The notes under the pieces: model-generated | The model's database searches: none | What the model was told of the DNA's origin: nothing | What the model saw: only the letters and a program-made list of their open reading frames with translations | Part shown: in pieces, positions 1 through 64,000 of the stretch | Layout: each line of letters begins with the position of its first letter | Numbering within the stretch: position 1 is the first letter of the stretch | Program-made: the position numbers and the translations under genes | NCBI GenBank assembly: GCA_009786075.1 | Contig: WQTX01000002.1 | Location: 1-64,000, forward strand | Length of the DNA stretch: 64,000 nucleotides | Origin: Bacteroidota bacterium | GTDB taxonomy: Bacteria; Bacteroidota; Bacteroidia; Bacteroidales; UBA1715 | Reading direction: 5' to 3'

Positions 1-387
1 GACGTGAATAATCCTTTGATTTCGGTTACGTTTTCTGTAGAGACGTGGCGTGCCGCGTCTTCGTTTGAACAGGAGACGCGGCGCACCACGTCTCTACTAC
101 CCGGCTCTTTCGTAGAATTGTTCATAAAAACGCAAACCAATGCGCAGGCTCTTACTGTTCCCAACGAAGCGATTATCGAAGAAATGGGCAATCACTTTGT
201 ATTTGTGCAGCTTGCACCGGAACTTTTTGAAAAACAATTTGTAGAAATTGGCGTTACCGACGGTTTGCGTACTGAAATTGTTAAAGGAATTTCGGCAAAC
301 GACCGAATTGTGAGTAAAGGGGCTATTTTTGTAAAATTGGCACAGGCTTCGGGTGCGTTAGACCCGCATGCGGGGCATGCGCATTAA
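1..387 (+). CDS. RND efflux periplasmic adaptor subunit, C-terminal part (cut by window edge)
   Basis: This is the last part of a HlyD/CusB-type membrane fusion protein; the frame is open to the first base, so the true start lies outside the window. The visible C-terminus has the usual beta-barrel and membrane-proximal pattern (LPGSFVELFIKT, then VPNEAIIEE, then VSKGAIFVKL) and ends in the His-rich tail DPHAGHAH, which suggests metal contact. Such adaptors join an inner-membrane RND pump to an outer-membrane channel across the periplasm. The pump gene follows about 120 bp downstream on the same strand, so the two probably form a heavy-metal efflux operon. About 24 residues (near VETWRAASSFEQETRRTTSL) come from an in-frame palindromic repeat. 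Family assignment is firm; the substrate is inferred. Confidence 0.85.
   Translation, partial: DVNNPLISVTFSVETWRAASSFEQETRRTTSLLPGSFVELFIKTQTNAQALTVPNEAIIEEMGNHFVFVQLAPELFEKQFVEIGVTDGLRTEIVKGISANDRIVSKGAIFVKLAQASGALDPHAGHAH
37..107. repeat. Palindromic repeat inside the adaptor gene
   Basis: Two arms of about 24 bp (starting GTAGAGACGTGG and ending CCACGTCTCTAC) are near-perfect reverse complements around a short loop. The element lies in frame inside the adaptor coding sequence and adds a hydrophilic peptide without a stop codon. Confidence 0.85.
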
Positions 388-389
388 TG

Positions 390-435
390 TCTGAACCACG
401 ATTTTTACAAGATTAAAAGATTAACAAGAATTTTA
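390..435. repeat. Interspersed repeat (CTGAACCACGATTTTT family), copy 1
   Basis: This AT-rich sequence between the adaptor and pump genes recurs almost identically upstream of lepA at 20170-20215. It starts CTGAACCACGATTTTT and continues with AAGATTAAAAGATT. It is not coding. Confidence 0.75.
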
Positions 436-445
436 TCTTAAAACA

Positions 446-478
446 AACTTTTCCAAAGTTTTAAACTTTGGAAAAGTT
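446..478. repeat. Palindromic repeat (CCAAAGTTT family), copy 1
   Basis: A near-perfect hairpin with arms AACTTTTCCAAAGTTT and AAACTTTGGAAAAGTT lies directly before the pump gene. A sister copy is at 18296-18328. It overlaps an upstream in-frame ATG of the pump at 468, a reason to prefer the later start at 507. Confidence 0.8.
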
Positions 479-506
479 GCGATTGATAATTAAAATAAAA
501 AAAGTT

Positions 507-3500
507 ATGTTAAATAGTATAATAAAATTCTCCCTCAACAACAAACTATTTGTATTATTGGGAGCGGTGCTGATAACAGTCGCCGGACTATACACCACGC
601 AAAAAATGGACGTGGACGTATTCCCCGACCTCACAGCCCCGACAGTAGTAGTAATGACCGATGCACACGGAATGAGCGCCGAAGAAGTGGAACGGCTTGT
701 AACTTTCCATATAGAAACGGCAGTAAACGGTGCAACCGATGTTCGCCGTGTGCGCTCCAATTCCTCGCAGGGCTATTCCTTTGTGTGGGTAGAGTTCGAT
801 TGGGGAACGGATATTTTTAAGGCACGGCAGATTGTGAGTGAAAAAATGGTAACGCTTTCGAGCGTTTTGCCAAATGGTATTGTACCTGTGCTTGCGCCGC
901 AATCGAGTGTGATGGGAGAAATATTGTTTGTGGGCTTAGCCCCCCTAAATCCCCCCTCAGGGGGGGACTTGCCTGCCGGAAACAATCGCGCGCAAGCCAA
1001 CTCCCCCCTTGAGGGGGGGCTGGGGGGGGCTCGTATTTTTGCCGAATGGGTTCTTAAACCCGCAATCCTCGCCACCGGCGGCGTGTCGCAGGTAACAATT
1101 ATCGGCGGCGATTACAAACAATATCAAATCCTTGCCGACCCGCAAAAAATGAACATTTACGGCGTTACAATGGACGAATTGGCGCAAGTGGGCAGAACAA
1201 TGAGCGAAAATTCTTCGGGTGGTGTGCTGCGTGATTTCGGTAACGAATACGCCCTGCGCGGAATAGCCCGTACCAACGATTTGGAAGAATTGGGCGCAAC
1301 ATTCGTAAAAACCGTAAACGGCAAACCGCTGGTAGTTGCCGACGTTGCCGAAGTGCTTATCGGCAGTGCCGTAAAAATGGGGTATGCCTCGCTCAACGCC
1401 AAACCTGCTGTTATTCTTTCCATTTCCAAACAACCCAATATTAACACTTTACAAGTTACCGAAAACATTGAACGCACATTGGCGGAACTGCAAAAATCCT
1501 TGCCCGAAGATGTGCAAATGAATACAAAAATTTTCCGTCAGGCAGATTTTATTGAGGCTTCGGTGCGTAATGTGGGCAATGCGTTGTTAGAAGGCGCGCT
1601 GTTTTTGATTATCGTGCTTTTTGTGTTTTTGGGCAGTTGGCGCACTACGCTTATTTCGGTGGTTGCTATTCCGCTTTCGTTGCTTGGTACTATGATTGTG
1701 CTCTATCTTTTGGGAATGAATATCAACACCATGACTTTGGGCGGAATGTGCATAGCCATAGGTTCGTTGGTCGACGATGCAATTATTGACGTGGAAAATG
1801 TGTATAAACGCCTGCGGCAAAATTTTCGCAAACCCAAAGAAGAACAAGATACTGTTTTCAATGTCGTGTACAATGCTTCGGTAGAAATCCGGGCTTCGAT
1901 TTTCAACGCAACGCTTATTATTATTGTAGCGTTTACGCCCTTGTTTTTCCTTTCGGGAATGGAAGGAAGAATGTTGCAACCGTTGGGCGTGGCGTTTATT
2001 GTATCGCTGTTTATGTCGCTCGTGGTGGCTATGACCGTTACGCCGCTGATGTGTAAACTCATGCTTTCGAGCGACAAATATTTGCAAAAAAATGAAAAAG
2101 ATAAATTACTAACACGCAAACTATCAATGGTTTATGAAAAATCGCTTATGTGGACATTGAACAATAAAAAGAAAATTTTAATTCCCACAATTGCCGTTTT
2201 CGTTATTTCCGTTGGATTATTTTTCACTATGGGACAAAGTTTTTTACCCGAATTTAACGAAGGTTCATTGACCATTTCGGCAGTTACCAAACCGGGCGTA
2301 TCATTGGAAGAAAACAACCGTTTGGGCAATTTGATAGAAACCGAACTCTTAAAAATTCCCGAAGTTACAAGCACCGCACGACGCACCGGACGAGGCGAAC
2401 TCGACGAACATTCGCAATCGACCAACGGTGCGGAAATTGATGTGAATTTCGACCTGTCGGTGGCTGATACTTCGACTATGCTCAGCAACCGGCGGAGCCG
2501 AAGCCACGAAGAATTTTTAGCAGATGTGCGCAAAACCCTCGCCGCCATTCCGGGCGTAGCAACTACCGTAGGGCAACCGCTGGGGCACCGCATAGACCAT
2601 ATACTTTCGGGAACTCGTGCCAATATTGCGATTAAAATTTTTGGAGAAGATTTGAGTACATTGTTCTTACTTGGCAATCAAATTCAAAATTCTATTTCCG
2701 ACATCAAAGGTTTGGTCGACGTGTCGGTAGAGCAACAAACCGAAACGCCGCAAATTCAAATTCGAGCCAACCGTGGAATGTTGGCACGCTATGGTATTAC
2801 GATTGAAGAATTTAACCGGTTTGTTGAGTTGGCTTTTGCCGGCGAAAAATTGGCAGAAATTTACGAAGGGCAGCGTAGTTTTGAATTGGTGTTACGATTA
2901 AACGAAAACTACACCGAAACTGTTGAGGGAATTCGTTCTGCTTTGATTGACACAAAAAGCGGTCGCAAAATTCCCTTGGAAGAAATCGCCGACATTGTTT
3001 CTGTTGGCGGACCAAACACCATTAGCCGTGAAAATGTACAACGTAAAATTGTGGTTTCTGCCAATGTTTCGGGGCGAGATTTGAAAGGTGTGGTAAATGA
3101 TATTAAGAAAAACATAGACCAAAACATAACGCTGTCTGAAGGTTACCGCATTGAGTACGGTGGACAGTTTGAAAGTGCCGAAAACGCATCACGCACATTG
3201 TTTTTTGCTTCGTTGCTGGCAATTTTTGTTATTTTTCTGTTGCTTTTCAGCGAATTTAAAAACCTTACGCTTTCGGCAATTGTTATGCTCAATCTGCCGC
3301 TGGCGTTGATTGGCGGCGTGTTGGCGGTGTTTTTTACTTCCAATATTATCAGTATACCGTCGATTATTGGGTTTATTACGCTGTTTGGGATTGCTACGAG
3401 GAATGGGATTTTGTTGATTTCTCGGTATGAAAAAGCCCCCCTAAATTCCCCCTTAGGGGGGGACTTGCCTGCCGGAAACAATCTTGCGCAAGCAGTTCTC

Positions 3501-3767
3501 CCCCTTGAGGGGGAGTTAGAGGGGGCTGTTCGAGAGACTATTATACAAGGCTCAATCGACCGTCTCAACCCAATCCTAATGACCGCTATTTCATCGGCAT
3601 TAGCCCTCGTTCCGCTTGTGTTGCAAGGCAGCAAGACGGGCAACGAAATTCAAAGTCCCATGGCAGTGGTTATTTTGGGCGGATTGCTCACTTCCACACT
3701 GTTGAATATATATATTGTGCCGATTGTGTATGAAATGATACGAAAAAAGTCTGATTTAAGACAATAA
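507..3767 (+). CDS. CzcA/CusA-family RND heavy-metal efflux pump
   Basis: Inner-membrane proton-driven RND transporter of the heavy-metal (HME) type, working with the adaptor encoded just upstream. The N-terminus (FSLNNKLFVLLGAVLITVAG) is the first transmembrane helix, followed by the family hallmark DVFPDLTAPTVVV. The central membrane block carries GSLVDDAIIDVENVY, matching the acidic proton-relay helix of this family. A second membrane block fills the last 150 residues. The protein is about 1086 aa, some 50 longer than usual, and the excess is explained by three in-frame repeat insertions at residues of about 144-175, 650-668 and 976-1007. The start at 507 is chosen because the ATG at 468 lies within a palindromic repeat. 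Metal specificity cannot be read. Confidence 0.93.
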   Translation: MLNSIIKFSLNNKLFVLLGAVLITVAGLYTTQKMDVDVFPDLTAPTVVVMTDAHGMSAEEVERLVTFHIETAVNGATDVRRVRSNSSQGYSFVWVEFDWGTDIFKARQIVSEKMVTLSSVLPNGIVPVLAPQSSVMGEILFVGLAPLNPPSGGDLPAGNNRAQANSPLEGGLGGARIFAEWVLKPAILATGGVSQVTIIGGDYKQYQILADPQKMNIYGVTMDELAQVGRTMSENSSGGVLRDFGNEYALRGIARTNDLEELGATFVKTVNGKPLVVADVAEVLIGSAVKMGYASLNAKPAVILSISKQPNINTLQVTENIERTLAELQKSLPEDVQMNTKIFRQADFIEASVRNVGNALLEGALFLIIVLFVFLGSWRTTLISVVAIPLSLLGTMIVLYLLGMNINTMTLGGMCIAIGSLVDDAIIDVENVYKRLRQNFRKPKEEQDTVFNVVYNASVEIRASIFNATLIIIVAFTPLFFLSGMEGRMLQPLGVAFIVSLFMSLVVAMTVTPLMCKLMLSSDKYLQKNEKDKLLTRKLSMVYEKSLMWTLNNKKKILIPTIAVFVISVGLFFTMGQSFLPEFNEGSLTISAVTKPGVSLEENNRLGNLIETELLKIPEVTSTARRTGRGELDEHSQSTNGAEIDVNFDLSVADTSTMLSNRRSRSHEEFLADVRKTLAAIPGVATTVGQPLGHRIDHILSGTRANIAIKIFGEDLSTLFLLGNQIQNSISDIKGLVDVSVEQQTETPQIQIRANRGMLARYGITIEEFNRFVELAFAGEKLAEIYEGQRSFELVLRLNENYTETVEGIRSALIDTKSGRKIPLEEIADIVSVGGPNTISRENVQRKIVVSANVSGRDLKGVVNDIKKNIDQNITLSEGYRIEYGGQFESAENASRTLFFASLLAIFVIFLLLFSEFKNLTLSAIVMLNLPLALIGGVLAVFFTSNIISIPSIIGFITLFGIATRNGILLISRYEKAPLNSPLGGDLPAGNNLAQAVLPLEGELEGAVRETIIQGSIDRLNPILMTAISSALALVPLVLQGSKTGNEIQSPMAVVILGGLLTSTLLNIYIVPIVYEMIRKKSDLRQ
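938..1031. repeat. C/G-rich inverted-pair repeat inserted in frame in the RND pump (copy 1)
   Basis: Left half AGCCCCCCTAAATCCCC and right half ending GGGGGGGGCT are inverted copies around a centre containing CTTGCCTGCCGGAAACAATC. It encodes LNPPSGGDLPAGN and SPLEGGLGGA in the periplasmic part of the pump. The copy at 3434-3527 has the same layout and the same centre. Confidence 0.9.
2459..2509. repeat. TTCGACTACGCTCAG-family repeat in frame in the RND pump
   Basis: The sequence GATACTTCGACTATGCTCAG and its flanks (GTGGCT to AGCCAC) encode VADTSTMLSNRRSRSH. Nearly the same peptide (VADTSTTLSNQRSRSH) is encoded in the opposite direction inside the Mur ligase at 37855-37926. Confidence 0.85.
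3434..3527. repeat. C/G-rich inverted-pair repeat inserted in frame in the RND pump (copy 2)
   Basis: Same composite structure as at 938-1031, including the shared centre with CTTGCCTGCCGGAAACAATC. It encodes a hydrophilic stretch (LNSPLGGDLPAGNNLAQA) between two membrane helices, just after ISRYE, where family members lack it. Confidence 0.9.
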
Positions 3768-3936
3768 GGGATTTGCATACACCATTTCTCTCAAAAAGTT
3801 TTCCGTTATAGTTCTACCACCTATTATTACACAATGGAAATTTTTGGTAAAAACTGTTTATTCAAAATCGTTTTGTTGCCATATTTGTAAAAATAACCTA
3901 ATTTTGACCTGATTTTATAAACAAAAACATAAAAAC

Positions 3937-5907
3937 ATGAAAAAAACAATCCTCCTAATCGCAGCAATCTGCCAAATTAACACAGCACTCGTAGCACAAA
4001 ACCTGTTAAACTACAATTGGGGCGAACCCGTTTTTGAGCAAACAAACATAGCCGAAAACGACACCACCGGAGCCGTTGTGCTCAAACAAATAGACCATGT
4101 AGAATGGGCATATAACGATAAAGGCGAATTGGATTGCCATTCGGTGCTGCATCGGAAAATTAAGATTAACAACAACAAAGCGCTGGAAAATTATAATACC
4201 ATTCAATTGTCGAATTATGCGTACAATGAAATACAAACCCTCAAAGCGCGCTTTTTCGACGAAAAAGGCAATGTAATTGAATTGGACAAATCGAATGTAA
4301 AAAAAGTAAGCGACGAAAATCAAAACTCGTATATGCTCTTGGCTATTGAAGGAGCGCAGGCAGGCGGTATTATTGAATATTATTGGGTAAAAAAAGGTTC
4401 CCGAAACTACTATGGAAACTATTTTACGCAAAATTATGTCCCCATAAAATATACTCAATTTTCGATTACAAGCCCCATTAACCTGCAATTTATAACAAAA
4501 TCGTACAACGCCAGCCCCGGAATGACCGAAACGGTGGATTCTACCGATAAAAAAAGAGTGCAAATGTTTGAAAACAAAAACATTCCTGCGTTACAATCAG
4601 AAACAAGAGCGCATGGTAATGCGTATTTGCAACGGGTAGAATATACCTTGGCTTACAATTACGCCAATGGCAAACGCCGCATTTACTCACGTGCCACTGC
4701 CGCTCAAAACGTATATACCAATTTTATAGAAAGTAACGATAAAGAAACCAAAAGTTTGAATTCATTCGTCAAAAAAATGGGTTTGAAAAACGACATGACC
4801 GAAGAACAAAAAATCAGGGCAATTGAAAACCATATCAAAACCAATATTCAGCTATTTTCCGAAGCTCCCAACAATGCCGAATTGTCGTACATTCCGAATA
4901 TTATATCGAATAAATATACTAATCTTGCCGGTTATGTGCGGCTTTTATTGGCTACATTCCGGCAACAGAAAATTCCTTATGAACTTGTGATGACAACAGC
5001 TAAAAGCGACCGGAAATTCGACGGCGATTTCGACGGCTACAATTTCTTGGACGATTTCTTGATTTATTTTCCCAATATCAACAAATTTTTAGACCCCAAT
5101 TCGATGATGAACCGTCTGGGATTTATCGACGAAGAATATCTCGGTACGGAAGGATTATTTCTTAAAACCGTGTCGATGAGCGGCATAGAATCGTTTGTGC
5201 CTTCGGTAAAGAGAATACCCGAAAACGATTACAAAGAAACAAACCACACTACCGATGTTGTGATACGCATAGATGCCGAAAATCTCACGGCTAATTACAC
5301 ATGGAACAACGGTTTCTCCGGCTATTCCGCACAGTTTATGCAGCCATTCATGTATTATGCCAATGAAGAAAATAAGAAAAAATTCATGGACAGTTTCTTT
5401 TTTGGCGAAACTTCCACCAAAGATAAACTTGTGAGTTACGAAGTGCTGAACGAAAAACCACAAAATTGGGGTGTAAAACCGCTGATTATCAACTGTAAAT
5501 ATTCTGGCGATGTGCTGTTGAGCCGTGCCGGAAACAATATTTTATTCAAAGTGGGGGAATTAATCGGAAAACAAATGGAAATGTACCGTGAAAAAGAAGA
5601 ACGCACGCTGCCGGTAGAAAAAGATGCGGCACGTCTTTACGAACGTGAAATAATTGTTCATATTCCCGATGGCTACACAATTTCCAACCCCGAAGTTTTG
5701 AAAATGAAAACCGAACTTGTAATGAACGGAAATGTGGAAGCGTTTTTCTATTCCGATTACACTATTTCCGGTCAAACACTTACCATTATTTGCAGCGAAG
5801 GCTATAAACGAGTGTATTACCCTGCCGAAAAATACAATGAATATGTGGCAGTTATCAATGCGGCGGCTGATTTCAATAAATTGAATTTGTTGTTGGTAAA
5901 ACAGTAG
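3937..5907 (+). CDS. DUF3857 / degenerate transglutaminase-like secreted protein
   Basis: A 656-residue protein starting with a clear signal peptide (MKKTILLIAAICQINTALVA, then Q), so it is exported. The N-terminal half matches the DUF3857 beta-sandwich common in Bacteroidota: a pattern around LHRKIKINNNKALENYN followed by GGIIEYYWVKKGS. A transglutaminase-like core follows at residues 280-400, but the segment that normally carries the catalytic Cys (GDCKD..A-type) reads TNLAGYVRLLLATFRQQ, so the Cys is missing and enzymatic activity is unlikely. The C-terminal third is beta-rich. It stands alone, with a 169-bp upstream region. The physiological role of this family is not established; a cell-envelope role is inferred from the signal peptide only. 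Confidence 0.8.
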   Translation: MKKTILLIAAICQINTALVAQNLLNYNWGEPVFEQTNIAENDTTGAVVLKQIDHVEWAYNDKGELDCHSVLHRKIKINNNKALENYNTIQLSNYAYNEIQTLKARFFDEKGNVIELDKSNVKKVSDENQNSYMLLAIEGAQAGGIIEYYWVKKGSRNYYGNYFTQNYVPIKYTQFSITSPINLQFITKSYNASPGMTETVDSTDKKRVQMFENKNIPALQSETRAHGNAYLQRVEYTLAYNYANGKRRIYSRATAAQNVYTNFIESNDKETKSLNSFVKKMGLKNDMTEEQKIRAIENHIKTNIQLFSEAPNNAELSYIPNIISNKYTNLAGYVRLLLATFRQQKIPYELVMTTAKSDRKFDGDFDGYNFLDDFLIYFPNINKFLDPNSMMNRLGFIDEEYLGTEGLFLKTVSMSGIESFVPSVKRIPENDYKETNHTTDVVIRIDAENLTANYTWNNGFSGYSAQFMQPFMYYANEENKKKFMDSFFFGETSTKDKLVSYEVLNEKPQNWGVKPLIINCKYSGDVLLSRAGNNILFKVGELIGKQMEMYREKEERTLPVEKDAARLYEREIIVHIPDGYTISNPEVLKMKTELVMNGNVEAFFYSDYTISGQTLTIICSEGYKRVYYPAEKYNEYVAVINAAADFNKLNLLLVKQ

Positions 5908-5910
5908 AAT

Positions 5911-5993
5911 TTAGAACGCAGATGACACGGATAACGCAGATTTTCGCAGATTTTTAGAAGTATTTTTTTATTATCTGCGTTATCCGCGTTCCT
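5911..5993. repeat. Palindromic interspersed repeat (GATAACGCAGAT family)
   Basis: Arms AACGCAGATGACACGGATAA and TTATCTGCGTTATCCGCGTT are inverted relative to each other around an AT-rich loop, directly after the DUF3857 stop codon. The hairpin might also stop transcription, which is inferred. Confidence 0.75.
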
Positions 5994-6068
5994 CAAATCA
6001 AAAACCGAAATTTTCAACAAAAAATAAAGAATTTTTCAAAAAATGCTTTCAAATTGTAAGTAAATGTT

Positions 6069-6076
6069 TATCTTTG
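6069..6076 (+). promoter_or_regulatory. Bacteroidota -7 box for the aminotransferase gene
   Basis: TATCTTTG is an exact match to the Bacteroidota consensus TAnnTTTG and lies 19 bp before the ATG at 6095. It places the transcript start near 6082 and excludes the in-frame TTG at 6074 as a start. No TTG at the ideal distance was seen. Confidence 0.65.
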
Positions 6077-6094
6077 CATAAAAAATTTATAGTT

Positions 6095-7387
6095 ATGGCA
6101 CATCAACAAGCAATTGCATTAAACGAAGTAATTCAGAAAGAAAACTCGGCGGTTTTCGCAATGTTATCGGAAAAAGGTAAAAACATTTATTTCCCCAAAG
6201 GCGGAATTTTGGCGCAAGGCGCACAAGCTAAGGGCAAAGATATAAATGCCACGATTGGCGAAGCTATTGCCGATAACGGAAAATCAATGTATTTCGCGGA
6301 ATTTGACAAGTATGTGAAAGTTGAAGTAGAAAACACCTACCCCTATGCTCCAAGTTTCGGTCGTCCCGATTTGCGTGCAGCGTGGAAAAAGTTATTGTAC
6401 GTAAAAAATCCGGCGTTGGGCGAACAGGTTTTAAGTTTACCGGTTGTAACCAATGGTTTGACGCACGCTATCAGCATGGCAGCATTTATGTTTGTCGATG
6501 AAAACGATACTGTTTTAATGCCCGATTTATTCTGGGAAAATTACGAATTATTGTTTTGCCAATCGAACAATGCGAAAATAGAAACATTCAATTCGTTCAA
6601 AAACGGAGCGTTCGACGTAGAAGCATTTGCAACTGCGCTCAACAATTCAAAAAGCGATAAAATTATAACATTGCTCAATTTCCCGAACAACCCAACCGGT
6701 TACACGCCTACGCCTGCCGAAGCCGAAGCAATGCAAAAAGCCGTGCTTGCCGTTGCCGAAAAAGGCAAAAAAGTAGTTGTTATAACCGATGATGCCTATT
6801 TTGGATTGGTGTATGAAGACGGAATTTTTGAAGAATCAATCTTTACAAAATTCTGTAATTTGCACGAAAACGTGCTTGGCGTAAAACTCGACGGCGCTAC
6901 AAAAGAAGACTATGTGTGGGGCTTCCGTGTAGGATTTATGACCTACGGAATTAAAAACGGCACACCGGCATTGTACGAAGCACTTGAAGGAAAAACCGCC
7001 GGAGCATTGCGCGGCAATATTTCAAACAGCAGCAACCTTTCGCAATCGTTGCTTGTGAAATTGTACAACGCACCGGAATACAACAGTTATAAAAAAGAAA
7101 AATACGATATTTTGAAAGCTCGCTATGTGGCTCTTAAAAACGCTTTGCAAGCAAAAGGCGGGAAATATTACGATGAACTTCCGTACAATTCGGGTTATTT
7201 TATGTGTGTGCGGGTAAAATCTGAAGTTAATGCCGAAGAAGTGCGCAAACTATTATTAGAAAAATATTCTACCGGCGTAATCGTGTTCGACGACCTTATT
7301 CGTATAGCATATTCGGCTGTGCCCGAAGATAAAATCGGGCTATTGGTCGATAATTTATATGCGGCTTGCGCTGAGGTGATTGGGTAA
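6095..7387 (+). CDS. Pyridoxal-phosphate aminotransferase, class I/II
   Basis: Fold-type I aminotransferase of 430 aa. The hallmarks are visible: the substrate-entry region YPYAPSFGRPDLRAAW, the PLP-contact motif LLNFPNNPTGY, the DDAYFGLVYE strand with the Asp that binds the pyridine nitrogen, the Lys segment DGATKEDYVWGFRVGF, and a C-terminal Arg region (DLIRIAYSAVP). Such enzymes transfer amino groups between amino acids and 2-oxo acids in the cytoplasm. The exact substrate (aspartate, aromatic or other) cannot be read, and no biosynthetic neighbour helps. The start at 6095 follows a TATCTTTG promoter box. A hairpin terminator follows the stop. Confidence 0.88.
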   Translation: MAHQQAIALNEVIQKENSAVFAMLSEKGKNIYFPKGGILAQGAQAKGKDINATIGEAIADNGKSMYFAEFDKYVKVEVENTYPYAPSFGRPDLRAAWKKLLYVKNPALGEQVLSLPVVTNGLTHAISMAAFMFVDENDTVLMPDLFWENYELLFCQSNNAKIETFNSFKNGAFDVEAFATALNNSKSDKIITLLNFPNNPTGYTPTPAEAEAMQKAVLAVAEKGKKVVVITDDAYFGLVYEDGIFEESIFTKFCNLHENVLGVKLDGATKEDYVWGFRVGFMTYGIKNGTPALYEALEGKTAGALRGNISNSSNLSQSLLVKLYNAPEYNSYKKEKYDILKARYVALKNALQAKGGKYYDELPYNSGYFMCVRVKSEVNAEEVRKLLLEKYSTGVIVFDDLIRIAYSAVPEDKIGLLVDNLYAACAEVIG

Positions 7388-7393
7388 TAAAAA

Positions 7394-7423
7394 AATGAGA
7401 ATAACCAAACAATTATTCTCATT
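7394..7423. terminator. Bidirectional hairpin terminator
   Basis: AATGAGAATA and TATTCTCATT form a 10-bp stem with a 10-nt loop, flanked by an A-run on the left and T-rich sequence on the right. It lies between the aminotransferase (+) and a convergent minus-strand gene, so it can serve both. Confidence 0.75.
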
Positions 7424-7438
7424 TTCATTTAACTGTAT

Positions 7439-7978
7439 TTATACTTGCTCTCCTTTTACTGCATGTTCAAGAACATATAAAGTACTCGCTAACTGTCTTC
7501 CTGAAATATTTCTAAAAAGTGTAAAATAGAGAAGATTATTTATATAGTGTTCAGATACTTGTCGAGCTATATTTACATCAAAAAAAGTAAATCCAACAAA
7601 GAGGGCAAATGAAGAGTTAGCGGTTATCGTAAATTTATTATTCTTTTTATCTGGTTTAATCTGTATTGGCTTAATCTTTGAAATCCACTTTATTGTATAA
7701 GCAGCTTGTTTATGTCTGTCTGCGCGTCCAGAACCCGAATAGTCCTTAAATCTGTATATATCATCGTAATAAGATTTAACAACCATTCTTACTAAATCTT
7801 TATTTAAGTATATAGTATCTTCTAAAAATTGAACGTTTTTACTACTATAAGTATCAAAAAGACTTACTATGGTATTGAGTCTTTTCACTTCTTGTTCTTC
7901 TCGTTCCGCAAGTCTAACCTCATGACATTCTTTGCATTTTACACAAGAATCTATATTTTCTTCTAGTTTTTCAGACAT
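7439..7978 (-). CDS. Hypothetical protein with CxxCxxC motif (islet gene 4)
   Basis: An unrecognised 179-residue protein. Its N-terminus has a cysteine cluster (CVKCKECH) that could bind metal, then a Lys/Glu-rich probable helix, and a C-terminal half with hydrophobic stretches (SSFALFVGFTFFDVNIARQV). No signal peptide is seen. It is the last gene of a minus-strand group of four (9018 down to 7439) with short spacings, more AT-rich than the flanking genes. Function is unknown. Confidence 0.6.
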   Translation of the reverse strand: MSEKLEENIDSCVKCKECHEVRLAEREEQEVKRLNTIVSLFDTYSSKNVQFLEDTIYLNKDLVRMVVKSYYDDIYRFKDYSGSGRADRHKQAAYTIKWISKIKPIQIKPDKKNNKFTITANSSFALFVGFTFFDVNIARQVSEHYINNLLYFTLFRNISGRQLASTLYVLEHAVKGEQV

Positions 7979-7996
7979 ATATATGAAAGATAGTAA

Positions 7997-8284
7997 TTAG
8001 TTGTTGTTCGTAATGTTTTCAATTGATGAATTGATTTTAGAAAAAAAAGAATCTGCTATTGAATTGCCTCTTTTAATGTATACATCCTCTTCGTAATACT
8101 CTCCAAAATTTTTTTCTCTTTGAGCAAGGATTACCTCAACATCATCATTTGTTTCATAGTTGTTTGACAATGCCATTCCATTTTTAAGCGTTGATATACT
8201 TCTCTTTATCAAAAATGTATATACAAAATAAGCACATGTTAATACTATGCCGACCACTACCAATATATTTTCAAACAATGCCAT
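7997..8284 (-). CDS. Small single-pass membrane protein (islet gene 3)
   Basis: A 95-residue protein with one N-terminal transmembrane helix (ILVVVGIVLTCAYFVYTFLI), then a basic stop-transfer (KR) and a polar acidic tail that probably faces the cytoplasm. Its start overlaps the end of the preceding membrane-protein gene by 14 bp, which suggests coupled translation. No family is recognised. Confidence 0.6.
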   Translation of the reverse strand: MALFENILVVVGIVLTCAYFVYTFLIKRSISTLKNGMALSNNYETNDDVEVILAQREKNFGEYYEEDVYIKRGNSIADSFFSKINSSIENITNNN

Positions 8285-8738
8285 AACTCAAATATTTTTT
8301 TTTATTAATTATCAATTGTATTTTAAACCCAATAGCTGCTATAACACAAAGTGCTATCGTAATCAAATGAATTTCTTTATTATCTTCTATTGTTCTGCCA
8401 CCTGTAATTATTCCGATTCCACTTATAAAGATAAAACTAGAAATAAAAAGCAATACGTAAAAAATGAGATAAAAAAACCCATTAAAAACAATCTTTGTTT
8501 CTTTACTATTATCTTGCAACAAACTTAGCAATAGAGTTATTCCCAAAAACAAGTAAATTCCTTTTAAAAAAAGCATTTTTAATACATTAGCTAAAACAAA
8601 AAAAACTCCGTTTGAATAGTCAAAAATATTTGCCACAATACTGGCAACAAGAGCAAACGCGACGGGCAATGCTATTGGAAGAATTAGATTAACTAATATC
8701 CACATAAAAAACTCTTTAGTTCCGTTTTGCATTGTCAT
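8271..8738 (-). CDS. Multi-pass membrane protein (islet gene 2)
   Basis: A 155-residue protein with about four hydrophobic helices: WILVNLILPIALPVAFALVA, the VFFVLANVLKMLFLKGIYLF region, FYLIFYVLLFISSFIFISG and LITIALCVIAAIGFKIQLII. It starts at 8738 (MTMQNG) or 8732. It overlaps the next gene by 14 bp. No family is recognised. Association with an HTH gene directly upstream suggests a small regulated membrane module, which is inference only. Confidence 0.6.
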   Translation of the reverse strand: MTMQNGTKEFFMWILVNLILPIALPVAFALVASIVANIFDYSNGVFFVLANVLKMLFLKGIYLFLGITLLLSLLQDNSKETKIVFNGFFYLIFYVLLFISSFIFISGIGIITGGRTIEDNKEIHLITIALCVIAAIGFKIQLIINKKKYLSYGIV

Positions 8739-8784
8739 TTTTACATGTAAAGACTTAAAGTTTTGGGACTGCGAAAATAATCAT

Positions 8785-9018
8785 TTATTCTGGAAAAACA
8801 AAAACAACAGTATAATTTTTGTTCTTTTTAGTCAAAGTGTTAATTGCATTTGTAATTTTAACTTTGGAGATTTCATTAGGTTGTCTCTTATTTGTCTTAA
8901 AATTGTATATTGAACTTTCAGACAATCCACACTCTCTTGATAGTTCTGCTTGGGTTATTCCTTCTACAGATAGTATTTCTTTTAACTTATTTTCCTGCAT
9001 ATCTATGATATTTGACAT
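8785..9018 (-). CDS. XRE-type helix-turn-helix protein (islet gene 1)
   Basis: A 77-residue protein whose residues 10-50 match a Cro/C1 helix-turn-helix (GITQAELSRECGLSESSIYN, then FKTNKRQPNEISKVKITNAI). Size and position, first in a minus-strand group of four, make it a likely repressor of that group. A TACATTTG box lies 36 bp upstream on the same strand. A perfect 20-bp palindrome at 9109-9128 could be its operator or a terminator. Confidence 0.8.
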   Translation of the reverse strand: MSNIIDMQENKLKEILSVEGITQAELSRECGLSESSIYNFKTNKRQPNEISKVKITNAINTLTKKNKNYTVVFVFPE

Positions 9019-9053
9019 TATTTCCCAATAATACGTATATATTTTTAATAAAA

Positions 9054-9061
9054 CAAATGTA
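9054..9061 (-). promoter_or_regulatory. -7 promoter box for the four-gene islet
   Basis: On the minus strand this reads TACATTTG, matching TAnnTTTG, and would start transcription near 9047, about 29 nt before the HTH start codon. No well-placed TTG was found, so support is moderate. Confidence 0.5.
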
Positions 9062-9106
9062 ATGTCAATAAAATACTGTTTTTCTCTATTTATTTCAAAA
9101 AATACC

Positions 9107-9136
9107 GAGAATTACCGGTAATTCTCTATTTTTAGT
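9107..9136 (-). terminator. Perfect palindrome with T-run downstream of pbpC
   Basis: GAGAATTACCGGTAATTCTC (9109-9128) is a perfect palindrome. On the minus strand it follows the pbpC stop by about 150 bp and is followed by GGTATTTTTT, as in a rho-independent terminator. It lies 90 bp upstream of the HTH gene, so an operator role is also possible. The rest of 9019-9284 holds nothing else I can support. Confidence 0.55.
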
Positions 9137-9284
9137 AAGAATATTCTGTCAAATATATTTTCTCATTTTTACTGTCATTCGTTTTCTTGTCTACTATTAT
9201 TTTTTTGTTTCCGATTTTGTCATCATTGTCCGGCATACCGCTAATTCACGATAAAATAACACCATTTGAAACATACTCAACAAT

Positions 9285-11693
9285 TTATTTCCCCTTATTC
9301 TCCAAAATCCTAAACCACCGCTGCACCGAATTTCCATTTTCGTCCATTACAATTACCGTGTGTTTGCCCGGCGGCGGCGCAACTTCAATTGTGTGCGGAC
9401 TTTGCGTGCTGCCAATAAATTCATTGTCGATATGCCAAAACAACATTGCTTTGGGATTGCGATGCACGGCTGAGAAAATAATTTTATTTTCTTCGTCCTC
9501 TTTTTCGCTGCGAGGAATAAAAATGGCGGTGTTGTTGTCGGGGTCAATTATGTCAAGCACCTGTTCTTTTGGCGCTTGGCAGCCTTCCATATAGGGTGGC
9601 AGAGGTTTGTAATTAGGATTGTGTTGTTTGTAAAAAAACTCTTGCGTGGGCGAAAGCACAAACCATGGCGCAATAACCATATTTGCAGGCGCATAGCAGG
9701 CTCCGGTAACTCTATACTGCCGTGTGGAATCTAAAAACACCGCTCTGTGAAATGGGCACTCTTTGGCGCGAACGCCCATTTTCGGCACTTGTTGCTGCAC
9801 GGCTGTGCAATATTTTCCGGCTCGAAACCCACTTTCGCTGCATACGGCAATTGTGGTCATATCGTTTTGCGGAGGCTCAAACCATGCGCCACTTTGTAAT
9901 TGTTTAAAAACTTCAAACATAACAGGCGCGGCGTATGAAATTCCCGTCAGTGCCGGACGACCTTCGCCGGTGGAATTGCCCACCCACACGCCCACGGTGT
10001 AACGCGGCGTTGTGCCCACCGCCCACGCATCGCGGAAACCAAAACTTGTGCCGGTTTTCCATGCAATTTTATATCTCGACGAAAAATGTTCCCACCCAAG
10101 TTCGCCCCACGGACGTTTCAGTTCCAACATTGCCGAAAATGTGCTGTACAGTGCACCGGCATCAAGCGGCGCCGATTCGGTTTTTTCGCCCGAAGGAATT
10201 TTTGTACCATATATATAATGTGCCGGGCGATAATCACTGCTTTGATAACTGCCGTTGTTGAACGATGCGAGCGAACGAGCCATTGAGGCATACGCCGATG
10301 TGGTTTCCCACAACGAAACTTCAGCGCCGCCCAAAATAAGCGACAGCCCGTAATGGTCGGCAGGTTTTGTGATACTGCTAAATCCTGTTTTTTTCAATAA
10401 TTGTTGAAATTTATCAACGCCATATTCTTGCAACAAACGCACTGCCGGAATGTTGAGCGAAAGTGCCAGAGCTTGATTTGCAGGCACAACGCCAAGAAAA
10501 TTTTTCTCGAAATTTTTCGGCGCATAACCGCCTATACGAGTGGGAATGTCGGAAAGAAGCGAATGTGGCAAAATTGCGCCTTCGCTCAACATGGCAGCAT
10601 GCAAAAATGGTTTGAGAATACTCCCCGAACTGCGTAACGACACAACGTTATCTACAAATTGATTGCTCTGCTTGTTGCGCAACGTAATATTGCCCACATA
10701 TACCAGCACTGCGCCGGTTTGCGTGTCTAACACCAATACGGCGCAATTCTGTATAAGATTTTCGGCGTAATAACTACCGTATTTTTGTGCAATTGCCTGC
10801 ACCGATTTTTGTAATGTATAATCAAGCGTGGAGTGTATGCGCTGTCCGTCAAAGCCCTCTTTTTGCGCTTTTACAAGCAAATGATGTGCAAATTGTGGTA
10901 ATTCTTGCGGTTTGCCCGGCAGGTCTTCCATTTTCGCCAATTCAGCGGTAGCGTGGTCTATTACGCCTTTTACCTGCAATTTATCTATCAAACGGTTTCG
11001 CTTTTTAAGCAACAATTCATGATTTTTACCCGGAAAAACCAACGCCGGCGCATTGGGCAGCACCGCCAAAGTAGCCATTTCGCCCCACGAAAGCATATTG
11101 GGCGGACGGTTGTAATAACGCCACGAAGCAGCATCTAAGCCCACCACATTGCCGCCAAAAGGCGCATGAGCGGCATATAAGTTCATAATTTCATCTTTCG
11201 AGTAACGCAATTCCAAACGCAGTGCAAGCAACATTTCGTAGAATTTTGAAAGCATCGAACGGCTTGGGTTATATCTACTCAAACGAATAACTTGCATACT
11301 CAACGTACTGCCGCCGCTGATTGTGCGTTTGTGTTTCACATTTTGCCGCAGCGCACGCGCCATTGAAACCGGATTAATGCCCGGGTGGCGATAAAAATAT
11401 TCATCTTCAAAATAACGGAGCGCAACTTTAAACTTATGCGGCACACTATCGTTGAGCGGAAACCGCCATTGATTGTCGGCAGCTATACGAGCCGAAAGTA
11501 AAACGCCGTTACGGTCTTGCAGCACAGTGGAATACGGAACGGAAAACAGCGGCTTGGGCAAACAAAAATAAAACCACACAAGAAATGCAAACGCCACGCA
11601 CGAAATCCAAAATCGGGGGTGGCGATAGGTGAATTTGTGGGTTTTGCACCATACCAAAAATCGGTTGAAATATTGTACAATTTTCTTTTTCAC
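9285..11693 (-). CDS. pbpC: Penicillin-binding protein 1C (bifunctional peptidoglycan synthase)
   Basis: An 802-residue class A PBP anchored by one N-terminal transmembrane helix (FWISCVAFAFLVWFYF). The glycosyltransferase domain (residues of about 60-240) has FEDEYFYRHPGINPVSMARA and ISGGSTLSMQ, the lipid II polymerase signatures. The transpeptidase domain (about 290-570) has the active-site SxxK (SGSILKPF), a probable SLN and the KTGT box (KTGTSFGFRDAWAVG). The C-terminal 120 residues match the PBP1C-specific domain (GCQAP, then IDPDNNTAIFIPR). Family members polymerise and cross-link peptidoglycan in the periplasm; 1C often sits beside an alpha-2-macroglobulin gene, which is absent here. 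Confidence 0.95.
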   Translation of the reverse strand: MKKKIVQYFNRFLVWCKTHKFTYRHPRFWISCVAFAFLVWFYFCLPKPLFSVPYSTVLQDRNGVLLSARIAADNQWRFPLNDSVPHKFKVALRYFEDEYFYRHPGINPVSMARALRQNVKHKRTISGGSTLSMQVIRLSRYNPSRSMLSKFYEMLLALRLELRYSKDEIMNLYAAHAPFGGNVVGLDAASWRYYNRPPNMLSWGEMATLAVLPNAPALVFPGKNHELLLKKRNRLIDKLQVKGVIDHATAELAKMEDLPGKPQELPQFAHHLLVKAQKEGFDGQRIHSTLDYTLQKSVQAIAQKYGSYYAENLIQNCAVLVLDTQTGAVLVYVGNITLRNKQSNQFVDNVVSLRSSGSILKPFLHAAMLSEGAILPHSLLSDIPTRIGGYAPKNFEKNFLGVVPANQALALSLNIPAVRLLQEYGVDKFQQLLKKTGFSSITKPADHYGLSLILGGAEVSLWETTSAYASMARSLASFNNGSYQSSDYRPAHYIYGTKIPSGEKTESAPLDAGALYSTFSAMLELKRPWGELGWEHFSSRYKIAWKTGTSFGFRDAWAVGTTPRYTVGVWVGNSTGEGRPALTGISYAAPVMFEVFKQLQSGAWFEPPQNDMTTIAVCSESGFRAGKYCTAVQQQVPKMGVRAKECPFHRAVFLDSTRQYRVTGACYAPANMVIAPWFVLSPTQEFFYKQHNPNYKPLPPYMEGCQAPKEQVLDIIDPDNNTAIFIPRSEKEDEENKIIFSAVHRNPKAMLFWHIDNEFIGSTQSPHTIEVAPPPGKHTVIVMDENGNSVQRWFRILENKGK

Positions 11694-11697
11694 TCTT

Positions 11698-12423
11698 TTA
11701 ATTCACTATTCTCATATATTCCGCACCCGGAAATTCTGTTTTATTTAAGTTTTTGGCAGGTTTGAGTTTTGGAATGACAAAAAGTTTTGCGTCAATAGGT
11801 TCTTCGGTATAATGCACGGCGGTAATTACAAAATTCATAAAACCTGCTTTTTTCACAATTTGCAGCGGCAACGATTTTGAAATTTGTGTAAAATCGGCAA
11901 ATCCGTCGAACAAGTGTTTTTCATACAATTTCGGATTAATTTGCAATAGCGAAGAATTGTAATAAAAATCCGTTTCGCCTTCCGACCATGTAATTCGCAC
12001 AATCTCGCAATCCACACCATTTACTTTTACAATGGTATCAAGTTTTGTTACCGTTGGCATTTCTTGCATTATAGTTTGCGCCACATTAATTACCATACAA
12101 ACATCGGCATCTTCGGCTGCATCGTCGTCAAAAGAATAAATTTTATTTTCTTTTTGTTTGTAAATCATTCGCGTGGCAGCAGTGCCATTGGGGCGAGCAA
12201 TGTAATCGCCGTTTGTACGATGAAGGTAAACAATAGTATCGGGAGCCGACAAGCCGTCGAACAAACTCTGCGCTTCTTCTTCATTTACACCTAATTCCAC
12301 AAATTCGTCCGACATGGAAAATGTTGTAGTAACTTTGTAAATTACCGTTCCTTCAAACGATTGTGCGTTTGCACAAACTGCACTTGCGAGCAATAATACG
12401 AGTAAAAAATATTTTTTAATCAT
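11698..12423 (-). CDS. Secreted hypothetical protein (GLPGLI-like)
   Basis: A 241-residue exported protein: signal peptide IKKYFLLVLLLASAVCANAQ, then a beta-rich body that starts SFEGTVIYKVTTTFS, which resembles the opening of many Bacteroidota GLPGLI-type proteins. The start at 12423 gives a canonical signal peptide, whereas upstream in-frame ATGs give a Met-rich run. It overlaps the end of the upstream lipoprotein gene by 8 bp, so the two are probably co-translated. Function is unknown. Confidence 0.65.
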   Translation of the reverse strand: MIKKYFLLVLLLASAVCANAQSFEGTVIYKVTTTFSMSDEFVELGVNEEEAQSLFDGLSAPDTIVYLHRTNGDYIARPNGTAATRMIYKQKENKIYSFDDDAAEDADVCMVINVAQTIMQEMPTVTKLDTIVKVNGVDCEIVRITWSEGETDFYYNSSLLQINPKLYEKHLFDGFADFTQISKSLPLQIVKKAGFMNFVITAVHYTEEPIDAKLFVIPKLKPAKNLNKTEFPGAEYMRIVN

Positions 12424-12664
12424 AATACTCCTCATCATCATAATAATACTCGTCATCATCATTGTACTCTTTCATACTTTCGGCATTTTCCGGCGAAATT
12501 AAATCAATCGTATCTAAACGATATGTTAGCGGCTCTTGTTTTGCGGGTTTGTCTTTTTTGAGCGTTACTTTGCCTTCTTCGTTTTGGGTTGCAGGCTCTT
12601 CGTTTTTGTTTGCACAGGCTATGCTGCATAGCGTGATTGCGAGGATTAATAAGTGGTTTTTCAT
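12416..12664 (-). CDS. Small acidic lipoprotein
   Basis: An 82-residue protein from MKNHLLILAITLCSIACANK: a signal sequence with lipobox SIAC, so a lipoprotein. The mature part is Lys/Glu-rich and ends in an extreme Asp/Glu/Tyr tail (YNDDDEYYYDDEEYYD). The start at 12664 is preferred over 12679 because it begins directly with the signal peptide. It overlaps the downstream secreted-protein gene by 8 bp. No function is known. Confidence 0.65.
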   Translation of the reverse strand: MKNHLLILAITLCSIACANKNEEPATQNEEGKVTLKKDKPAKQEPLTYRLDTIDLISPENAESMKEYNDDDEYYYDDEEYYD

Positions 12665-12670
12665 AATGTT

Positions 12671-12822
12671 TACCCCCAACCCCCTAAAGGGGGCTTTTTG
12701 GGCTGTGGTTTAATTATTAGTACTTGTTTTAATTGTATATTTTGTTTTAAATTTTCATTCATTGTTCAAATCTTACGGATTTTCGGGGCTCCAAGTCCCC
12801 CTTTAGGGGGATTTAGGGGGTT
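12671..12822. repeat. C/G-rich inverted-pair repeat at a gene junction
   Basis: ACCCCCAACCCCCTAAAGGG at 12672 and the inverted relative AAGTCCCCCTTTAGGGGGAT at 12793 flank a 90-bp AT-rich centre. The right half encodes the last residues of the TlpA-like protein (EIQTP and its stop); the left half abuts the start codon of the lipoprotein gene. Confidence 0.85.
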
Positions 12823-14123
12823 TGTATTTCTTTCAGTTGCGCATATTTCCCCAAAATCTTCCCATCTGCCGAAATCATAAAAATTGTAGGCGTAGCACCA
12901 ACGGCAAATTTTTTAAAATTTTCGCCGTCGAAACCTTTGAAATCGCAGAGTTGGTCGTCTTTGTTCCATTTGAAATTTTTAGCGGCTGCGTTGTATAAAT
13001 CTTTATTTACATCAGCGGCAATGCTTATTATGCGGTAGCCTTTTGATTGAAGGAGTGCTGCATTTTTATTGAGTTCGTCCAATTCATGTATGCAATGACC
13101 GCAATCGCTTTCAAAAAATATAACCACAGCCGGTTGCGTGAGTTTGGTTTTCAAACCTGTAATTTCGGGTGCTTTGCTGCCTTGTTTTAGAGTGTGCGAT
13201 TGCAGGAGTCGCTTCATTTTCGGATTTTCGGCAATAGTTTTTGGGTGTTTTTCAAGCACATAGTCTAATAATTTGTCGATTGCAATTTGCTGATTGCTCC
13301 GTTCGCATGCAGTAATAGTCGATAGTAAAAATTCCGTCAGAACAGGTTCTTGCAAACGACTCATGGTTGTGATAATTGATTGAGCGTAGGCTTCTTGTGC
13401 TTTGGCAGGCTCAAAATTTACGGCAAACAACCCCGGGTAATAATTGTGCACATTTGTCCACAAATTACCTGCATGATACAAAGCCTCGATAGGCAACGTG
13501 CGCTCCATTTCATTTTTCAATTCTTCAAATTGTGCAAGCTCCGGTTTTTGTACATTTTCGTAGAGTTTTTGCATAAAAAGCACAAGTTGGCTATATTGTG
13601 CGGCGTAGAATTTTGAATTTTTCACGCTATCGGTAAATTGTTTCAAAGCCTGCTCGTTTTTGGTTTTCATGGACTGCAAATTTTCAGCAAACGGACTGCC
13701 TTTTTCTATAAACATTGAACCGGCAATAAGCCATTCCTGTTTTTGGGAAAGGAAATTACGACGTTCAAAAATGTATCGCAAAAACTCATTTTCTTTAGAA
13801 TGGGGGAAAATCAACGAGCCGGAATTAAAGCGTTCTTCATTGTTTGTTACGGTCAATAGCGGTTCGGCAACAATAAATTCGCCGCCGCCTTTTTGCGGAA
13901 TATATAAATAAGCAATTCCCCGATACAATTTCTGCGGCAAAATGTGTGTGGCTTTGCCCTGTTTGTCAAGAAAAATTTGAACAGAATCAACTTTATTGCC
14001 CGTAAAAGTGTAAATCCATGCTTCGCTATTGGGTAATTTGGGGAAAATCAGGTTGATTGTTTGTGAAAATCCTTGCGTAAAAAAGCAGGCAAACAATGAT
14101 ATAAGAACGGATTTTTTTAACAT
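12813..14123 (-). CDS. TlpA-like thiol-disulfide oxidoreductase with long N-terminal domain
   Basis: A 436-residue exported protein (signal MLKKSVLISLFACFFTQGFS). Residues 300-430 form a thioredoxin-like domain with the redox motif CGHC in VVIFFESDCGHCIHELDEL and the cis-Pro region GATPTIFMISADGKIL. The N-terminal 290 residues match the DUF5106-style helical/beta extension common in Bacteroidota periplasmic thioredoxins. It should reduce or isomerise periplasmic disulfides. The last residues (EIQTP) are encoded by a C/G-rich repeat, so the native C-terminus may have been replaced. Confidence 0.85.
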   Translation of the reverse strand: MLKKSVLISLFACFFTQGFSQTINLIFPKLPNSEAWIYTFTGNKVDSVQIFLDKQGKATHILPQKLYRGIAYLYIPQKGGGEFIVAEPLLTVTNNEERFNSGSLIFPHSKENEFLRYIFERRNFLSQKQEWLIAGSMFIEKGSPFAENLQSMKTKNEQALKQFTDSVKNSKFYAAQYSQLVLFMQKLYENVQKPELAQFEELKNEMERTLPIEALYHAGNLWTNVHNYYPGLFAVNFEPAKAQEAYAQSIITTMSRLQEPVLTEFLLSTITACERSNQQIAIDKLLDYVLEKHPKTIAENPKMKRLLQSHTLKQGSKAPEITGLKTKLTQPAVVIFFESDCGHCIHELDELNKNAALLQSKGYRIISIAADVNKDLYNAAAKNFKWNKDDQLCDFKGFDGENFKKFAVGATPTIFMISADGKILGKYAQLKEIQTP

Positions 14124-14193
14124 AGAATGTGGTTTTTAATAGTACACAAAGAAACGAAAAAAAATGATTGTTTTGAAATGCTATGCTCGAAAA

Positions 14194-14225
14194 TAAAAAA
14201 AAGCCTCGCAAATTTTGCAAGGCTA
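14194..14225 (-). terminator. Rho-independent terminator of the lipoprotein gene
   Basis: On the minus strand AGCCTTGCAAAATTTGCGAGGCT forms a stem of about 10 bp followed by eight T's. It lies 70 bp after the stop of the gene at 14297. Confidence 0.85.
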
Positions 14226-14296
14226 ATTTAATTTGGATTTGAAAAACACAAGTTACACTGTGCTAAACCGCCACCAAATAAGACAGTTCTACGAAA

Positions 14297-15220
14297 TTAT
14301 TCCACAATGTTTATATAATAATAAGAACCTACACTTTGTCTCACACCATCTACTGCCGGTGTGTAAAAACGATACTCAATAGAGCGGGTATTACCAACAG
14401 AACCCCAATTTGTAGTAGGTGTAAGCGTTAACATTTTTTTGTCGCTCGACCATTCTTTGGTAAAATTGGTTTCGTAGCCGGCATAAACATAATTACTTTC
14501 ATATTCCGTATCTACCTCTTTGTTAAATTTAAAAACGATTTTGCCGGTTGCAGTTACTGTACCCGGTCTCGAAACAACAGCAAGCGGAAGTTCGTTGTTA
14601 ATATATGAATAATGTATTCCTCTTGAAGTTGTTGTACCTGCCTCAAAACCAGAATAATAAGACTCGGCACTATACGTATTGTTTCCAATGCTTGTTGGCG
14701 ACATAAAGTAAAAATAAGCGCCGTTTGGTAAAGACGTAAATTCAAATTTACCTTCATCGTCTACTACTCGAGTTTTATAAACTTGTTTTACAAATTTTTC
14801 GCCACCTATTTGTATAGATAATTCCGTGCCGGAAGGAACAACACTCAAATTGCCCGATTTATCGGAATACGTTGCAACGCCTAAAAATTTTGCATCAAGT
14901 TTGCACATTGCAACACTGTTACCAGCCATCATTGCAGCATAACCGTTAGCTTCAACAGTAAAAAGAAGATTATCTCCTGCTTTTTTAGTGTAAGTAGCCG
15001 TACCGTCGGCAGCAGTTGTTGCCACAGTGTTGCCCTGACTGTCTTTTACAACAGCACCCACAATCACATCGCCCGTCCTGTAATCCGTAACTTTCATCGT
15101 AAATGTGTTTTCGGTATTGTCTTTCAGGTTGATGTCTTTTTCTTTGTTACAAGAAGTCATTGTTGTTGCAATTAAAGCAAATCCAATCACTGCCGTTAAA
15201 ATCACTAATACTTTTTTCAT
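14297..15220 (-). CDS. Lipoprotein with carboxypeptidase-regulatory-like domain
   Basis: A 307-residue protein with a signal sequence and lipobox (ATTMTSCNKEK). Residues 40-110 look like a carboxypeptidase-regulatory-type beta-sandwich (MKVTDYRTGDVIVGAVVKDS, then AADGTATYTKKAGD), followed by a second beta domain and a C-terminal Ig-like domain (GTVTATGKIVFKFNKEVD). It is probably surface or periplasmic. A strong terminator follows, so it seems monocistronic. Substrate or partner is unknown. Confidence 0.75.
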   Translation of the reverse strand: MKKVLVILTAVIGFALIATTMTSCNKEKDINLKDNTENTFTMKVTDYRTGDVIVGAVVKDSQGNTVATTAADGTATYTKKAGDNLLFTVEANGYAAMMAGNSVAMCKLDAKFLGVATYSDKSGNLSVVPSGTELSIQIGGEKFVKQVYKTRVVDDEGKFEFTSLPNGAYFYFMSPTSIGNNTYSAESYYSGFEAGTTTSRGIHYSYINNELPLAVVSRPGTVTATGKIVFKFNKEVDTEYESNYVYAGYETNFTKEWSSDKKMLTLTPTTNWGSVGNTRSIEYRFYTPAVDGVRQSVGSYYYINIVE

Positions 15221-15389
15221 TTGACTTTTTGGTTTAACGTCTGTCCTTTACGCAGACCTTTAAAGGTTTTATTAATTCCTGCAAAGGTGAAAAAATATTG
15301 TGGGAAAAAGGCTGATTTTGTGTTGCACAATTCGCTCGAAACTGATACAAAATTTGCAACAAAAACGTGCGAATTATGCAACACTTTTT

Positions 15390-15617
15390 TCATTTTTCGT
15401 TATTCAACGTGTCTGAAAAATGAGAAAAGAAGTCGTAATCTAAAATTTTGGAAACCGTAAAAATAACATCAGAATATAAATCTTTGCTGTTAAAAATTCG
15501 ATGTATTTTCGTTCGCTCACAACTCATTTGCGTAGCAAGCCAAATTACCGTTCGCCCTTGCTCGTGCAATTTTTTCCGAATTAAATTCCCGATATGTATG
15601 TTGTTTTTGTGAGGCAT
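15390..15617 (-). CDS. XRE-family helix-turn-helix protein
   Basis: A 75-residue protein that is essentially one Cro/C1-type HTH: IGNLIRKKLHEQGRTVIWLA is helices 1-2 and MSCERTKIHRIFNSKDLYSD the recognition part. It has no further domain. Similar small regulators are frequent in Bacteroidota. It lies beside the structured RNA at 15652-15780; no functional link is evident. Confidence 0.75.
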   Translation of the reverse strand: MPHKNNIHIGNLIRKKLHEQGRTVIWLATQMSCERTKIHRIFNSKDLYSDVIFTVSKILDYDFFSHFSDTLNNEK

Positions 15618-15651
15618 AAAAAAAGCGCAAATTGTTTATTAACACTTATTT

Positions 15652-15780
15652 ACAAAGTCCGGTGCCTGAGAATGACCGCGTATGCCAAAATAAGTACAAA
15701 CAATTCACGCCCAAAGACGTGAACTTTTGCAAACTTATTCTCTGACATAGTTGGAAAGTTCTCAGGCTTCTGACTTTGTG
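15652..15780. ncRNA. Structured RNA candidate resembling 6S RNA
   Basis: A 129-bp stretch folds end to end. The outer stem ACAAAGTC/GACTTTGT is separated by a 4-nt internal loop from GCCTGAGAA/TTCTCAGGC; then a bubble, a short stem, AATAAGT/ACTTATT, and an apical hairpin of TTCACG and CGTGAA. This closing stem, central bubble and apical arm is the layout of 6S RNA, the sigma-factor RNA polymerase decoy. The strand cannot be fixed because both strands fold. The rest of 15618-15889 holds nothing recognised. Confidence 0.6.
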
Positions 15781-15889
15781 AGAATGAAGAGCTAAAAGCT
15801 CAAATCAATAAATTAAATTTTTATATTTCTGTTTTTTGTTTAATTTTTATAGTAAGTAGTTTGTAAAAATAGCCAAAGTGTTCAGACAA

Positions 15890-17185
15890 TCAAACAGAAA
15901 ATTCCTTATTCATTTTCATATGCGTAAACGCTTTACGCCCATTAGAATAATCAGCCACAATATGTCCATTCCCCTTTAATTTCCATTTATAAATAAGCAA
16001 ACCCTCTAAGCCAACAGGACCACGAGCATGAATTTTGTTGGTACTTATGCCCACTTCGGCACCAAGTCCGTAACGAAAACCATCGCTGAAACGTGAACTG
16101 CAATTCCAAAACACGTTGCCCGAATCGGCGCGGTTCATAAATGTTTCGGCTTTTTGCGCATTGCGGGTAAGTATTACTTCGGTGTGTCCGCTGCCGTAGG
16201 TGTTTATGTGTTGCAAGGCTTCTTCTATGCTGTCAACTATTTTAATCGATACTTTGTAATCCAAATATTCGGTTTTCCAATTTTTGTCGGTTGCAGGTTC
16301 GCAGGAAATAATTTTTTGCGTACGCGCATCGCCAAATATTTCGAGGTTATATTGTTTGGTTGCTTCTACAAATTTCGGCAAAAATTCTGCCGCAACGGCG
16401 CTATGCACCAAAATTGTTTCGGTAGCATTACACACTGCCACATATTGGCATTTTGAATCAGTTGCAACCTCAACAGCCATTGCAATATCTGCCTCATTAT
16501 CAATATACACGTGGCAAATTCCGTCGGCGTGCCCAAGCACCGGAATATTGGAATTGTTCATTATATACTGCACAAATTCGTTTGAGCCGCGCGGAATAAT
16601 CAAGTCAATAGATTTGTCCATTTTCAACATTTCGTTTACATCGTTGCGAGTTTCGAGCAATTGAATCCAACCTTCGGCAATGCCCACTTCGGCGCTTGCT
16701 TGGGCAATAATGCGAGCCAACACGCGGTTGGTTTCCAACGCCTCGCTACCGCCTTTGAGCATCACGGCATTGCCGCTTTTGAGGCACAACGTAGAAATTT
16801 GCACCAGCGCATCGGGGCGACTTTCAAAAATTACGCCAATCACGCCAATGGGACAACTCACTTTGTAGAGTTCCAAACCTTTATCGAGTTCGGTACTCAT
16901 AAGCGTTTCGCCCACAGGTTCGGGCAGGCGAATAAGGCTGTGAATGCCTTGTACCGTTTCGGCAACTTTTGCCTCGTCGAATTTCAAACGTTTTAAAAGT
17001 GGCATTGCCAAATGTTCGGCTTCGCTGCGAGCGAGGTCTTTTCGGTTTGCTTCGGCAATTTCGATTGCGTGTTCTTGCAAACGTTGTGCTATGCGTTCCA
17101 ATGCTGCTTGTTTGAGTTCTGTCGTGCTTGCCGCAAGTTCTATTGATGCTTGTTTGGCTTGTTTTGCTAATTGTTCGATATTCAT
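15890..17185 (-). CDS. proA: Glutamate-5-semialdehyde dehydrogenase (gamma-glutamyl phosphate reductase)
   Basis: A 431-residue cytoplasmic enzyme of the aldehyde dehydrogenase superfamily that reduces gamma-glutamyl phosphate with NADPH in proline biosynthesis. Typical ProA signatures are present: CPIGVIGVIFESRPDALVQI, LKSGNAVMLKGGSEA, IPRGSNEFVQYIMNNSNIPV with HADGICHVY, and the catalytic Cys region KCQYVAVCNATET. Length is normal for the family. The partner proB is not adjacent. A C/G-rich repeat half lies directly upstream of its start. Confidence 0.95.
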   Translation of the reverse strand: MNIEQLAKQAKQASIELAASTTELKQAALERIAQRLQEHAIEIAEANRKDLARSEAEHLAMPLLKRLKFDEAKVAETVQGIHSLIRLPEPVGETLMSTELDKGLELYKVSCPIGVIGVIFESRPDALVQISTLCLKSGNAVMLKGGSEALETNRVLARIIAQASAEVGIAEGWIQLLETRNDVNEMLKMDKSIDLIIPRGSNEFVQYIMNNSNIPVLGHADGICHVYIDNEADIAMAVEVATDSKCQYVAVCNATETILVHSAVAAEFLPKFVEATKQYNLEIFGDARTQKIISCEPATDKNWKTEYLDYKVSIKIVDSIEEALQHINTYGSGHTEVILTRNAQKAETFMNRADSGNVFWNCSSRFSDGFRYGLGAEVGISTNKIHARGPVGLEGLLIYKWKLKGNGHIVADYSNGRKAFTHMKMNKEFSV

Positions 17186-17199
17186 TGATATTCTATTAA

Positions 17200-17230
17200 A
17201 AGCCCCCTAAATCCCCCTCAAGGGGGACTT
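17200..17230. repeat. C/G-rich repeat, solitary left half
   Basis: AAGCCCCCTAAATCCCCCTC followed by AAGGGGGACTT lies 15 bp upstream of the proA start codon. No inverted partner half follows within the intergenic region, unlike other copies. Confidence 0.85.
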
Positions 17231-17327
17231 TTGGAACTGTGGTTTGTTTGTAACTTGTGTCTATTTGTAATTATTTTAATCTTTTTTATTCGTGGCACAA
17301 GTTACAAACTTGCGCCAAATGAGATTT

Positions 17328-17624
17328 TCAGTATGGATAAAGTTCCGGGTTCAACTGTCTTAATTTGTAACATCTGAAATCTTCTATTGGTTTATTTATC
17401 ACTGCCGAAGCCAAATATATAGTATCATACATCAAAAATTTGGCATTTAAAAGCGCGTCCGATACTTTTTCATCGCCATAATACCGCCTGCACTGCCGAA
17501 TATCATCAACATCGCCACGGTCAAACACACGCTCAATAACGAAATTGGCACGCTTGTCGTAGTCGAGTTTATCAAAATCGACGTCCCAAAAAATTCGGCG
17601 GTGGAGTTGTGGTTTGTTGTTCAT
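17328..17624 (-). CDS. Conserved hypothetical protein (DUF6922-like)
   Basis: A 98-residue cytoplasmic protein with the pattern LHRRIFWDVDFDKLDYDKRA, then FVIERVFDRGDVDDIRQCRR and YYGDEKVSDALLNA. It resembles small Bacteroidota proteins of the DUF6922 type, sometimes found near toxin genes. The name is a recognition from memory, not a search. No function is known. Confidence 0.6.
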   Translation of the reverse strand: MNNKPQLHRRIFWDVDFDKLDYDKRANFVIERVFDRGDVDDIRQCRRYYGDEKVSDALLNAKFLMYDTIYLASAVINKPIEDFRCYKLRQLNPELYPY

Positions 17625-17691
17625 ATTGTTTTTATTACAAATGCAAATATAAATGAATTTTAATTTTAATGCAAATACATTACTTTACAAT

Positions 17692-18288
17692 CTACTCAAT
17701 TATATCTTCCCCATTCTGCCGTTGTTCTTCGGTAAAAAAGCCGATTTTGCGGCGTGGTTTGTCGGGTGGGCGGCTTTGTGTCTGCATTTCGGCAAGTGCT
17801 CTGCCTATTTGTTCCAATTGCAGGCGAGTGTCTTCGTTTATATCGTTGTAATCGGCAAAAACTTCTTCCATATATTGTTTCAACTCTTTTACTTCTTGTT
17901 CGAGTTTGCTTGTTTTGTCAATCGGCTGATTAAGGACAAATTGGCGCACAGCTACAAAGGCACGCATAATTTTTATGTTAGCATCTATTGCAATAGGCGA
18001 ACGCAAAACACCCGACAACATTGCCACTCCTTCTTGGGTAAATGCAAACGGTGTTGCAGGACTAAATTTCACACCTTCGGGGAGGTTGTCGCAATTTGCG
18101 ACAAGTTCATTCCACTCATTTTTAGTTAGTTGAAACATAAAATCATCGGGGAAACGTTCAATATTGCGTCGAACTTGTTCTTTCAAACGGCGATTTTCAA
18201 CTCCATACATTGCAGCAATATCGAAATCAAGCATTACTTTATAACCCCGTAATTCGTATATCAAATTTTTTATAGGTAGTAATTCCAT
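17692..18288 (-). CDS. ORF6N-domain DNA-binding protein
   Basis: A 198-residue protein whose first 90 residues match the ORF6N domain (related to KilA-N), known from phage and mobile-element regulators: IYELRGYKVMLDFDIAAMYG, then ENRRLKEQVRRNIERFPDDF, MFQLTKNEW and FTQEGVAMLSGVL. The C-terminal half is a long coiled-coil-like region. The start at 18288 (MELLPIKN) is preferred, because the earlier in-frame TTG lies in a palindromic repeat. It is an isolated gene and probably a phage-derived remnant. Confidence 0.85.
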   Translation of the reverse strand: MELLPIKNLIYELRGYKVMLDFDIAAMYGVENRRLKEQVRRNIERFPDDFMFQLTKNEWNELVANCDNLPEGVKFSPATPFAFTQEGVAMLSGVLRSPIAIDANIKIMRAFVAVRQFVLNQPIDKTSKLEQEVKELKQYMEEVFADYNDINEDTRLQLEQIGRALAEMQTQSRPPDKPRRKIGFFTEEQRQNGEDIIE

Positions 18289-18295
18289 AACGAGC

Positions 18296-18328
18296 AACTT
18301 TGCCAAAGTTCAAAACTTTGGCAAAGTT
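18296..18328. repeat. Palindromic repeat (CCAAAGTTT family), copy 2
   Basis: AACTTTGCCAAAGTT and AACTTTGGCAAAGTT form a hairpin nearly identical to 446-478. It fills the gap between the lepA stop codon and the ORF6N gene start. Confidence 0.85.
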
Positions 18329-18337
18329 TGTTTGAAG

Positions 18338-20128
18338 TTAATCGTTTATTTTAAGCACAGCCAAAAACGCCTTCTGCGGAACCTCAACATTCCCCACCTG
18401 TTTCATACGTTTTTTTCCTTTTTTCTGTTTTTCGAGCAGTTTGCGTTTACGCGAAATATCGCCGCCGTAGCATTTTGCGGTAACGTCTTTGCGCACGGCT
18501 TTTACCGTTTCGCGGGCAATAATTTTTGTGCCTATTGCCGCTTGAATTGCCACATCGAATTGCTGGCGTGGAATTAATTCTTTGAGTTTTTCACATATTT
18601 TTTTACCAAATTCATAGGCATTGCTTTGATGAATAAGCGCCGAAAGCGCGTCAACCGATTCGCCGTTGAGCAGAATATCGAGTTTTGCCAATTTCGATTC
18701 TCGGAAACCAATTACGTGGTAATCGAATGAGGCATAACCTTTTGAAATACTTTTGAGTTTGTCGTAAAAGTCGAATACAATTTCGCCGAGCGGCATTTCA
18801 AAGGTAATTTCCACACGGTTGCCCGTCATATAATGTTGCGATTTCAAAATTCCCCGTTTGGTAATGCACAAAGTCATAATGCCGCCAATGTATTCGGCAT
18901 CGGTAATAATTTGCGCGTTTATGTACGGCTCTTCAATGTAGTCGATTTTCGTAGGGTCGGGCAGGTCGGTGGGGTTGTTTACCAGCAGTTTTTCGCCTTT
19001 TTTGGTGTAGCAATAGTACGACACGTTGGGCGTGGTGGTAATTACGCTCATGTCAAATTCACGGTCGAGTCGCTCCTGAATAATTTCCATGTGCAACAAT
19101 CCCAAGAAACCACAACGGAAACCAAAACCAAGCGCAGCCGACGATTCCGGCTCGTAGGTAAGCGACGCATCGTTCAATTGCAGTTTTTCCATCGAGGCAC
19201 GTAATTCTTCGTAATCTTCGGTATCAATGGGGTAAATTCCGGCAAAAACCATTGGTTTTACGTCCTCAAAACCGGCAATTGCTTCTTCACACGGGTTTGC
19301 AACCGTAGTAATAGTATCGCCCACTTTCACCTCTTTCGAAGTTTTTATGCCCGAAATTATATAGCCCACATCGCCGGTTTTCATCACAGGGCGAGGCTCC
19401 ATATCGAGCCGCAGAACGCCCACTTCATCGGCTTCGTATTCTTTTTTGGTATTGATAAATTTTACCTTGTCGCCTTTTTTAATTTCGCCGTTCACAATTT
19501 TGTAGTAGGCAATAATTCCTCGAAAAGAATTAAAAACCGAATCGAAAATCAACGCTTGCAACGGCGCATCAGGGTCGCCTTTTGGGGCAGGCACTCGGTG
19601 TACAATTGCTTCGAGAATTTCGGCAACGCCCAAACCGGTTTTTCCGCTTGCCGAAAGAATATCTTCGGGTTTACAACCGATGAGGTCGGTAATTTGGTCT
19701 ATCACTTCTTCGGGCATTGCGCTGGGCAAGTCCATTTTGTTGAGCACCGGAATTATTTCCAAATCGTTTTCAATTGCCAAATACAGATTTGAAATCGTCT
19801 GAGCCTGAATGCCTTGCGTGGCATCAACAATCAGCAATGCACCTTCGCAAGCGGCAATCGAGCGCGAAACTTCGTAAGAAAAATCCACGTGTCCGGGAGT
19901 GTCTATCAAATTAAGAACATATTTTTCGCCATTCAGTTCATAATCCATTTGTATGGCGTGACTTTTTATGGTAATGCCCCGTTCACGTTCCAAATCCATG
20001 TTATCGAGAATTTGCGCTTGCGCATCGCGCTGCGAAATGGTGTTGGTATATTCTAAAAGCCGGTCAGCCAAAGTGCTTTTCCCGTGGTCAATGTGTGCTA
20101 TGATGCAAAAATTACGAATGTGCTTCAT
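18338..20128 (-). CDS. lepA: Elongation factor 4 (translational GTPase)
   Basis: A 596-residue cytoplasmic GTPase that acts on the ribosome during translation. The G1 motif is [16 protein letters not shown], switch II is [15 protein letters not shown], and G4 is NKMDLPSA. The LepA-specific C-terminal domain is present, with [20 protein letters not shown] and the basic end ([20 protein letters not shown]). Length matches the family. A TATTTTTG promoter box lies about 25 bp upstream on the minus strand. Confidence 0.97.
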
Positions 20129-20152
20129 GTATGTTTTATATTAATTTGAGCG

Positions 20153-20160
20153 CAAAAATA
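20153..20160 (-). promoter_or_regulatory. -7 promoter box of lepA
   Basis: On the minus strand the sequence reads TATTTTTG, an exact TAnnTTTG match, 24 bp upstream of the lepA ATG. A matching TTG at 19 bp was not found. Confidence 0.55.
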
Positions 20161-20169
20161 CGAATTTTG

Positions 20170-20215
20170 TCTGAACCACGATTTTTTCAAGATTAAAAGA
20201 TTTACAAGATTTTTT
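20170..20215. repeat. Interspersed repeat (CTGAACCACGATTTTT family), copy 2
   Basis: Nearly identical to 390-435, starting CTGAACCACGATTTTTTCAA. It lies between lepA and the divergent GldM-C-like gene. Confidence 0.75.
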
Positions 20216-20289
20216 CTTTTGTGAGAAATTTATTTTGTATTTTCGTGGAAATTTAAAGTTGCACCCGCCACAAATTAGGGTAAGGAATT

Positions 20290-20730
20290 ATGAGAAAAAC
20301 AGTAAAACTTTTGTTGCTAATCGGTACAATGTTTTTGTGTAGTGTATCAGTCTTTTCACAAAACAAACAAACTGAAACCTGTGCTTATGCGTATTTACCT
20401 ATCAAAGATAATAATAGCGGCAAGATTCAAAAATACAGGGGGTTCGGGAATGAATACATCTCTAAATCTATCTTGTTAAAAGCACCCGAATTATTAGTAG
20501 AAGATTTTGGAGCAGGATATGTTATTAAATCATTCCAAGTTGCTACTAAGATAGGACTGTATTATACGGAATACGCAGCTTTAGGTAATCAGTTTTCCGA
20601 CCAAATGCGAAATGACATTTTCATGAAAGTAACAAGAGGCTCAAAAATCTATATTGAGAATATTAAAGTTGAGGGAAAAGATGGAGTAGAAAGAATGTTG
20701 CCGGTTATGCTTGTTATAGTTGTTGAATAA
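20290..20730 (+). CDS. Secreted single-domain protein resembling the GldM C-terminal domain
   Basis: A 146-residue exported protein (signal KLLLLIGTMFLCSVSVFS) with one beta domain: PELLVEDFGAGYVIKSFQVA, then FSDQMRNDIFMKVTRGSKIY and IENIKVEGKDGVERMLPVML. This pattern (VxSFxV, an N.F...M...I.. segment, GxKIYIENI, G.DG..R.LP) resembles the last domain of GldM/PorM, a periplasmic shaft protein of the type IX secretion and gliding machinery. The protein at 34453-35205 holds two such domains. Homology is inferred from pattern; the function of the free-standing form is unknown. A strong terminator follows. Confidence 0.6.
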   Translation: MRKTVKLLLLIGTMFLCSVSVFSQNKQTETCAYAYLPIKDNNSGKIQKYRGFGNEYISKSILLKAPELLVEDFGAGYVIKSFQVATKIGLYYTEYAALGNQFSDQMRNDIFMKVTRGSKIYIENIKVEGKDGVERMLPVMLVIVVE

Positions 20731-20742
20731 AATATTCAGCTT

Positions 20743-20774
20743 GCCGCAAGTTTCCAAACTCGCGGCATTTTTTT
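20743..20774 (+). terminator. Rho-independent terminator
   Basis: GCCGCAAGTTT and AAACTCGCGGC form an 11-bp stem with a 2-nt loop, followed by ATTTTTTT. It follows the GldM-C-like gene by 12 bp. Confidence 0.9.
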
Positions 20775-20836
20775 GCAAAAACCACACGTAACATTTTCGT
20801 AACATTTCCGTAATTTACCGGTAACATGAAATTTAT

Positions 20837-20844
20837 TATTTTTG
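20837..20844 (+). promoter_or_regulatory. -7 promoter box of the porin gene
   Basis: TATTTTTG matches TAnnTTTG and lies 28 bp before the porin ATG, after the upstream terminator. Confidence 0.6.
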
Positions 20845-20872
20845 CAGCAAAAATTTAACAAAATGTTTCAAA

Positions 20873-22192
20873 ATGAGAAAAAATTTAAAAACAGTATTCG
20901 CAGTAGGCTTACTTTCGAGCGTGGCACTATTTGCGCAAGCGCAGGAAGTGGAAACCGAAAAAACCGCATTTGAAAAAATGCAAGAACAAATTGATGCTAA
21001 TGCATCGAAAATTAAAAGTCTTCAAAAATTAAAAGTATCGGGTTATATACAGGCACAAGCAGAATTTGGGCAGTACGATACGGTTGCAAAAGCAGGCGCT
21101 TCGACAAAAACAGGAAATGTAACAAAGTTTGACCCAAAAATTGACGGCGCCGATGCCGATAATTTCGTGCGTTACGGTATTCGCCGTGGTCGTATAAAAT
21201 TTGATTATGCTGCTACAGCCAATTCAAATGCAGTATTTCAATTAGACATTACCGATGGTGGTATTGGTGTTAAAGATGTGTATTATCAGCTTTTTGTACC
21301 AAGCAAAAATCCATTATTCGACAGAGTTGTAGGTTTTAAATTTGGTATTTTCAACCGTCCGTTTGGCGACGAAATTTCATATTCATCATCACATCGTGAA
21401 TCTCCGGAACGTTCGCAAGTATTCCAAAAATTATTCCCCGATGAACGTGATTTGGGTGCTTCGATTTTGCTTGCCGCTCCGCAAAATACCATGTTCACAG
21501 GATTGAAATTAGATGCCGGTTTGTTTTCGGGCAACGGTATTCGCAAAGACGATAACGGCAAATTGGATTTTATAGGTCATTTGAAATACGATAATAAAGT
21601 GAACGATTTCACGTATGGCGTGGGAGTTTCATATTATAATGGCAGCGTCAACAATGCTTCAACAGAATGGTTTACTATGGAAAATTCTGTGTGGACACCG
21701 AAAACCGTAGAAGCAAACAAACGCAACAAACGTGAATATTACGGTTTAGATGCGCAAATTTCGGTAAAAACCGCAGCAGGCATAACCAACGTGCGCGGCG
21801 AAATGTTGGGCGGCACGCAACCATCGGTAGAAGGCGATATTGCTTCGCCAAAAGGCAATTCGTATGATGCGGCGGCTCCGTTCAAATACAACCGTAAATT
21901 CAAAGGCGGACACGTGTATTTCGTTCAAGATATTCCCAAAACACCGCTTACATTTGTATTCAAATACAGCTATTTAGACCCCAACACGCAAATTTCCGGC
22001 AACACCGTTACCAACAAAGCCGACCTCAATATGAGCACTTTTGGATTTGGCGGTTTGTGGAATATTTCATCGGCAGTGCGTTTGCAAGCATTCTATGAAA
22101 TCAACAAAAACGAAACTTCGGACAAAATTGCGCAATATAAAGAAGATGTGCGTGATAATCTTTTTACGCTTCGTTTGCAGTATAAATTCTAA
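20873..22192 (+). CDS. Outer-membrane porin (OprP/OprO-like)
   Basis: A 439-residue outer-membrane protein: signal peptide (KNLKTVFAVGLLSSVALFAQ), a short coiled-coil stretch (EKMQEQIDANASKIKSLQKL) as in trimeric porins, then a long beta-barrel of alternating strands (VSGYIQAQAEF, RRGRIKFDYAA, GFKFGIFNRPFGDE, FGFGGLWNISSAVRLQAFYE) ending in the aromatic C-terminus LRLQYKF required for barrel insertion. Family members form small-molecule or phosphate channels; specificity is not readable. It has its own promoter and no operon partner. Confidence 0.85.
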   Translation: MRKNLKTVFAVGLLSSVALFAQAQEVETEKTAFEKMQEQIDANASKIKSLQKLKVSGYIQAQAEFGQYDTVAKAGASTKTGNVTKFDPKIDGADADNFVRYGIRRGRIKFDYAATANSNAVFQLDITDGGIGVKDVYYQLFVPSKNPLFDRVVGFKFGIFNRPFGDEISYSSSHRESPERSQVFQKLFPDERDLGASILLAAPQNTMFTGLKLDAGLFSGNGIRKDDNGKLDFIGHLKYDNKVNDFTYGVGVSYYNGSVNNASTEWFTMENSVWTPKTVEANKRNKREYYGLDAQISVKTAAGITNVRGEMLGGTQPSVEGDIASPKGNSYDAAAPFKYNRKFKGGHVYFVQDIPKTPLTFVFKYSYLDPNTQISGNTVTNKADLNMSTFGFGGLWNISSAVRLQAFYEINKNETSDKIAQYKEDVRDNLFTLRLQYKF

Positions 22193-22201
22193 TAAAAGTT
22201 T

Positions 22202-22354
22202 AGGTGCATAGCACCTCAATATTTGTAGTACGAAAGTATTCAACACAACATAAGGTGCGTAGCACCGTAATATTCATTGATTTATATTACGGTGCTACGC
22301 ACCTTGTTTTTATATTGTCTTGATAACTACAAATATTTTCGGTGCTATGCACCT
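22202..22354. repeat. Nested palindromic repeat (GGTGCATAGCACC family)
   Basis: Outer arms AGGTGCATAGCACC with AATATTTGTAGT are inverted at the right end (ACTACAAATATT, then GGTGCTATGCACCT). Inner arms AAGGTGCGTAGCACCGTAAT and ATTACGGTGCTACGCACCTT are inverted around CATTGATTT. It fills most of the porin to dCMP deaminase gap and may end porin transcription. Confidence 0.85.
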
Positions 22355-22438
22355 GTTTAAAACTTTTCAGAGACAGCTTTTTTATTGTACCCTCTTGCTA
22401 TTGCGAGTTTTTTTGTATTTTTGTAAAAAATCAAAAAA

Positions 22439-22885
22439 ATGAATTGCAACTGCCAACAACCCAGCCCCGAACAAAAACAACACAATTTAGACGTGCGCTA
22501 CGTGCGTATGGCGCAAATTTGGGCTGAAAATTCTTACTGCGAACGCCGCAAAGTGGGCGCACTGATTGTAAAAGATAAAATGATAATTTCCGACGGTTAC
22601 AACGGCACACCGTCGGGATTTGAAAATGTGTGCGAAGACGACGAAGGAAAAACCAAAGCCTACGTGCTTCATGCCGAGGCAAATGCCATAACAAAAGTTG
22701 CCAAATCGCACAACAACAGCTATGGCGCAACGCTTTACGTTACTACTTCGCCGTGCATTGAATGTGCCAAACTTATTATTCAATCGGGTATAAAACGGGT
22801 GGTGTACACCGACCCGTATCGGATTGATGACGGTATTCAGTTGCTTAAACGGGCAAATATTGATGTGGAACAGATTAATTTGTAA
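22439..22885 (+). CDS. Deoxycytidylate (dCMP) deaminase
   Basis: A 148-residue zinc enzyme of the cytidine deaminase fold. The catalytic HAE (LHAEANAITKVAKS) and the zinc-binding SPCIECAK are both present, as are WAENSYCERRKVGALIVKD and VYTDPYR, typical of ComEB/dCMP deaminases. It converts dCMP to dUMP for thymidylate synthesis in the cytosol. A possible small two-gene module follows in the same direction after 6 bp. Confidence 0.92.
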   Translation: MNCNCQQPSPEQKQHNLDVRYVRMAQIWAENSYCERRKVGALIVKDKMIISDGYNGTPSGFENVCEDDEGKTKAYVLHAEANAITKVAKSHNNSYGATLYVTTSPCIECAKLIIQSGIKRVVYTDPYRIDDGIQLLKRANIDVEQINL

Positions 22886-22891
22886 ACGATT

Positions 22892-23173
22892 ATGAAACAA
22901 TACAAAATCTCAAAAGAAACGCAAAACCTTGTACAAGAACCGGCAGTTGCGTATGAACGAACAGTGCGTTATGCAGAACCTGTGCAACGCGAAGAAGAAG
23001 TGTTGACTTACGAAATTATACAACGAAAAAAGCGTGAGCAACAACGTTTAATTGATTTTGGATTAATGGAAAAACCCCAAATTAAATGGGGTTTTTCTCC
23101 CGAACAACGAGCCGAATTTGATAGAGGAATTACAATAGAAGACATTTTTAGAAAATATAATATACCATTATGA
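22892..23173 (+). CDS. Small hypothetical protein, possible antitoxin
   Basis: A 93-residue, highly charged protein with no signal peptide. The middle is Arg/Glu-rich and helical (EEEVLTYEIIQRKKREQQRL) and the end reads GFSPEQRAEFDRGITIEDIF. Its stop overlaps the next start by 4 bp (ATGA), a layout common in toxin-antitoxin pairs. No family is recognised, so the antitoxin idea rests on size, charge and arrangement only. Confidence 0.55.
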   Translation: MKQYKISKETQNLVQEPAVAYERTVRYAEPVQREEEVLTYEIIQRKKREQQRLIDFGLMEKPQIKWGFSPEQRAEFDRGITIEDIFRKYNIPL

Positions 23174-23439
23174 TAACAGTACATTATAGCAGGATTGTTG
23201 ATGCCATAATTGGACAGTATTATGAAAATTATATTGGCACACCTATTGAAAATGATTTGTGGATTCGGGTGTTGTTTGTCAGAAGAATACGAGAATATTT
23301 AAGCACATTTGATATATCGGAAGCATATTTTATTAAAGGCAAAGCATTCGTTGATATTGAAGATATTTGTACCATTGAATTTTTTATGGAAGACAATCAA
23401 ACTGAAATATTGATTGAAAATATTTATTTTACAAATTAA
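23170..23439 (+). CDS. Small hypothetical protein, possible toxin partner
   Basis: An 89-residue protein overlapping the preceding gene by ATGA. It has a helical first half (WIRVLFVRRIREYLSTFD) and a beta-rich end (KAFVDIEDICTIEFFMEDNQ, then TEILIENIYFTN). This helix-then-sheet layout is reminiscent of small RelE/ParE-like toxins, but no conserved catalytic residues can be assigned. It ends 5 bp before the ctpA start. Confidence 0.5.
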   Translation: MITVHYSRIVDAIIGQYYENYIGTPIENDLWIRVLFVRRIREYLSTFDISEAYFIKGKAFVDIEDICTIEFFMEDNQTEILIENIYFTN

Positions 23440-23444
23440 AACCC

Positions 23445-25064
23445 ATGCGCAAAAATCACATCTGGCTACCATTAATAATAAGTTTGTGCATAAGCGCAGG
23501 TTTTTTGCTTGCCACGTGGACAGGAAGCCCATTTCACAACGGTATAAATTCAACTGCGCAAACAAACAAACTTTCGGCAATTCTGTCGCTCATCGAACAA
23601 GATTACGCCGAAGAAGTAAACATCGACAGTCTTACCGAAGCGCTTATTCCGCTGTTGTTGGAACAGTTAGACCCTCATTCATCGTACATTCCGCTTGAAG
23701 ATTTCAATGAGGTAAACGACCCTTTGCAAGGCAGTTTTGAAGGCATTGGCGTAGAGTTTTCAATTCAAAACGATACCATAACCGTTATGCGGGTTATTGC
23801 CGGCGGACCTTCGGAACGAGTAAAAATCCGAGCCGGCGATAGAATTGTAACCGTGAACGATAGCGTTGTGGCAGGCATTAGCATTACCAACAGTAAAGTT
23901 ATGAAATTGCTCAAAGGTGCAAAAGGAAGCAAAGTGCGAGTGGGAATTAAACGGCAGGGAACGGCTCAATTGATTGATTTTGAAATTACTCGCGACAAAA
24001 TTCCACTCAATAGCATACGGGCTTCGTATATGATTGACAAGGAAATTGCCTACCTGAAACTCGAAAATTTTGCGTTTACCACACCCAAAGAATTTACCGA
24101 ACATATTGCACAATTGCGTACACAGGGAATGAAAAAAATCATCATAGACTTGCGTGAAAATGGCGGTGGCGCACTTAATTCGGCGGTGTTTTTGGCAAAT
24201 GAATTTTTGGCAAAAGGCGATTTAATTGTATTTACGCAGGGAAAAAATTACGCACGTGAAGATTTTCGTGCCGATGGCAAAGGTTCGTGTCAAGACTTGG
24301 GGCTTGCGGTGCTTATCAACGAATTTTCGGCTTCGGCAAGCGAAGTGTTTGCAGGAGCAATTCAAGATAACGACAGGGGAATTATTGTAGGCAGACGTTC
24401 GTTTGGCAAAGGTTTGGTCAATCGTGATTTTATGCTGTACGACAATTCGGCGGTGCGCCTGACAATCCAAAAATTTTATACCCCGTCGGGACGATGTATT
24501 CAAAAACCATTTGCCGACGGCATTGATGCGTATAACAACGATTTGGAACAACGCATTTTGCACGGCGAACTTGAACATAGCGACAGCATTTCATTCCCCG
24601 ACAGTTTGCAATTTAAAACTCGCGCCGGACGAATTGTGCATGGCGGCGGTGGAATTATGCCCGATTTTTTTGTGCCGATTGACACCACAGGGTACAGCAG
24701 CTATCTGTCGTTGCTCGAAAACAGAGGAATTATTTACGATTTTGCGTTTTCGTTTGCCGACAAACACCGTGAACAATTATCGAAAATAAAAACCATAGAA
24801 GAAGTTATTGCTTTTTGCGAACGAGAAAATGCCTATAATCAATTGCTTCGTTTTGCCGAAAAAAAAGGTATAGCCGTCAATAAAGAGCAAGAGCAAATTT
24901 CTCGCCGGATAATAAAACAGCGGCTTCACGCCTATATTGTACGTAGTGCGCTTGGCAACGAATCGTTGTTTTACAAAATAATTAACGAAAATGATAAAAC
25001 GGTGCTGAGGGCGGTGGAGCAATTGAGAACGGCGAAGCCCTCAACGAAGTTAATGAAAAATTAA
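23445..25064 (+). CDS. ctpA: C-terminal processing peptidase (S41 family)
   Basis: A 539-residue exported serine protease: N-terminal membrane/signal helix (LPLIISLCISAGFLLATWTG), a PDZ domain at residues of about 85-175 (FEGIGVEFSIQNDTITVMRV, then IRAGDRIVTVNDS), and the S41 core with the catalytic Ser/Lys pair in EFSASASEVFAGAIQDNDRG and GRRSFGKGLVNRDF. Family members trim or degrade periplasmic proteins. The L,D-transpeptidase gene follows after 16 bp, so a cell-wall role is plausible. Confidence 0.93.
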   Translation: MRKNHIWLPLIISLCISAGFLLATWTGSPFHNGINSTAQTNKLSAILSLIEQDYAEEVNIDSLTEALIPLLLEQLDPHSSYIPLEDFNEVNDPLQGSFEGIGVEFSIQNDTITVMRVIAGGPSERVKIRAGDRIVTVNDSVVAGISITNSKVMKLLKGAKGSKVRVGIKRQGTAQLIDFEITRDKIPLNSIRASYMIDKEIAYLKLENFAFTTPKEFTEHIAQLRTQGMKKIIIDLRENGGGALNSAVFLANEFLAKGDLIVFTQGKNYAREDFRADGKGSCQDLGLAVLINEFSASASEVFAGAIQDNDRGIIVGRRSFGKGLVNRDFMLYDNSAVRLTIQKFYTPSGRCIQKPFADGIDAYNNDLEQRILHGELEHSDSISFPDSLQFKTRAGRIVHGGGGIMPDFFVPIDTTGYSSYLSLLENRGIIYDFAFSFADKHREQLSKIKTIEEVIAFCERENAYNQLLRFAEKKGIAVNKEQEQISRRIIKQRLHAYIVRSALGNESLFYKIINENDKTVLRAVEQLRTAKPSTKLMKN

Positions 25065-25080
25065 GAGAAACAATAAATGT

Positions 25081-25602
25081 ATGAAAAAAAGAAAAATTAT
25101 ACTATTGACAATTTTTCTTGTAGTGGCAGGCTTGCTGATTTATTATTTTTATCCTGAAAGAAAATTATCCAACGATGCTCAAATCGACAATATTGTTGTA
25201 CATAAATCAAAGCGAAAAATGGCGGTGTATGCAAATGGCGAATTGCTGAAGACCTACAAAATTTCGTTGGGCAGAAAGCCAATCGGGCACAAAGAATATG
25301 AAGGCGACCGAAAAACGCCGGAAGGTGTGTATTTTATTAACGATAAAAATCCCAATAGTGGTTATCACAAAAATTTAGGTATTTCGTACCCCAACAAAAA
25401 CGATTTGAAACACGCCCTACGACTTGGCAAACCGGCAGGTGGCGACATTAAAATACACGGACTGAGAAATGGTGCTGGCGCAATCGGAAAATTTCATCGT
25501 TACTTTGATTGGACTTTGGGTTGCATTGCAGTAACCGATAGTGAAATTGATGAACTGTATAATGCTGTGAAAATAGGAACTCGTATTGAAATTAAGCCAT
25601 AA
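25081..25602 (+). CDS. L,D-transpeptidase (YkuD family)
   Basis: A 173-residue protein with an N-terminal membrane anchor (IILLTIFLVVAGLLIYYFY) and a YkuD domain. The conserved pieces are DNIVVHKSKRKMAVYANGE, IKIHGLRNG with the His, and TLGCIAVTDSEIDELYN with the catalytic Cys. These enzymes form 3-3 cross-links or attach proteins to peptidoglycan in the periplasm, or act as endopeptidases. It follows ctpA closely on the same strand, probably as an operon. Confidence 0.9.
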   Translation: MKKRKIILLTIFLVVAGLLIYYFYPERKLSNDAQIDNIVVHKSKRKMAVYANGELLKTYKISLGRKPIGHKEYEGDRKTPEGVYFINDKNPNSGYHKNLGISYPNKNDLKHALRLGKPAGGDIKIHGLRNGAGAIGKFHRYFDWTLGCIAVTDSEIDELYNAVKIGTRIEIKP

Positions 25603-25617
25603 AATAAAAAAAAATCG

Positions 25618-25625
25618 TATTTTTG
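25618..25625 (+). promoter_or_regulatory. -7 promoter box of the GH3-family gene
   Basis: TATTTTTG matches TAnnTTTG and lies 26 bp before the ATG at 25652. It makes the earlier in-frame ATG at 25586 unlikely. Confidence 0.55.
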
Positions 25626-25651
25626 GAGCAAAACAAAAAACCAAACAACCA

Positions 25652-27160
25652 ATGCCCATTGTAAATTCTATTATTTCGTGGCTTACCACAAAACGCTTTA
25701 ATCAAATTAGTTGGTACAAACTTTATCCGCAAGATATTCAAAATGAAGTGCTTTCGCAATTGGTGAAAGATGCGCAAGATACCGAATGGGGGCAAAAATA
25801 TGGCTACGCCGGAATTAATTCCATTGAAGATTTTCAAAAATCGGTGCCGTTGAACGATTACGACGGTTTGAAACCTTACATTGAGCGTATTCAACGAGGC
25901 GAACAAAATATTTTGTGGCACACGTCTATAAAATGGTTTGCCAAAAGTAGCGGCACTACGAACGATAAAAGCAAATTTATTCCCGTAAGTTCCGAATCGC
26001 TTGAACAAAATCACATTCGCTGCGGAAAAGACACTATACTGCTTTACACGCGCAATAATCCCGAAACGAATTTGTACAAAGGTAAAAGCCTTGGTTTGGG
26101 CGGTAGCCACCATACAAGCAATGTGAATGCCGACGTTTATTTTGGTGATGTATCGGCAATTTTGATGCAACACCTGCCATTTTGGGCGCAAATATACCGT
26201 ACGCCCGATATTTCCGTTGCGTTAATGGATGAATGGGAAGAAAAACTGCAAAAAATGGCGGAAATTACCGCTACCGAAAATGTCGTTTCCATTGCCGGCG
26301 TTCCCTCGTGGATGTTGGTTTTGTTGCGCCGCATGATGGAAATCAACAAAGTAGATTCAGTGCTTGATATTTGGCAAAATTTGGAATTGTTTATTCATGG
26401 CGGTGTGAATTTTTCGCCATATCGGGAACAATTTAAAGCAATTATTCCGAGCGACAAAATGCATTATATGGAAGTGTACAACGCTTCGGAAGGATTCTTT
26501 GGCATTCAAGACGACCCCGAAACCGACGATATGCTGCTTATGATTGACGTTGGCGTGTTTTACGAATTTATTCCCATGGAACATTTTTACGACCAAAATT
26601 CTAAAGTACTTACCCTGCACGAAGTGGAATTGGGTGTGAATTATGCGCTTGTAATTTCCACTAATGCCGGTTTGTGGCGTTATATTATTGGCGACACCGT
26701 GATGTTTACTTCACACAATCCCTACAAAATAAAAATTACCGGACGTGTGAAACATTTTATAAACGCCTTTGGCGAAGAACTGATGGTGGACAATGCCGAA
26801 ATGGCGCTTGCCGAAGCCTGTAAACGTACTCACGCAAAAATAAACGAATACACCGCTGCGCCAATTTTTATGGACAACTCTGCGCAAGGCGGACACGAAT
26901 GGCTCATAGAATTTGACGAAGAACCGCAAAATATACAACGTTTTGCAGAATTACTTGATAATCAACTAAAAGCACTCAATTCTGATTATGAGGCAAAACG
27001 CTATAAAGATATGACGCTTGCATTTCCAACCGTACGAATTATGCCAAAAGGAACGTTTTATAAATGGCTGAAAATGAAAGGGAAACTTGGTGGGCAGCAT
27101 AAAATTCCGAGATTGTCGAATAATCGGAATTATGTTGAAGAAATTAAAAGCCTCCTCTAA
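25652..27160 (+). CDS. GH3-like acyl-adenylate/amide synthetase family protein
   Basis: A 502-residue cytoplasmic protein of the family named after plant GH3 auxin-responsive proteins, which share the ANL adenylating fold. The phosphate-binding signature is WFAKSSGTTNDKSKFIPVS; further blocks are YMEVYNASEGFFGIQDDPET and ITGRVKHFINAFGEELMVDN. Plant homologs conjugate amino acids to acids; the role of the bacterial branch is not known. The start at 25652 follows the promoter box. The last codons run into a C/G-rich repeat at 27149. Confidence 0.9.
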   Translation: MPIVNSIISWLTTKRFNQISWYKLYPQDIQNEVLSQLVKDAQDTEWGQKYGYAGINSIEDFQKSVPLNDYDGLKPYIERIQRGEQNILWHTSIKWFAKSSGTTNDKSKFIPVSSESLEQNHIRCGKDTILLYTRNNPETNLYKGKSLGLGGSHHTSNVNADVYFGDVSAILMQHLPFWAQIYRTPDISVALMDEWEEKLQKMAEITATENVVSIAGVPSWMLVLLRRMMEINKVDSVLDIWQNLELFIHGGVNFSPYREQFKAIIPSDKMHYMEVYNASEGFFGIQDDPETDDMLLMIDVGVFYEFIPMEHFYDQNSKVLTLHEVELGVNYALVISTNAGLWRYIIGDTVMFTSHNPYKIKITGRVKHFINAFGEELMVDNAEMALAEACKRTHAKINEYTAAPIFMDNSAQGGHEWLIEFDEEPQNIQRFAELLDNQLKALNSDYEAKRYKDMTLAFPTVRIMPKGTFYKWLKMKGKLGGQHKIPRLSNNRNYVEEIKSLL

Positions 27161-27273
27161 CCCCTCCTCAGGAGGGGGACTTGCAGAAACTGTAAAATAT
27201 ATTAAAATGAAAGATACAAACATACAAAATAGCTCTGTCCTTTCTCCTCCCCTGAGGGGAGGTCGGGAGGGGC
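27149..27273. repeat. C/G-rich inverted-pair repeat spanning the GH3 end and HAD start
   Basis: Left half AGCCTCCTCTAACCCCTCCT and right half ending GGTCGGGAGGGGCTT are inverted around a 60-bp AT-rich centre. The left half supplies the GH3 stop codon; the centre supplies the ATG of the HAD gene and the right half its first residues. Confidence 0.85.
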
Positions 27274-27926
27274 TTCTCGCCTGTATTTTCGACATGGACG
27301 GCGTGCTCGTAAGCACCGAAAAATATCACTTTGAAGCGTGGCAACGTTTGGCAGCAACGCTTGGCATTGCAATTGACGAAGAATTTAATGAAACCCTGAA
27401 AGGCGTAAGCCGTGCCGTGTGCATTGATTTGATTTTGAAACATGGCGGCTTGCAAAAAACCGACGAAGAAAAACAACAACTTGCAGCACAAAAAAACGAA
27501 TGGTTCTTGGAATCAATCAGCCATATCAGCCCGCAAGACGTTTTCCCCGGTGTGCGTGAATTTTTAACGCTTTTACAAACGCATGGCTATAAAATTGCCT
27601 TAGGCTCGGCGAGTAAAAATGCGCCTTTGCTTTTGGAAAAATTACAAATAGCTCACTTTTTCGAGGCGGTGATTGATGGCAATGTTATAGAAAAAGCAAA
27701 ACCAAATCCCGAAGTTTTCTTGCGAGGAGCCGCTGCGCTTGGTGTGAAGCCGCAGTATTGTGTGGTTTTTGAAGATGCTATAAGTGGCGTACAAGCCGCT
27801 CGTGCTGCGGGTATGTATTGCATAGGAATCGGCTCGCCCGAAATTTTGACGCAGGCGAATTTTTGCATTAGTGGTTTGTGTGAGGTGAATTTGGGGTTGT
27901 TGGAAAAATTACCCCCAACCCCCTAA
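27207..27926 (+). CDS. HAD-family hydrolase, beta-phosphoglucomutase-like
   Basis: A cytoplasmic phosphatase or mutase of about 239 aa. HAD motif I is CIFDMDGVLVSTEKYHFEAW, motif II GSASKN, motif III the Lys of KAKPNPEVFLRGA, and motif IV VFEDAISGVQAARAAGM; the helical cap between motifs I and II fits the beta-phosphoglucomutase subgroup. The first 25 or so residues (NSSVLSPPLRGGREGLLA) are encoded by a C/G-rich repeat, which also brings the start codon at 27207. The C-terminus ends in another copy. The substrate is unknown. Confidence 0.88.
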   Translation: MKDTNIQNSSVLSPPLRGGREGLLACIFDMDGVLVSTEKYHFEAWQRLAATLGIAIDEEFNETLKGVSRAVCIDLILKHGGLQKTDEEKQQLAAQKNEWFLESISHISPQDVFPGVREFLTLLQTHGYKIALGSASKNAPLLLEKLQIAHFFEAVIDGNVIEKAKPNPEVFLRGAAALGVKPQYCVVFEDAISGVQAARAAGMYCIGIGSPEILTQANFCISGLCEVNLGLLEKLPPTP

Positions 27927-28008
27927 AGGGGGCTTTCAGAGCAGTAAAAGACCCGAACAACAGCACTCCCACAGAGCAAAAAGTCCCCTTTAGGGGATTT
28001 AGGGGTAA
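27910..28008. repeat. C/G-rich inverted-pair repeat after the HAD gene
   Basis: ACCCCCAACCCCCTAAAGGG at the left and AAGTCCCCTTTAGGGGATTT at the right flank a 60-bp centre. The left half encodes the last residues and stop of the HAD protein; the right half ends 20 bp before the next gene. Confidence 0.85.
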
Positions 28009-28030
28009 AAAACGAGTAAGCAATAAAATT

Positions 28031-28450
28031 ATGACCATGAAAAAAATTCAAGTAAAAGTAGGATGGAGCGGCAAAAATTACGATTGTGTAGCCGATGATG
28101 AAGTATTGAATGGGATTATTATAGTAACCAATAAAACATTGGAAGGTCTTAAAAAAGAGTTCAACGAAAGTCTGCAATTTCATATAGAAGGCTGTCTGCA
28201 AGATGGAGATACATTGCCCGAATGGCTTACGAGTGGGCAATATACGTTGGACTACGTTCTTGGAACATCAGCATTAATCCACAGCTTAGACGGTATTCTT
28301 ACCCGCTCGGCAATTGCCCGCGCATCGGGAATAAATGAAAAACAAATAGGTCATTATGCTTCGGGACACCGAATACCACGACAAAAACAACGAGAAAAAA
28401 TAGTAAACGGCATACACAAAATAAGCAGGGATTTGGCAATGGTTATGTAA
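28031..28450 (+). CDS. HicB-like protein with C-terminal helix-turn-helix
   Basis: A 139-residue cytoplasmic protein. Residues 1-60 fit the HicB fold (IQVKVGWSGKNYDCVADD, then GIIIVTNKTLEGLKKEFNES and LQFHIEG). The C-terminal half resembles an XRE helix-turn-helix (RSAIARASGINEKQIGHYAS, then GHRIPRQKQREKI). HicB proteins are antitoxins of HicA mRNA interferases, but no hicA-sized gene lies on either side, so this is an orphan. The start may be 28031 or 28037. Confidence 0.75.
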   Translation: MTMKKIQVKVGWSGKNYDCVADDEVLNGIIIVTNKTLEGLKKEFNESLQFHIEGCLQDGDTLPEWLTSGQYTLDYVLGTSALIHSLDGILTRSAIARASGINEKQIGHYASGHRIPRQKQREKIVNGIHKISRDLAMVM

Positions 28451-29774
28451 GTTGAATTTCCCGAAAATCCCCCAACAATTCCACTACATTCATATTCGTT
28501 TTCCCCAAAAATAACTGCGCCGCACGTTTCACAGGAATTTTCTCAAAATAACCTCTGTGTGCAAAGTTGAGGTATTTAAACACTTGAAAACCATTGAACC
28601 ACAAAAACATACGTTTTATAAATTGTGTTTGCGAGGCGGCATTATTGTACGCTTCGTTGCATTTTTGCTCAAACATTTCGTAGGACACAAATTCTCGTAA
28701 ACTTTTGTGAAAAGAGGTGTACACTTCTTCGTCATTGCGGGCTTGACCCGCAACCTCCCCACTTTTTTGTTGAGATTGACTTCGTCGAGCTCCGCTTTGC
28801 TCCGGTTGCGGGTCAAGCCCGCAATGACGGAAAGTGTAAAGTTGCGGAAAACTCGCAAAAAATTGCTGCAACACCGCAAAACTTTCGGGTGTATAAGTAT
28901 AATACACCGAATTTTCGCCCTCTTCCAACATAGTTTTCATGGCAAAGCCCGTTCCAAACGGCACTCGGTGCGATATGCGAGCCGATGGGAAAACTGCTGT
29001 CGAATTAATTTCGCCCACCGTTTCGGCTTGAAACAATTTTTGCAAAAAATAAAAATCTTCACCGGCTTGTCGTTTATTCATACCGCCTTGCCGGCAATAC
29101 GCCTGCGCTCGCACCGCACAACTCGACCCAACGGTGTGGTAGGCGTATGGAAAATCAATCGCTCGCAAAGCTGCCACATAGTAACGTAAATGCAATTCGT
29201 ATTGCGCTATGGCATCGTAATTTTGCTGAGGCAAATCCCCCGAAAGCGGGTGTTCAAAACGCACAGTTGCCACGCCACATGTGGGATTTTTTGAAAAATA
29301 TGAAATCACTTCGCTCGCATAATTGGGAGCAACCAAACTGTCGGCATCGCAACAAAGTACAATTCCCTGTGGATTGTTATTGTATGCAAATCTGTGAATT
29401 GCCTCGTCCATTGCAGTTTTCCGGGCGTAACCAACACCGGCTTGTTTTTTGAGAACATTTTCAATTAACAAAGGGTACAGTGTGCAATTTTTGGTATTGA
29501 ACTCTGCGGTAAATTCTTGCAGAGTTTTGAATGTTTCTCGGTTATACTCTTTTTCTTCGTCCGAAGCCGTTTCGCTAAAATTTACTACTACAATTATTTC
29601 AACAACATTGTGTGCTGCAATTGTTTTTTGAATTGATTGCAAAGTGGCGCAAATATCAGGTTCGGAAAAACAGGGAATGCAGAGCACGCAGTCCAAATTC
29701 GGCTGCGGTGGCGGTTCTATATGACTTTCGGCAACTGAAAAGTAGGAAAAGTATGTCTGTGCGAAATTCGTCAT
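28443..29774 (-). CDS. Family 2-like glycosyltransferase with repeat-encoded insertion
   Basis: A 443-residue GT-A fold protein: CVLCIPCFSEPDICATLQSI opens the nucleotide-sugar domain, IVLCCDADSLVAPNYASEVI has the DxD metal motif, and the acceptor part includes GGMNKRQAGEDFYFLQKL with the catalytic-type ED. It is probably cytoplasmic and may act in surface polysaccharide synthesis; donor and acceptor are unknown. Residues of about 315-350 (RHCGLDPQPEQS to VAGQARNDEE) come from an in-frame palindromic repeat at 28730-28829. Its 3' end overlaps the convergent HicB-like gene by 8 bp. Confidence 0.85.
   Translation of the reverse strand: MTNFAQTYFSYFSVAESHIEPPPQPNLDCVLCIPCFSEPDICATLQSIQKTIAAHNVVEIIVVVNFSETASDEEKEYNRETFKTLQEFTAEFNTKNCTLYPLLIENVLKKQAGVGYARKTAMDEAIHRFAYNNNPQGIVLCCDADSLVAPNYASEVISYFSKNPTCGVATVRFEHPLSGDLPQQNYDAIAQYELHLRYYVAALRAIDFPYAYHTVGSSCAVRAQAYCRQGGMNKRQAGEDFYFLQKLFQAETVGEINSTAVFPSARISHRVPFGTGFAMKTMLEEGENSVYYTYTPESFAVLQQFFASFPQLYTFRHCGLDPQPEQSGARRSQSQQKSGEVAGQARNDEEVYTSFHKSLREFVSYEMFEQKCNEAYNNAASQTQFIKRMFLWFNGFQVFKYLNFAHRGYFEKIPVKRAAQLFLGKTNMNVVELLGDFREIQLT
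28730..28829. repeat. Palindromic repeat (CGTCATTGCGGGC family) inside the glycosyltransferase gene
   Basis: Arms CGTCATTGCGGGCTTGACCC and GGGTCAAGCCCGCAATGACG are perfect reverse complements around a 60-bp centre. The element is in frame and encodes CGLDPQ and AGQARND at its two ends, peptides that mark this widespread repeat type. Confidence 0.93.
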
Positions 29775-29776
29775 AT

Positions 29777-30565
29777 TTACAAAGAAAATACACTCATAGC
29801 ATTTTCAGTAGTTATACGAGCAACTTCGCTCAATGGCAATTTTTTACATTCGGCAACTTTTTCGGCAACAGTCAATAAAAACGCCGGTTCGTTGCGTCGT
29901 GCTTTGCAGCCAATAGGCATAAGCCATGGGTCGTCGGTTTCGAGTACTATATGTTCCAATGGCAGGTGTGTAACAAGTTTGTCTAAACCAGCTTTGCGGT
30001 AGGTAACCACGCCGCCTATTCCTATGTAAAATCCCATTGCAATAACTTTTTGTGCCTGCTCATAGTTACCCGAAAAACAGTGGAATATACCTTTAAAATT
30101 GTTTTGGTTGCTGAGCGTAGTTGAAGTATCAAAACTTTCGAGCAACTCAAATATTTCGTCAAACGCATTGCGCACATGAATTACTACCGGCAAATCGTTG
30201 GCAAGCGCATAACGCATTTGGTGTAAAAACACTTCTCGCTGTTCGTTTTTAAACGTCGTGTTCCAATACAAATCAACGCCAATTTCGCCTATGCCGATTG
30301 GCTTTTGTTTTTGCACGGCTTTGTCGAATTCCTTTAACTCAGTCTTATAATTCTCATTTACCGCCGTTGGATGTATGCCTATAAGCGGCACGCACAATTG
30401 CTTGTGAGCTTTGCACACCGCAAGTATATCGCGCCTGTGGGCAGCGTCAATATCGGGAAGAACTATGCGAATAATTCCGGCATCGGCGGCTCGTTGCAAT
30501 GCCTTTTCCCGGTCGGCATCAAACTCTTTGGAGTAAACGTGGGAATGGGTGTTTATAAATTTCAT
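29777..30565 (-). CDS. TatD-family metal-dependent hydrolase
   Basis: A 262-residue TIM-barrel hydrolase of the amidohydrolase superfamily. Metal ligands are seen in FINTHSHVYSKEFD (HxH), GEIGVDLYW (Glu), VIHVRNAFDE (His), IFHCFSGNYEQA (His) and LETDDPWLMP (Asp). Family members are DNases or D-aminoacyl-tRNA deacylase-like enzymes in the cytoplasm. A short in-frame repeat adds TSTTLSNQNN near residue 150. It lies 3 bp upstream of the glycosyltransferase gene on the same strand. Confidence 0.92.
   Translation of the reverse strand: MKFINTHSHVYSKEFDADREKALQRAADAGIIRIVLPDIDAAHRRDILAVCKAHKQLCVPLIGIHPTAVNENYKTELKEFDKAVQKQKPIGIGEIGVDLYWNTTFKNEQREVFLHQMRYALANDLPVVIHVRNAFDEIFELLESFDTSTTLSNQNNFKGIFHCFSGNYEQAQKVIAMGFYIGIGGVVTYRKAGLDKLVTHLPLEHIVLETDDPWLMPIGCKARRNEPAFLLTVAEKVAECKKLPLSEVARITTENAMSVFSL
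30105..30131. repeat. TTCGACTACGCTCAG-family repeat fragment inside the TatD gene
   Basis: TTGCTGAGCGTAGTTGAAGT is one arm of the family seen at 2459, 37855 and 56736; it encodes TSTTLSNQ in the TatD frame. Confidence 0.75.
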
Positions 30566-30706
30566 AACATAGGAAACAGGAAATAGGTGTTAGTTTTTTG
30601 CAAATATATCATTATAGACAATTGAAAAACGTTTTACACTACAAATTATGTGATTTTTTACAAAATCTTAACAATTCTCTTTCCTCGTTTCCTGCAAACT
30701 CGTTCC

Positions 30707-32716
30707 CTAATACCTCTTTCTTCCCCCACCGGAGTGCTTATTCCGTCGTCCGCTACCATTTCCGCCACCGTTACCACGAAATCCTCTATCGTTTCTATCT
30801 TTTTCTTTATTGCGATTTTTAAAATAATCGTCGCCTTTTATAAAATCATTTTTCGAGCCGCGTGCTGCTTTCCCTTGCGGAGCTTGCGCCACTTCTACCG
30901 AAATTGCACGTCCGTTGTAATCGGCACCGGCAAGCGAACGAAGCACTTTGCCTGTGAAACGGCTATCGACTTCAAAAAATGAGAATGATTTTAAAATATC
31001 AATTGCGCCAAAACGAATATCACGGTCGTTCAGGTTTTCGTTTAGCAAACGCAACATTTTCGATTTATCGAAATCTTCTTTTTTACCAACATTGATAAAA
31101 AATCGTGTATAATCGCCCGCTCCGCCTTGTGCGCGTGCGCTTCGCCCTTCGCGCTCACGGTCTTCAAGTTCTCTTTCGCGGCGCGATTTGCGGTTTTCCG
31201 TAAAATCATCGTTTCTATCGTTACGCTCACGACTATCTCTGCGGTCGTTGCGTTCTGCACGCTCGCCACGTTCTCCTCCTCGCTCGCGCGGACTTGCAGT
31301 CCGTGCGCCACGCTCTTCGCGTTCACGTCCGCCATCTCTGCCTTCACGGTCGCGGCGACGCGATTTTTTGCTTTCACCTTCGTCGGCATTGCCCGAAACA
31401 TTTATGTCTTTTGCTCCTTCGTAATACTGCAACATTCGGTTAAATTCAAACGACACAAAATGACGAATTAAATCTTCTTTTGAAATTCCCTCAAACGCCC
31501 GATTGATAGAAGCCATAAAAGTTCCGATTTTTTCTTCGTCAACTTCCACCGCTTTGATTTTTTCAATCAAATGGTGCATTTGAATTTGGCAAATTTCTTT
31601 GCCGCCCGGCACTTGTTTTAGTTCAAAATTACGCTGAATTAAGCGTTCGATTTGGCGCAATTTTCCTTTTTCGCGCAAATTGCAAATTGCTATTGAAATC
31701 CCCTCGCGTCCGGCACGTCCGGTGCGACCACTACGGTGCGTATAGGTTTCAATATCGTCGGGAATTGAGTAATTTATTACGTGCGTAAGATTTTGCACGT
31801 CCAATCCGCGAGCGGCAACGTCGGTAGCAACGAGAATTTGTAAATTTTTGCTGCGGAATTTTTTCATCACATAATCGCGTTGCGCTTGCGACAAATCGCC
31901 GTGCAGCGCATCGGCATTGTAGCCGTCTGCCATCAATTTATCGGCTATATCTTTGGTTTCTTGGCGGGTACGGCAAAAAACTATCCCATAAACATCGGGG
32001 TAAAAATCGGCAAGACGTTTCAACGCAATGTAACGGTCTTTTTGTTGTATAACATAGGCGTGATGCAGTACTGTAACTGCTCCCGAATTTTTCGTGCCGA
32101 TGGTAATTTCTTCGGGGTTTATCATATAGTTGTTGGCAATGCGGCGCACTTCTTTGGGCATAGTTGCCGAAAATAAAAGTGTCCGTTTACTTTCGGGCGT
32201 TTGTTCCAAAATGGTGTCAATACTTTCTTGGAAACCCATATTGAGCATTTCGTCGGCTTCGTCGAGCACCACATCGCGCACGTTGCTTAAATTTATTCTG
32301 TTGCGACCAATAATATCGCACAAACGTCCGGGAGTAGCAACCACCACGTGAACGCCCCGTTCTAAGGCTCGAAACTGGTCGCGAATGCTTGAACCGCCAT
32401 ACACGGCTACGGTTTTCAATGGCAAATAGGTGCCATAATTGCGCAAATCTTTTTCAATTTGCATACAAAGTTCGCGCGTTGGGCAAATTACAAGCATTTG
32501 CGGCACAACGTGTTCATAATCGATTTGCGAAATGATTGGTAAACCAAACGCCGCTGTTTTCCCCGTCCCGGTTTGAGCCAACGCTATTAAATCTCGGCGA
32601 TTGCCAAGTAAAAAAGGTACTGCAGCGCTTTGTATTTCTGTAGGTCGTTCAAAACCTAAATCGTGTATTGCGTGCAATACTTCGGGTGCGAGTGCACCAT
32701 CTTTAAAAAATTCCAT
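30707..32716 (-). CDS. DEAD-box ATP-dependent RNA helicase
   Basis: A 669-residue cytoplasmic RNA helicase. Ordered motifs: Q motif (ALAPEVLHAIHDLGFERPTE), Walker A AQTGTGKTA, DEAD (VVLDEADEML), SAT (LLFSATMPKEV) and HRSGRTGRAGREG. The middle is a low-complexity Arg/Asp/Glu tract (residues of about 445-510), followed by a DbpA-type RNA-binding domain (FFINVGKKEDFDKSKMLRLL) and a Gly/Arg/Asn-rich tail. This fits the DeaD/CsdA group acting in ribosome assembly or mRNA decay. Its ATG directly abuts the recA stop codon, so it is probably co-transcribed with recA. Confidence 0.94.
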   Translation of the reverse strand: MEFFKDGALAPEVLHAIHDLGFERPTEIQSAAVPFLLGNRRDLIALAQTGTGKTAAFGLPIISQIDYEHVVPQMLVICPTRELCMQIEKDLRNYGTYLPLKTVAVYGGSSIRDQFRALERGVHVVVATPGRLCDIIGRNRINLSNVRDVVLDEADEMLNMGFQESIDTILEQTPESKRTLLFSATMPKEVRRIANNYMINPEEITIGTKNSGAVTVLHHAYVIQQKDRYIALKRLADFYPDVYGIVFCRTRQETKDIADKLMADGYNADALHGDLSQAQRDYVMKKFRSKNLQILVATDVAARGLDVQNLTHVINYSIPDDIETYTHRSGRTGRAGREGISIAICNLREKGKLRQIERLIQRNFELKQVPGGKEICQIQMHHLIEKIKAVEVDEEKIGTFMASINRAFEGISKEDLIRHFVSFEFNRMLQYYEGAKDINVSGNADEGESKKSRRRDREGRDGGREREERGARTASPRERGGERGERAERNDRRDSRERNDRNDDFTENRKSRRERELEDREREGRSARAQGGAGDYTRFFINVGKKEDFDKSKMLRLLNENLNDRDIRFGAIDILKSFSFFEVDSRFTGKVLRSLAGADYNGRAISVEVAQAPQGKAARGSKNDFIKGDDYFKNRNKEKDRNDRGFRGNGGGNGSGRRNKHSGGGRKRY

Positions 32717-33727
32717 CTATTGTTCTTTATGTAGCTCGGCTACGATTTTTGTTTCTATTTCCTGTGCCAATTCCGGATTGTCTTTCAACAATTGCTTCAC
32801 AGCATCGCGCCCTTGACCAAGTTTTTGTTCGCCGTAACTAAACCACGAACCGCTTTTTTTAATCACATTCAATTCCACACCCATATCAATAATTTCGCCG
32901 ATTTTGGAAATTCCTTCGCCAAACATTATATCAAATTCGGTGTTGCGGAACGGCGGCGCAACTTTATTTTTCACTACTTTTACGCGAGTGCGGTTTCCAA
33001 GCACCGTATCGCCATCTTTTATGGCAGTTCCTTTGCGCACATCTACACGAATTGACGCATAAAATTTCAACGCATTACCGCCCGTAGTAGTTTCGGGATT
33101 GCCAAACATCACACCGATTTTTTCGCGCAATTGGTTGATAAAAATCATTGTAGTGTTGGTTTTATTAATCGTAGCGGTCAATTTTCGCAATGCTTGCGAC
33201 ATCAATCGCGCTTGCAAGCCCATACGACTGTCGCCCATATCGCCTTCGATTTCGGCTTTTGGTGTAAGCGCAGCAACAGAGTCGATTACAATAATATCAA
33301 TTGCGCCTGAGCGAATTAAATGGTCGGCAATTTCGAGTGCTTGCTCGCCGTTGTCGGGTTGCGAAATAAATAAATTTTCGGTGTCAACGCCCAATTTTTC
33401 GGCATAAAAACGGTCGAAAGCGTGTTCGGCATCAATAAAAGCAGCTATGCCGCCTTGTTTTTGACATTCGGCAATGGCGTGAATGGCAAGCGTGGTTTTA
33501 CCGCTTGATTCGGGTCCGTAAATTTCAATCACACGTCCGCGAGGATAACCGCCAACGCCCAAAGCTAAATTTAAACCAATTGACCCAGAGGAAATTACCG
33601 GCATTTCTTCCACCACTTGCGAACCAAGTTTCATAATGGTACCTTTGCCGTAGGCTTTGTCAATTTTATCTAAGGTAAGTTGCAGGGCTTTTAATTTTTC
33701 TTCTTGTTGTGCTTTGTCTTGTGCCAT
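32717..33727 (-). CDS. recA: Recombinase RecA
   Basis: A 336-residue RecA of usual length. Walker A is [14 protein letters not shown], Walker B VIDSVAAL, loop 1 [20 protein letters not shown], and [20 protein letters not shown] with [11 protein letters not shown] is diagnostic. It binds single-stranded DNA, performs strand exchange and triggers LexA-type self-cleavage. The DEAD-box gene follows with no gap. Upstream, CTTTGCAAA motifs occur twice (33738-33775), but neither is an exact promoter box. Confidence 0.98.
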
Positions 33728-33870
33728 AATGTTTTAAGTTTTTTTGCAAAGAAACGTTTTTTTTTGCAAAGAAACAGGGTTTTCAAAAAATTATGTTGCT
33801 TTTGTGTAATTAAATACCGCCCGAAATGGAGTTTATGCGCGAAATATACACATCTACCGACATTCTCTAA

Positions 33871-33899
33871 TTGAATTTTACAAAAACGTTGTATATTTG
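33871..33899 (+). promoter_or_regulatory. Promoter of the YafQ-type toxin-antitoxin locus
   Basis: TTG at 33871 and TATATTTG at 33892 are separated by 18 bp, close to the Bacteroidota TTG-N19-TAnnTTTG pattern. Transcription would start near 33905, 24 bp before the antitoxin ATG. Confidence 0.7.
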
Positions 33900-33928
33900 C
33901 ATTGTAAACTAATTTTAATTCTACAATT

Positions 33929-34165
33929 ATGGCAGCAATAGCATTACAACCGTATGTTACCCTTAATATTCCGGTAAAAGAATTTCCGCTTGTTGAACCT
34001 TTGGCTAAAAAGTTTAAGTGGTTGATAACCACAACAAAACAAGCAAAGAATTACACATTTGCAGATTTGAATGATGCGTCTAAAAAATCATTCGCCGATG
34101 CCGATGCCGGCAAGACCTTTAAAGCAAAAAATGTGGCAGACTTAATGAAACAATTAAATAGTTAA
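33929..34165 (+). CDS. Antitoxin-like protein preceding a YafQ-type toxin
   Basis: A 78-residue protein (MAAIALQPYVTLNIPVKEFP), not recognised by family, with a C-terminal segment (TFKAKNVADLMKQLNS) of the kind that wraps toxins in RelB/DinJ-like systems. It stands 2 bp before a YafQ-like toxin frame on the same strand and has its own promoter. The antitoxin role is inferred from this context. The rest of 33728-33928 holds recA upstream sequence. Confidence 0.7.
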   Translation: MAAIALQPYVTLNIPVKEFPLVEPLAKKFKWLITTTKQAKNYTFADLNDASKKSFADADAGKTFKAKNVADLMKQLNS

Positions 34166-34167
34166 TT

Positions 34168-34442
34168 ATGTACACATTTGAATACACCACTGCATTTAAA
34201 AAAGATATGAAGTTGGCAATCAGCCAAAACCGACCAATGCACGAATTTGAAACTGTAGTACAATTGCTTGCGGAAGGAAATTGCCCGGCAGATACAAAAA
34301 CCACCCTCTTACAGGCGATAGAGAAAAGAAATGGGATTTACACATAACCCCCGATTGGGTATTGCTCTATAAAAAAGACAGGAAAAAGGCTGTTATTCAG
34401 CTTGCAAGAATGGGCACTCATTCCGATTTATTCAAAAAATAA
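34168..34442 (+). pseudogene. YafQ-family mRNA interferase toxin, frameshifted
   Basis: From ATG 34168 the frame reads YTFEYTTAFKKDMKLAISQN and stops at 34347 after 59 residues. The expected second half continues in another frame from 34314: GDREKKWDLHITPDWVLLYK, then ARMGTHSDLFKK, stop at 34442. Joined, they give a full YafQ-type toxin with the expected His (DLHI), Asp-Trp (PDW), His (GTH) and Phe residues. One base appears lost near TTACAGGCGAT (34308-34318). It is either an inactivated toxin, programmed frameshifting or a sequencing error. Confidence 0.85.
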
Positions 34443-34452
34443 GCAGAGGGAT

Positions 34453-35205
34453 TTATTTAACCATAAAAAGTATAACCGGTAACGATTTCCCCGCTCCATC
34501 TTTAATATTCTCAATATAAATTTTTGTGCCACTTGGTGCTTTCGCAAAAATCTCATTTCGCATTCCATTGGTAAATTTATTACTTCCACTCATATATTCC
34601 AAAAAATATATTCCTATTTTGGCACTAACACTGAATGATTTAATATCTTCTGCATTGTGATACAATTCGAGAGCATTTATCAAAACAGATTGAGGAATTA
34701 CAGCGTCATTTGAGAATATTTTGTATTCTTGAACCGCACCGGCATCGTCTGTATAAGTCAAATGCGCAACAGAATGTCCTTCAATTATTTCGCATTGTGA
34801 TGATGCTGATACGGTAATAATAAGTGGACTTATTTTTCTTCGTACCCCATTTTTGTCTGCAACCACAATATCTTCAATATAAATTTTTGTTCCTGCTGAT
34901 GCTTTCTTAAAAATATCGCTTCGTTGCGCATCGGTAAATTCACTTGAGGTTGATGCACGTTCCGCTTCGGCACTCCCTATGTGAGCACTTACTTTGAATG
35001 ATTTAACAACATAACCTGTTTCAACTGACAATTCGGGAATTTTCAGCAAATCGGATTTAGACATTGTTTCTCCTTGTAATCCGCTGTATTTATAGCGGTT
35101 GCCATTATTTGCACTATAAGTAAGATAGGCATTTTGTGAAAAGGCTGATATGGTACACACAAATATTGTAACGATTAGCAATAAGAGTTTTAGTGGGTTT
35201 TTCAT
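34453..35205 (-). CDS. Secreted protein with two tandem GldM-C-like domains
   Basis: A 250-residue exported protein (signal NPLKLLLLIVTIFVCTISAF). Domain 1 (residues of about 45-135) has LLKIPELSVETGYVVKSFKV, FTDAQRSDIFKKASAGTKIY and IEDIVVADKNGVRRKISPLI. Domain 2 (150-250) has INALELYHNAEDIKSFSVSA and FTNGMRNEIFAKAPSGTKIY with IENIKDGAGKSLPVILF. Both resemble the last domain of GldM/PorM, and the protein is a paralog of the single-domain one at 20290. The start at 35205 follows a TATCTTTG box. The function of such detached domains is unknown. Confidence 0.65.
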   Translation of the reverse strand: MKNPLKLLLLIVTIFVCTISAFSQNAYLTYSANNGNRYKYSGLQGETMSKSDLLKIPELSVETGYVVKSFKVSAHIGSAEAERASTSSEFTDAQRSDIFKKASAGTKIYIEDIVVADKNGVRRKISPLIITVSASSQCEIIEGHSVAHLTYTDDAGAVQEYKIFSNDAVIPQSVLINALELYHNAEDIKSFSVSAKIGIYFLEYMSGSNKFTNGMRNEIFAKAPSGTKIYIENIKDGAGKSLPVILFMVK

Positions 35206-35221
35206 AATTCTTATATTTTTA

Positions 35222-35229
35222 CAAAGATA
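35222..35229 (-). promoter_or_regulatory. -7 promoter box of the tandem GldM-C-like gene
   Basis: On the minus strand it reads TATCTTTG, an exact TAnnTTTG match, 16 bp before the start codon at 35205. Confidence 0.6.
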
Positions 35230-35336
35230 CAATTTAATTATTCACATTTAATCTTTCAGATTATGAACAAAAAATAAATTTCGTGTGTTTGCCCTAATTT
35301 CGGCAAGCTCAATGACCGTAATTAACAATTAAAGTG

Positions 35337-35344
35337 TATTTTTG
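35337..35344 (+). promoter_or_regulatory. -7 promoter box almost touching the dxs start codon
   Basis: TATTTTTG matches TAnnTTTG but ends only 4 bp before the ATG at 35349, so a transcript from it would be leaderless or nearly so. No TTG at 19 bp was found; another promoter further upstream is possible. Confidence 0.45.
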
Positions 35345-35348
35345 CCAA

Positions 35349-37241
35349 ATGACAAAATTACTCGACAACATACAATTCCCCGCCGATTTACGAAAATTGG
35401 GTATAGAACAATTGCCGCAATTATGCAAAGAATTGCGTGAATTTATTATTGATGAAAGTAGTCGTAATCCGGGGCATTTTGGTGCAAGCCTTGGCACGGT
35501 GGAACTTACCGTTGCACTGCATTATGCGCTCAATACGCCCGATGACCGCATTGTGTGGGACGTGGGGCATCAAGCCTACGCACATAAAATTATTACCGGT
35601 CGCAAAGAGCAATTTCATTCAAACCGCACATTTGGCGGAATTTCGGGTTTCCCCAATCCTGCCGAAAGTGAATATGATGCCTTTATTGCAGGGCATTCAT
35701 CTACATCTATTTCTGCTGCGTTGGGCATGGCGGTTGCTGCCGAAAAGCAAGGCGATCCAGGCAAGCAAATAGTTGCCGTAATAGGCGATGGCGCCATGAC
35801 GGGCGGAATGGCTTTCGAGGCTCTCAATCACGCAGGTTTTGCCAATGCCAACATGTTGGTTATTTTGAATGACAATAATATGGCAATTGATGCCAGCGTG
35901 GGCGCACTTAACCAATATTTGTTGGACATTACCACTTCGCGTTTTTACAATAACTTAAAAAAATCAATGTGGCGGTTTTTGGGAAAAGTGAGCGATTTTG
36001 GACCAAATGTACGGAAAGTGGCGCAAAAAATAGGCAATGCCTTCAAATTCATGCTTTTGAAAGAAAGTAATTTGTTTGAGGCTTTTAATTTCCGCTATTT
36101 TGGTCCCGTTGACGGACACAATGTGTTTCAATTGGTGCGCACTATTCAAGATTTGCAAAACATTCCCGGACCAAAATTATTGCACATAAAAACGCAAAAA
36201 GGCAAAGGTTTTAAACCTGCTGAAGAAGAGCAAACCGAGTGGCATGCTCCCCGAAAATTCGACAAACACACAGGCGAAATGGTTTCGGCACCCGATGCAA
36301 AAAACACTGCACCGAAATATCAAGATGTGTTTGGCGAAACGCTGTTGGAATTGGCAGCCTTAGACGCTCGTGTGGTGGGCGTTACGCCGGCAATGGCTTC
36401 GGGCTGTTCTATGAATATTTTGATGAACGCCATGCCCGATAGAGTATTTGATGTGGGCATAGCCGAACAACATGCCGTAACGTTTTCTGCCGGAATGGCA
36501 AAAGACGGTTTGCTGCCGTTTTGCAATATTTATTCAAGTTTTATGCAGCGAGCCTACGACCAGGTAATTCACGATGTGGCGCTGCAACAATTACCGGTAG
36601 TTTTCTGCCTTGACCGTGCCGGATTGGTAGGTGCCGACGGAGCCACGCATCACGGTATGTTCGACATTGCATTTATGCGGGCTATTCCCCATTTGATAGT
36701 AGCTTCGCCCATGCACGAAATTGAATTGCGCAATTTGCTCTATACTGCCTACAAGGCAGAACGACCATTTGTAATTCGTTACCCTCGTGGTTGCGGTCAA
36801 TTTGTAGATTGGAAATTACCCATGGAAGAGTTGGAAATAGGCAAAGGCTGTTGCATTCGCACCGGAAAAGACGTAGCCGTGCTTGGTTTTGGACCATTGA
36901 CCTACCGAGCCTATACAGTTGCCGAAGAATTGGCAAACACACACAATATAGATGTGGCGGTGTACAATATGCGTTTTGCAAAACCGCTCGACACCGCCTT
37001 GCTTGATGAGGTATTTTCACAATTCAAACACATAATAACCATTGAAGACGGTGTAAAAACCGGTGGATTTGGCTCGGCAATTGAAGAATATGCGCAACAG
37101 CAACATGCCGCGGTTTCTATTACCGTTTGCGGTTTACCCGACGAATTTATTACCCACGGCTCGCAAGACGAACTTTATGCGCTTTGTGGATTGGACGAGA
37201 AAGGGATTGCGGAAAGTGTCTTGCAATGTGCGTTAAAATAA
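35349..37241 (+). CDS. dxs: 1-deoxy-D-xylulose-5-phosphate synthase
   Basis: A 630-residue thiamine-diphosphate enzyme that condenses pyruvate and glyceraldehyde-3-phosphate, the first step of the MEP isoprenoid pathway. Signatures: GHFGASLGTVELTVALHYAL, DVGHQAYAHKIITGR, the ThDP motif GDGAMTGGMAFEALNHAG ending near NDNNMAID, and in the pyrimidine domain DVGIAEQHAVTFSAGMA and LDRAGLVGADGATHHG. Length is normal. The start at 35349 (MTKLLDNIQFPADLRKL) matches the family N-terminus. Confidence 0.97.
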   Translation: MTKLLDNIQFPADLRKLGIEQLPQLCKELREFIIDESSRNPGHFGASLGTVELTVALHYALNTPDDRIVWDVGHQAYAHKIITGRKEQFHSNRTFGGISGFPNPAESEYDAFIAGHSSTSISAALGMAVAAEKQGDPGKQIVAVIGDGAMTGGMAFEALNHAGFANANMLVILNDNNMAIDASVGALNQYLLDITTSRFYNNLKKSMWRFLGKVSDFGPNVRKVAQKIGNAFKFMLLKESNLFEAFNFRYFGPVDGHNVFQLVRTIQDLQNIPGPKLLHIKTQKGKGFKPAEEEQTEWHAPRKFDKHTGEMVSAPDAKNTAPKYQDVFGETLLELAALDARVVGVTPAMASGCSMNILMNAMPDRVFDVGIAEQHAVTFSAGMAKDGLLPFCNIYSSFMQRAYDQVIHDVALQQLPVVFCLDRAGLVGADGATHHGMFDIAFMRAIPHLIVASPMHEIELRNLLYTAYKAERPFVIRYPRGCGQFVDWKLPMEELEIGKGCCIRTGKDVAVLGFGPLTYRAYTVAEELANTHNIDVAVYNMRFAKPLDTALLDEVFSQFKHIITIEDGVKTGGFGSAIEEYAQQQHAAVSITVCGLPDEFITHGSQDELYALCGLDEKGIAESVLQCALK

Positions 37242-37256
37242 AGATAATTTTAATCC

Positions 37257-38711
37257 CTACTCGTCAACTACAACCTCGCTTACCAATCGTGCAAATTCAT
37301 CAAGTTTCGGGTCGCGCGCGCCCATAGTAAGCACCACACAATTATTGCTCACGCAATTGCGAATTTCTTGCAAACTTTGTTCTTTTGAACCACTAAAAAT
37401 TGCCTGTTTGCCATGTTTTTGAATAGCATCGCTCACTATGCGCGGCGAAATATTCATATCAACCGTGCCACCGGCGTAATATACATCGCCAATAAGGAAA
37501 ATATCATTCGGGCGCAATGCCTGAGCAACTTCTTCGCTTAATTCTTCGTGCATAAATCGCAAAGGACCAAAACCATGCGGTTGAAAATATGCAATTACTC
37601 GTGATGCAATATTTTGACATGATTTTATAGCAGCAGCAACTTCGGCAGGATTGTGCGCAAAATCGTCGATTACAATAATATTTCGTTCTTTATGTATGCC
37701 CACCAATTGCGTGCGCCGGTAAATTCCTTGAAACGATGCCAAACTTTCAATAGCCTGTTGCAAATCAATGCCTACAGCTTTGGCAACGGCAAGGGCAGCA
37801 AGCGCATTTTCCATATTATGTTTGCCTATAAGCGGCACTGTACACAGAATATTATGGCTTCGACTCCGCTGGTTGCTGAGCGTAGTCGAAGTATCAGCCA
37901 CCGCACGGTCGTTGAGCGGAGTCGAAACGAAAAAAGAAATTTCAAACCCTTGTTGCACAAAATTTTCGCCATATACGCCGACATTTGCATCGAGTGTTCC
38001 AAAATCAAACTGTGCATTTTGCGATAATTCACGAGTGCGCTCATAATCCTGATTGACAATAAATTGCGATTTTGTATGTTGTTTGAAGGTTGCGAAAAGT
38101 TGCATCAATTCATCGAATTCTTTGTGGTCGCGGTCAATGTTGAGCAGTACGCCAATTTCGGGGTTGTAATTTACAATCGAACCGTCCGATTCGTCGGCTT
38201 CAATCACAAGCCACTCGCCGCTACCGTTCCACGCATTGCCGGGCAAGCCTTTTTCTTGCAAACACGAAAGTCCGGCACCGGTAATAAGCGAAGGCGCATA
38301 ACCGCAAACATCAAGAATATGAAAAATCATGGCAGTTGTGGTGCTTTTGCCGCTTGTGCCGCCCACGGCTATGGTTTTTATGCTGTTGGAAATTGCCGCC
38401 AACAGTTCCGAACGTTTTACGATAGGAATATTGAGCGCAAGCGCTTTTTGATACTCAATATTCGTTTGCTCAATGGCGGTAGAAACCACCACAACTTGTG
38501 TTGCGCTCGTTATTCCGCTGCCGTCTTGAAAAAAACACTGTATGCCCTGTGCCTCAAATTGTGTTTGCACCTGCATTTTATCGGTGGGCGAGAACAGGCG
38601 GTCGCTTCCCGAAACCTGTTTGCCGGTTCCCTGTAAATATTGCGCTATGGCACTCATGCCCGTTCCGGCTATGCCAACGAAAAAAAAGTTTGAAATGGTG
38701 TTTAATTGCAT
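37257..38711 (-). CDS. Mur ligase family protein (MurC/Mpl-like)
   Basis: A 484-residue cytoplasmic ATP-dependent ligase of the UDP-N-acetylmuramate group: Rossmann-like N-terminus (FFFVGIAGTGMSAIAQYLQG), ATP loop GGTSGKSTTTAMIFH, the central EADESDGSIVNYNPEIGVLL and NIDRDHKE, and the C-terminal DDFAHNPAEVAAAIK. MurC usually reads GTHGKT, whereas here it is GTSGKS, so this may be a MurC-like or Mpl-type enzyme rather than the main MurC. Residues of about 263-284 (VADTSTTLSNQRSRSH) come from an in-frame repeat. Confidence 0.82.
   Translation of the reverse strand: MQLNTISNFFFVGIAGTGMSAIAQYLQGTGKQVSGSDRLFSPTDKMQVQTQFEAQGIQCFFQDGSGITSATQVVVVSTAIEQTNIEYQKALALNIPIVKRSELLAAISNSIKTIAVGGTSGKSTTTAMIFHILDVCGYAPSLITGAGLSCLQEKGLPGNAWNGSGEWLVIEADESDGSIVNYNPEIGVLLNIDRDHKEFDELMQLFATFKQHTKSQFIVNQDYERTRELSQNAQFDFGTLDANVGVYGENFVQQGFEISFFVSTPLNDRAVADTSTTLSNQRSRSHNILCTVPLIGKHNMENALAALAVAKAVGIDLQQAIESLASFQGIYRRTQLVGIHKERNIIVIDDFAHNPAEVAAAIKSCQNIASRVIAYFQPHGFGPLRFMHEELSEEVAQALRPNDIFLIGDVYYAGGTVDMNISPRIVSDAIQKHGKQAIFSGSKEQSLQEIRNCVSNNCVVLTMGARDPKLDEFARLVSEVVVDE
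37855..37926. repeat. TTCGACTCCGCTCAG-family palindromic repeat inside the Mur ligase gene
   Basis: TTCGACTCCGCTGGTTGCTG and its inverted relative GGTCGTTGAGCGGAGTCGAA flank GTAGTCGAAGTATCAGCCAC. The element is in frame and encodes LNDRAVADTSTTLSNQRSRS. Confidence 0.88.
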
Positions 38712-38823
38712 GGTTTATTTGGTGATTTGTTTATTTGGTGATTTGAAAAATTTTAAATTTAACAAAAATAGAAAATTAACAGTAAACTTTAAATTTTTAA
38801 ATCCTAAATCTTTAAATATTGTG

Positions 38824-38831
38824 TATCTTTG
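38824..38831 (+). promoter_or_regulatory. -7 promoter box of cdsA
   Basis: TATCTTTG matches TAnnTTTG and lies 23 bp before the cdsA ATG at 38855. Confidence 0.6.
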
Positions 38832-38854
38832 CACTCTCACTAAAATCATTGTGC

Positions 38855-39688
38855 ATGATAAAGAATTTACTCACACGAACGCTTACCGGCATTGTTTACG
38901 TATCGCTTGTTATAGTGGCGTTGTATAGTTATTCTTGGGTTTTCTATGCTGTTTTTGCCATAATTATGCTCCGCACTTTGAAAGAGTTTATTGGAATAAT
39001 TGCTCTTAAAAATCATGTGGTGTACAAATTGCCGGCGTATTTGTTTGCCTTGGCGTTGTTTACAATTGCTTGCGGCAATGTGTGTTATTCGTGGAGCGTA
39101 CCCTATTCACTTGTTGCTGTTCCAATAATTTTATTATTGTGCGTGTGGCAATTGTTTCAAAAAAGCGAAAATCCGTTTGATAGCATAGTTTACACAGTAT
39201 TCGGCGTTCTTTATGCGGCTATTCCTTTTTGTTTGTTGGTTCACATTGTAGGTGGCGATATTGCAACGCTCCCCACGGCGCAACTGCACGTGGCTGTCAT
39301 TATGTTTATTTTTATTTGGAGCAACGATACCTTTGCTTATTTGTGGGGCATTAGTTTGGGTAAACATAAATTATTTCCTCGTATTTCGCCTAAAAAAAGT
39401 GTTGAAGGCTTTGTTGGCGGTTTGCTTTCAACGCTTGTGCTTGCATATTGTATAGCGCAGTGGGTAGAAACTCCGCTCAGTGCGTGGCAGTGGGTCGGTG
39501 CAGCGACGGTTATAGTAGTAGCATCTACCTTTGGCGATTTGTTTGAATCAATGCTCAAACGCTATGCAGGTGTTAAAGATTCGGGAACCATTCTTCCCGG
39601 TCATGGCGGTTTGTTAGACCGATTTGATAGCGTACTTTTTAGTATTCCAACATTTTTTGTATATTTGCAAATTGTAGAAATTTTATAA
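38855..39688 (+). CDS. cdsA: Phosphatidate cytidylyltransferase (CDP-diglyceride synthase)
   Basis: A polytopic membrane enzyme of about 277 aa making CDP-diacylglycerol from phosphatidic acid and CTP. Several hydrophobic helices (TGIVYVSLVIVALYSYSWVF, YLFALALFTIACGNVCYSW) precede the family signature SNDTFAYLWGISLGKHKLFP, then RISPKKSVEGFVGG, and the C-terminal FGDLFESMLKRYAGVKDSGT and GHGGLLDRFDSVL. The psd gene follows after 10 bp, a logical phospholipid operon leading toward phosphatidylethanolamine. Confidence 0.95.
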   Translation: MIKNLLTRTLTGIVYVSLVIVALYSYSWVFYAVFAIIMLRTLKEFIGIIALKNHVVYKLPAYLFALALFTIACGNVCYSWSVPYSLVAVPIILLLCVWQLFQKSENPFDSIVYTVFGVLYAAIPFCLLVHIVGGDIATLPTAQLHVAVIMFIFIWSNDTFAYLWGISLGKHKLFPRISPKKSVEGFVGGLLSTLVLAYCIAQWVETPLSAWQWVGAATVIVVASTFGDLFESMLKRYAGVKDSGTILPGHGGLLDRFDSVLFSIPTFFVYLQIVEIL

Positions 39689-39698
39689 AATCAATAGC

Positions 39699-40352
39699 AT
39701 GAAACTACATAAAGAAGGCGCTTCAATTATTATTGCCGTTTTAGGAGTATTGGCTTTGGTCAATTTATTTTTATTGCAACTGCGCACGCCGGGTTTTATT
39801 TTGTATCCCATAGCTGTGGCATCATTTATTTTTTTGCTATGTATTATTTCATTTTTTCGTATTCCCAAGCGCACGTATGTGTACGATTCGCAGGCAATTA
39901 TAGCACCTGCCGACGGCAAAATTGTGGTAATAGAAGAGGTTGTTGAAGAAGAATTTTTAAAATCGCCTTGCCGGCAAATTTCAATATTTATGTCGCCGAG
40001 CAATGTGCACGTCAATCGTTACCCATGTAGCGGCGAAATTTTAGAAAGCGTGCACCACGATGGTGCAAAATATCCGGCTTTCAACCCCAAATCGTCAACA
40101 CTGAACGAACGCACATCAATACTTATGAAAACCGAATTTGGTAAAGAAATTCTATTCCGCCAAATTGCCGGAGCAATGGCTCGCCGTATTGTAAATTATG
40201 CGAAAAAAGGCACGCAAGCGAAGCAAAACGAAGAATTTGGTTTTATTAAATTCGGTTCTCGCGTAGATTTATTTATTCCTTTGGACATGGAAGTGTGCGT
40301 AAAATTGTGCGACAGGGTGCGTGGGGGGCAGACAGTTATTGCGAAAATATAA
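39699..40352 (+). CDS. psd: Phosphatidylserine decarboxylase, short type
   Basis: A 217-residue membrane-associated enzyme that makes phosphatidylethanolamine. The N-terminus has two hydrophobic helices (ASIIIAVLGVLALVNLFLLQ, PIAVASFIFLLCIISFF), then the decarboxylase core: IIAPADGKIVVIEEV, IFMSPSNVHVNRYPCSGEIL and GFIKFGSRVDLFIPL. The Gly-Ser of FGSRVD is where the proenzyme should cleave itself to form the pyruvoyl group. It directly follows cdsA. The stop codon lies at the first base of a C/G-rich repeat. Confidence 0.93.
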   Translation: MKLHKEGASIIIAVLGVLALVNLFLLQLRTPGFILYPIAVASFIFLLCIISFFRIPKRTYVYDSQAIIAPADGKIVVIEEVVEEEFLKSPCRQISIFMSPSNVHVNRYPCSGEILESVHHDGAKYPAFNPKSSTLNERTSILMKTEFGKEILFRQIAGAMARRIVNYAKKGTQAKQNEEFGFIKFGSRVDLFIPLDMEVCVKLCDRVRGGQTVIAKI

Positions 40353-40420
40353 AGCCCCCTAAATCCCCCTCAAGGGGGACTTGGGAAAGAGCCCCACCCG
40401 ACCTCCCCTTAGGGAGGAGA
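40352..40420. repeat. C/G-rich repeat between psd and mqnA (left copies)
   Basis: AAGCCCCCTAAATCCCCCTC with AAGGGGGACTT is followed by a second variant, GACCTCCCCTTAGGGAGGAG. The first base is the last base of the psd stop codon. Confidence 0.85.
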
Positions 40421-40433
40421 AAGAACAAATAAA

Positions 40434-41270
40434 ATGAAAGATTGCTCCAAATTTATGCAACCCAACAAATTGAACCACAACTCAAAGCCCCCTGAGGGGG
40501 TTGGGGGCATTAAGTCCCCCTGTGGGGGATTTAGGGGGCTTATATCAATCATCAATTACAGCAACACCATTCCATTTTTATATGGTTTGCAGAGCAATGC
40601 CGAACTTGTGCAACAAAGTGAATTTTTCTATCATTACCCTGCACAATCCGTAGAAATGCTATGCAATAATCAAGTTGATATAGGTATAGTTCCTGTGGCG
40701 GCAATTCCGTTAATTCCGCAGGGACGTATTATTTCAAAATTTTGCATTGGCGCACGCACGCATGTTGATTCGGTGTGTTTGTGCAGCAATGTCGATTTGC
40801 CCAATATTCAACGCATAACACTTGATTATCAATCACAAACATCGAATATGCTTACCAAAGTTTTATGCAAAAATGTGTGGCGCATCAATCCGCAATTTGA
40901 GGAAGGCACACAAGGTTACGAAACCGCAAACGACGGCACAGCAAAAGTAATCATAGGCGACAGGGCTTTGCAACACAAAAGTTCGTTTGCCTACTCATGG
41001 GATTTGGCGCAGGAATGGTACAAGGCTTTCGGCAAACCATTTGTATTTGCCTGCTGGGTTGCCAATAAAGATATTCCGCAGGATTATTTGCAACTTTTTG
41101 AACAAGCATTGAGTTATGGTGTGGCGCATATTGATGATGCGATTGCGTACAACAATACGCCAAAAACTTTTGATATTTACAGCTATTTGCACAATGCTGT
41201 TAGTTATGAATTTGATGAGGAAAAACAAGAGGCTTTGCGTTTTTTTTATCAGTTGGCGGAGAAAATGTAG
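40434..41270 (+). CDS. mqnA: Chorismate dehydratase (futalosine menaquinone pathway)
   Basis: A 278-residue protein of the MqnA/MqnD periplasmic-binding fold. The core begins at residue of about 37: ISIINYSNTIPFLYGLQ, then NNQVDIGIVPVAAIPLIPQG, RITLDYQSQTSNML and VIIGDRALQ. MqnA converts chorismate to 3-enolpyruvoyl-benzoate, so this organism probably makes menaquinone by the futalosine route. The first 36 residues, including KSPCGGFRGL, are not family sequence: they come from a C/G-rich repeat. KSPCGGFRGL occurs identically at the start of KdsB. Confidence 0.9.
   Translation: MKDCSKFMQPNKLNHNSKPPEGVGGIKSPCGGFRGLISIINYSNTIPFLYGLQSNAELVQQSEFFYHYPAQSVEMLCNNQVDIGIVPVAAIPLIPQGRIISKFCIGARTHVDSVCLCSNVDLPNIQRITLDYQSQTSNMLTKVLCKNVWRINPQFEEGTQGYETANDGTAKVIIGDRALQHKSSFAYSWDLAQEWYKAFGKPFVFACWVANKDIPQDYLQLFEQALSYGVAHIDDAIAYNNTPKTFDIYSYLHNAVSYEFDEEKQEALRFFYQLAEKM
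40484..40541. repeat. C/G-rich repeat encoding the MqnA N-terminus
   Basis: AAAGCCCCCTGAGGGGGTTG is followed by AAGTCCCCCTGTGGGGGATT and TAGGGGGCTTA. It is in frame with mqnA and ends where the conserved enzyme core starts. Confidence 0.9.
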
Positions 41271-41285
41271 AATTTGTTTATTTCG

Positions 41286-41325
41286 ACCTCGTTTCCTTGT
41301 CTCCTATTCCCTTGTTCCCTAATTA
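41286..41325. repeat. Interspersed repeat (CCTTGTCTCC family)
   Basis: ACCTCGTTTCCTTGTCTCCT and TTCCCTTGTTCCCTAATT lie between the mqnA and cas2 stops. Relatives occur at 54985-55050, 57466-57549 and near 58490 and 30690. Confidence 0.7.
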
Positions 41326-41664
41326 AAACAATTCCAATTGTTGCCACCCCACTTGTTTTTCTTTTTCCTTTTTGCCATAAAATATTTCCATATTGCCAAA
41401 CTGCTTGTCGGTTACACATAAAATGCCCACATGCCCGTGTTCGGGAAGAGCGTTTTTTATGCGTTTCATGTGAACTTCGGCATTTTCCATACTTGGGCAG
41501 TGGCGCAGATAGATTGAAAATTGAAACATTGTAAAGCCGTCTTTGAGCATGGTCTTACGAAAATCGGAAGCCACTTTGCGCTCTTTTTTCGTATCGGTTG
41601 GCAAATCAAAGAACACAAGCACCCACATAACTCTATATTGATTTAAACGTGAAGAAAGTTCCAT
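41323..41664 (-). CDS. cas2: CRISPR-associated endonuclease Cas2
   Basis: A 113-residue ferredoxin-fold protein with the family pattern RVMWVLVFFDLPTDTKKERK (the DLP aspartate), then FRKTMLKDGFTMFQFSIYLR and HCPSMENAEVHMKRIKNALP. With Cas1 it forms the complex that inserts new spacers. It is the last gene of the cas group, 82 bp after cas1; the gap holds a strong hairpin. Size and motifs fit Cas2 of type II-C systems. Confidence 0.95.
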   Translation of the reverse strand: MELSSRLNQYRVMWVLVFFDLPTDTKKERKVASDFRKTMLKDGFTMFQFSIYLRHCPSMENAEVHMKRIKNALPEHGHVGILCVTDKQFGNMEIFYGKKEKEKQVGWQQLELF

Positions 41665-41694
41665 TTTGTTATATTTTTTGTCATTCCCATTGTG

Positions 41695-41741
41695 GCTTCG
41701 AGAGCCTCAGCCACCGCACCGGACGCTGAGGCTCTCGAAGC
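41695..41741. repeat. Perfect palindromic element between cas1 and cas2
   Basis: GCTTCGAGAGCCTCAGC and GCTGAGGCTCTCGAAGC are perfect 17-bp arms with a 13-nt loop. In the transcript this strong hairpin would separate cas1 from cas2. It is one of the palindromic repeat families scattered in the window. Confidence 0.9.
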
Positions 41742-41746
41742 GTGTT

Positions 41747-42682
41747 TTATGGTAACTCAGGATACTTTATTTTCCGTGTTTCTCCTGCAAAACATTGATA
41801 CAACGAAGCCGTAGTTTGTGCCACAGCCAATGCCAACGGACTCATTCTACCGCCAATCATAACATCCATATCAGGAATTCGCAGTAATTCGGCTTTGTAC
41901 TCAATCGTTAGTTCTTCGGGAATTACGCCTTTATCAGCCATTGCAAATACGATTGTATCAACAAATGGACGGTATGGTTCCATAATATCGTCAGCCAAAC
42001 AATAGGCATTGTAGCGATTGTGATGATGAATACCTAACGTGGGCAAAAGTCCACTACTTACTAAGGCTCGTGCCACAATTGCCCGCAAAATCGCATAACC
42101 ATAATTCAATAAATTATTTGGCGCAATGCCCTCTCTATCTCGTGTGAAATTTTCGACTTGCGGAAATGCTTGACTCCAATAATATGCTGCCGCACGAGCC
42201 TCGTAATTATCGGGGTCGCCGCTACGCACTTCGTTTGCCCAATGTTGCATATTTTTTATGTTGCACTGTCGGAATTGTTTCAAAACTTCGGCTTGATTTG
42301 TAATTTTTGCTTTTATGGTTTGTTGCCATAATTGTTTTTTAAGCGGTTCGCTCGCCGAAAGTTGTTCCCGAAACCGTTCATTTTGCGTAGTATTTCCGCA
42401 CAGCGGCAACATCAATCCAACGGGCATTCGGCGACTATCGCAGGTTATGATTGCAATATTATTATCTAACAGTTTTTCGATTAATCCGTGCGTAATGGTA
42501 ATTTGTTTATGGTCTAAAACTACCACGCCCACGTCCTCTACCGGCAAAGTTTTTTCATTGTTTCGTTTGAATGCTTCCGAAACAGTGTCGTTCTTTTCCA
42601 CTTCCGGTAGTTTGACAACGATTTGCTCGTTGCGCAAACTCAGGTAGGTGGGATTGCCGAAATAGAGGGTTTTCTTAATCAT
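41747..42682 (-). CDS. cas1: CRISPR-associated integrase Cas1 (type II)
   Basis: A 311-residue Cas1 with beta-rich N-terminal domain (TLYFGNPTYLSLRNEQIVVK, DHKQITITHGLIEKLLDNN) and helical catalytic domain. Metal ligands fit Glu161 (NYEARAAAYYW), the His cluster at 219-221 (TLGIHHHNRYNAYCLADDIM) and Asp231/232. It integrates spacers together with Cas2. Its ATG overlaps the rhuM stop by 8 bp (ATGATTAA), so translation is probably coupled to the RhuM-family gene. It fits the compact type II branch of Cas1. There is no csn2 or cas4, hence type II-C. Confidence 0.96.
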   Translation of the reverse strand: MIKKTLYFGNPTYLSLRNEQIVVKLPEVEKNDTVSEAFKRNNEKTLPVEDVGVVVLDHKQITITHGLIEKLLDNNIAIITCDSRRMPVGLMLPLCGNTTQNERFREQLSASEPLKKQLWQQTIKAKITNQAEVLKQFRQCNIKNMQHWANEVRSGDPDNYEARAAAYYWSQAFPQVENFTRDREGIAPNNLLNYGYAILRAIVARALVSSGLLPTLGIHHHNRYNAYCLADDIMEPYRPFVDTIVFAMADKGVIPEELTIEYKAELLRIPDMDVMIGGRMSPLALAVAQTTASLYQCFAGETRKIKYPELP

Positions 42683-43727
42683 TTTTCAGTTGTTTTACTT
42701 GGGTTTCTAATCGAATAAATTTATCGTAATCGCTCTCGAATAATTGGTCTTGAATAATGCGATATTTTTCAAATTCGCTTTCGGCAAAAGATTTTGCAAT
42801 TTCGTGCGTAATTTTTCCTGCATCGGTCAAAATTTCCTCTTCATTAAATTTCAAAAAAGCGTCCAATCGTTTTTTCCAATCTTCCATAGTCATAGGAATT
42901 TTCCGGAGTGTTTGATATTCTGCATAATCAAGATACATCGTTACAATTCTCTGCAAATTGTCCAACTCTTCTATTTCCAAATAGTTTTTTGCTATCGCCA
43001 CATCATATTTTTGAATTTTCCCATCGGGAAATCCCTTCCAAGAAGTAAGTCCCATAAATGGTTTTGTGTGATTTGCCCGTTGTGTTATCAATTCGGCGGC
43101 GGTGTTTCCGTGAATGGCAAAATGCAATTTATTTTGAACGGTGGCAAAAAATGTTTTCGTGGTTTTTGCTGTTATATCGTAATCCAAAGCCGTTGCATAC
43201 AAATCGGTAATTTTTTGATAAAATTTTCGTTCCGAAATGCGGATTTCCCGGATTTTTTCGAGTTGCTCTTCAAAATACTTTTCGGTCAAAATAGAGCCGC
43301 CGTTTTTCAATCGTTCCACGTCCATTACCCAGCCTTTTATTGTGTAATCTTTTACAATCGCGTTTGCCCATTTGCGAAATTGCACGGCACGGTCGTTGTT
43401 TACTTTGAAACCGACTGCGATAATCATTTGAAGATTATAATGTTCAATTTCTCTCGAAACCTGCCTATTTCCTTCGTTTTGAACTATAAAGAATTTCTTT
43501 ACAGTTGCCCCTTCGCTCAGTTCTTTGTCTTCTAATACTTTCTTAATATGTTGCCCTATTCCCTGAACAGTTATGTCATAAAGCGTAGCCAACATTTTTT
43601 GCGTAAGCCAAATGTTTTCGTCTTCGTAGCGCATTTCTACGCTTTGTGGGTTGTCGCCGGTGGCGGCTACGAATGTTAGGTATTCGGCTGCGGAGGAGCG
43701 GATTGATATTTCGGGTTGCTTTTTCAT
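42675..43727 (-). CDS. RhuM-family protein embedded in the cas operon
   Basis: A 350-residue cytoplasmic protein of the RhuM family, first named from a Salmonella pathogenicity island and without known biochemistry. Hallmarks: MRYEDENIWLTQKMLATLYD (predicted DNA-binding-like N-terminus), VQGIGQHIKKVLEDKELSEG, REIEHYNLQMIIAVGFKVNN and RAVQFRKWANAIVKDYTIKG. The C-terminal half is helical, with WKGFPDGKIQKYDVAIAKNY and a coiled end. Its ATG overlaps the cas9 stop by 4 bp (ATGA) and its stop overlaps the cas1 ATG by 8 bp, so it is cotranslated with both. A role in adaptation or in guarding the locus is inference only. Confidence 0.92.
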   Translation of the reverse strand: MKKQPEISIRSSAAEYLTFVAATGDNPQSVEMRYEDENIWLTQKMLATLYDITVQGIGQHIKKVLEDKELSEGATVKKFFIVQNEGNRQVSREIEHYNLQMIIAVGFKVNNDRAVQFRKWANAIVKDYTIKGWVMDVERLKNGGSILTEKYFEEQLEKIREIRISERKFYQKITDLYATALDYDITAKTTKTFFATVQNKLHFAIHGNTAAELITQRANHTKPFMGLTSWKGFPDGKIQKYDVAIAKNYLEIEELDNLQRIVTMYLDYAEYQTLRKIPMTMEDWKKRLDAFLKFNEEEILTDAGKITHEIAKSFAESEFEKYRIIQDQLFESDYDKFIRLETQVKQLKND

Positions 43728-46700
43728 AATGCCGGTTTAATGTTTCCTAAACGGTCGATATTGAGTTTGATACAAACATCTTTTATTTGTTTCCCTTCAA
43801 AACTTGCCGTTTTTGTATCATAAGAGCCTGAAAGTTTATTTTTCTTCGTATCAAAGTTCAAATCAACTTCTTTCGGTACAATGTTTTTTGCCAAACGGTT
43901 TGGCGTAAAATAGCACGTGCCGCTGAAATCATTTACAACGAATAATCTTTGTAACTGCTCTTTGCTCAAATTTTCCCAATCTATCGCACGAATATTTTCT
44001 TTTTCGTCTTCCATTGGGACATACACCAAATCGTTGGGAGAAAGAAACGGACATTCGAGACATAATTTATGCCCTTCTTCATTCGTTTCCGGAACAACAT
44101 TTAAACCTTGTTTCAATCGCTCTATAACAATGTTTAAAGGGATAGTTTCATAAGAACGTTTTATTACATTTTTGTTTTCTTTCTTATCAAATTCCTCGTA
44201 TTCATAAATTGCAAAAAACAAGTTTGGTGCACCTTGTACATATTTACTTTTCTTATTTCCTAAATTTCCTAAGACAAATCTTCCTTTTCCTTTCTCGTAA
44301 ACACGTACTTTTAATATTGGTTGATGGAATTTTCCATCATTGTATTGTGAAATATTTTTATTTAACTCTTCAATTCCATCGGGAGAAAAAGCCAATTCTG
44401 AATTATTTTTTTTACTTTGAAGGTAATTTTTTAGAATTTTTTGAATGCCGGTATCAGTTATTTTCTCAATTTTATCTTCATTAAAACTTTTATCCAAAGC
44501 TTTTCGAGTTGCTGTAGTAAATTCTCCTTTGCCAACTTTTACCCAAGGCAATTGTACAATTCCCGAAAATGTTTCTTCGTGCAAAGGCTTACGAATTCCC
44601 CAATTTCTATTGTTTGATTTTTCTTTACTTTCTTTATAAGTCAAACCTGCAAATTTTACTTTATTTATCACTCGTAAATTCTGCTTAAAACTCACTATGA
44701 TTTTCTCAAGTTCTGATTTAGCCTGTTCAACAAAATTATTCCAAGGCATAAAATACTCTTTGGGAACTTCTATTTGCTTTGTTATTTGTTTTCCGGTTTC
44801 ATCTTTTTTTATTCGCCAAATGCCGGTTTCATCTTTTTTTTGTATCGTTTTTTCAATTGTTTCGTATTTGCGTAATGTTTTTGCAAGCCCTTTTTGTAAA
44901 TGAAATTTCTGCGATTTTGCATTTTCATTGTTCAAATATTGAACGTGTTCGCGTGTCATACACGCAATTGTCAATGCGTCCATTGCGTGGTGTCGGTGGT
45001 CAATGCGTTTCTTTTGAAAACCTTTTGAAAATTCTAACGGTATCGTAGGAATTATATGTCCTTCTGTATTTTTTGAAGTGAATGTATCAGTGCCTTTTAA
45101 TTCATTCATTCGTTCAAAACGAGGTAAAATCAATTCATTCCACACATTATTTAATCCCCAACTTTGCTTTAATGTAGTTGTAATTTTTCCATTTCCCGAA
45201 ATAAGATTTTTTGAATTTACACCGTCATCATCTTTTTCTTCTCTAACAATATTTGACAAAAGGGCAGAAACGAACTTACTTATATATCGAGTGTCATTGA
45301 GTTGCCGTTCAATCATTTTATCGGGAATTTCTTCCAATAAAAGTTTTTTCTGCTTAGCATTGTTGTTTTTATAATGTTCTTGTACAAAACTTTTATAACT
45401 TTCTTCCGTAAAAATTTCAATAACAACACCCATTCCACATTCCACTTTCTCGCCAGTGTGTTTTTTTATAAATTCAAGTCCAAGATTGCGGTCTTTCAAT
45501 TTATTGACAGCCGCTTCGCAAATCACTTTATTGCTTAAACTATCGTCAAAATAACGACTTTGCGGAATAATGTGTTCTATTTCGTAATCGGGTGTAAATA
45601 ATCTGCTTAATGAAATCATTTTTCCCGTATAAGGCGAACAATATTTTTGTTCGAGCCATAATTTATATTTTTGAATTTGTGTTTTAGTTGGTTGAGATTT
45701 TTTTGAAATATCATAATACGTAATTTCTTTTTCCTTGCCTTTATCGTCTTTCTCTATTAAACCGGTTTTTTCGTTTTTCAATTCTTGCTCGGAATATCTG
45801 CGCAAAACATCTTCTTCATAAATTTTCAAAATATCTTGCTGATTTTGAGAATATGGTCTTACAGTATTTTCGTTATTCTCATTGTTAAAATAACCATCTT
45901 CTGCAAATTCCATTAACATTGCTTTGATACGCAAATTTGTATTTTCATTATCAGAAACTTGATTGGTAATTTTAGCACGGTCATCTGCCGTGTTTTTCAT
46001 TTCACGACCAAGTTCTATGTGAATTTCGTCGAAAAATTTGCCGTAACTTTTTACATTCTTCTTTTTTTTCTCATCATAAATTTCGATACATTCAACGTTA
46101 TTTTCCGACGCATACTGTTCCCAAATATCTTTTACAACACGCAAGGTTTCTGTAATAATTTGTTCTACTATTGGATTTCGCAATGAATGTTGTTTAAATT
46201 CGTCCAAATAATCTTGAATATCATAAGACATTTTCCATTGGTCTGCATTTTCTGTTTCCGAATGACGACCATAAACAATGTATTGCGCCAACCACAATTG
46301 CAATCCTTGGAAATCATTTTCGGAAGACAGTTTAATTGCTTTTTCTCGAACGCGCTCTTTTATAGTTTCGTCATATTCGCCTGTAATAATTTTTTCTATT
46401 CTGCCTTGTGTTTCAAACGTAATGTTTTCCCATTTCCAATATTTCCCCAAACGCATCAAAGGCAAGAGTTTTTTTATTGCCTTTTCGGAAAATGAGCCGT
46501 AATCTTTTTCTTCAAATAGTAATTTTTTGAAATTATCAACAAACGAAACTTCGTGTAAGTTATGTTTAACGGCAAAAGTTTTCAATGCCTTTTCATATTC
46601 GTTTTTGTCGGTAACCGAATAAATTATGTGCCAAAGTTTTTGTTCGATTTCGGGTGTAAGAAAATCCAAGGGGAGATTTTCAACTTTTGCTAATCGTGAA

Positions 46701-48616
46701 ACAAACTGTGCTCTTGTTTTATTACACGGATATTTTTTTGATTTATCTTCTTCTTTATCTTTTGAATTATCGAAAACGTAATTCCAACGATATTTTTTTA
46801 ATTCTTTATCTGCATTTTTCCCTTTTATTCCCTGCAAATTCAGAAAATAAGTTATCAATGCTTTATTGTCAATTTCTTTTCTGTTCATCAAAAAATCAAA
46901 CAAATTTGTATAATCATCTGTGGATTTAAGAAAATCAGCAGTAACATCTTTGTCGTCTTCTCTCGAATAAATTTTGAGATTATATAGCCATTGCCAAATT
47001 CTAAATTCTTGATACAAAGGATTTGACTTTGGAATACCTTTTAAATATTCTTTTATCTCTTTCCCGTCTTTGTCTTTGTACTTTCTAAATTCCAAAGTGC
47101 AATTTCCAATTGATGATTTTTGACTTCGCAAAGGTCGCTGGTAAAAAATAATGTCATCGACAAACAGATGTTCAAAACTATTTCGTTTGCTCAAAATAGT
47201 TTGGTGTGCCTCGTTGTTGCGATACAATTCCCGAATGCAATCGTTGTACAAATCTTCGGTAAAAAGTTCGGGCTGAAGTTCAATTTGCTTTTTCACAATT
47301 GCTTTCAATTCGTCTTTGTAAAATTTTCGTTCAATAGTACGAACTAATTTCCCTCGGATTTTTTGTGTCGGATTTTGTAATAAAGTTTCGTAAATGTATG
47401 CCCCGACAGTACCTTTTATTTTGTTTTTTTCTTCATACTTTTCAATATATTTATCTAAATCATTTTCCGTTTTCTTTTTCAATAAAGTCCAGTCATCTTC
47501 ACTTGGCGCACGAAAAGAACGCTTTTCTGTACCTTCTTTGTCGGTTTTTACAGTTTTATCATCGTTCAAATCAGTTGTAACAATAAAATCACGCACCTTG
47601 TTTTTCCAATCAAACAGAGATGTTTTGCTCGAACGGCGATAAATCCAACCATTTTCCAAAATCAGAGAATACCAAACATCATCTTTTTTCTTTTCAGTAT
47701 CTTCTTGAACATCAACAATTTTTAAATCACAAATTTCAACAGATACATCTTTTTTCTTTTTAATTGCAGCAGTTTCATTCTCTTTGAGCATATAAATACT
47801 GCGTTTATTTGTTCCGTCAATTTCCTTTTTAGGCGTTTCGTCAAAGTTCAAATATGTAGTAACAACAAATTTTCGTTCCGTGTCTTTCCATTCAAACAAG
47901 TTGTTGTTAGTTTCGTAACGATATTCCATACCATTACTCAACATCATTTTATAAGCAACATCTGCTTTTACATCAATAATTTTCAACGAATGAAATTCTA
48001 CCAATTTATTTTGATTTTCTTCTTCCTCCTCGCCACGAAGTTGGTAATACCCTCGCTTTTGATTGAAATTCAGCAAAAGCCAAGCCAACTCCTCTTTTTC
48101 AATTTTCCGAGAAAGGGCTTTTTTGCGTAAATAATAAATAGTCCAATCGTAAGGAATTTTTATGTCTTGACCGTTTGACTTGAAATCTTCAACCATTTCG
48201 TTGAAAGAATTTTGAAAAATAAATTCAAAATCATTCTTATTTTTTTGTTTGTTCCATACTTTATTCCACGCAATTTTCGGTTCAGTTTCATTCAAAAATT
48301 GACCTAATCGTTTTTCAAAATCAATCTGATTAGCATAATGTTCGGGCAAAAATCCAAAAATATTTAACACACGATGCAAGCGTTCGCGACGAAGTAAATT
48401 TCGTTCTCGCAATCGTCTTGTTCCGCGATAATCTGTGCGTGTTGCCGTTTGCGAAACAGAGTTTCCTTTGTCAAATTCGCCCATTATAGCAGCGTCCATT
48501 GGAATAATCCGACTTCCAAGTCCAAGTATTTTCCCCTCTTTTTTATCGAAATCATTTTCGATTAACGCCCAACCGATTGAATTTGTTCCTAAATCAAGTC
48601 CTAATATCTTTTTCAT
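43724..48616 (-). CDS. cas9: Cas9, large type II-C CRISPR effector nuclease
   Basis: A 1630-residue RNA-guided nuclease. RuvC-I is ILGLDLGTNSIGWALIE (Asp8), the Arg-rich bridge helix is RRLRERNLLRRERLHRVLNI (68-87), RuvC-II is IHIELGREMKN (Glu868), the HNH domain has DYEIEHIIPQSRYFDDSLSN (His1015, with Glu1014 where many Cas9s have Asp) and RuvC-III is RHHAMDALTIAC (Asp1213). All catalytic positions are therefore filled. It is much longer than usual type II-C proteins; part of the excess is a tandem duplication at residues 210-281 and 297-376. It is first of the minus-strand group cas9-rhuM-cas1-cas2, with the tracrRNA divergently upstream. Confidence 0.97.
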   Translation of the reverse strand: MKKILGLDLGTNSIGWALIENDFDKKEGKILGLGSRIIPMDAAIMGEFDKGNSVSQTATRTDYRGTRRLRERNLLRRERLHRVLNIFGFLPEHYANQIDFEKRLGQFLNETEPKIAWNKVWNKQKNKNDFEFIFQNSFNEMVEDFKSNGQDIKIPYDWTIYYLRKKALSRKIEKEELAWLLLNFNQKRGYYQLRGEEEEENQNKLVEFHSLKIIDVKADVAYKMMLSNGMEYRYETNNNLFEWKDTERKFVVTTYLNFDETPKKEIDGTNKRSIYMLKENETAAIKKKKDVSVEICDLKIVDVQEDTEKKKDDVWYSLILENGWIYRRSSKTSLFDWKNKVRDFIVTTDLNDDKTVKTDKEGTEKRSFRAPSEDDWTLLKKKTENDLDKYIEKYEEKNKIKGTVGAYIYETLLQNPTQKIRGKLVRTIERKFYKDELKAIVKKQIELQPELFTEDLYNDCIRELYRNNEAHQTILSKRNSFEHLFVDDIIFYQRPLRSQKSSIGNCTLEFRKYKDKDGKEIKEYLKGIPKSNPLYQEFRIWQWLYNLKIYSREDDKDVTADFLKSTDDYTNLFDFLMNRKEIDNKALITYFLNLQGIKGKNADKELKKYRWNYVFDNSKDKEEDKSKKYPCNKTRAQFVSRLAKVENLPLDFLTPEIEQKLWHIIYSVTDKNEYEKALKTFAVKHNLHEVSFVDNFKKLLFEEKDYGSFSEKAIKKLLPLMRLGKYWKWENITFETQGRIEKIITGEYDETIKERVREKAIKLSSENDFQGLQLWLAQYIVYGRHSETENADQWKMSYDIQDYLDEFKQHSLRNPIVEQIITETLRVVKDIWEQYASENNVECIEIYDEKKKKNVKSYGKFFDEIHIELGREMKNTADDRAKITNQVSDNENTNLRIKAMLMEFAEDGYFNNENNENTVRPYSQNQQDILKIYEEDVLRRYSEQELKNEKTGLIEKDDKGKEKEITYYDISKKSQPTKTQIQKYKLWLEQKYCSPYTGKMISLSRLFTPDYEIEHIIPQSRYFDDSLSNKVICEAAVNKLKDRNLGLEFIKKHTGEKVECGMGVVIEIFTEESYKSFVQEHYKNNNAKQKKLLLEEIPDKMIERQLNDTRYISKFVSALLSNIVREEKDDDGVNSKNLISGNGKITTTLKQSWGLNNVWNELILPRFERMNELKGTDTFTSKNTEGHIIPTIPLEFSKGFQKKRIDHRHHAMDALTIACMTREHVQYLNNENAKSQKFHLQKGLAKTLRKYETIEKTIQKKDETGIWRIKKDETGKQITKQIEVPKEYFMPWNNFVEQAKSELEKIIVSFKQNLRVINKVKFAGLTYKESKEKSNNRNWGIRKPLHEETFSGIVQLPWVKVGKGEFTTATRKALDKSFNEDKIEKITDTGIQKILKNYLQSKKNNSELAFSPDGIEELNKNISQYNDGKFHQPILKVRVYEKGKGRFVLGNLGNKKSKYVQGAPNLFFAIYEYEEFDKKENKNVIKRSYETIPLNIVIERLKQGLNVVPETNEEGHKLCLECPFLSPNDLVYVPMEDEKENIRAIDWENLSKEQLQRLFVVNDFSGTCYFTPNRLAKNIVPKEVDLNFDTKKNKLSGSYDTKTASFEGKQIKDVCIKLNIDRLGNIKPAL

Positions 48617-48663
48617 AAAATGTGGTTTTTCAAAATATTCTCGTAAAAATATGAAAATATTTT

Positions 48664-48692
48664 TTGTAGCAATAAAAAAACGATTATTTTTG
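48664..48692 (+). promoter_or_regulatory. Promoter of the tracrRNA
   Basis: TTG at 48664 and TATTTTTG at 48685 are 18 bp apart, close to TTG-N19-TAnnTTTG. The predicted transcript start (about 48697) falls at the first base of the anti-repeat. Confidence 0.75.
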
Positions 48693-48696
48693 TGCT

Positions 48697-48773
48697 TGAA
48701 AGGAATTCACAATAAGGATTATTCCGTTGTGAAAACATTTAAGTTGCCTCGTCTTACAATACGGGGCTTTTTT
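48697..48773 (+). ncRNA. tracrRNA
   Basis: The stretch TTGAAAGGAATTCACAA (48697-48713) is identical to part of the plus-strand CRISPR repeat and thus complementary to the 5' part of the crRNA repeat: an anti-repeat. It is followed by a nexus-like hairpin (AAGGATTATTCC, then GTTGTGAAAAC) and ends in a terminator hairpin GCCTCGT/ACGGGGC (48745-48767) plus a T-run. It has its own promoter. Being only about 77 nt, with the anti-repeat at the predicted 5' end, it would need no 5' trimming. It lies between cas9 and the array, on the strand opposite to both. Confidence 0.9.
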
Positions 48774-48791
48774 GTGGAAAAAATAGAAACA

Positions 48792-48819
48792 AAAAATCCC
48801 GACATCAATCGGGATTTTT
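48792..48819. terminator. Bidirectional terminator between tracrRNA and array
   Basis: AAAATCCCGA and TCGGGATTTT form a stem with an A-run on the left and a T-run on the right. On the minus strand it would stop transcripts leaving the array toward cas9; on the plus strand it backs up the tracrRNA terminator. The remaining 48820-48897 holds AT-rich sequence without a recognised feature. Confidence 0.75.
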
Positions 48820-48897
48820 GCATTGAAAACGTTCGTTTTTTTAGAATTCTAATTTTTGACGTAATTGATTGAAAATCATTTGCTTTATCGCATGTAT

Positions 48898-51626
48898 GTT
48901 GTTTTCAATGTGTCAAAGATACTAATTTGAAAGGAATTCACAACAGCTAATATCTTATTAGCACTATGTTTAAAGTTGTTTTCAATGTGTCAAAGATACT
49001 AATTTGAAAGGAATTCACAACTCTTCCGAAATTTCATCTAAAATATACGGGTTGTTTTCAATGTGTCAAAGATACTAATTTGAAAGGAATTCACAACACT
49101 ATAAAAGCCTCTAAAAAATCGCCAAATGTTGTTTTCAATGTGTCAAAGATACTAATTTGAAAGGAATTCACAACACACTATGGCGCAAATCGTACGGGTA
49201 GATGGTTGTTTTCAATGTGTCAAAGATACTAATTTGAAAGGAATTCACAACCAATGGGATTGATATAGCAGCGCCAGTTGGGTTGTTTTCAATGTGTCAA
49301 AGATACTAATTTGAAAGGAATTCACAACCAATTCCAGAAACGTTTAAAACATCGTTGGTTGTTTTCAATGTGTCAAAGATACTAATTTGAAAGGAATTCA
49401 CAACATGAATTCGTCTCTTCCAATTAATTCTGGAGTTGTTTTCAATGTGTCAAAGATACTAATTTGAAAGGAATTCACAACATATAACGACACAAAAATT
49501 TCAGCGGTTTCGTTGTTTTCAATGTGTCAAAGATACTAATTTGAAAGGAATTCACAACAAACACACGCAGAAAGTTATTTGAATGAAAGTTGTTTTCAAT
49601 GTGTCAAAGATACTAATTTGAAAGGAATTCACAACCGCTCAAAGATTGACACAATACAAAAAACAGTTGTTTTCAATGTGTCAAAGATACTAATTTGAAA
49701 GGAATTCACAACATTGTTTCGTTAGCAATTTGATTGTAGTTTGTTGTTTTCAATGTGTCAAAGATACTAATTTGAAAGGAATTCACAACATACTCTTGCC
49801 AAAGTCAAAAATCAGGCGGGTTGTTTTCAATGTGTCAAAGATACTAATTTGAAAGGAATTCACAACAGCTTGTGCGATTTCATAATGGCGCTCATGGTTG
49901 TTTTCAATGTGTCAAAGATACTAATTTGAAAGGAATTCACAACTTATATCCGTAAACTTCAAAATAATTATTAGTTGTTTTCAATGTGTCAAAGATACTA
50001 ATTTGAAAGGAATTCACAACAAGGTAGTAATAATGGTATATCAGTGAGAGGTTGTTTTCAATGTGTCAAAGATACTAATTTGAAAGGAATTCACAACGGG
50101 TTTTGGCGGCATTTTAAAAATGTCAAGTTGTTTTCAATGTGTCAAAGATACTAATTTGAAAGGAATTCACAACGAGTTGTTCTATTTCTTCAAATAAACA
50201 TTCGTTGTTTTCAATGTGTCAAAGATACTAATTTGAAAGGAATTCACAACTATGATAACTTTCATAAAAATACTTAAAAAGTTGTTTTCAATGTGTCAAA
50301 GATACTAATTTGAAAGGAATTCACAACTTAGAGGGTCCTCAACTTTTGAAAATTTAGTTGTTTTCAATGTGTCAAAGATACTAATTTGAAAGGAATTCAC
50401 AACTCGCTCAAATCAAATAATGATTTATTAAACGTTGTTTTCAATGTGTCAAAGATACTAATTTGAAAGGAATTCACAACTATAAACGCAGGTGTAAAAT
50501 TTTAATAAAGTTGTTTTCAATGTGTCAAAGATACTAATTTGAAAGGAATTCACAACTAAAATGAATAATGCTTGTTCCATAGGTCGTTGTTTTCAATGTG
50601 TCAAAGATACTAATTTGAAAGGAATTCACAACATAAACGGGTATTGTACGTTTAACCTTTTGTTGTTTTCAATGTGTCAAAGATACTAATTTGAAAGGAA
50701 TTCACAACACACCATCGACAAAGGGCTAGAGAACACAGTTGTTTTCAATGTGTCAAAGATACTAATTTGAAAGGAATTCACAACGGTCTGTGCCGTCAAC
50801 GTAAAAATTAGCTTGTTGTTTTCAATGTGTCAAAGATACTAATTTGAAAGGAATTCACAACCAGGAGCTTCCCAACCTTCAAATTTCCCTAGTTGTTTTC
50901 AATGTGTCAAAGATACTAATTTGAAAGGAATTCACAACTATGTATGCTTCTTTAAATAGTTTTTTCAGTTGTTTTCAATGTGTCAAAGATACTAATTTGA
51001 AAGGAATTCACAACTGCCTGTACCATTCCCAATCGTCACGTAAGTTGTTTTCAATGTGTCAAAGATACTAATTTGAAAGGAATTCACAACCAAAAACAAT
51101 TATCACAGGAATTACGAGATGTTGTTTTCAATGTGTCAAAGATACTAATTTGAAAGGAATTCACAACTGTGTATTGCTCTACTTGTGTGTTTGAAAGTTG
51201 TTTTCAATGTGTCAAAGATACTAATTTGAAAGGAATTCACAACCTGCAATTCGTGGTTTTGCTCGTTGTTTTGGTTGTTTTCAATGTGTCAAAGATACTA
51301 ATTTGAAAGGAATTCACAACACCTCGTCCATTGCGTTGTCGGCTTCGGTCGTTGTTTTCAATGTGTCAAAGATACTAATTTGAAAGGAATTCACAACTTG
51401 TAAAGTTCTACCAAATTTTTAATCCAGTTGTTTTCAATGTGTCAAAGATACTAATTTGAAAGGAATTCACAACAGTTCGTAATCTAATCCTTGCGGACGC
51501 GGGTTGTTTTCAATGTGTCAAAGATACTAATTTGAAAGGAATTCACAACCAACCTGTTGTCTGCCATATTTGAGGCTCGGTTGTTTTCAATGTGTCAAAG
51601 ATACTAATTTGAAAGGAATTCACAAC
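48898..51626 (-). CRISPR. Type II-C CRISPR array, 36 repeats of 47 bp, 35 spacers
   Basis: I counted 36 repeats of 47 bp, identical as far as read, starting at 48898, 48975, 49051 and so on to 51580, separated by 35 spacers of 29-30 bp. The plus-strand repeat starts GTTGTTTTCAATGTGTCAAA and ends AAAGGAATTCACAAC. Since the plus-strand tracrRNA must pair with the crRNA, crRNAs come from the minus strand, starting GTTGTGAATTCC. Neither terminal repeat is degenerate. The right end lies 22 bp from the recO stop codon, leaving no visible leader. No spacer was noticed to match another part of the window by eye. Confidence 0.98.
51580..51626 (-). promoter_or_regulatory. Promoter within the CRISPR repeat (rightmost of 36 copies)
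   Basis: In crRNA orientation repeat positions 2-4 are TTG and positions 24-31 are TATCTTTG, exactly 19 bp apart, an exact fit to the Bacteroidota consensus TTG-N19-TAnnTTTG. A start 5-8 bases after the box falls in the last dozen bases of the repeat, so each transcript would carry a short 5' repeat tag, one spacer and the following repeat. The same element is in all 36 repeats. Confidence 0.75.
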
Positions 51627-51648
51627 AAAACCTACGGCACATATTCAA

Positions 51649-52347
51649 TCACCGAAATACCGCCTCCAAAATCCCCAAAGTGCGAGTCATATCTATTTTT
51701 TTTGTGTGCAGCGAATAATATTGTAACAGAATTTGCAACAATTCTCGCCGTTCGCCGGTGGTAATGAGCGAAAAACGTTTGGCAAGCGCATCGCTTAGTG
51801 TTCTGCTGCAATTGGTGGTGCAGGTTGTGGCGGAAGAGTATGCCACAAAACTGCCTTTTGCAATATCGAAAAAACGCAAACTTTCGCAGTAATTATTTTG
51901 CGGAGCAATGCCGCACAAAATGCTGAAATCGAGCAAAAAAGCAATATGCGCATTGTTGCACGGTTCGGTGTGCGTGTCAAGTGTAATTACAAAATTGCGC
52001 AAAAACGCATACACTTCTTGGTTTTCTTCCTTGTTGGAAAATGTGTGATACAAAAATTCGCTCACAAACAAAGCAATAGTCGATTTTTGAATTGACTGAT
52101 GCAACGAAACCGGTACGTAGGAAAATGAAATTTCCTTAATACGGCTCAAACTCGATTTTGCATTGCAATAATACTCAAAATTGACCACCTGCAAAGGTTG
52201 GAAAAATGCCGCTTGCGACCGTTTACTGCGGGCATTACCGATAATAAACGATGCAATACCTTCGTGCCGCGTGTAAATGTGAACAATAAAACTTGTTTCG
52301 GAATATTTTATGCGATGCAAAACAATTCCTTCGGTTTTTTTTAGCAT
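51649..52347 (-). CDS. recO: DNA repair protein RecO
   Basis: A 232-residue protein with the RecO pattern: N-terminal OB fold (TEGIVLHRIKYSETSFIVHI, YTRHEGIASFIIGNARS) and helical C-terminal domain (NNAHIAFLLDFSILCGIAPQ). RecO anneals DNA and helps load RecA. The zinc Cys set of some RecOs is not evident. The CRISPR array starts 22 bp after its stop on the same strand, so recO transcripts could run into the array. Confidence 0.88.
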   Translation of the reverse strand: MLKKTEGIVLHRIKYSETSFIVHIYTRHEGIASFIIGNARSKRSQAAFFQPLQVVNFEYYCNAKSSLSRIKEISFSYVPVSLHQSIQKSTIALFVSEFLYHTFSNKEENQEVYAFLRNFVITLDTHTEPCNNAHIAFLLDFSILCGIAPQNNYCESLRFFDIAKGSFVAYSSATTCTTNCSRTLSDALAKRFSLITTGERRELLQILLQYYSLHTKKIDMTRTLGILEAVFR

Positions 52348-52483
52348 AACGCAAATTCTCCTATTGTTCTATATTTTTTTACCATACAAACAAAAATACA
52401 CTTTTTTTATATATCTCAATTCTATTTTGTACTTTTGTAAATAAATAGATTTTTAGATACAAGACTTATAGACACAAGACACT

Positions 52484-52975
52484 ATGAAATTCTTTTTTTA
52501 CGGTATATCATTCATTTTCGTACTTGCCGCCTGCAATCGTCCGGCGCAAACGCCCGTAGTATTTTCGTTGCAAACCGATAATGTTTCAATGACATTGCAA
52601 TTGAATGCCGACAAAACATTTAGTTACAAAACAAAACACATAAAAAGCGTAGCTTTCAATGAAGAAGGCACATACACAGTTACCGACAGCAGTGTGATTT
52701 TGGATTACACAAATCCCTCGTACTCTTACAATTGTTTTGAAATTCCACTTGATAACGACACATTTTTGTTGGTAAAATACAAAAAAACCATGTATTTGGT
52801 GCACGCCAACCAACCAAGCGAAGAACATCGCAAAATTTTCATGAAAAACCTTATGCAATCCATTAAAAACCACACATTTAATCTTTTTGAAGAGGATTTA
52901 TATATGCCGCATACCGGAGGGGATTTAAGCCCCCTAAATCCCCCTCAAGGGGGACTTGCTGAAGCAAAAAAATAA
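52484..52975 (+). CDS. Small lipoprotein with repeat-encoded C-terminus
   Basis: A 163-residue exported protein with signal sequence and lipobox (FFYGISFIFVLAACNRP). The body is beta-rich (FSLQTDNVSMTLQLNADKTF, then FNEEGTYTVTDSSVILDYTN), a pattern seen in small Bacteroidota lipoproteins. The final part (GGDLSPLNPPQGGLAEAKK) is encoded by the left half of a C/G-rich repeat, so the original C-terminus was altered or extended. Function is unknown. Confidence 0.7.
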   Translation: MKFFFYGISFIFVLAACNRPAQTPVVFSLQTDNVSMTLQLNADKTFSYKTKHIKSVAFNEEGTYTVTDSSVILDYTNPSYSYNCFEIPLDNDTFLLVKYKKTMYLVHANQPSEEHRKIFMKNLMQSIKNHTFNLFEEDLYMPHTGGDLSPLNPPQGGLAEAKK

Positions 52976-53068
52976 GTAAACAAGATAGATAGACATGCAA
53001 CATAAAGATAACAAAATAATTAAACCACAGTTCTTTAAGTCCCCCTGTGGGGGATTTAGGGGGCTTAA
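52927..53068. repeat. C/G-rich inverted-pair repeat spanning the lipoprotein end and kdsB start
   Basis: Left half AAGCCCCCTAAATCCCCCTC with AAGGGGGACTT (52929 on) and right half AAGTCCCCCTGTGGGGGATT with TAGGGGGCTT (53038 on) are inverted copies. The 80-bp centre holds the stop codon of the lipoprotein and the ATG of kdsB. Confidence 0.92.
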
Positions 53069-53807
53069 CACAACAGTAATTATACCCGCCCGCTACGCCT
53101 CCACCCGTTTTCCGGGTAAGCCATTAGTAAAAATCGGTAACAAAAGCATGATACAGCGAGTGTATGAACAAGCGCAACAGGTAGTAAATTCCGTATGGGT
53201 TGCAACCGACGACCACCGCATACAAGCCGAAGTGGAAAATTTTGGCGGAAAGTGCATTATGACTGCCGAAACGCACACTAGCGGCACCGACCGTTTAGCC
53301 GAAGCAATCACAAAAATTCCCAACGGCATGGAATGCGACGTGGTAATCAACGTGCAAGGCGATGAACCCTTCATTCAAGCCGAACAAATTCAGCAATTGA
53401 TAGATTTGTTTGAAGACGAAACTACACAAATTGCCACACTTATAAAACCAATTGCGCACAGCAGCGATATTTGGAACCCAAACAAACCAAAAGTTGTGAT
53501 TGGCAACCGTCAGCAGGCTTTGTATTTTAGCCGTTCGCCAATTCCCTATTTGCGCGGTGTTGACGAAAACGAGTGGCTTGAACAGCATACGTATTTTAAA
53601 CATATCGGCATTTATGCCTATCGTCCGCAGGTGTTGTGTGAGCTTACCAAACTTGAACGCACACCGCTCGAAATAGCCGAAAGTTTGGAGCAGTTGCGTT
53701 GGCTCGAACATGGCTATACAATAAAAACCGCCCAAACCAATTACGAAAGTTTAGCTGTTGACACGCCCGAAGATTTGGAGTATATTTTGCAGACAATGGA
53801 GATTTAG
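52995..53807 (+). CDS. kdsB: 3-deoxy-manno-octulosonate cytidylyltransferase
   Basis: A 270-residue cytoplasmic enzyme that activates Kdo with CTP for lipopolysaccharide core synthesis. The core starts at residue of about 25: NTTVIIPARYASTRFPGKPL, then VWVATDDHRI, HTSGTDRLAEA, VINVQGDEPFI and the C-terminal DTPEDLEYI. The first 24 residues, including FFKSPCGGFRGL, are not family sequence: they come from the right half of a C/G-rich repeat, and the ATG lies in its centre. It indicates an LPS-bearing outer membrane. Confidence 0.95.
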   Translation: MQHKDNKIIKPQFFKSPCGGFRGLNTTVIIPARYASTRFPGKPLVKIGNKSMIQRVYEQAQQVVNSVWVATDDHRIQAEVENFGGKCIMTAETHTSGTDRLAEAITKIPNGMECDVVINVQGDEPFIQAEQIQQLIDLFEDETTQIATLIKPIAHSSDIWNPNKPKVVIGNRQQALYFSRSPIPYLRGVDENEWLEQHTYFKHIGIYAYRPQVLCELTKLERTPLEIAESLEQLRWLEHGYTIKTAQTNYESLAVDTPEDLEYILQTMEI

Positions 53808-53864
53808 TAAATAGTTTTTTAGCTAACGAGTTGACAAGTTAACAAGGAAAATAGAAATACAATA

Positions 53865-55028
53865 ATGGAAAATATTAAACATAACAACGAATACAAAAGT
53901 TGGCTGACCGACATAAAAACACGGATTAAGCAAACGCAAATAAAGGCGGCGATAAAGGTAAATACTGAATTGTTGCGTCTTTATTGGGATTTGGGGCGTG
54001 ATATTGTAGAAAAACAACTTAAATCGCAATGGGGCGATACGGTTATCCGACAGTTGAGCAAAGATTTGAAGAAAGAGTTTCCTGATTTGAAAGGATTTTC
54101 TTCTACAAATTTGAAGTATTGCAAACGGTTTTATCTGTTTTATACGGAGGACATTTCAATTCGTCAACAAATTGGTGGCGTAATTGGTCAGCAACTTGCT
54201 GACCAATTACAAACTACTAATAATGAGAACAATGTAATTCTTCACCAACTTGGTGAAGAATTAGGAAACAATCCTATTTTCCAAATTCCTTGGTTTCATC
54301 ATGTTCACATTTTTTCCAAATGCAAATCAGTAAACGAAGCCCTCTTTTACGTTCGCAAAACCATAGAAAACGGTTGGAGTCGTTCAATGCTCACGCATCA
54401 TTTGGAACTGAATTTGTACGCGCGCGAAGGAAAAGCCGTTACCAATTTTGCCGTCACACTCCCTGCGCCGCAAAGTGATTTGGCAATGCAAACCTTGAAA
54501 GACCCATACGTATTCGACCTCATGACATTGACCGAAAAATACACTGAACGCGAATTGGAAAATGCCTTGACCGAAAATATTACAAAATTCTTGATTGAAT
54601 TAGGTGCCGGATTTGCCTACGTTGGACGGCAAGTTCCCTTAAATATCGACGGTACGGATTACCCAGTCGATTTGCTGTTTTACCATTTGAAACTGCGGTG
54701 TTTTGTTGTGATTGAACTAAAAACCGTGAAATTTACGCCCGATGCAGCCGGTAGAACAAGCTTCTATTTATCGGCAATCGACGATATAATGCGCCACCCG
54801 ACCGACAACCCAACCATTGGTTTGATTATTTGTAAAGAAAAAAATAATTTGGTTGCCGAATATGCCTTACGTGGTATAAATCAGCCAATTGGCATTTCGG
54901 AATATCAATTAACAAAAGTATTCCCCGAACAATTTAAAGGCAGCCTGCCTTCGATTGAAGAAATTGAAGAGGAATTGAATAAAAAGACAGGAGACAAGGG
55001 AATAGGGAACGAGGAGACGAGGGAATAG
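53865..55028 (+). CDS. DUF1016 (YhcG-type) PDDEXK nuclease family protein
   Basis: A 387-residue cytoplasmic protein. The N-terminal DUF1016 domain shows LLRLYWDLGRDIVEKQLKSQ and FSSTNLKYCKRFYLFY; the C-terminal PDDEXK-like nuclease part has FAYVGRQVPLNIDGTDYPVD, then LLFYHLKLRCFVVIELKTVK, with Asp and ExK in the right order. Such proteins often lie near restriction-modification or other defense genes, but none is adjacent here. Residues of about 107-133 contain two in-frame palindromes. The Lys-rich C-terminal tail runs into a GGAGACAAGG-type repeat. Confidence 0.9.
   Translation: MENIKHNNEYKSWLTDIKTRIKQTQIKAAIKVNTELLRLYWDLGRDIVEKQLKSQWGDTVIRQLSKDLKKEFPDLKGFSSTNLKYCKRFYLFYTEDISIRQQIGGVIGQQLADQLQTTNNENNVILHQLGEELGNNPIFQIPWFHHVHIFSKCKSVNEALFYVRKTIENGWSRSMLTHHLELNLYAREGKAVTNFAVTLPAPQSDLAMQTLKDPYVFDLMTLTEKYTERELENALTENITKFLIELGAGFAYVGRQVPLNIDGTDYPVDLLFYHLKLRCFVVIELKTVKFTPDAAGRTSFYLSAIDDIMRHPTDNPTIGLIICKEKNNLVAEYALRGINQPIGISEYQLTKVFPEQFKGSLPSIEEIEEELNKKTGDKGIGNEETRE
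54182..54208. repeat. 27-bp palindrome in DUF1016 gene (AACTT loop), first
   Basis: AATTGGTCAGC and GCTGACCAATT are perfect 11-bp arms around AACTT. It encodes IGQQLADQ in frame. A second palindrome of the same length and loop follows 27 bp later. Confidence 0.85.
54236..54262. repeat. 27-bp palindrome in DUF1016 gene (AACTT loop), second
   Basis: AATTCTTCACC and GGTGAAGAATT are perfect 11-bp arms around AACTT. It encodes LHQLGEE in frame. The outer bases and loop match the first palindrome while the stem bases differ but still pair. Confidence 0.85.
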
Positions 55029-55050
55029 GAGACAAGGAACGAGGGAAATA
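54985..55050. repeat. Interspersed repeat (GGAGACAAGG family) at the DUF1016 gene end
   Basis: GGAGACAAGGGAATAGGGAA is followed by GGAGACGAGGGAATAGGAGA. The repeat encodes the last residues of the DUF1016 protein and continues past its stop. Confidence 0.7.
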
Positions 55051-55132
55051 TAATCAAAAAATAAATTGTTATATTTGCAAAAATAAACAAGGAATTGATA
55101 GAAAATACAAAAATCAAATTGTAATAATTTTC

Positions 55133-55180
55133 TACTGAATATCCATCGAATATCAATTGAATATCAACCAAATATCTATA
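55133..55180. repeat. Short tandem AATATC-type repeats before the CAP gene
   Basis: GAATATC(C/A)A-like units recur four times directly upstream of the CAP-domain gene. Similar units are at 58450-58490. Confidence 0.55.
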
Positions 55181-55185
55181 AAATA

Positions 55186-56721
55186 ATGAAACGACTAACC
55201 CTTCTCGCGATTTTCGCAATTTTTCAAATAACCATCGTATTCGCACAAAACACCGACAAATTATACGAACTATACAACAGTAAAAATTACGAAAAATGCG
55301 TAGACCGTTGTGATTTGGCAATTGCAAAAGATGCCGGTTTTTTGGAGGCATATTACATAAAAGCCTTGTGTTATTTTGAAATGGCGCAATCGCCCATGCG
55401 CTACGAAAAATTCACAAAAGACCCGTTGATGGAAACCGTGAAAACGCTCGCAGCCCTGCGTGTGCAAGACCCCGATGGTTTTATTTTCGATGAAAACGCC
55501 GCCACGCTCAATATGATTTATAAATATTGCGAAGGGCAAAATAAAGTTATGCGTGAAAAAGGCAAAGAGTGGACAGTGCAATTTTATCAACGATTGAATA
55601 GAGCGTACAATATAAAAACCAACGCCTTGGAAAACGCCGAACTATACGCAAAATCAGGCGATTACGAAAGAGCGATGCGAGAAATTGCCAAATTTTATGA
55701 ACGCGCCAAAAACAGTAGCGCAATTTCGGCAGAAGATTACGCGGTACTGCAAAAAGCGCCGCTATTGCTTGTGAACAATTGGATGTTCGACGATTTATTT
55801 TCAATAGTTGAAAATTATAAAGACCATTTTGCGCAAAACGAGGTGATTTCGCAAGGTTTGCGCACCGCCATGTACAAGGTAATCGACACCGCATATTCGG
55901 TGGACGACAAATCGCATTTCGCAATTTTTTCGGAACAGGCAGTGCAATTGTATAAGGACGACAATGATTTCCTCAACTATATAGAAATGAAATGGTTGGA
56001 TTTGATTGACGCTACGGCGCAAACATTCAGAAATACCGAAAAAAAAGCAAACCGCACATGGGCTGACACGGTTTTGCTGCGCGATACATACGTGTTTTTA
56101 GACGTTGCCACAGAAATTTTCCCACGCAGTGCCACCCTTGAAGTTAAGCAACAATCGCTCAATCGGGAATTTCACGTTGCACCTATTGGCGTTGAGGTTT
56201 TACAGTTTAAAAATGCCGCCTTGGAAATTGTAAACCAATGGCGCAGCGAAGAATTTGTGTGCGACACGGGCAGATTGGTAAAAGTATTTCCGGTGCAACC
56301 GCTGCAATGGCACGACACACTTGCCATGCTTGCCGAACAACACGCCCGCGATATGTTTACCTATAATTATACCGACAACATTGCCCCCGACGGCGTAACT
56401 CCGTGGGACAGAATACGAAGCACCTATTTAAAAGGCACGCAATACGAAACCGAAACGGGCGTAAAACACATTCAAGCGCTCAAAATCGGCGAAGTGCTGG
56501 GCTATGGTTACACGTTGCACGGTGTAAATTCCGAAGACGATATGAAAAAAGTAGTAGCCGCCATGGTGCAAAAATGGCTTGACCAACCTCGCACGCAAAA
56601 CTGCGTAAAACTCTATTCGCCCGAATTTACGTATATGGGAATGGCGGTGTATGGCGACAAATGGGTGTTGCTTATGGCTGATATTCAAGACATTCAGTTG
56701 CGGCGATTTCCTAAGAAGTAA
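55186..56721 (+). CDS. Secreted protein with C-terminal CAP (SCP/PR1) domain
   Basis: A 511-residue exported protein (signal LTLLAIFAIFQITIVFA, then Q). Residues 25-330 are helical and TPR-like (LYELYNSKNYEKCVDRCDLA, LYAKSGDYERAMREIAKFYE). The last 160 residues match a CAP domain: EIVNQWRSEEF, PLQWHDTLAMLAEQHARDMF, PDGVTPWDRI, GEVLGYGY and FTYMGMAVYGDKWVLLMA. CAP proteins have diverse extracellular roles; none can be assigned. Its stop codon lies at a C/G-rich repeat. Confidence 0.82.
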   Translation: MKRLTLLAIFAIFQITIVFAQNTDKLYELYNSKNYEKCVDRCDLAIAKDAGFLEAYYIKALCYFEMAQSPMRYEKFTKDPLMETVKTLAALRVQDPDGFIFDENAATLNMIYKYCEGQNKVMREKGKEWTVQFYQRLNRAYNIKTNALENAELYAKSGDYERAMREIAKFYERAKNSSAISAEDYAVLQKAPLLLVNNWMFDDLFSIVENYKDHFAQNEVISQGLRTAMYKVIDTAYSVDDKSHFAIFSEQAVQLYKDDNDFLNYIEMKWLDLIDATAQTFRNTEKKANRTWADTVLLRDTYVFLDVATEIFPRSATLEVKQQSLNREFHVAPIGVEVLQFKNAALEIVNQWRSEEFVCDTGRLVKVFPVQPLQWHDTLAMLAEQHARDMFTYNYTDNIAPDGVTPWDRIRSTYLKGTQYETETGVKHIQALKIGEVLGYGYTLHGVNSEDDMKKVVAAMVQKWLDQPRTQNCVKLYSPEFTYMGMAVYGDKWVLLMADIQDIQLRRFPKK

Positions 56722-56876
56722 CCCCCAACCCCCTAATACTTCGACTACGCTCAGTAACCGAGGGGGCTTAGGAAAGTGCGAGCAGATTGAAAAACGAAAA
56801 AAATGAAAACTATAAATAAACAAAACAACGGAGTTAGTACGACTCCCAAGTCCCCTTTAGGGGATTTAGGGGTATT
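56721..56876. repeat. C/G-rich inverted-pair repeat with another repeat nested in it
   Basis: Left half ACCCCCAACCCCCTA is interrupted by ATACTTCGACTACGCTCAGT plus AACCG (a TTCGACTACGCTCAG-family element, 56736-56760) and resumes as AGGGGGCTTAG. The right half, AAGTCCCCTTTAGGGGATTT and on (56848-56876), is in frame with rnhB. It shows one repeat family inserted into another. Confidence 0.85.
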
Positions 56877-57465
56877 ACTATCTTTCCACACCGAAAATGT
56901 ACACGAAGCCGGTTGCGACGAAGCCGGCAGAGGTTGTCTTTCGGGACCGGTATATGCCGCAGCAGTTATTTTTGCACCCGATTACACCAACGAACGCCTG
57001 CACGATTCCAAAAAACTGAGCGATGCGCAACGTAAAATTTTACGTCCGATTATTGAACAAGATGCCCTTGCATGGGCAGTTGGCGTGGTTGATAACAATG
57101 AAATAGATAAAATAAACATTCTGCAAGCATCGTTTTTGGCAATGCACCGAGCCTTAGATGCGCTCGCAATTGCACCGCAACACATTCTTGTGGACGGCAA
57201 CCGCTTTAAAAACTACAAAACTACACCGCACCATTGCATTGTAAAAGGCGACGATAAATATCTCTCAATTGCCGCCGCTTCAATTCTTGCTAAAACCTAT
57301 CGCGATGATTATATGGAGCAAATCCACAATGAATTTCCGCACTACGATTGGCAAAAAAACAAAGGCTACCCAACCATTTTTCACCGAAAAGCAATTTATG
57401 AGCATGGATTAACACCGTATCATAGAAAAACGTTCAATAGTTCTATTCAGTTGGAGCTTTTTTAG
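56803..57465 (+). CDS. rnhB: Ribonuclease HII
   Basis: A 220-residue enzyme that removes RNA from RNA-DNA hybrids and single ribonucleotides from DNA. The acidic active site is seen in EAGCDEAGRGCLSGPVYAAA (Asp-Glu), LHDSKKLSDAQR (Asp) and HILVDGNRF (Asp), with SIAAASILAKTYRDDYM typical of HII. About 27 N-terminal residues (STTPKSPLGDLGVLLSFHTE) precede the usual start of the family and are partly encoded by a C/G-rich repeat. It ends with a QLELF tail. Confidence 0.95.
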   Translation: MKTINKQNNGVSTTPKSPLGDLGVLLSFHTENVHEAGCDEAGRGCLSGPVYAAAVIFAPDYTNERLHDSKKLSDAQRKILRPIIEQDALAWAVGVVDNNEIDKINILQASFLAMHRALDALAIAPQHILVDGNRFKNYKTTPHHCIVKGDDKYLSIAAASILAKTYRDDYMEQIHNEFPHYDWQKNKGYPTIFHRKAIYEHGLTPYHRKTFNSSIQLELF

Positions 57466-57549
57466 GAAAAAGGAGACGAGGTTTTAGGAGACAAGGAAAC
57501 GAGGGATTAGGAAAACTTTGTTTCCTTGTCTCCTAATCCCTCGTCCCTA
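57466..57549. repeat. Palindromic GGAGACAAGG-family repeat between rnhB and a glycosyltransferase gene
   Basis: GGAGACAAGGAAACGAGGGA on the left pairs with TTTCCTTGTCTCC and AATCCCTCGTC on the right around AAAACTTTG. It fills the gap between the two convergent genes and may act as a terminator for both. Confidence 0.8.
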
Positions 57550-58416
57550 AACAAGGTCATAATTCCGAAATTCAAACAACCGTTTTCCGGTAACTTTTTC
57601 AATAAAACGGAGTATACGGTCTTTTGTGCTCAATTTTCGTTTGCTCATATCAAATTCAAAATCCCAATCCTGAGCCGAAATGCGTTTTTGCATAGTTTGC
57701 GGGTGCGAACCCGAAAATTCTTCAAGATTGTCGATTTTTGAATAATCGAACAATTCTTCTTGCTTTATTTTTGTAATTACCGTATTGTCTTCGGTGTATA
57801 AAGCGGTAAATCCGGCTCGCTTTTGTGTTTGAAAATAAGGATTTTTTACCCACCCGTAGTGATAAATTGTGGCATCAATCAATTTACCTTTTAAGTGTTT
57901 GTTATCACGGCGAAAACCTTGCGCATCGCGGTAGGAACGAATTGTTTTATCGTTGCGAATAATGCGCATTTCGCGGCGATACCACCCGCGAGAATTTGCC
58001 GTGTAATGATAATTGCCATAAAAGTGCAAATAACTGAAAACCAAACATTCAATCTTTGGATTATTCAAATTATCCTGCATTTCTTTCACAATTGTAGAAA
58101 GATATTTTTCGTGTACACATTCATCGCCTTGAATGTAAAATGCCCAATCGCTATCGGGCGAAATTGCGTCGAAAGCTTTGTTGGTTTCTATGGCAAGTAC
58201 CTGTCCGCCGGTGCGCAGCGAATCGTCCCACACGGAATGAATGATTTTAATTTTCGGCGAATCTATGTTTTGAATAAGAGCTTCGGTATTATCGTCGGAA
58301 TTACCCACGCATACAATAAATTCATCGCAAACCGGTAATATCGAAGTAATTGCCTCAACTATTGGGTAATCGTATTTTTCGGCATTGCGAATAAAGGTAA
58401 AACCGCTGACTTTCAT
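57547..58416 (-). CDS. Family 2 glycosyltransferase
   Basis: A 289-residue GT-A glycosyltransferase: N-terminus VSGFTFIRNAEKYDYPIVEA, then DEFIVCVGNSDDNTEAL, and the DxD-type position within DWAFYIQGDECVHEKYL. It has no membrane helix. Sequences of this sort act in capsule or LPS assembly; donor and acceptor cannot be read. It is flanked by palindromic repeats and not obviously in an operon. Confidence 0.85.
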   Translation of the reverse strand: MKVSGFTFIRNAEKYDYPIVEAITSILPVCDEFIVCVGNSDDNTEALIQNIDSPKIKIIHSVWDDSLRTGGQVLAIETNKAFDAISPDSDWAFYIQGDECVHEKYLSTIVKEMQDNLNNPKIECLVFSYLHFYGNYHYTANSRGWYRREMRIIRNDKTIRSYRDAQGFRRDNKHLKGKLIDATIYHYGWVKNPYFQTQKRAGFTALYTEDNTVITKIKQEELFDYSKIDNLEEFSGSHPQTMQKRISAQDWDFEFDMSKRKLSTKDRILRFIEKVTGKRLFEFRNYDLV

Positions 58417-58502
58417 TTTTTAATAACTGAATAATTGAGTAACTGAAAATATATCTATCGAATATCTATGAATATCCTAATATCTAATTCCTTGTCTCCT
58501 CG

Positions 58503-58844
58503 TCAACTTGTCAACTTGTTCCCTATATTAACAAGTTGCTCTTTCAAACCCTCCAATTTTGCAATCACGTGGATTTTTTGCAGTGCTTCGTCGGTATTTT
58601 CGCAGAGTTTCTTTTTTGCGCCTTTCAGCGTCATGCCTTGTTCTTTTACAAAATAATGAATTAACTGGAAATTTTTAACATCGGCAGCGGTAAACAAACG
58701 ATTGCCTTTTGCATTTTTCTTTGGTTTGATTATGCTAAATTCCGTTTCCCAAAAACGTATAAGCGAAGTGTTAACATCGAACATTGCGGCAACTTCGCCA
58801 ATGGTGTAAAATAATTTACTTTCTGATAATTCTATGGCTTTCAT
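58503..58844 (-). CDS. MerR-family transcriptional regulator
   Basis: A 113-residue DNA-binding protein with a MerR winged helix: FYTIGEVAAMFDVNTSLIRF, then WETEFSIIKPKKNAKGNRLF and TAADVKNFQLIHYFVKEQGM. It lacks an effector-binding domain apart from the short C-terminal coiled part, like many Bacteroidota MerR proteins. Repeats flank both ends. Its targets are unknown. Confidence 0.9.
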   Translation of the reverse strand: MKAIELSESKLFYTIGEVAAMFDVNTSLIRFWETEFSIIKPKKNAKGNRLFTAADVKNFQLIHYFVKEQGMTLKGAKKKLCENTDEALQKIHVIAKLEGLKEQLVNIGNKLTS

Positions 58845-58910
58845 GTTGTTAGGAAATAGGAGTTAGGAATTAGGGAACAGGTAATTAGGTGTAAAATAAC
58901 GAAATATTTT

Positions 58911-59567
58911 TTAGAAATACAAATTGCCGTTTAAAATTTCTTCGCTTGTAATAAATTGAGTTTTAGGAAATTCACGCTTTACATAATTTTTTAAAAATTC
59001 TCCGGTATTTTTGGTAATTAATTCGTTTGAGTTTGGCAACATATTATATACCACCGCATAAAGCGGAATTTGCAACTGTTTGCACAACGCAAAACTCAAC
59101 AAACTATGATTGATACTGCCCAATTTTGAGCTTGTTACCAAAATCATTTCGTGTTTTTGTTGGGCAATGTAATCGCAGCAAAGCAAAGTTTCACTCAAAG
59201 GAACACACAATCCGCCGGCAGTTTCTATAAGTACTGTTTCGTAGTGTTCGAGCAAACTTTTGGTTGATTGAGTTATACTATTTGTATCAATTTTCGTATT
59301 TTCCAACTGTGCCGAAAAATGTGGCGACGCTGGAAACGCAAAGTTATAAGGGCATGTTGTGCCGTTTGTGTCAACATCTTGCAGAGGAATTTCCATAATC
59401 CGGCGATGTTCTACAATATCTTCCGATAACGATGAGCAGCCCGTTTGCACTAATTTTTGTGTGATAACGGAACGTCCGTTTTTGAGTAAATTTCGTGCTA
59501 AATGTCCGGTAATGAATGTTTTACCGCAATCGGTATCAATGCCGCTTATGAAAAATGCTTGTGCCAT
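58911..59567 (-). CDS. bioD: Dethiobiotin synthetase
   Basis: A 218-residue ATP-dependent carboxylase that closes the ureido ring in biotin synthesis. The P-loop is ISGIDTDCGKTFITGHLARN; KLVQTGCSS, CPYNFAFPASPHFSAQ and IETAGGLCVPLSE are the further active-site blocks. It is third in the minus-strand run bioG-bioC-bioD, after an 80-bp gap with repeat-like sequence. bioA, bioF and bioB are not in the window. Confidence 0.94.
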   Translation of the reverse strand: MAQAFFISGIDTDCGKTFITGHLARNLLKNGRSVITQKLVQTGCSSLSEDIVEHRRIMEIPLQDVDTNGTTCPYNFAFPASPHFSAQLENTKIDTNSITQSTKSLLEHYETVLIETAGGLCVPLSETLLCCDYIAQQKHEMILVTSSKLGSINHSLLSFALCKQLQIPLYAVVYNMLPNSNELITKNTGEFLKNYVKREFPKTQFITSEEILNGNLYF

Positions 59568-59647
59568 TTAGTTAGTTTATTAGTTTGTAAGTTAACAAGT
59601 TGACAAGTTAATAGGGATTTAAGATATTAGGATATTCAATTATTCAG

Positions 59648-60409
59648 TTATTTCTTCTGTGCAATAATAATAATTGGATTGTACGTAAGTGTTACGCCTT
59701 GCTGCGTAGAGTATAGCGCACGATAGGTATCGCTAAAATTTCGTAAACGTGATTTTGTCCAATGTCCTGCCGGTAAATTATTGACACCGGTACGTTTTAT
59801 ATGGCGCAAAACATTTATGGGGGCATCGAAAAAAAGTGTTTCTTCGTAACTCTCACAATGTAAAATTTGAAAATTACCGGCTAAAAAATTGCACAATTCT
59901 TCGACTGAATAGTAGTGCAAACTTTGTCCGGTACAAGTCATAATTTCTTGAAAATTCTGTGTCCCAAAAGTACTGAACGCAAAAATTCCTTTTGCCTGTA
60001 AAATTTGCGGTATTTTTTTGAAAAACACCGGTACGTTGTGAAACCATTGCACGGTTGAAGTCGAAAGTATTGTATCGAACCTGTCGTTAAATGTAATAGT
60101 TTCGGCATCGCCGGGCAGGAATTGAATGGATTGTCCGGTTTTTTCGGCAATTCGCTGCATTTCAATTTCCATATCGGCTGCAATATCGTTTGCCGTGTAC
60201 AATTGAACTTTGAAATTTCCCAAAAAATCTTCGGTCAAAAAACCGGTGCCGCAACCAATTTCCAATATCTGCGCAGGCGAAATTCGGTGTTGCAACAAAA
60301 GATTTATCATACGGTTGCAAATTCCCCGTTGCACCGTAGCGAGTTCTTTGTACGAATTGGCGTGTTTGCTAAAATGCCTTACAATATGTTGTTTTTCAGC
60401 TACAATCAT
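59648..60409 (-). CDS. bioC: Malonyl-ACP O-methyltransferase
   Basis: A 253-residue SAM-dependent methyltransferase that starts pimeloyl synthesis by methylating malonyl-ACP. The N-terminus HIVRHFSKHANSYKELATVQ is typical of BioC; the SAM loop is ILEIGCGTGFLTEDFLG, followed by DTILSTSTVQWFHN. Its start overlaps the bioG stop by 4 bp, so both are probably translated together. Confidence 0.93.
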   Translation of the reverse strand: MIVAEKQHIVRHFSKHANSYKELATVQRGICNRMINLLLQHRISPAQILEIGCGTGFLTEDFLGNFKVQLYTANDIAADMEIEMQRIAEKTGQSIQFLPGDAETITFNDRFDTILSTSTVQWFHNVPVFFKKIPQILQAKGIFAFSTFGTQNFQEIMTCTGQSLHYYSVEELCNFLAGNFQILHCESYEETLFFDAPINVLRHIKRTGVNNLPAGHWTKSRLRNFSDTYRALYSTQQGVTLTYNPIIIIAQKK

Positions 60410-61179
60410 TGAAAATTATGTAAAATTTCGTCCCACGATTGAAATTCCGCAAACGGAAAATGCGGCAACGGCAAAGTACGGCAATTTGTAACATTCTGCC
60501 AATAATTATGCTGATTTTTAGTTGTAAAAATTAAATCATTGCTGCCGATAATTGCTTCTGTCCATTTTACTCCGTCATGCTGAACTTGTTTGGCTGCGCC
60601 GAGCTGAAGGTTCAGTATCTCATCACAAAAGGGAGATTCCTGCCTTCGCAGGAATGACGTAGAGGGGGGATTTTGAATTGCAGTAAATAATTGTTGCAAT
60701 TCCTGCAATTGCTCTTCGCACGAACGTGCAGACATAAACGTTTGCCATTCTTGTAATTGTACATTTCCACCACACATGCGAGCATTGAATTTTTTGCGAT
60801 TTGTTTCATTCCAATTTGCAAGCGTGTGTTCAAAAACCATTTCGGCTATACCGTAATTGTTGTCAATTGGTAGTGGTGTACCATTGATTGCAATAGTTTT
60901 TGTGAATTGTAGGGGCGAAAAATCTTTCGCCCCTACTTGTTCGGCAACCCACACGCCCAGCGACCATGCTATTAGATATGTTTCTTTGTATGAGTTGAGA
61001 ATTGTAGAAATGTCGTTTCGACTTCGCTCAACGTCCAAATCACGATAATCATAACACACAAAAACATCATAATCATTACTTTGTAAATGTTTTACTGCAT
61101 TGCAATCCATTCCCCAACCGTTGAAAAATAGAATACATTTTTTACGTTTTTCCGGTGATATGTTTTTATGAATAATCAT
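60406..61179 (-). CDS. bioG: Pimeloyl-ACP methyl ester esterase, BioG type
   Basis: An alpha/beta-hydrolase-like protein of about 257 aa (DUF452/BioG) that removes the methyl group from pimeloyl-ACP methyl ester, ending the BioC pathway. CILFFNGWGMDCNAVKHL opens the domain and YLIAWSLGVWVAEQVG holds the nucleophile Ser in WSLG; the C-terminal His lies in LPLPHFPFAEFQSWDEIL. The start at 61179 (MIIHKNISPEK) is preferred. At least two repeat elements sit inside the gene in frame (60573-60660 and 60909-60936) and a third fragment near 61012. It overlaps bioC by 4 bp. Confidence 0.9.
   Translation of the reverse strand: MIIHKNISPEKRKKCILFFNGWGMDCNAVKHLQSNDYDVFVCYDYRDLDVERSRNDISTILNSYKETYLIAWSLGVWVAEQVGAKDFSPLQFTKTIAINGTPLPIDNNYGIAEMVFEHTLANWNETNRKKFNARMCGGNVQLQEWQTFMSARSCEEQLQELQQLFTAIQNPPSTSFLRRQESPFCDEILNLQLGAAKQVQHDGVKWTEAIIGSNDLIFTTKNQHNYWQNVTNCRTLPLPHFPFAEFQSWDEILHNFQ
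60573..60660. repeat. Composite repeat inside bioG
   Basis: CGTCATGCTGAACTTGTTTG opens the element; AGATTCCTGCCTTCGCAGGA and ATGACG close it, both well-known interspersed repeat motifs. On the coding strand it gives FLRRQESPFCDEILNLQLGA, inserted between helices of BioG. Confidence 0.85.
60909..60936. repeat. 28-bp palindrome inside bioG
   Basis: GTAGGGGCGAAA and TTTCGCCCCTAC are perfect arms around a 4-nt loop. It encodes VGAKDFSPLQ in the bioG frame. Confidence 0.85.
61012..61036. repeat. Short TTCGACTTCGCTCAAC repeat fragment inside bioG
   Basis: GTTTCGACTTCGCTCAACGT resembles one arm of the family at 2459, 37855 and 56736; it encodes LDVERSRND in bioG. Confidence 0.65.
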
Positions 61180-61195
61180 GATTTTTAAAATTTTG

Positions 61196-61255
61196 GATTG
61201 CTTCGTTCCTCGCAATGACGTACAAAAGAGCGTCATTGCGAGGAACGAAGCAATC
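61196..61255. repeat. Perfect palindrome upstream of bioG and murB
   Basis: GATTGCTTCGTTCCTCGCAA (then TGACG) and its exact reverse complement flank TACAAAAGAG. It sits between the divergent bioG and murB genes. It is a member of the CGTCATTGCGAGGAACGAAG family found across bacteria. Confidence 0.93.
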
Positions 61256-61322
61256 TATTTTCTTATATTTAAGGTAAATTAAAGTTGAAAATTGATTAAT
61301 ATTGCAAAAAAACACAAAGAAA

Positions 61323-62330
61323 ATGATACACGAAAATTATTCGCTCAAAAAACATAATACTTTTGGTATAGATTGTAGTGCTCGCTATTTTTTTGAATAT
61401 ACTACTACTGCCGAATTGCACGATTTTTTGCGCCATGATTTTCAACCAACGCTACCGTTTTTTATTCTCGGTGGTGGTAGTAATGTGTTGTTTACCAATG
61501 ATTTCGCCGGAACAATTGTTCACGCTCGCAGCAAAGGAATAGAAATAACCCGCGAAACCAACAAAACCGTGCGTGTGCGGGTAGCCGCCGGCGAAGTGTG
61601 GGACGATTTTGTGGCATGGGCTGTTGATAGAAATTTATTTGGCATTGAAAATCTGTCGCTTATTCCGGGAACGGTGGGAGCTTCGGCGGTGCAAAATATA
61701 GGTGCTTATGGCATGGAAGCTGCGCAAAGTATTGTTGCCGTGCACGCTGCGCACGTGGAAACGCTTGAGCAAAAAATATTTTCGGCAGAAGAATGCGGGT
61801 TTGGCTATCGCGAGAGTATATTCAAAACCGAGCAGGCTCGTAAATATTGCATTACTGAAGTGGAATTTTTGCTGCACAAACAAGGCGAATTTTTGCTTAA
61901 TTATGGCGATTTGCAACAACAATTTTCGCAACAAACCGAACAAAATTTACAAACCCTACGATACATAATTTGTGATATTCGCAATCAAAAATTACCAAAC
62001 CCCGAGATTACGGGCAATGCCGGAAGTTTCTTTAAAAATCCGCTTATTTCGCAAAAGCAATTTGTGGAATTACAGCAAAAATTCCCTACTATTGTACATT
62101 ATAAAGCCGAAAACGGACAAGTAAAAATTGCCGCCGGTTGGCTTATCGACAATTTGGGATTAAAAGGTTTTCGTATGGGTGGCGCACAAGTGCACACGCA
62201 ACAAGCCCTTGTTTTGATAAACACCGGAACAGCCACTGCTGCCGATATTGTGCAACTTGCCGAAGAAATTCAGCGGCAAGTGCTGCAGGCGTACGGTGTG
62301 GAAATTAGTCCGGAGGTGTTGTATATTTAG
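61323..62330 (+). CDS. murB: UDP-N-acetylenolpyruvoylglucosamine reductase
   Basis: A 335-residue FAD enzyme making UDP-N-acetylmuramate for peptidoglycan. Signatures: YSLKKHNTFGIDCSARYFFE, FFILGGGSNVLFTNDF, SLIPGTVGASAVQNIGAYGM and GNAGSFFKNP with the catalytic Ser. The start at 61323 (MIHENYSLKKHNT) is preferred over 61302. Its stop codon lies at a C/G-rich repeat. Confidence 0.96.
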   Translation: MIHENYSLKKHNTFGIDCSARYFFEYTTTAELHDFLRHDFQPTLPFFILGGGSNVLFTNDFAGTIVHARSKGIEITRETNKTVRVRVAAGEVWDDFVAWAVDRNLFGIENLSLIPGTVGASAVQNIGAYGMEAAQSIVAVHAAHVETLEQKIFSAEECGFGYRESIFKTEQARKYCITEVEFLLHKQGEFLLNYGDLQQQFSQQTEQNLQTLRYIICDIRNQKLPNPEITGNAGSFFKNPLISQKQFVELQQKFPTIVHYKAENGQVKIAAGWLIDNLGLKGFRMGGAQVHTQQALVLINTGTATAADIVQLAEEIQRQVLQAYGVEISPEVLYI

Positions 62331-62412
62331 CCCCCCTAAATCCCCCTCAAGGGGGACTTCCTAAAACTCGCCATCTCTTTCTCCTCCCCTTGAGGGGAGG
62401 TCGGGAGGGGCT
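62330..62412. repeat. C/G-rich repeat pair between murB and the GH8 gene
   Basis: AGCCCCCCTAAATCCCCCTC with AAGGGGGACTT is followed by CTCCCCTTGAGGGGAGGTCG and GGAGGGGCTT. It begins at the murB stop and ends just before the convergent GH8 stop codon, without altering the coding cores. Confidence 0.88.
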
Positions 62413-62415
62413 TTT

Positions 62416-63648
62416 TTACTTCATTTTCTCAATCGGATTCCAAAAACTTCCCGCCGCCAACAATTTATACAATACATCTAAACTCGATGCGTAGTAGCCT
62501 TTTGCAGTCATTGAAGCATATTCTTGCATAAATTCATCGGTATCTTCTTGCGATGAAGCCATAGCTGCCAAGGCAAAACCGCCTACAAACGGAACGGTGT
62601 GATTGCGCCCGCCGGTACCGCCTTCGTCGATTTTACGCAAACCGTTGGTATAGTAACCGTCTATTACGTTGTGTATGCCGCCTGCGCCAAACCATACAGA
62701 ACCATCGTCTTCTTTTTGTTGCCAAACGGGTGTGTTTACAAACCGTGTCAATCGTTGCAGTAATTCTTTTGCCTGTGCATCGCCCCACCACAGGTAATCG
62801 GTGGCTATGCGCCACGGCATGCGGCAGGCATCGTATTGAAATGAATTGTAGGTGCCCGAGCCGGCAACTTGATAGCCACATTCGGTGGGGTCGCCGCCTT
62901 CAGCATTTGTCCATGCAAATATTAAACCGGTGTGAGGGTGTGCATTTTTGAGCAGCACGGTGTAAGTATCGGCAGCAACTTTATCCCAAAATTGAGCCGA
63001 TTTTTTTTTGCCTTGTTTTTCGGCGTAGCGGGCAAATGCACGGTAATATGCAGGCGAATAATACGACGGATTGGTGCAGGTGCAACTGCCGAAGTCATCG
63101 CCCGGTTTGAGTACCCACAAACCATCGCAGTTTACAAAATAATGTTTTTCAAAAGCGGTAAGCAAAGCATCTAATTCTTTTTTATAGTGCTTATCGTCAG
63201 CCCATTGCACCATGGCAACCATAAGCGCAATTGCCACGTCTAAATCGGCATCGGCGGCAGCATTTTTTTTGTTATTGCCTGTTTCGCAGCCAAAATATTC
63301 CCAATTCATAAATCCCCGTTCATTCAATCGAGCTTTATAATAATTCAACATTTTATCGAAATTTTCTTTATAACCCATGTAGGCAAAAATTGCAAGCCCA
63401 TAGCCAATGCCTTCGGAAACCGTCAAATCGTTGTTGCGGGAATTATTTACCACTCGCAATTCGTTGTTGCCGCAGGGTTGCACAAAATTGCCGTACCACG
63501 TTTGATACGCAGCCATAACACTTTTATGATAGAATGTGCGCGTCGTATAGCCATGAGGGTAGGTTTCGCTGTGAGGAAACGGAAATCGCTGTGCCGAAAC
63601 TGCCGCCGAAATTGCAAGGGCAAGAAAAAAGAACGTTGTTTTTTGCAT
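62416..63648 (-). CDS. Secreted glycoside hydrolase family 8 (endoglucanase/xylanase type)
   Basis: A 410-residue exported glycosidase (signal KTTFFFLALAISAAVSA, then Q). The GH8 hallmarks are NDLTVSEGIGYGLAIFAYMG (catalytic acid Glu), NAAADADLDVAIALMVAMVQ and the aromatic DYLWWGDAQA region. Family 8 enzymes cut beta-1,4-glucan, xylan or chitosan; the substrate cannot be read. No sorting domain is evident at its C-terminus. The start at 63648 gives a proper signal peptide; a promoter with TTG and TACTTTTG lies 29 bp upstream. Confidence 0.92.
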   Translation of the reverse strand: MQKTTFFFLALAISAAVSAQRFPFPHSETYPHGYTTRTFYHKSVMAAYQTWYGNFVQPCGNNELRVVNNSRNNDLTVSEGIGYGLAIFAYMGYKENFDKMLNYYKARLNERGFMNWEYFGCETGNNKKNAAADADLDVAIALMVAMVQWADDKHYKKELDALLTAFEKHYFVNCDGLWVLKPGDDFGSCTCTNPSYYSPAYYRAFARYAEKQGKKKSAQFWDKVAADTYTVLLKNAHPHTGLIFAWTNAEGGDPTECGYQVAGSGTYNSFQYDACRMPWRIATDYLWWGDAQAKELLQRLTRFVNTPVWQQKEDDGSVWFGAGGIHNVIDGYYTNGLRKIDEGGTGGRNHTVPFVGGFALAAMASSQEDTDEFMQEYASMTAKGYYASSLDVLYKLLAAGSFWNPIEKMK

Positions 63649-63676
63649 GGAAGTGAGTTTTAAAAATTTGGAGTTA

Positions 63677-63706
63677 CAAAAGTATATTAAAAAAGGAATA
63701 AGCCAA
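63677..63706 (-). promoter_or_regulatory. Promoter of the GH8 gene
   Basis: On the minus strand TTG (63706-63704) and TACTTTTG (63684-63677) are exactly 19 bp apart, a full match to the Bacteroidota consensus. The predicted start leaves a leader of about 22 nt. Confidence 0.8.
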
Positions 63707-63746
63707 AAAATAAATTTTCTTTCTTTGTTATTCGAATGGTTATAAA

Positions 63747-63782
63747 TGGCTAAAAGTATGTAAATATATATACTTTTAGCCA
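63747..63782. repeat. Inverted repeat between the ATPase end and the GH8 gene
   Basis: TGGCTAAAAGTAT and ATACTTTTAGCCA are perfect 13-bp arms around a 10-nt AT loop. It lies 20 bp after the ATPase stop on the minus strand and may be its terminator or an operator site upstream of the GH8 promoter. Confidence 0.75.
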
Positions 63783-63801
63783 ATTATAAAACACTTAAAA
63801 T

Positions 63802-64000
63802 TTATTTAAATAAATCATTTACAGATAGTTGTGATTGTATATGTCCGCTGTAAACATTGCGTTTTATGCCGTATGTTGTAAGCATTGTAAGGTGTAACGC
63901 TTTGGTTGTTTTTGTTTCTTCTCGGAATGTGGCGCGTTTGTTGCGCAGGGTTTCGTCGAGTTTTTTGTTTATTGTAAATTCGGTATTTGCAAATTTTATT
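63802..64000 (-). CDS. C-terminal end of a probable AAA-type ATPase (cut by window edge)
   Basis: The last 66 residues of a minus-strand gene: NKKLDETLRNKRATFREETK, then ALHLTMLTTYGIKRNVYSGH, ending QLSVNDLFK. This tail resembles that of the prokaryotic AAA ATPases (DUF234-like) common in Bacteroidota. Only the tail is visible, so the assignment is tentative. Confidence 0.55.
   Translation of the reverse strand, partial: IKFANTEFTINKKLDETLRNKRATFREETKTTKALHLTMLTTYGIKRNVYSGHIQSQLSVNDLFK

Follow-up and report, generated by a model that had tools for sequence, protein, structure and literature searches.

Gene organization and composition of the islet

The window analysed here, a 64,000-nt stretch of a Bacteroidota genome (Bacteroidales, UBA1715; contig WQTX01000002.1), contains an islet of four small genes and raises the question of what these genes encode and whether they act together. 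A first-pass annotation had proposed a self-contained regulated module, possibly for defense or signalling. The islet lies between a plus-strand aminotransferase gene (6074-7387) and a minus-strand pbpC gene (9285-11693), both named by our own reading of the flanking sequences. The following features were assigned:

9157-9150, minus strand: second -7 box of the Bacteroidetes type, matching the consensus
9107-9126, no strand: perfect 20-bp palindrome between the two -7 boxes, candidate operator for the HTH repressor
9061-9054, minus strand: -7 box TACATTTG of the Bacteroidetes type, upstream of the HTH gene
8785-9018, minus strand: P0001, 77 aa, Cro/C1-type HTH protein (HTH_26 above cut-off), probable autoregulator
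8271-8738, minus strand: P0002, 155 aa, four-helix membrane protein, proposed effector
7997-8284, minus strand: P0003, 95 aa, small partner with a single TM helix and the invariant Asn N59
7439-7978, minus strand: P0004, 179 aa, core protein of the family, with a predicted Doc/Fic fold in which [KR]PIQ...N stands where the Fic motif would be expected
7392-7425, no strand: hairpin with perfect 13-bp arms, probable terminator shared by the islet and the convergent aminotransferase gene

The compact minus-strand genes, the AT-richness compared with the neighbours, the 14-bp overlap of the two membrane genes (8271-8284), the own promoter box and the terminator, all described in the first-pass annotation, could be recovered, the terminator being probably common to the convergent aminotransferase gene. 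The islet has a G + C content of 28.5% (0.285) compared with 39.5% (0.395) for the window, 0.411 for the aminotransferase gene and 0.468 for pbpC. A value this low was reached in 4 of 625 equal-length sliding windows, all of them on the islet (start positions 7401-7801).

The -7 promoter consensus of Bacteroidetes is TAnnTTTG, and both boxes are of this type; no -33 TTTG at canonical spacing was found for the box at 9054-9061. A perfect 9-nt inverted repeat (TTGACATTA/TAATGTCAA, 9012-9020 and 9060-9068) encloses this box together with the HTH start codon. When the intergenic stretch was shuffled 2000 times with dinucleotides preserved, a palindrome of 20 bp was reached three times. The hairpin at 7392-7425 was not listed by a G + C-based terminator scan.

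Of the four proteins, the HTH protein alone was named by scans with Pfam, PADLOC, PHROGs and NCBIfam, as had been stated before: P0001 scores 24 bits with HTH_26 (cut-off 22 bits), and P0002, P0003 and P0004 reach no curated cut-off. P0003 has a weak match to a PHROG annotated as 'anti-restriction' (E 8e-4).

Relatives of P0004 and their distribution

Searches with single sequences mostly failed, and many relatives were found by a profile. P0004 as a single query detected nothing in contigs from viruses or genomes, and its matches in plasmids and phages were weak; none of P0001, P0002 and P0003 matched viral contigs on its own, nor did P0002 match plasmids. The first real relatives came from a search of P0004 against 395 phylum-level genomes, in which the own genome and three others reached E <= 0.01 (G682, E 1.5e-21; G561, E 4e-8; G661, E 8e-4). 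A protein encoded on an Azospirillum plasmid, which matched P0004 at E 0.2, was confirmed as kin at E 1e-9 by the Chlorobiaceae relative from G682.

A profile built from the P0004 relatives and the Azospirillum plasmid protein matched 45 distinct loci in 84,980 genomes. These span at least nine phyla, the named hosts including Bacteroidota, Chlorobiota, Ignavibacteriota, Bacillota, Spirochaetota, Synergistota, Planctomycetota, Fibrobacterota, Pseudomonadota and SAR324. The occurrence is sporadic: the source genome is the only one of 344 order-level genomes with a match at E <= 1e-5, four of the 395 phylum-level genomes including the source genome have one at E <= 1e-3, and none of 13 other family-level genomes carries the family. 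In this way, four orphan genes became members of a well-supported but unnamed family.

Both matches in viral contigs are prophage-like loci that contain the small gene and the Doc-fold gene as a pair and no third gene. The pairs (L072, 5720-6498; L073, 5555-6393) adjoin packaging genes, in one case HNH and terminase-small-like genes and in the other gpW-like and portal-like genes; these names come from our own sequence reading, and the gpW-like gene was not named by Pfam. L073 and the Ignavibacteria locus L050 encode nearly identical small proteins.

Predicted fold and conserved residues of P0004

An alignment of P0004 with 40 of the 45 relatives (41 members) was used to identify conserved positions. 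W98, P104, I105, Q106 and N121 are invariant, position 103 is K or R throughout, and D73, K78, K90 and R156 are kept in 39-40 of the 41 members. No member has a relevant Pfam or NCBIfam match, Fic and Doc models in particular being absent from the hits, and the family profile finds nothing among PDB sequences. PADLOC likewise offers no convincing model: four different models match one of the 41 members each (E 0.001-0.004).

P0004 had been called a CxxC protein. Cysteines are indeed present at positions 12 and 15; they lie within a predicted helix in columns that are not conserved in the family, and the label is misleading for what is, by prediction, a Doc-fold protein. A zinc-finger reading was rejected likewise, as CPxCG_zf matches one of the 41 members, below the cut-off, and the Cys pairs are not conserved.

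The AlphaFold2 model of P0004 (pLDDT 92.6, pTM 0.85) is all helical except for two short strands. The best five PDB matches in a Foldseek search are all chains of the phage P1 toxin Doc from the Phd-Doc complex (E 0.04-0.19, probability 0.98-1.00, TMt 0.66-0.69), and the VIA alignment of the model with Doc covers 118 of 123 residues at 2.5 A (Z 13.6, where helical models without true kin can reach about 14). Fic-1, FICD and AvrB follow at Z 6.8-6.2. The predicted fold is well supported, and the model has the Fic/Doc fold of the Fido superfamily. A comparison of P0004 with viral models gave no match below E 0.1.

Profile comparisons by hhalign of the P0004 family with Doc/Fic were not significant (p 0.21 and 0.12, with p 0.22 for a RelA decoy). 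The alignment with p 0.12, in which the profile was matched without supervision to 16 Fic/Doc segments, is collinear over most of the domain and, although not significant, pairs KPI with HPF and N121 with the HPFxxGN Asn; a smaller alignment with Doc yields the same pairing. The Fic motif with the catalytic His, HXFX(D/E/N)(A/G)N(G/K)R, is not found in the family: all 41 members have [KR]PIQ and no H at the H-P-F position, and N121 takes the position of the motif Asn in all 41 according to this non-significant alignment, which agrees with the fold match. From this agreement between profile alignment and fold match we infer the motif correspondence, and P0004 is taken as a Fic/Doc-fold protein in which the catalytic His would be replaced by Lys or Arg and a loop inserted before the Asn.

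The small partner P0003

A small gene precedes the Doc-fold gene in 43 of the 45 loci, 42 of them identified by rule (an ORF of 64-134 aa ending -120 to +70 nt from the Doc-fold start) and one, L043, lying at a slightly larger gap than the rule allows. It is missing in a locus with a TIR fusion (L034) and in L059. The TM-bearing small partners of Bacteroidales and the soluble ones of Chlorobiota, Pseudomonadota and others form one family (hhalign probability 91, E 9e-7), the homology of P0003 to the soluble proteins lying in its C-terminal half. The soluble small partners of Firmicutes share little beyond an Asn with this family, and that comparison was not significant. Three separate alignments each keep this Asn without exception (9/9, 6/6 and 19/19), and it forms the only column conserved to at least 90% in the joint alignment (n = 30).

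No Phd/YefM-type Pfam match was obtained for P0003 and three other small partners that were scanned. A ParE-like identity of P0003 was also considered and rejected: the two weak matches obtained in 393 genomes (E 3e-4 and 7e-4) are interrupted by stops, cross ORFs that by our reading encode ParE toxins and have no other module gene visible next to them; they were treated as chance.

The exchangeable front gene

The gene ahead of the pair falls into different types. A RelA/SpoT-type synthetase is encoded there in 17 of the 45 loci, a membrane protein in 15 and no recurrent gene in 12; the remaining one, from a Chlorobiaceae genome, encodes a fusion of a TIR domain (TIR_2, E 1e-15) with the Doc-fold domain. 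Where the front gene is of the RelA or membrane type, it immediately precedes the pair and has the same direction. All 17 front proteins of about 300 aa match RelA_SpoT; the D and E of their DLIGIR and EIQ.RT motifs are invariant, as are, among other residues, R82/K84/K92, D119 and E193. The membrane-type front proteins have 3-5 predicted helices and occur in eight loci of Bacteroidales and seven of Bacillota, Spirochaetota and Synergistota. The twelve loci without a recurring third gene consist of the pair alone or, in L059, of the Doc-fold gene alone.

P0002 represents the membrane type in the window and is 25-37% identical to the gene at the same position in eight Bacteroidales loci (37% to that of L031). 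Its AlphaFold2 model (pLDDT 80) has no fold match in the PDB. Homology between the membrane proteins of Bacteroidales and those of Firmicutes and others is not clear (hhalign probability 22). On the core-protein tree, a single origin of the membrane type was rejected (p-AU 0.00015), so that the membrane-type loci are not one clade and the membrane partner must have been gained or lost more than once.

A membrane helix in the small partner, called as a hydrophobic 19-mer with a mean Kyte-Doolittle value of at least 1.6, was found in 15 of 15 membrane-type loci versus 0 of 28 others (Fisher test p 1e-11 with n = 27 in the second row and relatedness ignored). With relatedness taken into account, two independent pairs are available, both of them concordant but too few for significance (sign test p 0.5).

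In two loci, of Chlorobiaceae and Kiruna2, a protein of 215-228 aa with one predicted membrane helix is encoded convergently to the pair (L020, 5931-6578; L024, 1555-2241), and it may be a further partner type.

The Bacteroidales module and its mobility

P0004 groups with the membrane type of Bacteroidales on the core-protein tree (support 93/98). The order of the membrane gene, the small gene and the Doc-fold gene is kept in all eight Bacteroidales loci found, and two of these (L031 and L043) also have the HTH gene in front, P0001 being 30-32% identical to the HTH proteins at this position (30% to that of L043). In L032 the HTH gene is truncated, and L026, L028, L029, L033 and L037 have the three genes without it, the contig of L028 starting at the module so that its HTH cannot be judged. 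The islet genes recur together elsewhere, which bears out the proposed self-contained regulated module for three genes in eight of eight loci and for all four in two of eight, with the truncated HTH as a further case. In L043, a palindrome with 15-nt arms (93%) lies just upstream of the HTH gene (596-625) and is a candidate operator.

The genes of 49 neighbourhoods were clustered, and those recurring in at least three are the Doc-fold gene (49), the RelA gene (17), the Bacteroidales membrane gene (9), the small-gene groups and the HTH (3). A few general genes, namely ABC transporters and HTH regulators, recur as well. Since the flanks differ otherwise, the cassette moves as a unit, and its modularity is well supported. 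For the islet itself, the G + C content and the phyletic pattern point to acquisition by horizontal transfer. G001 is the only congener with the aminotransferase gene, and its downstream side contains no module; at the place of the islet, after the aminotransferase gene, there is a different HTH ORF of 75 aa (L103, 3610-3837), and the contig ends 170 bases further on. The pbpC gene was not found in the G001 genome. An empty site in G001 is suggested.

With two membrane proteins and an HTH protein, and membrane proteins being capable of acting as sensors, the islet could be read as an ordinary regulated membrane-stress or signalling operon that is neither toxic nor defensive, such as a small sensor complex of the membrane controlled by an HTH repressor. 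The sporadic, low-G + C and mobile character of the cassette speaks against this explanation, as does the occurrence of unrelated, effector-like RelA/SpoT and TIR partners in the corresponding position; we assign it a low probability.

Comparison with known systems and proposed mechanism

In anatomy, the nearest known systems are Phd-Doc and FicTA, and in logic Panacea. P0004 resembles Doc in its predicted fold, and the small gene directly upstream corresponds to the order in phage P1. It differs by having [KR]PIQ-loop-N in place of the Doc motif, given as HXFX(D/N)(A/G)NKR in PMC13034048, by the extra third gene and by a sequence similarity that is not significant; moreover, P0003 and its scanned relatives match no Phd model. 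In FicTA pairs (VbhTA, EcFicTA; class I Fic pairs with the order FicA-FicT), too, the gene of the Fic-fold protein is preceded by that of a small partner. The P0004 family, however, lacks HPFx(D/E)GNGR, and the conserved feature of the small proteins is a single Asn. Fic proteins with a degenerate motif are known among FicTA, such as EcFicT (PMC5033356).

The toxSAS systems (CapRel, FaRel, PhRel) share with the family the RelA/SpoT-domain protein as an exchangeable partner, found in 17 of the 45 relatives. Unlike them, the window carries a membrane protein and no RelA/SpoT synthetase among its four proteins, and the controller is not a DUF4065/Panacea antitoxin. Panacea (PanA, DUF4065) combines one conserved controller with RelA/SpoT-type, membrane and other effectors, and one antitoxin can serve toxSAS and membrane toxins, as described in PMC8832971. 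The controller domain is unrelated here, as DUF4065 is matched by none of the 41 members, and the controller would be a pair of two proteins.

We tentatively read the islet, with confidence just short of even, as one variant of a mobile, modular toxin-antitoxin-like and probably abortive-infection system, in which the Doc-fold protein and its small partner control an effector that would here act on the membrane. A controller-effector relationship is proposed because unrelated effector-type domains occur at one place, because the TIR fusion occurs without a small gene, because the catalytic His is lost in every member and because the membrane anchor of the small partner is tied to membrane effectors. 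The core would be the pair of the His-less P0004 and P0003, encoded just upstream of it, which would bind the product of the front gene and hold it inactive. This third protein would be exchangeable and differ between loci, being a RelA/SpoT-type synthetase, a membrane protein with several helices or a TIR domain in one chain with the Doc-fold domain. P0002 would take this role in the window, and P0003, through the anchor it has gained, would recruit the Doc-fold protein to it. If the pair is disturbed by a trigger, which might be a phage product, P0002 may be freed and could then damage or depolarise the membrane and stop growth. P0001 would repress the operon via the upstream palindrome. Such an arrangement suggests a self-restraining switch for cell shutdown or against viruses.

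Several observations weigh on the other side. No recurring third gene is present in 12 of 45 loci, and the same holds for the two prophage loci and for the locus on the Azospirillum plasmid, so that the pair may be active by itself. Conservation is strong around the loop, which would fit an enzyme or a ligand pocket and counts against a controller-effector relationship. The non-significant sequence comparison with Doc/Fic, the unclear homology of the two groups of membrane proteins and the small number of independent pairs behind the coupling of anchor and membrane gene count against it as well.

A first rival explanation is a two-gene toxin-antitoxin pair like Phd-Doc or FicTA, with the Doc-fold protein as a toxin enzyme lacking the His, the small protein as its antitoxin and the membrane, RelA/SpoT and TIR genes as added cargo. 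The order of the two genes in 43 of 45 loci and the existence of pair-only loci, two prophages included, fit this explanation, and the residues invariant or nearly so (W98, P104, I105, Q106 and N121; D73, K78, K90 and R156) suggest a working pocket. It appears rather unlikely, however, as the catalytic His is replaced by K or R throughout the 41 members, the Doc-fold domain of the TIR fusion is used without a small gene, and the third gene is co-directional and directly ahead in the RelA and membrane types.

A mechanism like that of type VII toxin-antitoxin systems was considered as well, in which the Doc-fold enzyme would covalently modify and thereby silence the effector of the front gene, with the small protein as an adaptor. 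Fic/Doc proteins are enzymes that modify proteins by AMPylation or phosphorylation, as stated in PMC5033356. The near-invariant charged residues around the loop agree with such an activity, and exchangeable effectors need one general mechanism. This explanation appears improbable nevertheless: the general-base His is absent, an unsystematic look at the unrelated front proteins revealed no modification site that they share, and the TIR fusion would need to modify itself.

Beyond the islet, the controller-effector reading can be extended to a new class of conflict systems, in which a Fic/Doc-fold pseudo-enzyme ([KR]PIQ...N) and a partner with an invariant Asn serve as a universal mobile controller; unrelated effectors (an alarmone-type synthetase, a pore-like membrane protein, TIR) would have been plugged in repeatedly, and the partner would gain an anchor whenever the effector is a membrane protein. 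This extension is conceivable and is put forward a little more cautiously than the reading of the islet. If true, the Fic/Doc fold would have found a new use, without catalysis, in the control of interchangeable effectors, representing a second, unrelated counterpart to Panacea. It would also explain a set of RelA/SpoT-type genes in three-gene operons of Lachnospiraceae, for which no named system turned up in the literature searched. A search of the open-licence literature revealed no title or beginning of an abstract describing the P0004 family or an operon of a RelA/SpoT, a small and a Doc-fold gene.

Possible defence context and further observations

Some loci have GmrSD, FRG, TIR or DUF4062 proteins as neighbours (ten proteins picked by eye and without a control), which makes a defence role of the module plausible. 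The earlier suggestion of a possible function in defense or signalling is partly supported, as it fits the TIR fusion, the RelA/SpoT partners elsewhere and these neighbours; the effector roles of the front proteins are putative, as is a protection against phages. Behind the membrane-type module of L061 (2029-9356), a TIR-domain protein of 1236 aa and a DUF4062-AAA protein are encoded.

Elsewhere in the window, a type II CRISPR locus is located at 42675-51603, and no cas1-like ORF of at least 130 aa was seen in the region 43.5-52.5 kb. The following features were assigned to this locus:

43724-48616, minus strand: Cas9-like protein of 1630 aa (PADLOC Cas9, E 4e-63)
48898 onwards: CRISPR array with at least 36 repeats and a period of 76-77 bp
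42675-43727: PDC-S05-like gene (RhuM-like by our own reading), overlapping the end of cas9 by 4 bp

What the first reader, a model, noticed from the sequence alone, without database searches (positions are those of the whole stretch)
48898..51626. Every CRISPR repeat carries a perfect Bacteroidota promoter in crRNA orientation
Seen: in the minus-strand repeat, TTG (2-4) and TATCTTTG (24-31) are exactly 19 bp apart, matching TTG-N19-TAnnTTTG, in all 36 repeats. Neisseria type II-C arrays are known to have promoters within repeats that make RNase III dispensable, but with a sigma-70-type box. Here the extra length of the 47-bp repeat could house a Bacteroidota-type promoter. Inference: each spacer is transcribed from its own start with a short repeat-derived 5' tag.
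Basis: partly seen in the sequence, partly recalled or inferred. Interest (0 to 1): 0.85.

Follow-up and report, generated by a model that had tools for sequence, protein, structure and literature searches.

The report
Promoter box inside every CRISPR repeat
Each repeat of this bacterium's CRISPR memory bank contains the promoter motif typical of its phylum, and the motif is conserved in related bacteria, so each stored virus memory is probably copied into RNA from its own start signal; this was known in principle for related systems but not with this motif.

Summary
All 36 repeats (48898-51626) are identical and, on the minus (crRNA) strand, read TTG(2-4)-N19-TATCTTTG(24-31). Being identical, they count as one observation, p about 0.001 by shuffling. 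In 82 distinct 44-50-nt type II-C repeats of Bacteroidota, 59 carry TTG-N17-21-TAnnTT[T/A][G/A] on the crRNA strand, against 4.4 expected and none on the other strand. The box is the top motif of the repeat tail. Its TA..TT core changes less than its neighbours or its own 'nn'. Repeats of type I arrays from the same phylum lack it. Here the box lies outside the 17-nt anti-repeat. There is no leader promoter into the arrays; most arrays run toward the leader, where many end in a terminator about 75-80 bp past the last repeat. Best reading: an intra-repeat promoter of the Bacteroidota primary-sigma type, with crRNAs starting near repeat nt 36 (12-nt tag). No transcript was observed. Intra-repeat promoters are known for II-C and were already proposed in Flavobacterium from the TTG alone; the -7 box and its conservation appear new.

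The parts
48898..51626 (-). Type II-C CRISPR array: 36 identical 47-bp repeats, 35 spacers of 29-30 nt; crRNA sense on the minus strand, 5' end at 51626
51623..51625 (-). -33-like TTG (repeat nt 2-4) of the 5'-most repeat; same place in every repeat (repeat start+43 to +45)
51596..51603 (-). -7-like box TATCTTTG (repeat nt 24-31) of the 5'-most repeat; same place in every repeat (repeat start+16 to +23)
   Evidence: conservation
51591..51591 (-). Predicted transcription start (repeat nt 36, A) in the 5'-most repeat; predicted 12-nt 5' tag AUUGAAAACAAC (inferred from box at -12 to -5)
   Evidence: inference
48914..48921 (-). -7-like box TATCTTTG in the leader-proximal (last, 3'-most) repeat 48898-48944
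48820..48897 (.). AT-rich leader on the 3' side of the crRNA-sense array (acquisition end by analogy with II-C); no TTG-N17-21-TAnnTTTG pointing into the array in any of 79 loci tested, this one included
48792..48819 (-). Intrinsic-terminator-like hairpin on the crRNA strand, 78 bp past the last repeat
48664..48692 (+). Predicted tracrRNA promoter TTG-N18-TATTTTTG, same type as in the repeat
48697..48778 (+). Predicted tracrRNA; anti-repeat 48696-48712 pairs with repeat nt 2-18 (17 bp), ends before the box; terminator-like hairpin 48746-48767
43724..48616 (-). cas9 (1630 aa; RuvC_III, HNH_4, bridge helix; TIGR01865)
42675..43727 (-). RhuM-family gene (PF13310) between cas9 and cas1
41747..42682 (-). 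cas1 (type II Cas1, TIGR03639)
41323..41664 (-). cas2 (TIGR01573)
51649..52347 (-). recO, co-directional; its stop is 22 bp before the first repeat, so there is no room for a conventional upstream promoter; possible source of read-through
52391..52398 (-). TATTTTTG box preceded by TTG at N18, upstream of recO: candidate external promoter whose read-through is the main rival

Best explanation
Each 47-bp repeat of this type II-C array carries a promoter for the phylum's primary sigma factor: -33 TTG at nt 2-4, 19-nt spacer, -7 box TATCTTTG at nt 24-31. RNA polymerase starts near nt 36 of every repeat and runs through the next spacer toward the leader, giving a pre-crRNA made of a ~12-nt tag, one full spacer and the following repeat. 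The tracrRNA, predicted to start from the same kind of promoter exactly at its anti-repeat, pairs with nt 2-18 of that following repeat, and Cas9 (with or without RNase III) defines the 3' end. Transcripts that leave the array are stopped by a hairpin terminator in the leader. Shown: sequences, spacing, phylum-wide conservation, absence from type I repeats, array direction, leader terminator. Inferred: sigma factor use, start site, tag, downstream processing.
For: (a) 59 of 82 distinct long repeats carry TTG-N17-21-TAnnTT[TA][GA] on the crRNA strand against 4.4 after tail shuffling and 0 antisense; 34 carry the strict TTG-N18-21-TAnnTTTG against 0.5. (b) An exhaustive gapped 6-mer search of the tails (nt 19 on) returns variants of this box as top motifs; down-weighting related tails leaves 16.3 of an effective 23 against 2.7+/-1.1. 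(c) Between nearest relatives TA..TT changes at 0.11 per site, against 0.26-0.27 in flanking tail and 0.24 at the 'nn' (p=5.5e-5 against the rest of the tail; p=0.019 against nn). (d) Spacing from TTG is 18-21 in 55 of 57. (e) 0 of 24 type I repeats of the phylum have TAnnTTTG on either strand. (f) In this window the box is outside the anti-repeat: complementarity is nt 2-18, and the tail does not pair stably with the tracrRNA. (g) In most loci crRNAs point toward cas2 or the leader; 42 of 79 have a terminator on the crRNA strand, mostly 75-80 bp past the last repeat, against 1.4 shuffled, and 0 of 79 have a strict leader promoter into the array. (h) In 34 arrays whose leader-distal repeat is damaged, damage sits in the anti-repeat head (0.31 per site) and not the box (0.01); the box is intact in 32. 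(i) Prior work: II-C repeats carry their own promoters and acquire spacers at the 3' end; F. columnare and F. psychrophilum array transcripts.
Against: No transcription data for this organism. About a fifth of the long repeats have no recognisable box at the expected spacing (18 of 81), notably the Mucilaginibacter/Sphingobacterium group (TTCTTTGA). Relatedness is only partly removed by the weighting; no tree-based test was run. The TTG is inside the conserved anti-repeat, so it is not independent evidence. The preserved tail of damaged first repeats includes the 3' part beyond the box (also 0.01), so it is polarity, not box-specific, and truncated copies often lose the TTG (18 of 34 have none at N16-22). 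In some relatives gapped anti-repeat complementarity reaches nt 23-27, the start of the box.
Confidence: 0.8

Rival explanations
1. The array is transcribed as one long pre-crRNA by read-through from outside (here from recO, 22 bp upstream and co-directional) and cut by RNase III at each tracrRNA duplex; the box in the repeat is not used.
For: recO has a candidate promoter (TTG-N18-TATTTTTG, 52398) and ends 22 bp before the first repeat; RNase III is encoded.
Against: By inspection of the table, roughly 40% of the long-repeat loci with enough flanking DNA have their nearest upstream gene on the opposite strand, and strict promoter-like sites 90-300 bp upstream of the first repeat occur in only 6 of 60 loci, so it cannot be the general mode; it leaves the conserved, strand-specific, correctly spaced box unexplained.
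Confidence: 0.1
2. The conserved tail motif is a recognition element of the Cas1-Cas2 integrase (ruler anchor within the repeat), and its likeness to the phylum's promoter is coincidental.
For: Repeats must be recognised for spacer insertion; the motif sits near the repeat centre at a fairly constant distance from both ends.
Against: The pattern TA-nn-TT is that of the phylum's -7 box with variable nn, and its spacing from TTG is the promoter spacing. It is kept in 32 of 34 damaged leader-distal repeats, where integration does not occur. In other phyla II-C repeats carry that phylum's -10 box instead (own knowledge; promoters in repeats cited).
Confidence: 0.06
3. The box works at the RNA level (crRNA 5' handle or folding) rather than as DNA.
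For: The whole tail, not only the box, is preserved in the leader-distal repeat.
Against: In this window the tail pairs poorly with the predicted tracrRNA (-5.8 kcal/mol against -24.5 for the head) and the repeat alone folds weakly (-4.3); the pattern of constraint is that of a promoter box.
Confidence: 0.04

Closest known systems
Neisseria meningitidis / Campylobacter jejuni type II-C arrays with a promoter in each repeat (Zhang 2013; Dugar 2013, 2018, as cited in PMC8092290, PMC12080349)
   Same: Array read toward the leader, no leader promoter, a promoter-like box in every repeat, short crRNAs expected from each spacer
   Different: There the box is sigma-70-like at the 3' end of a 36-nt repeat (own knowledge); here it is the Bacteroidota TAnnTTTG box in mid-repeat of a 47-nt repeat, clear of the anti-repeat, so the predicted start is in the repeat and leaves a ~12-nt tag and a full spacer
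Flavobacterium columnare II-C array (Hoikkala 2021, PMC8092290) and F. psychrophilum Fp2Cas9 array (PMC10309648)
   Same: Repeat-embedded promoter proposed in the same phylum, with TTG at about -33 and transcription toward the leader
   Different: They named only TTG; F. columnare has 36-nt repeats and eight mapped reads. TAnnTTTG was cited for cas9, not for the repeat
Riemerella anatipestifer CRISPR1 (47-nt II-C repeats, PMC5006608)
   Same: Same repeat length, same 16-nt anti-repeat type, ~107-bp leader
   Different: The authors reported no promoter in the repeats and put it in the leader; they used the BDGP neural-network promoter predictor
Bacteroidota primary-sigma (sigma-ABfr) promoters (B. 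thetaiotaomicron dRNA-seq PMC7366714; F. psychrophilum TSS map PMC9723704)
   Same: TAnnTTTG at -12 to -5 and an element near -33
   Different: The -33 here is GTTG, not TTTG, and the promoter is embedded in a CRISPR repeat

Membership tests
Type II-C CRISPR-Cas | Cas9 with RuvC, bridge helix and HNH | tested here: met
   PF18541, PF16593, PF13395, TIGR01865
Type II-C CRISPR-Cas | Type II Cas1 and Cas2; no csn2 or cas4 in the operon | tested here: met
   cas1_NMENI TIGR03639, cas2 TIGR01573; the only extra gene is RhuM-family
Type II-C CRISPR-Cas | tracrRNA with anti-repeat | tested here: met
   17-nt perfect anti-repeat 48696-48712 with terminator-like hairpin downstream
II-C arrays with intra-repeat promoters | Promoter motif of the host phylum in each repeat, in crRNA sense, conserved in relatives | tested here: met
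II-C arrays with intra-repeat promoters | No leader promoter; array reads toward the leader | tested here: met
II-C arrays with intra-repeat promoters | Transcription starts in or just after each repeat | not testable with these tools
   needs dRNA-seq or 5' RACE
II-C arrays with intra-repeat promoters | crRNA function without RNase III | not testable with these tools
   RNase III gene is present
Bacteroidota primary-sigma promoter | -7 box TAnnTTTG | tested here: met
   TATCTTTG in all 36 repeats
Bacteroidota primary-sigma promoter | -33 TTTG | tested here: inconclusive
   GTTG: TTG matches at -34 to -32, first T does not

The most novel reading that the evidence does not exclude
Across Bacteroidota, long-repeat II-C arrays turn every spacer into its own transcription unit driven by a primary-sigma promoter that the longer repeat places clear of the tracrRNA-pairing region, so crRNAs start inside the repeat with an 8-13-nt tag and a full spacer, and the leader serves as the terminator rather than the promoter.
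Probability: 0.65. Interest if true: 0.6.

Novelty: new variant of a known kind. Interest (0 to 1): 0.52.

Why it matters
It would explain how the long-repeat II-C arrays of a whole phylum are expressed although their leader is at the wrong end for a promoter. It gives a single-base prediction (crRNA 5' ends about 5 nt after TAnnTTTG) that existing or new 5'-end RNA-seq can test at once, and it contradicts a published statement that such repeats lack promoters (PMC5006608). It also matters practically: minimal repeat-spacer units of these systems should express themselves in Bacteroidota but not in E. coli.

Tried and rejected
Csd1 as a source of control arrays: one hit in 198 genomes; replaced by Cas3 loci. 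Preserved box in damaged first repeats as proof of selection on the box: rejected as proof because the rest of the tail is equally preserved. Predicted +1 base as evidence: 39 of 57 purine, too weak. 36-nt repeats as independent evidence: rejected because their box lies within anti-repeat complementarity where that could be aligned. Two paper searches for CRISPR repeats with the phylum's promoter box: five papers hold TAnnTTTG and CRISPR, none describing it in a repeat as far as read; the library holds only open-licence papers.

Full report
Observation. The array at 48898-51626 has 36 identical 47-bp repeats and 35 spacers of 29-30 nt; none of the repeats occurs elsewhere in the genome. The crRNA strand is the minus strand: a perfect 17-nt anti-repeat (48696-48712) pairs with repeat nt 2-18 when the repeat is read GTTGTGAATTCCTTTCAAATTAGTATCTTTGACACATTGAAAACAAC. 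On that strand TTG (2-4) and TATCTTTG (24-31) are 19 nt apart. Because the copies are identical they are one observation; a shuffled repeat shows TTG-N18-21-TAnnTTTG on either strand with p=0.0014. That is suggestive, no more.

Setting. The locus is type II-C: Cas9 (43724-48616), Cas1 of the type II family, Cas2, plus a RhuM-family gene between cas9 and cas1. The 5' end of the array in crRNA sense is 22 bp from the recO stop, so there is no ordinary room for an upstream promoter; recO itself has a candidate promoter and could read through. The other end is AT-rich and carries a terminator-like hairpin on the crRNA strand 78 bp past the last repeat. The tracrRNA, on the plus strand, has TTG-N18-TATTTTTG upstream; with published geometry (box at -12 to -5, PMC9723704) it would start at 48697, exactly at the anti-repeat, and therefore cannot pair with the box at repeat nt 24-31.

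Comparative test. Cas9-based sampling in 395 genomes of the phylum and 395 of the class, plus 80 named Bacteroidota loci, gave 82 distinct repeats of 44-50 nt and 24 of 36 nt. Arrays were found from repetition alone, so the box did not bias the sample. In the tail (nt 19 onward) an exhaustive search of gapped 6-mers returns TCTTTG, GTAnnTTT, TAnnTTTG and TAnnTTTA among the top motifs. TAnnTT[TA][GA] occurs in 64 of 81 tails; with related tails down-weighted it is 16.3 of an effective 23, against 2.7+/-1.1 expected and 0.3 on the opposite strand. The complete element TTG-N17-21-TAnnTT[TA][GA] occurs in 59 of 82 against 4.4 (tail shuffled), none antisense; the strict form in 34 against 0.5; type I repeats of the same phylum have it in 0 of 24. 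Spacings from TTG(2-4) are 18 to 22, mode 19. Among 33 independent nearest-relative pairs, TA..TT changes at 0.11 per site, against 0.24 for its nn and 0.26-0.27 for the rest of the tail. Six more repeats without that arrangement have TTG(9-11)-N19/20-TAnnTT (6 of 24, against 2.5 expected, p=0.026), and 14 of 24 36-nt repeats have TTG(9-11)-N19-TAnnTT or GATATT at their 3' end. In the 36-nt repeats that region is likely tracrRNA-paired, so it is not independent evidence.

Direction. In most long-repeat loci the crRNAs point toward cas2 across a leader of about 108 bp. Forty-two of 79 loci have an intrinsic-terminator-like hairpin on the crRNA strand within 200 bp past the last repeat, mostly 75-80 bp from it, against 1.4 in shuffles; none of 79 has a strict promoter pointing from the leader into the array, and only 6 of 60 have a strict promoter-like site 90-300 bp upstream of the first repeat. 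By inspection of the table, the nearest upstream gene is on the opposite strand in roughly 40% of the long-repeat loci with enough flanking DNA. Read-through or leader promoters therefore cannot be the general source of transcripts.

Damaged first repeats. Where the leader-distal repeat is imperfect (34 arrays with a box), the damage lies in nt 1-18 (0.31 mismatches per site) and hardly in the box core (0.01) or the stretch after it (0.01); the box is intact in 32 (endpoints). This matches the published bias of such mutations to the first 15 nt and the suggestion that the extra repeat must keep its promoter (PMC12080349). I treat it as consistent, not decisive: the region beyond the box is equally preserved, and truncated copies often lose TTG.

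Mechanism and novelty. The best reading is a primary-sigma promoter in each repeat, a start at nt 36, a 12-nt tag, one spacer per primary transcript, tracrRNA pairing with the next repeat, and a terminator in the leader. Intra-repeat promoters in II-C are established elsewhere (cited) and were proposed for F. columnare and F. psychrophilum from the TTG alone. For the 47-nt repeats of R. anatipestifer they were reported absent. The -7 box in the long repeats, its conservation, and in this window its position outside the anti-repeat, are what this analysis adds; I found no paper in the library that describes it. Transcription itself remains unshown here.

Noticed in passing
48792-48819 (-) and L059-L229 leaders: 42 of 79 Bacteroidota II-C leaders hold a hairpin terminator on the crRNA strand, mostly 75-80 bp past the last repeat (32 also on the opposite strand), including this window where the array-cas layout differs.
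   Followed up: partly
43724-48616 (-): Cas9 of this window (1630 aa) carries a tandemly duplicated segment of about 75-85 aa around residues 215-380; alignments to relatives break at residues 219 and about 306.
   Followed up: partly
42675-43727 (-): A RhuM-family gene (PF13310) sits between cas9 and cas1, overlapping both; its role in the operon is unknown.
   Followed up: no
41323-51626: Array lies upstream of cas9 and co-directional with it, whereas in most relatives it lies beyond cas2 and is convergent.
   Followed up: partly
L051, L054, L055: Three species of one genus have 36-nt repeats that differ at nt 13 and at nt 23-24, the latter being the nn of TAnnTTTG at nt 21-28 (TAGATTTG, TAATTTTG, TAGTTTTG).
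   Followed up: no
L060, L072, L181, L186 and others: Leader-distal repeats are often cut from the 5' side, with endpoints clustering at nt 13-18, i.e. removing the anti-repeat-pairing head.
   Followed up: partly
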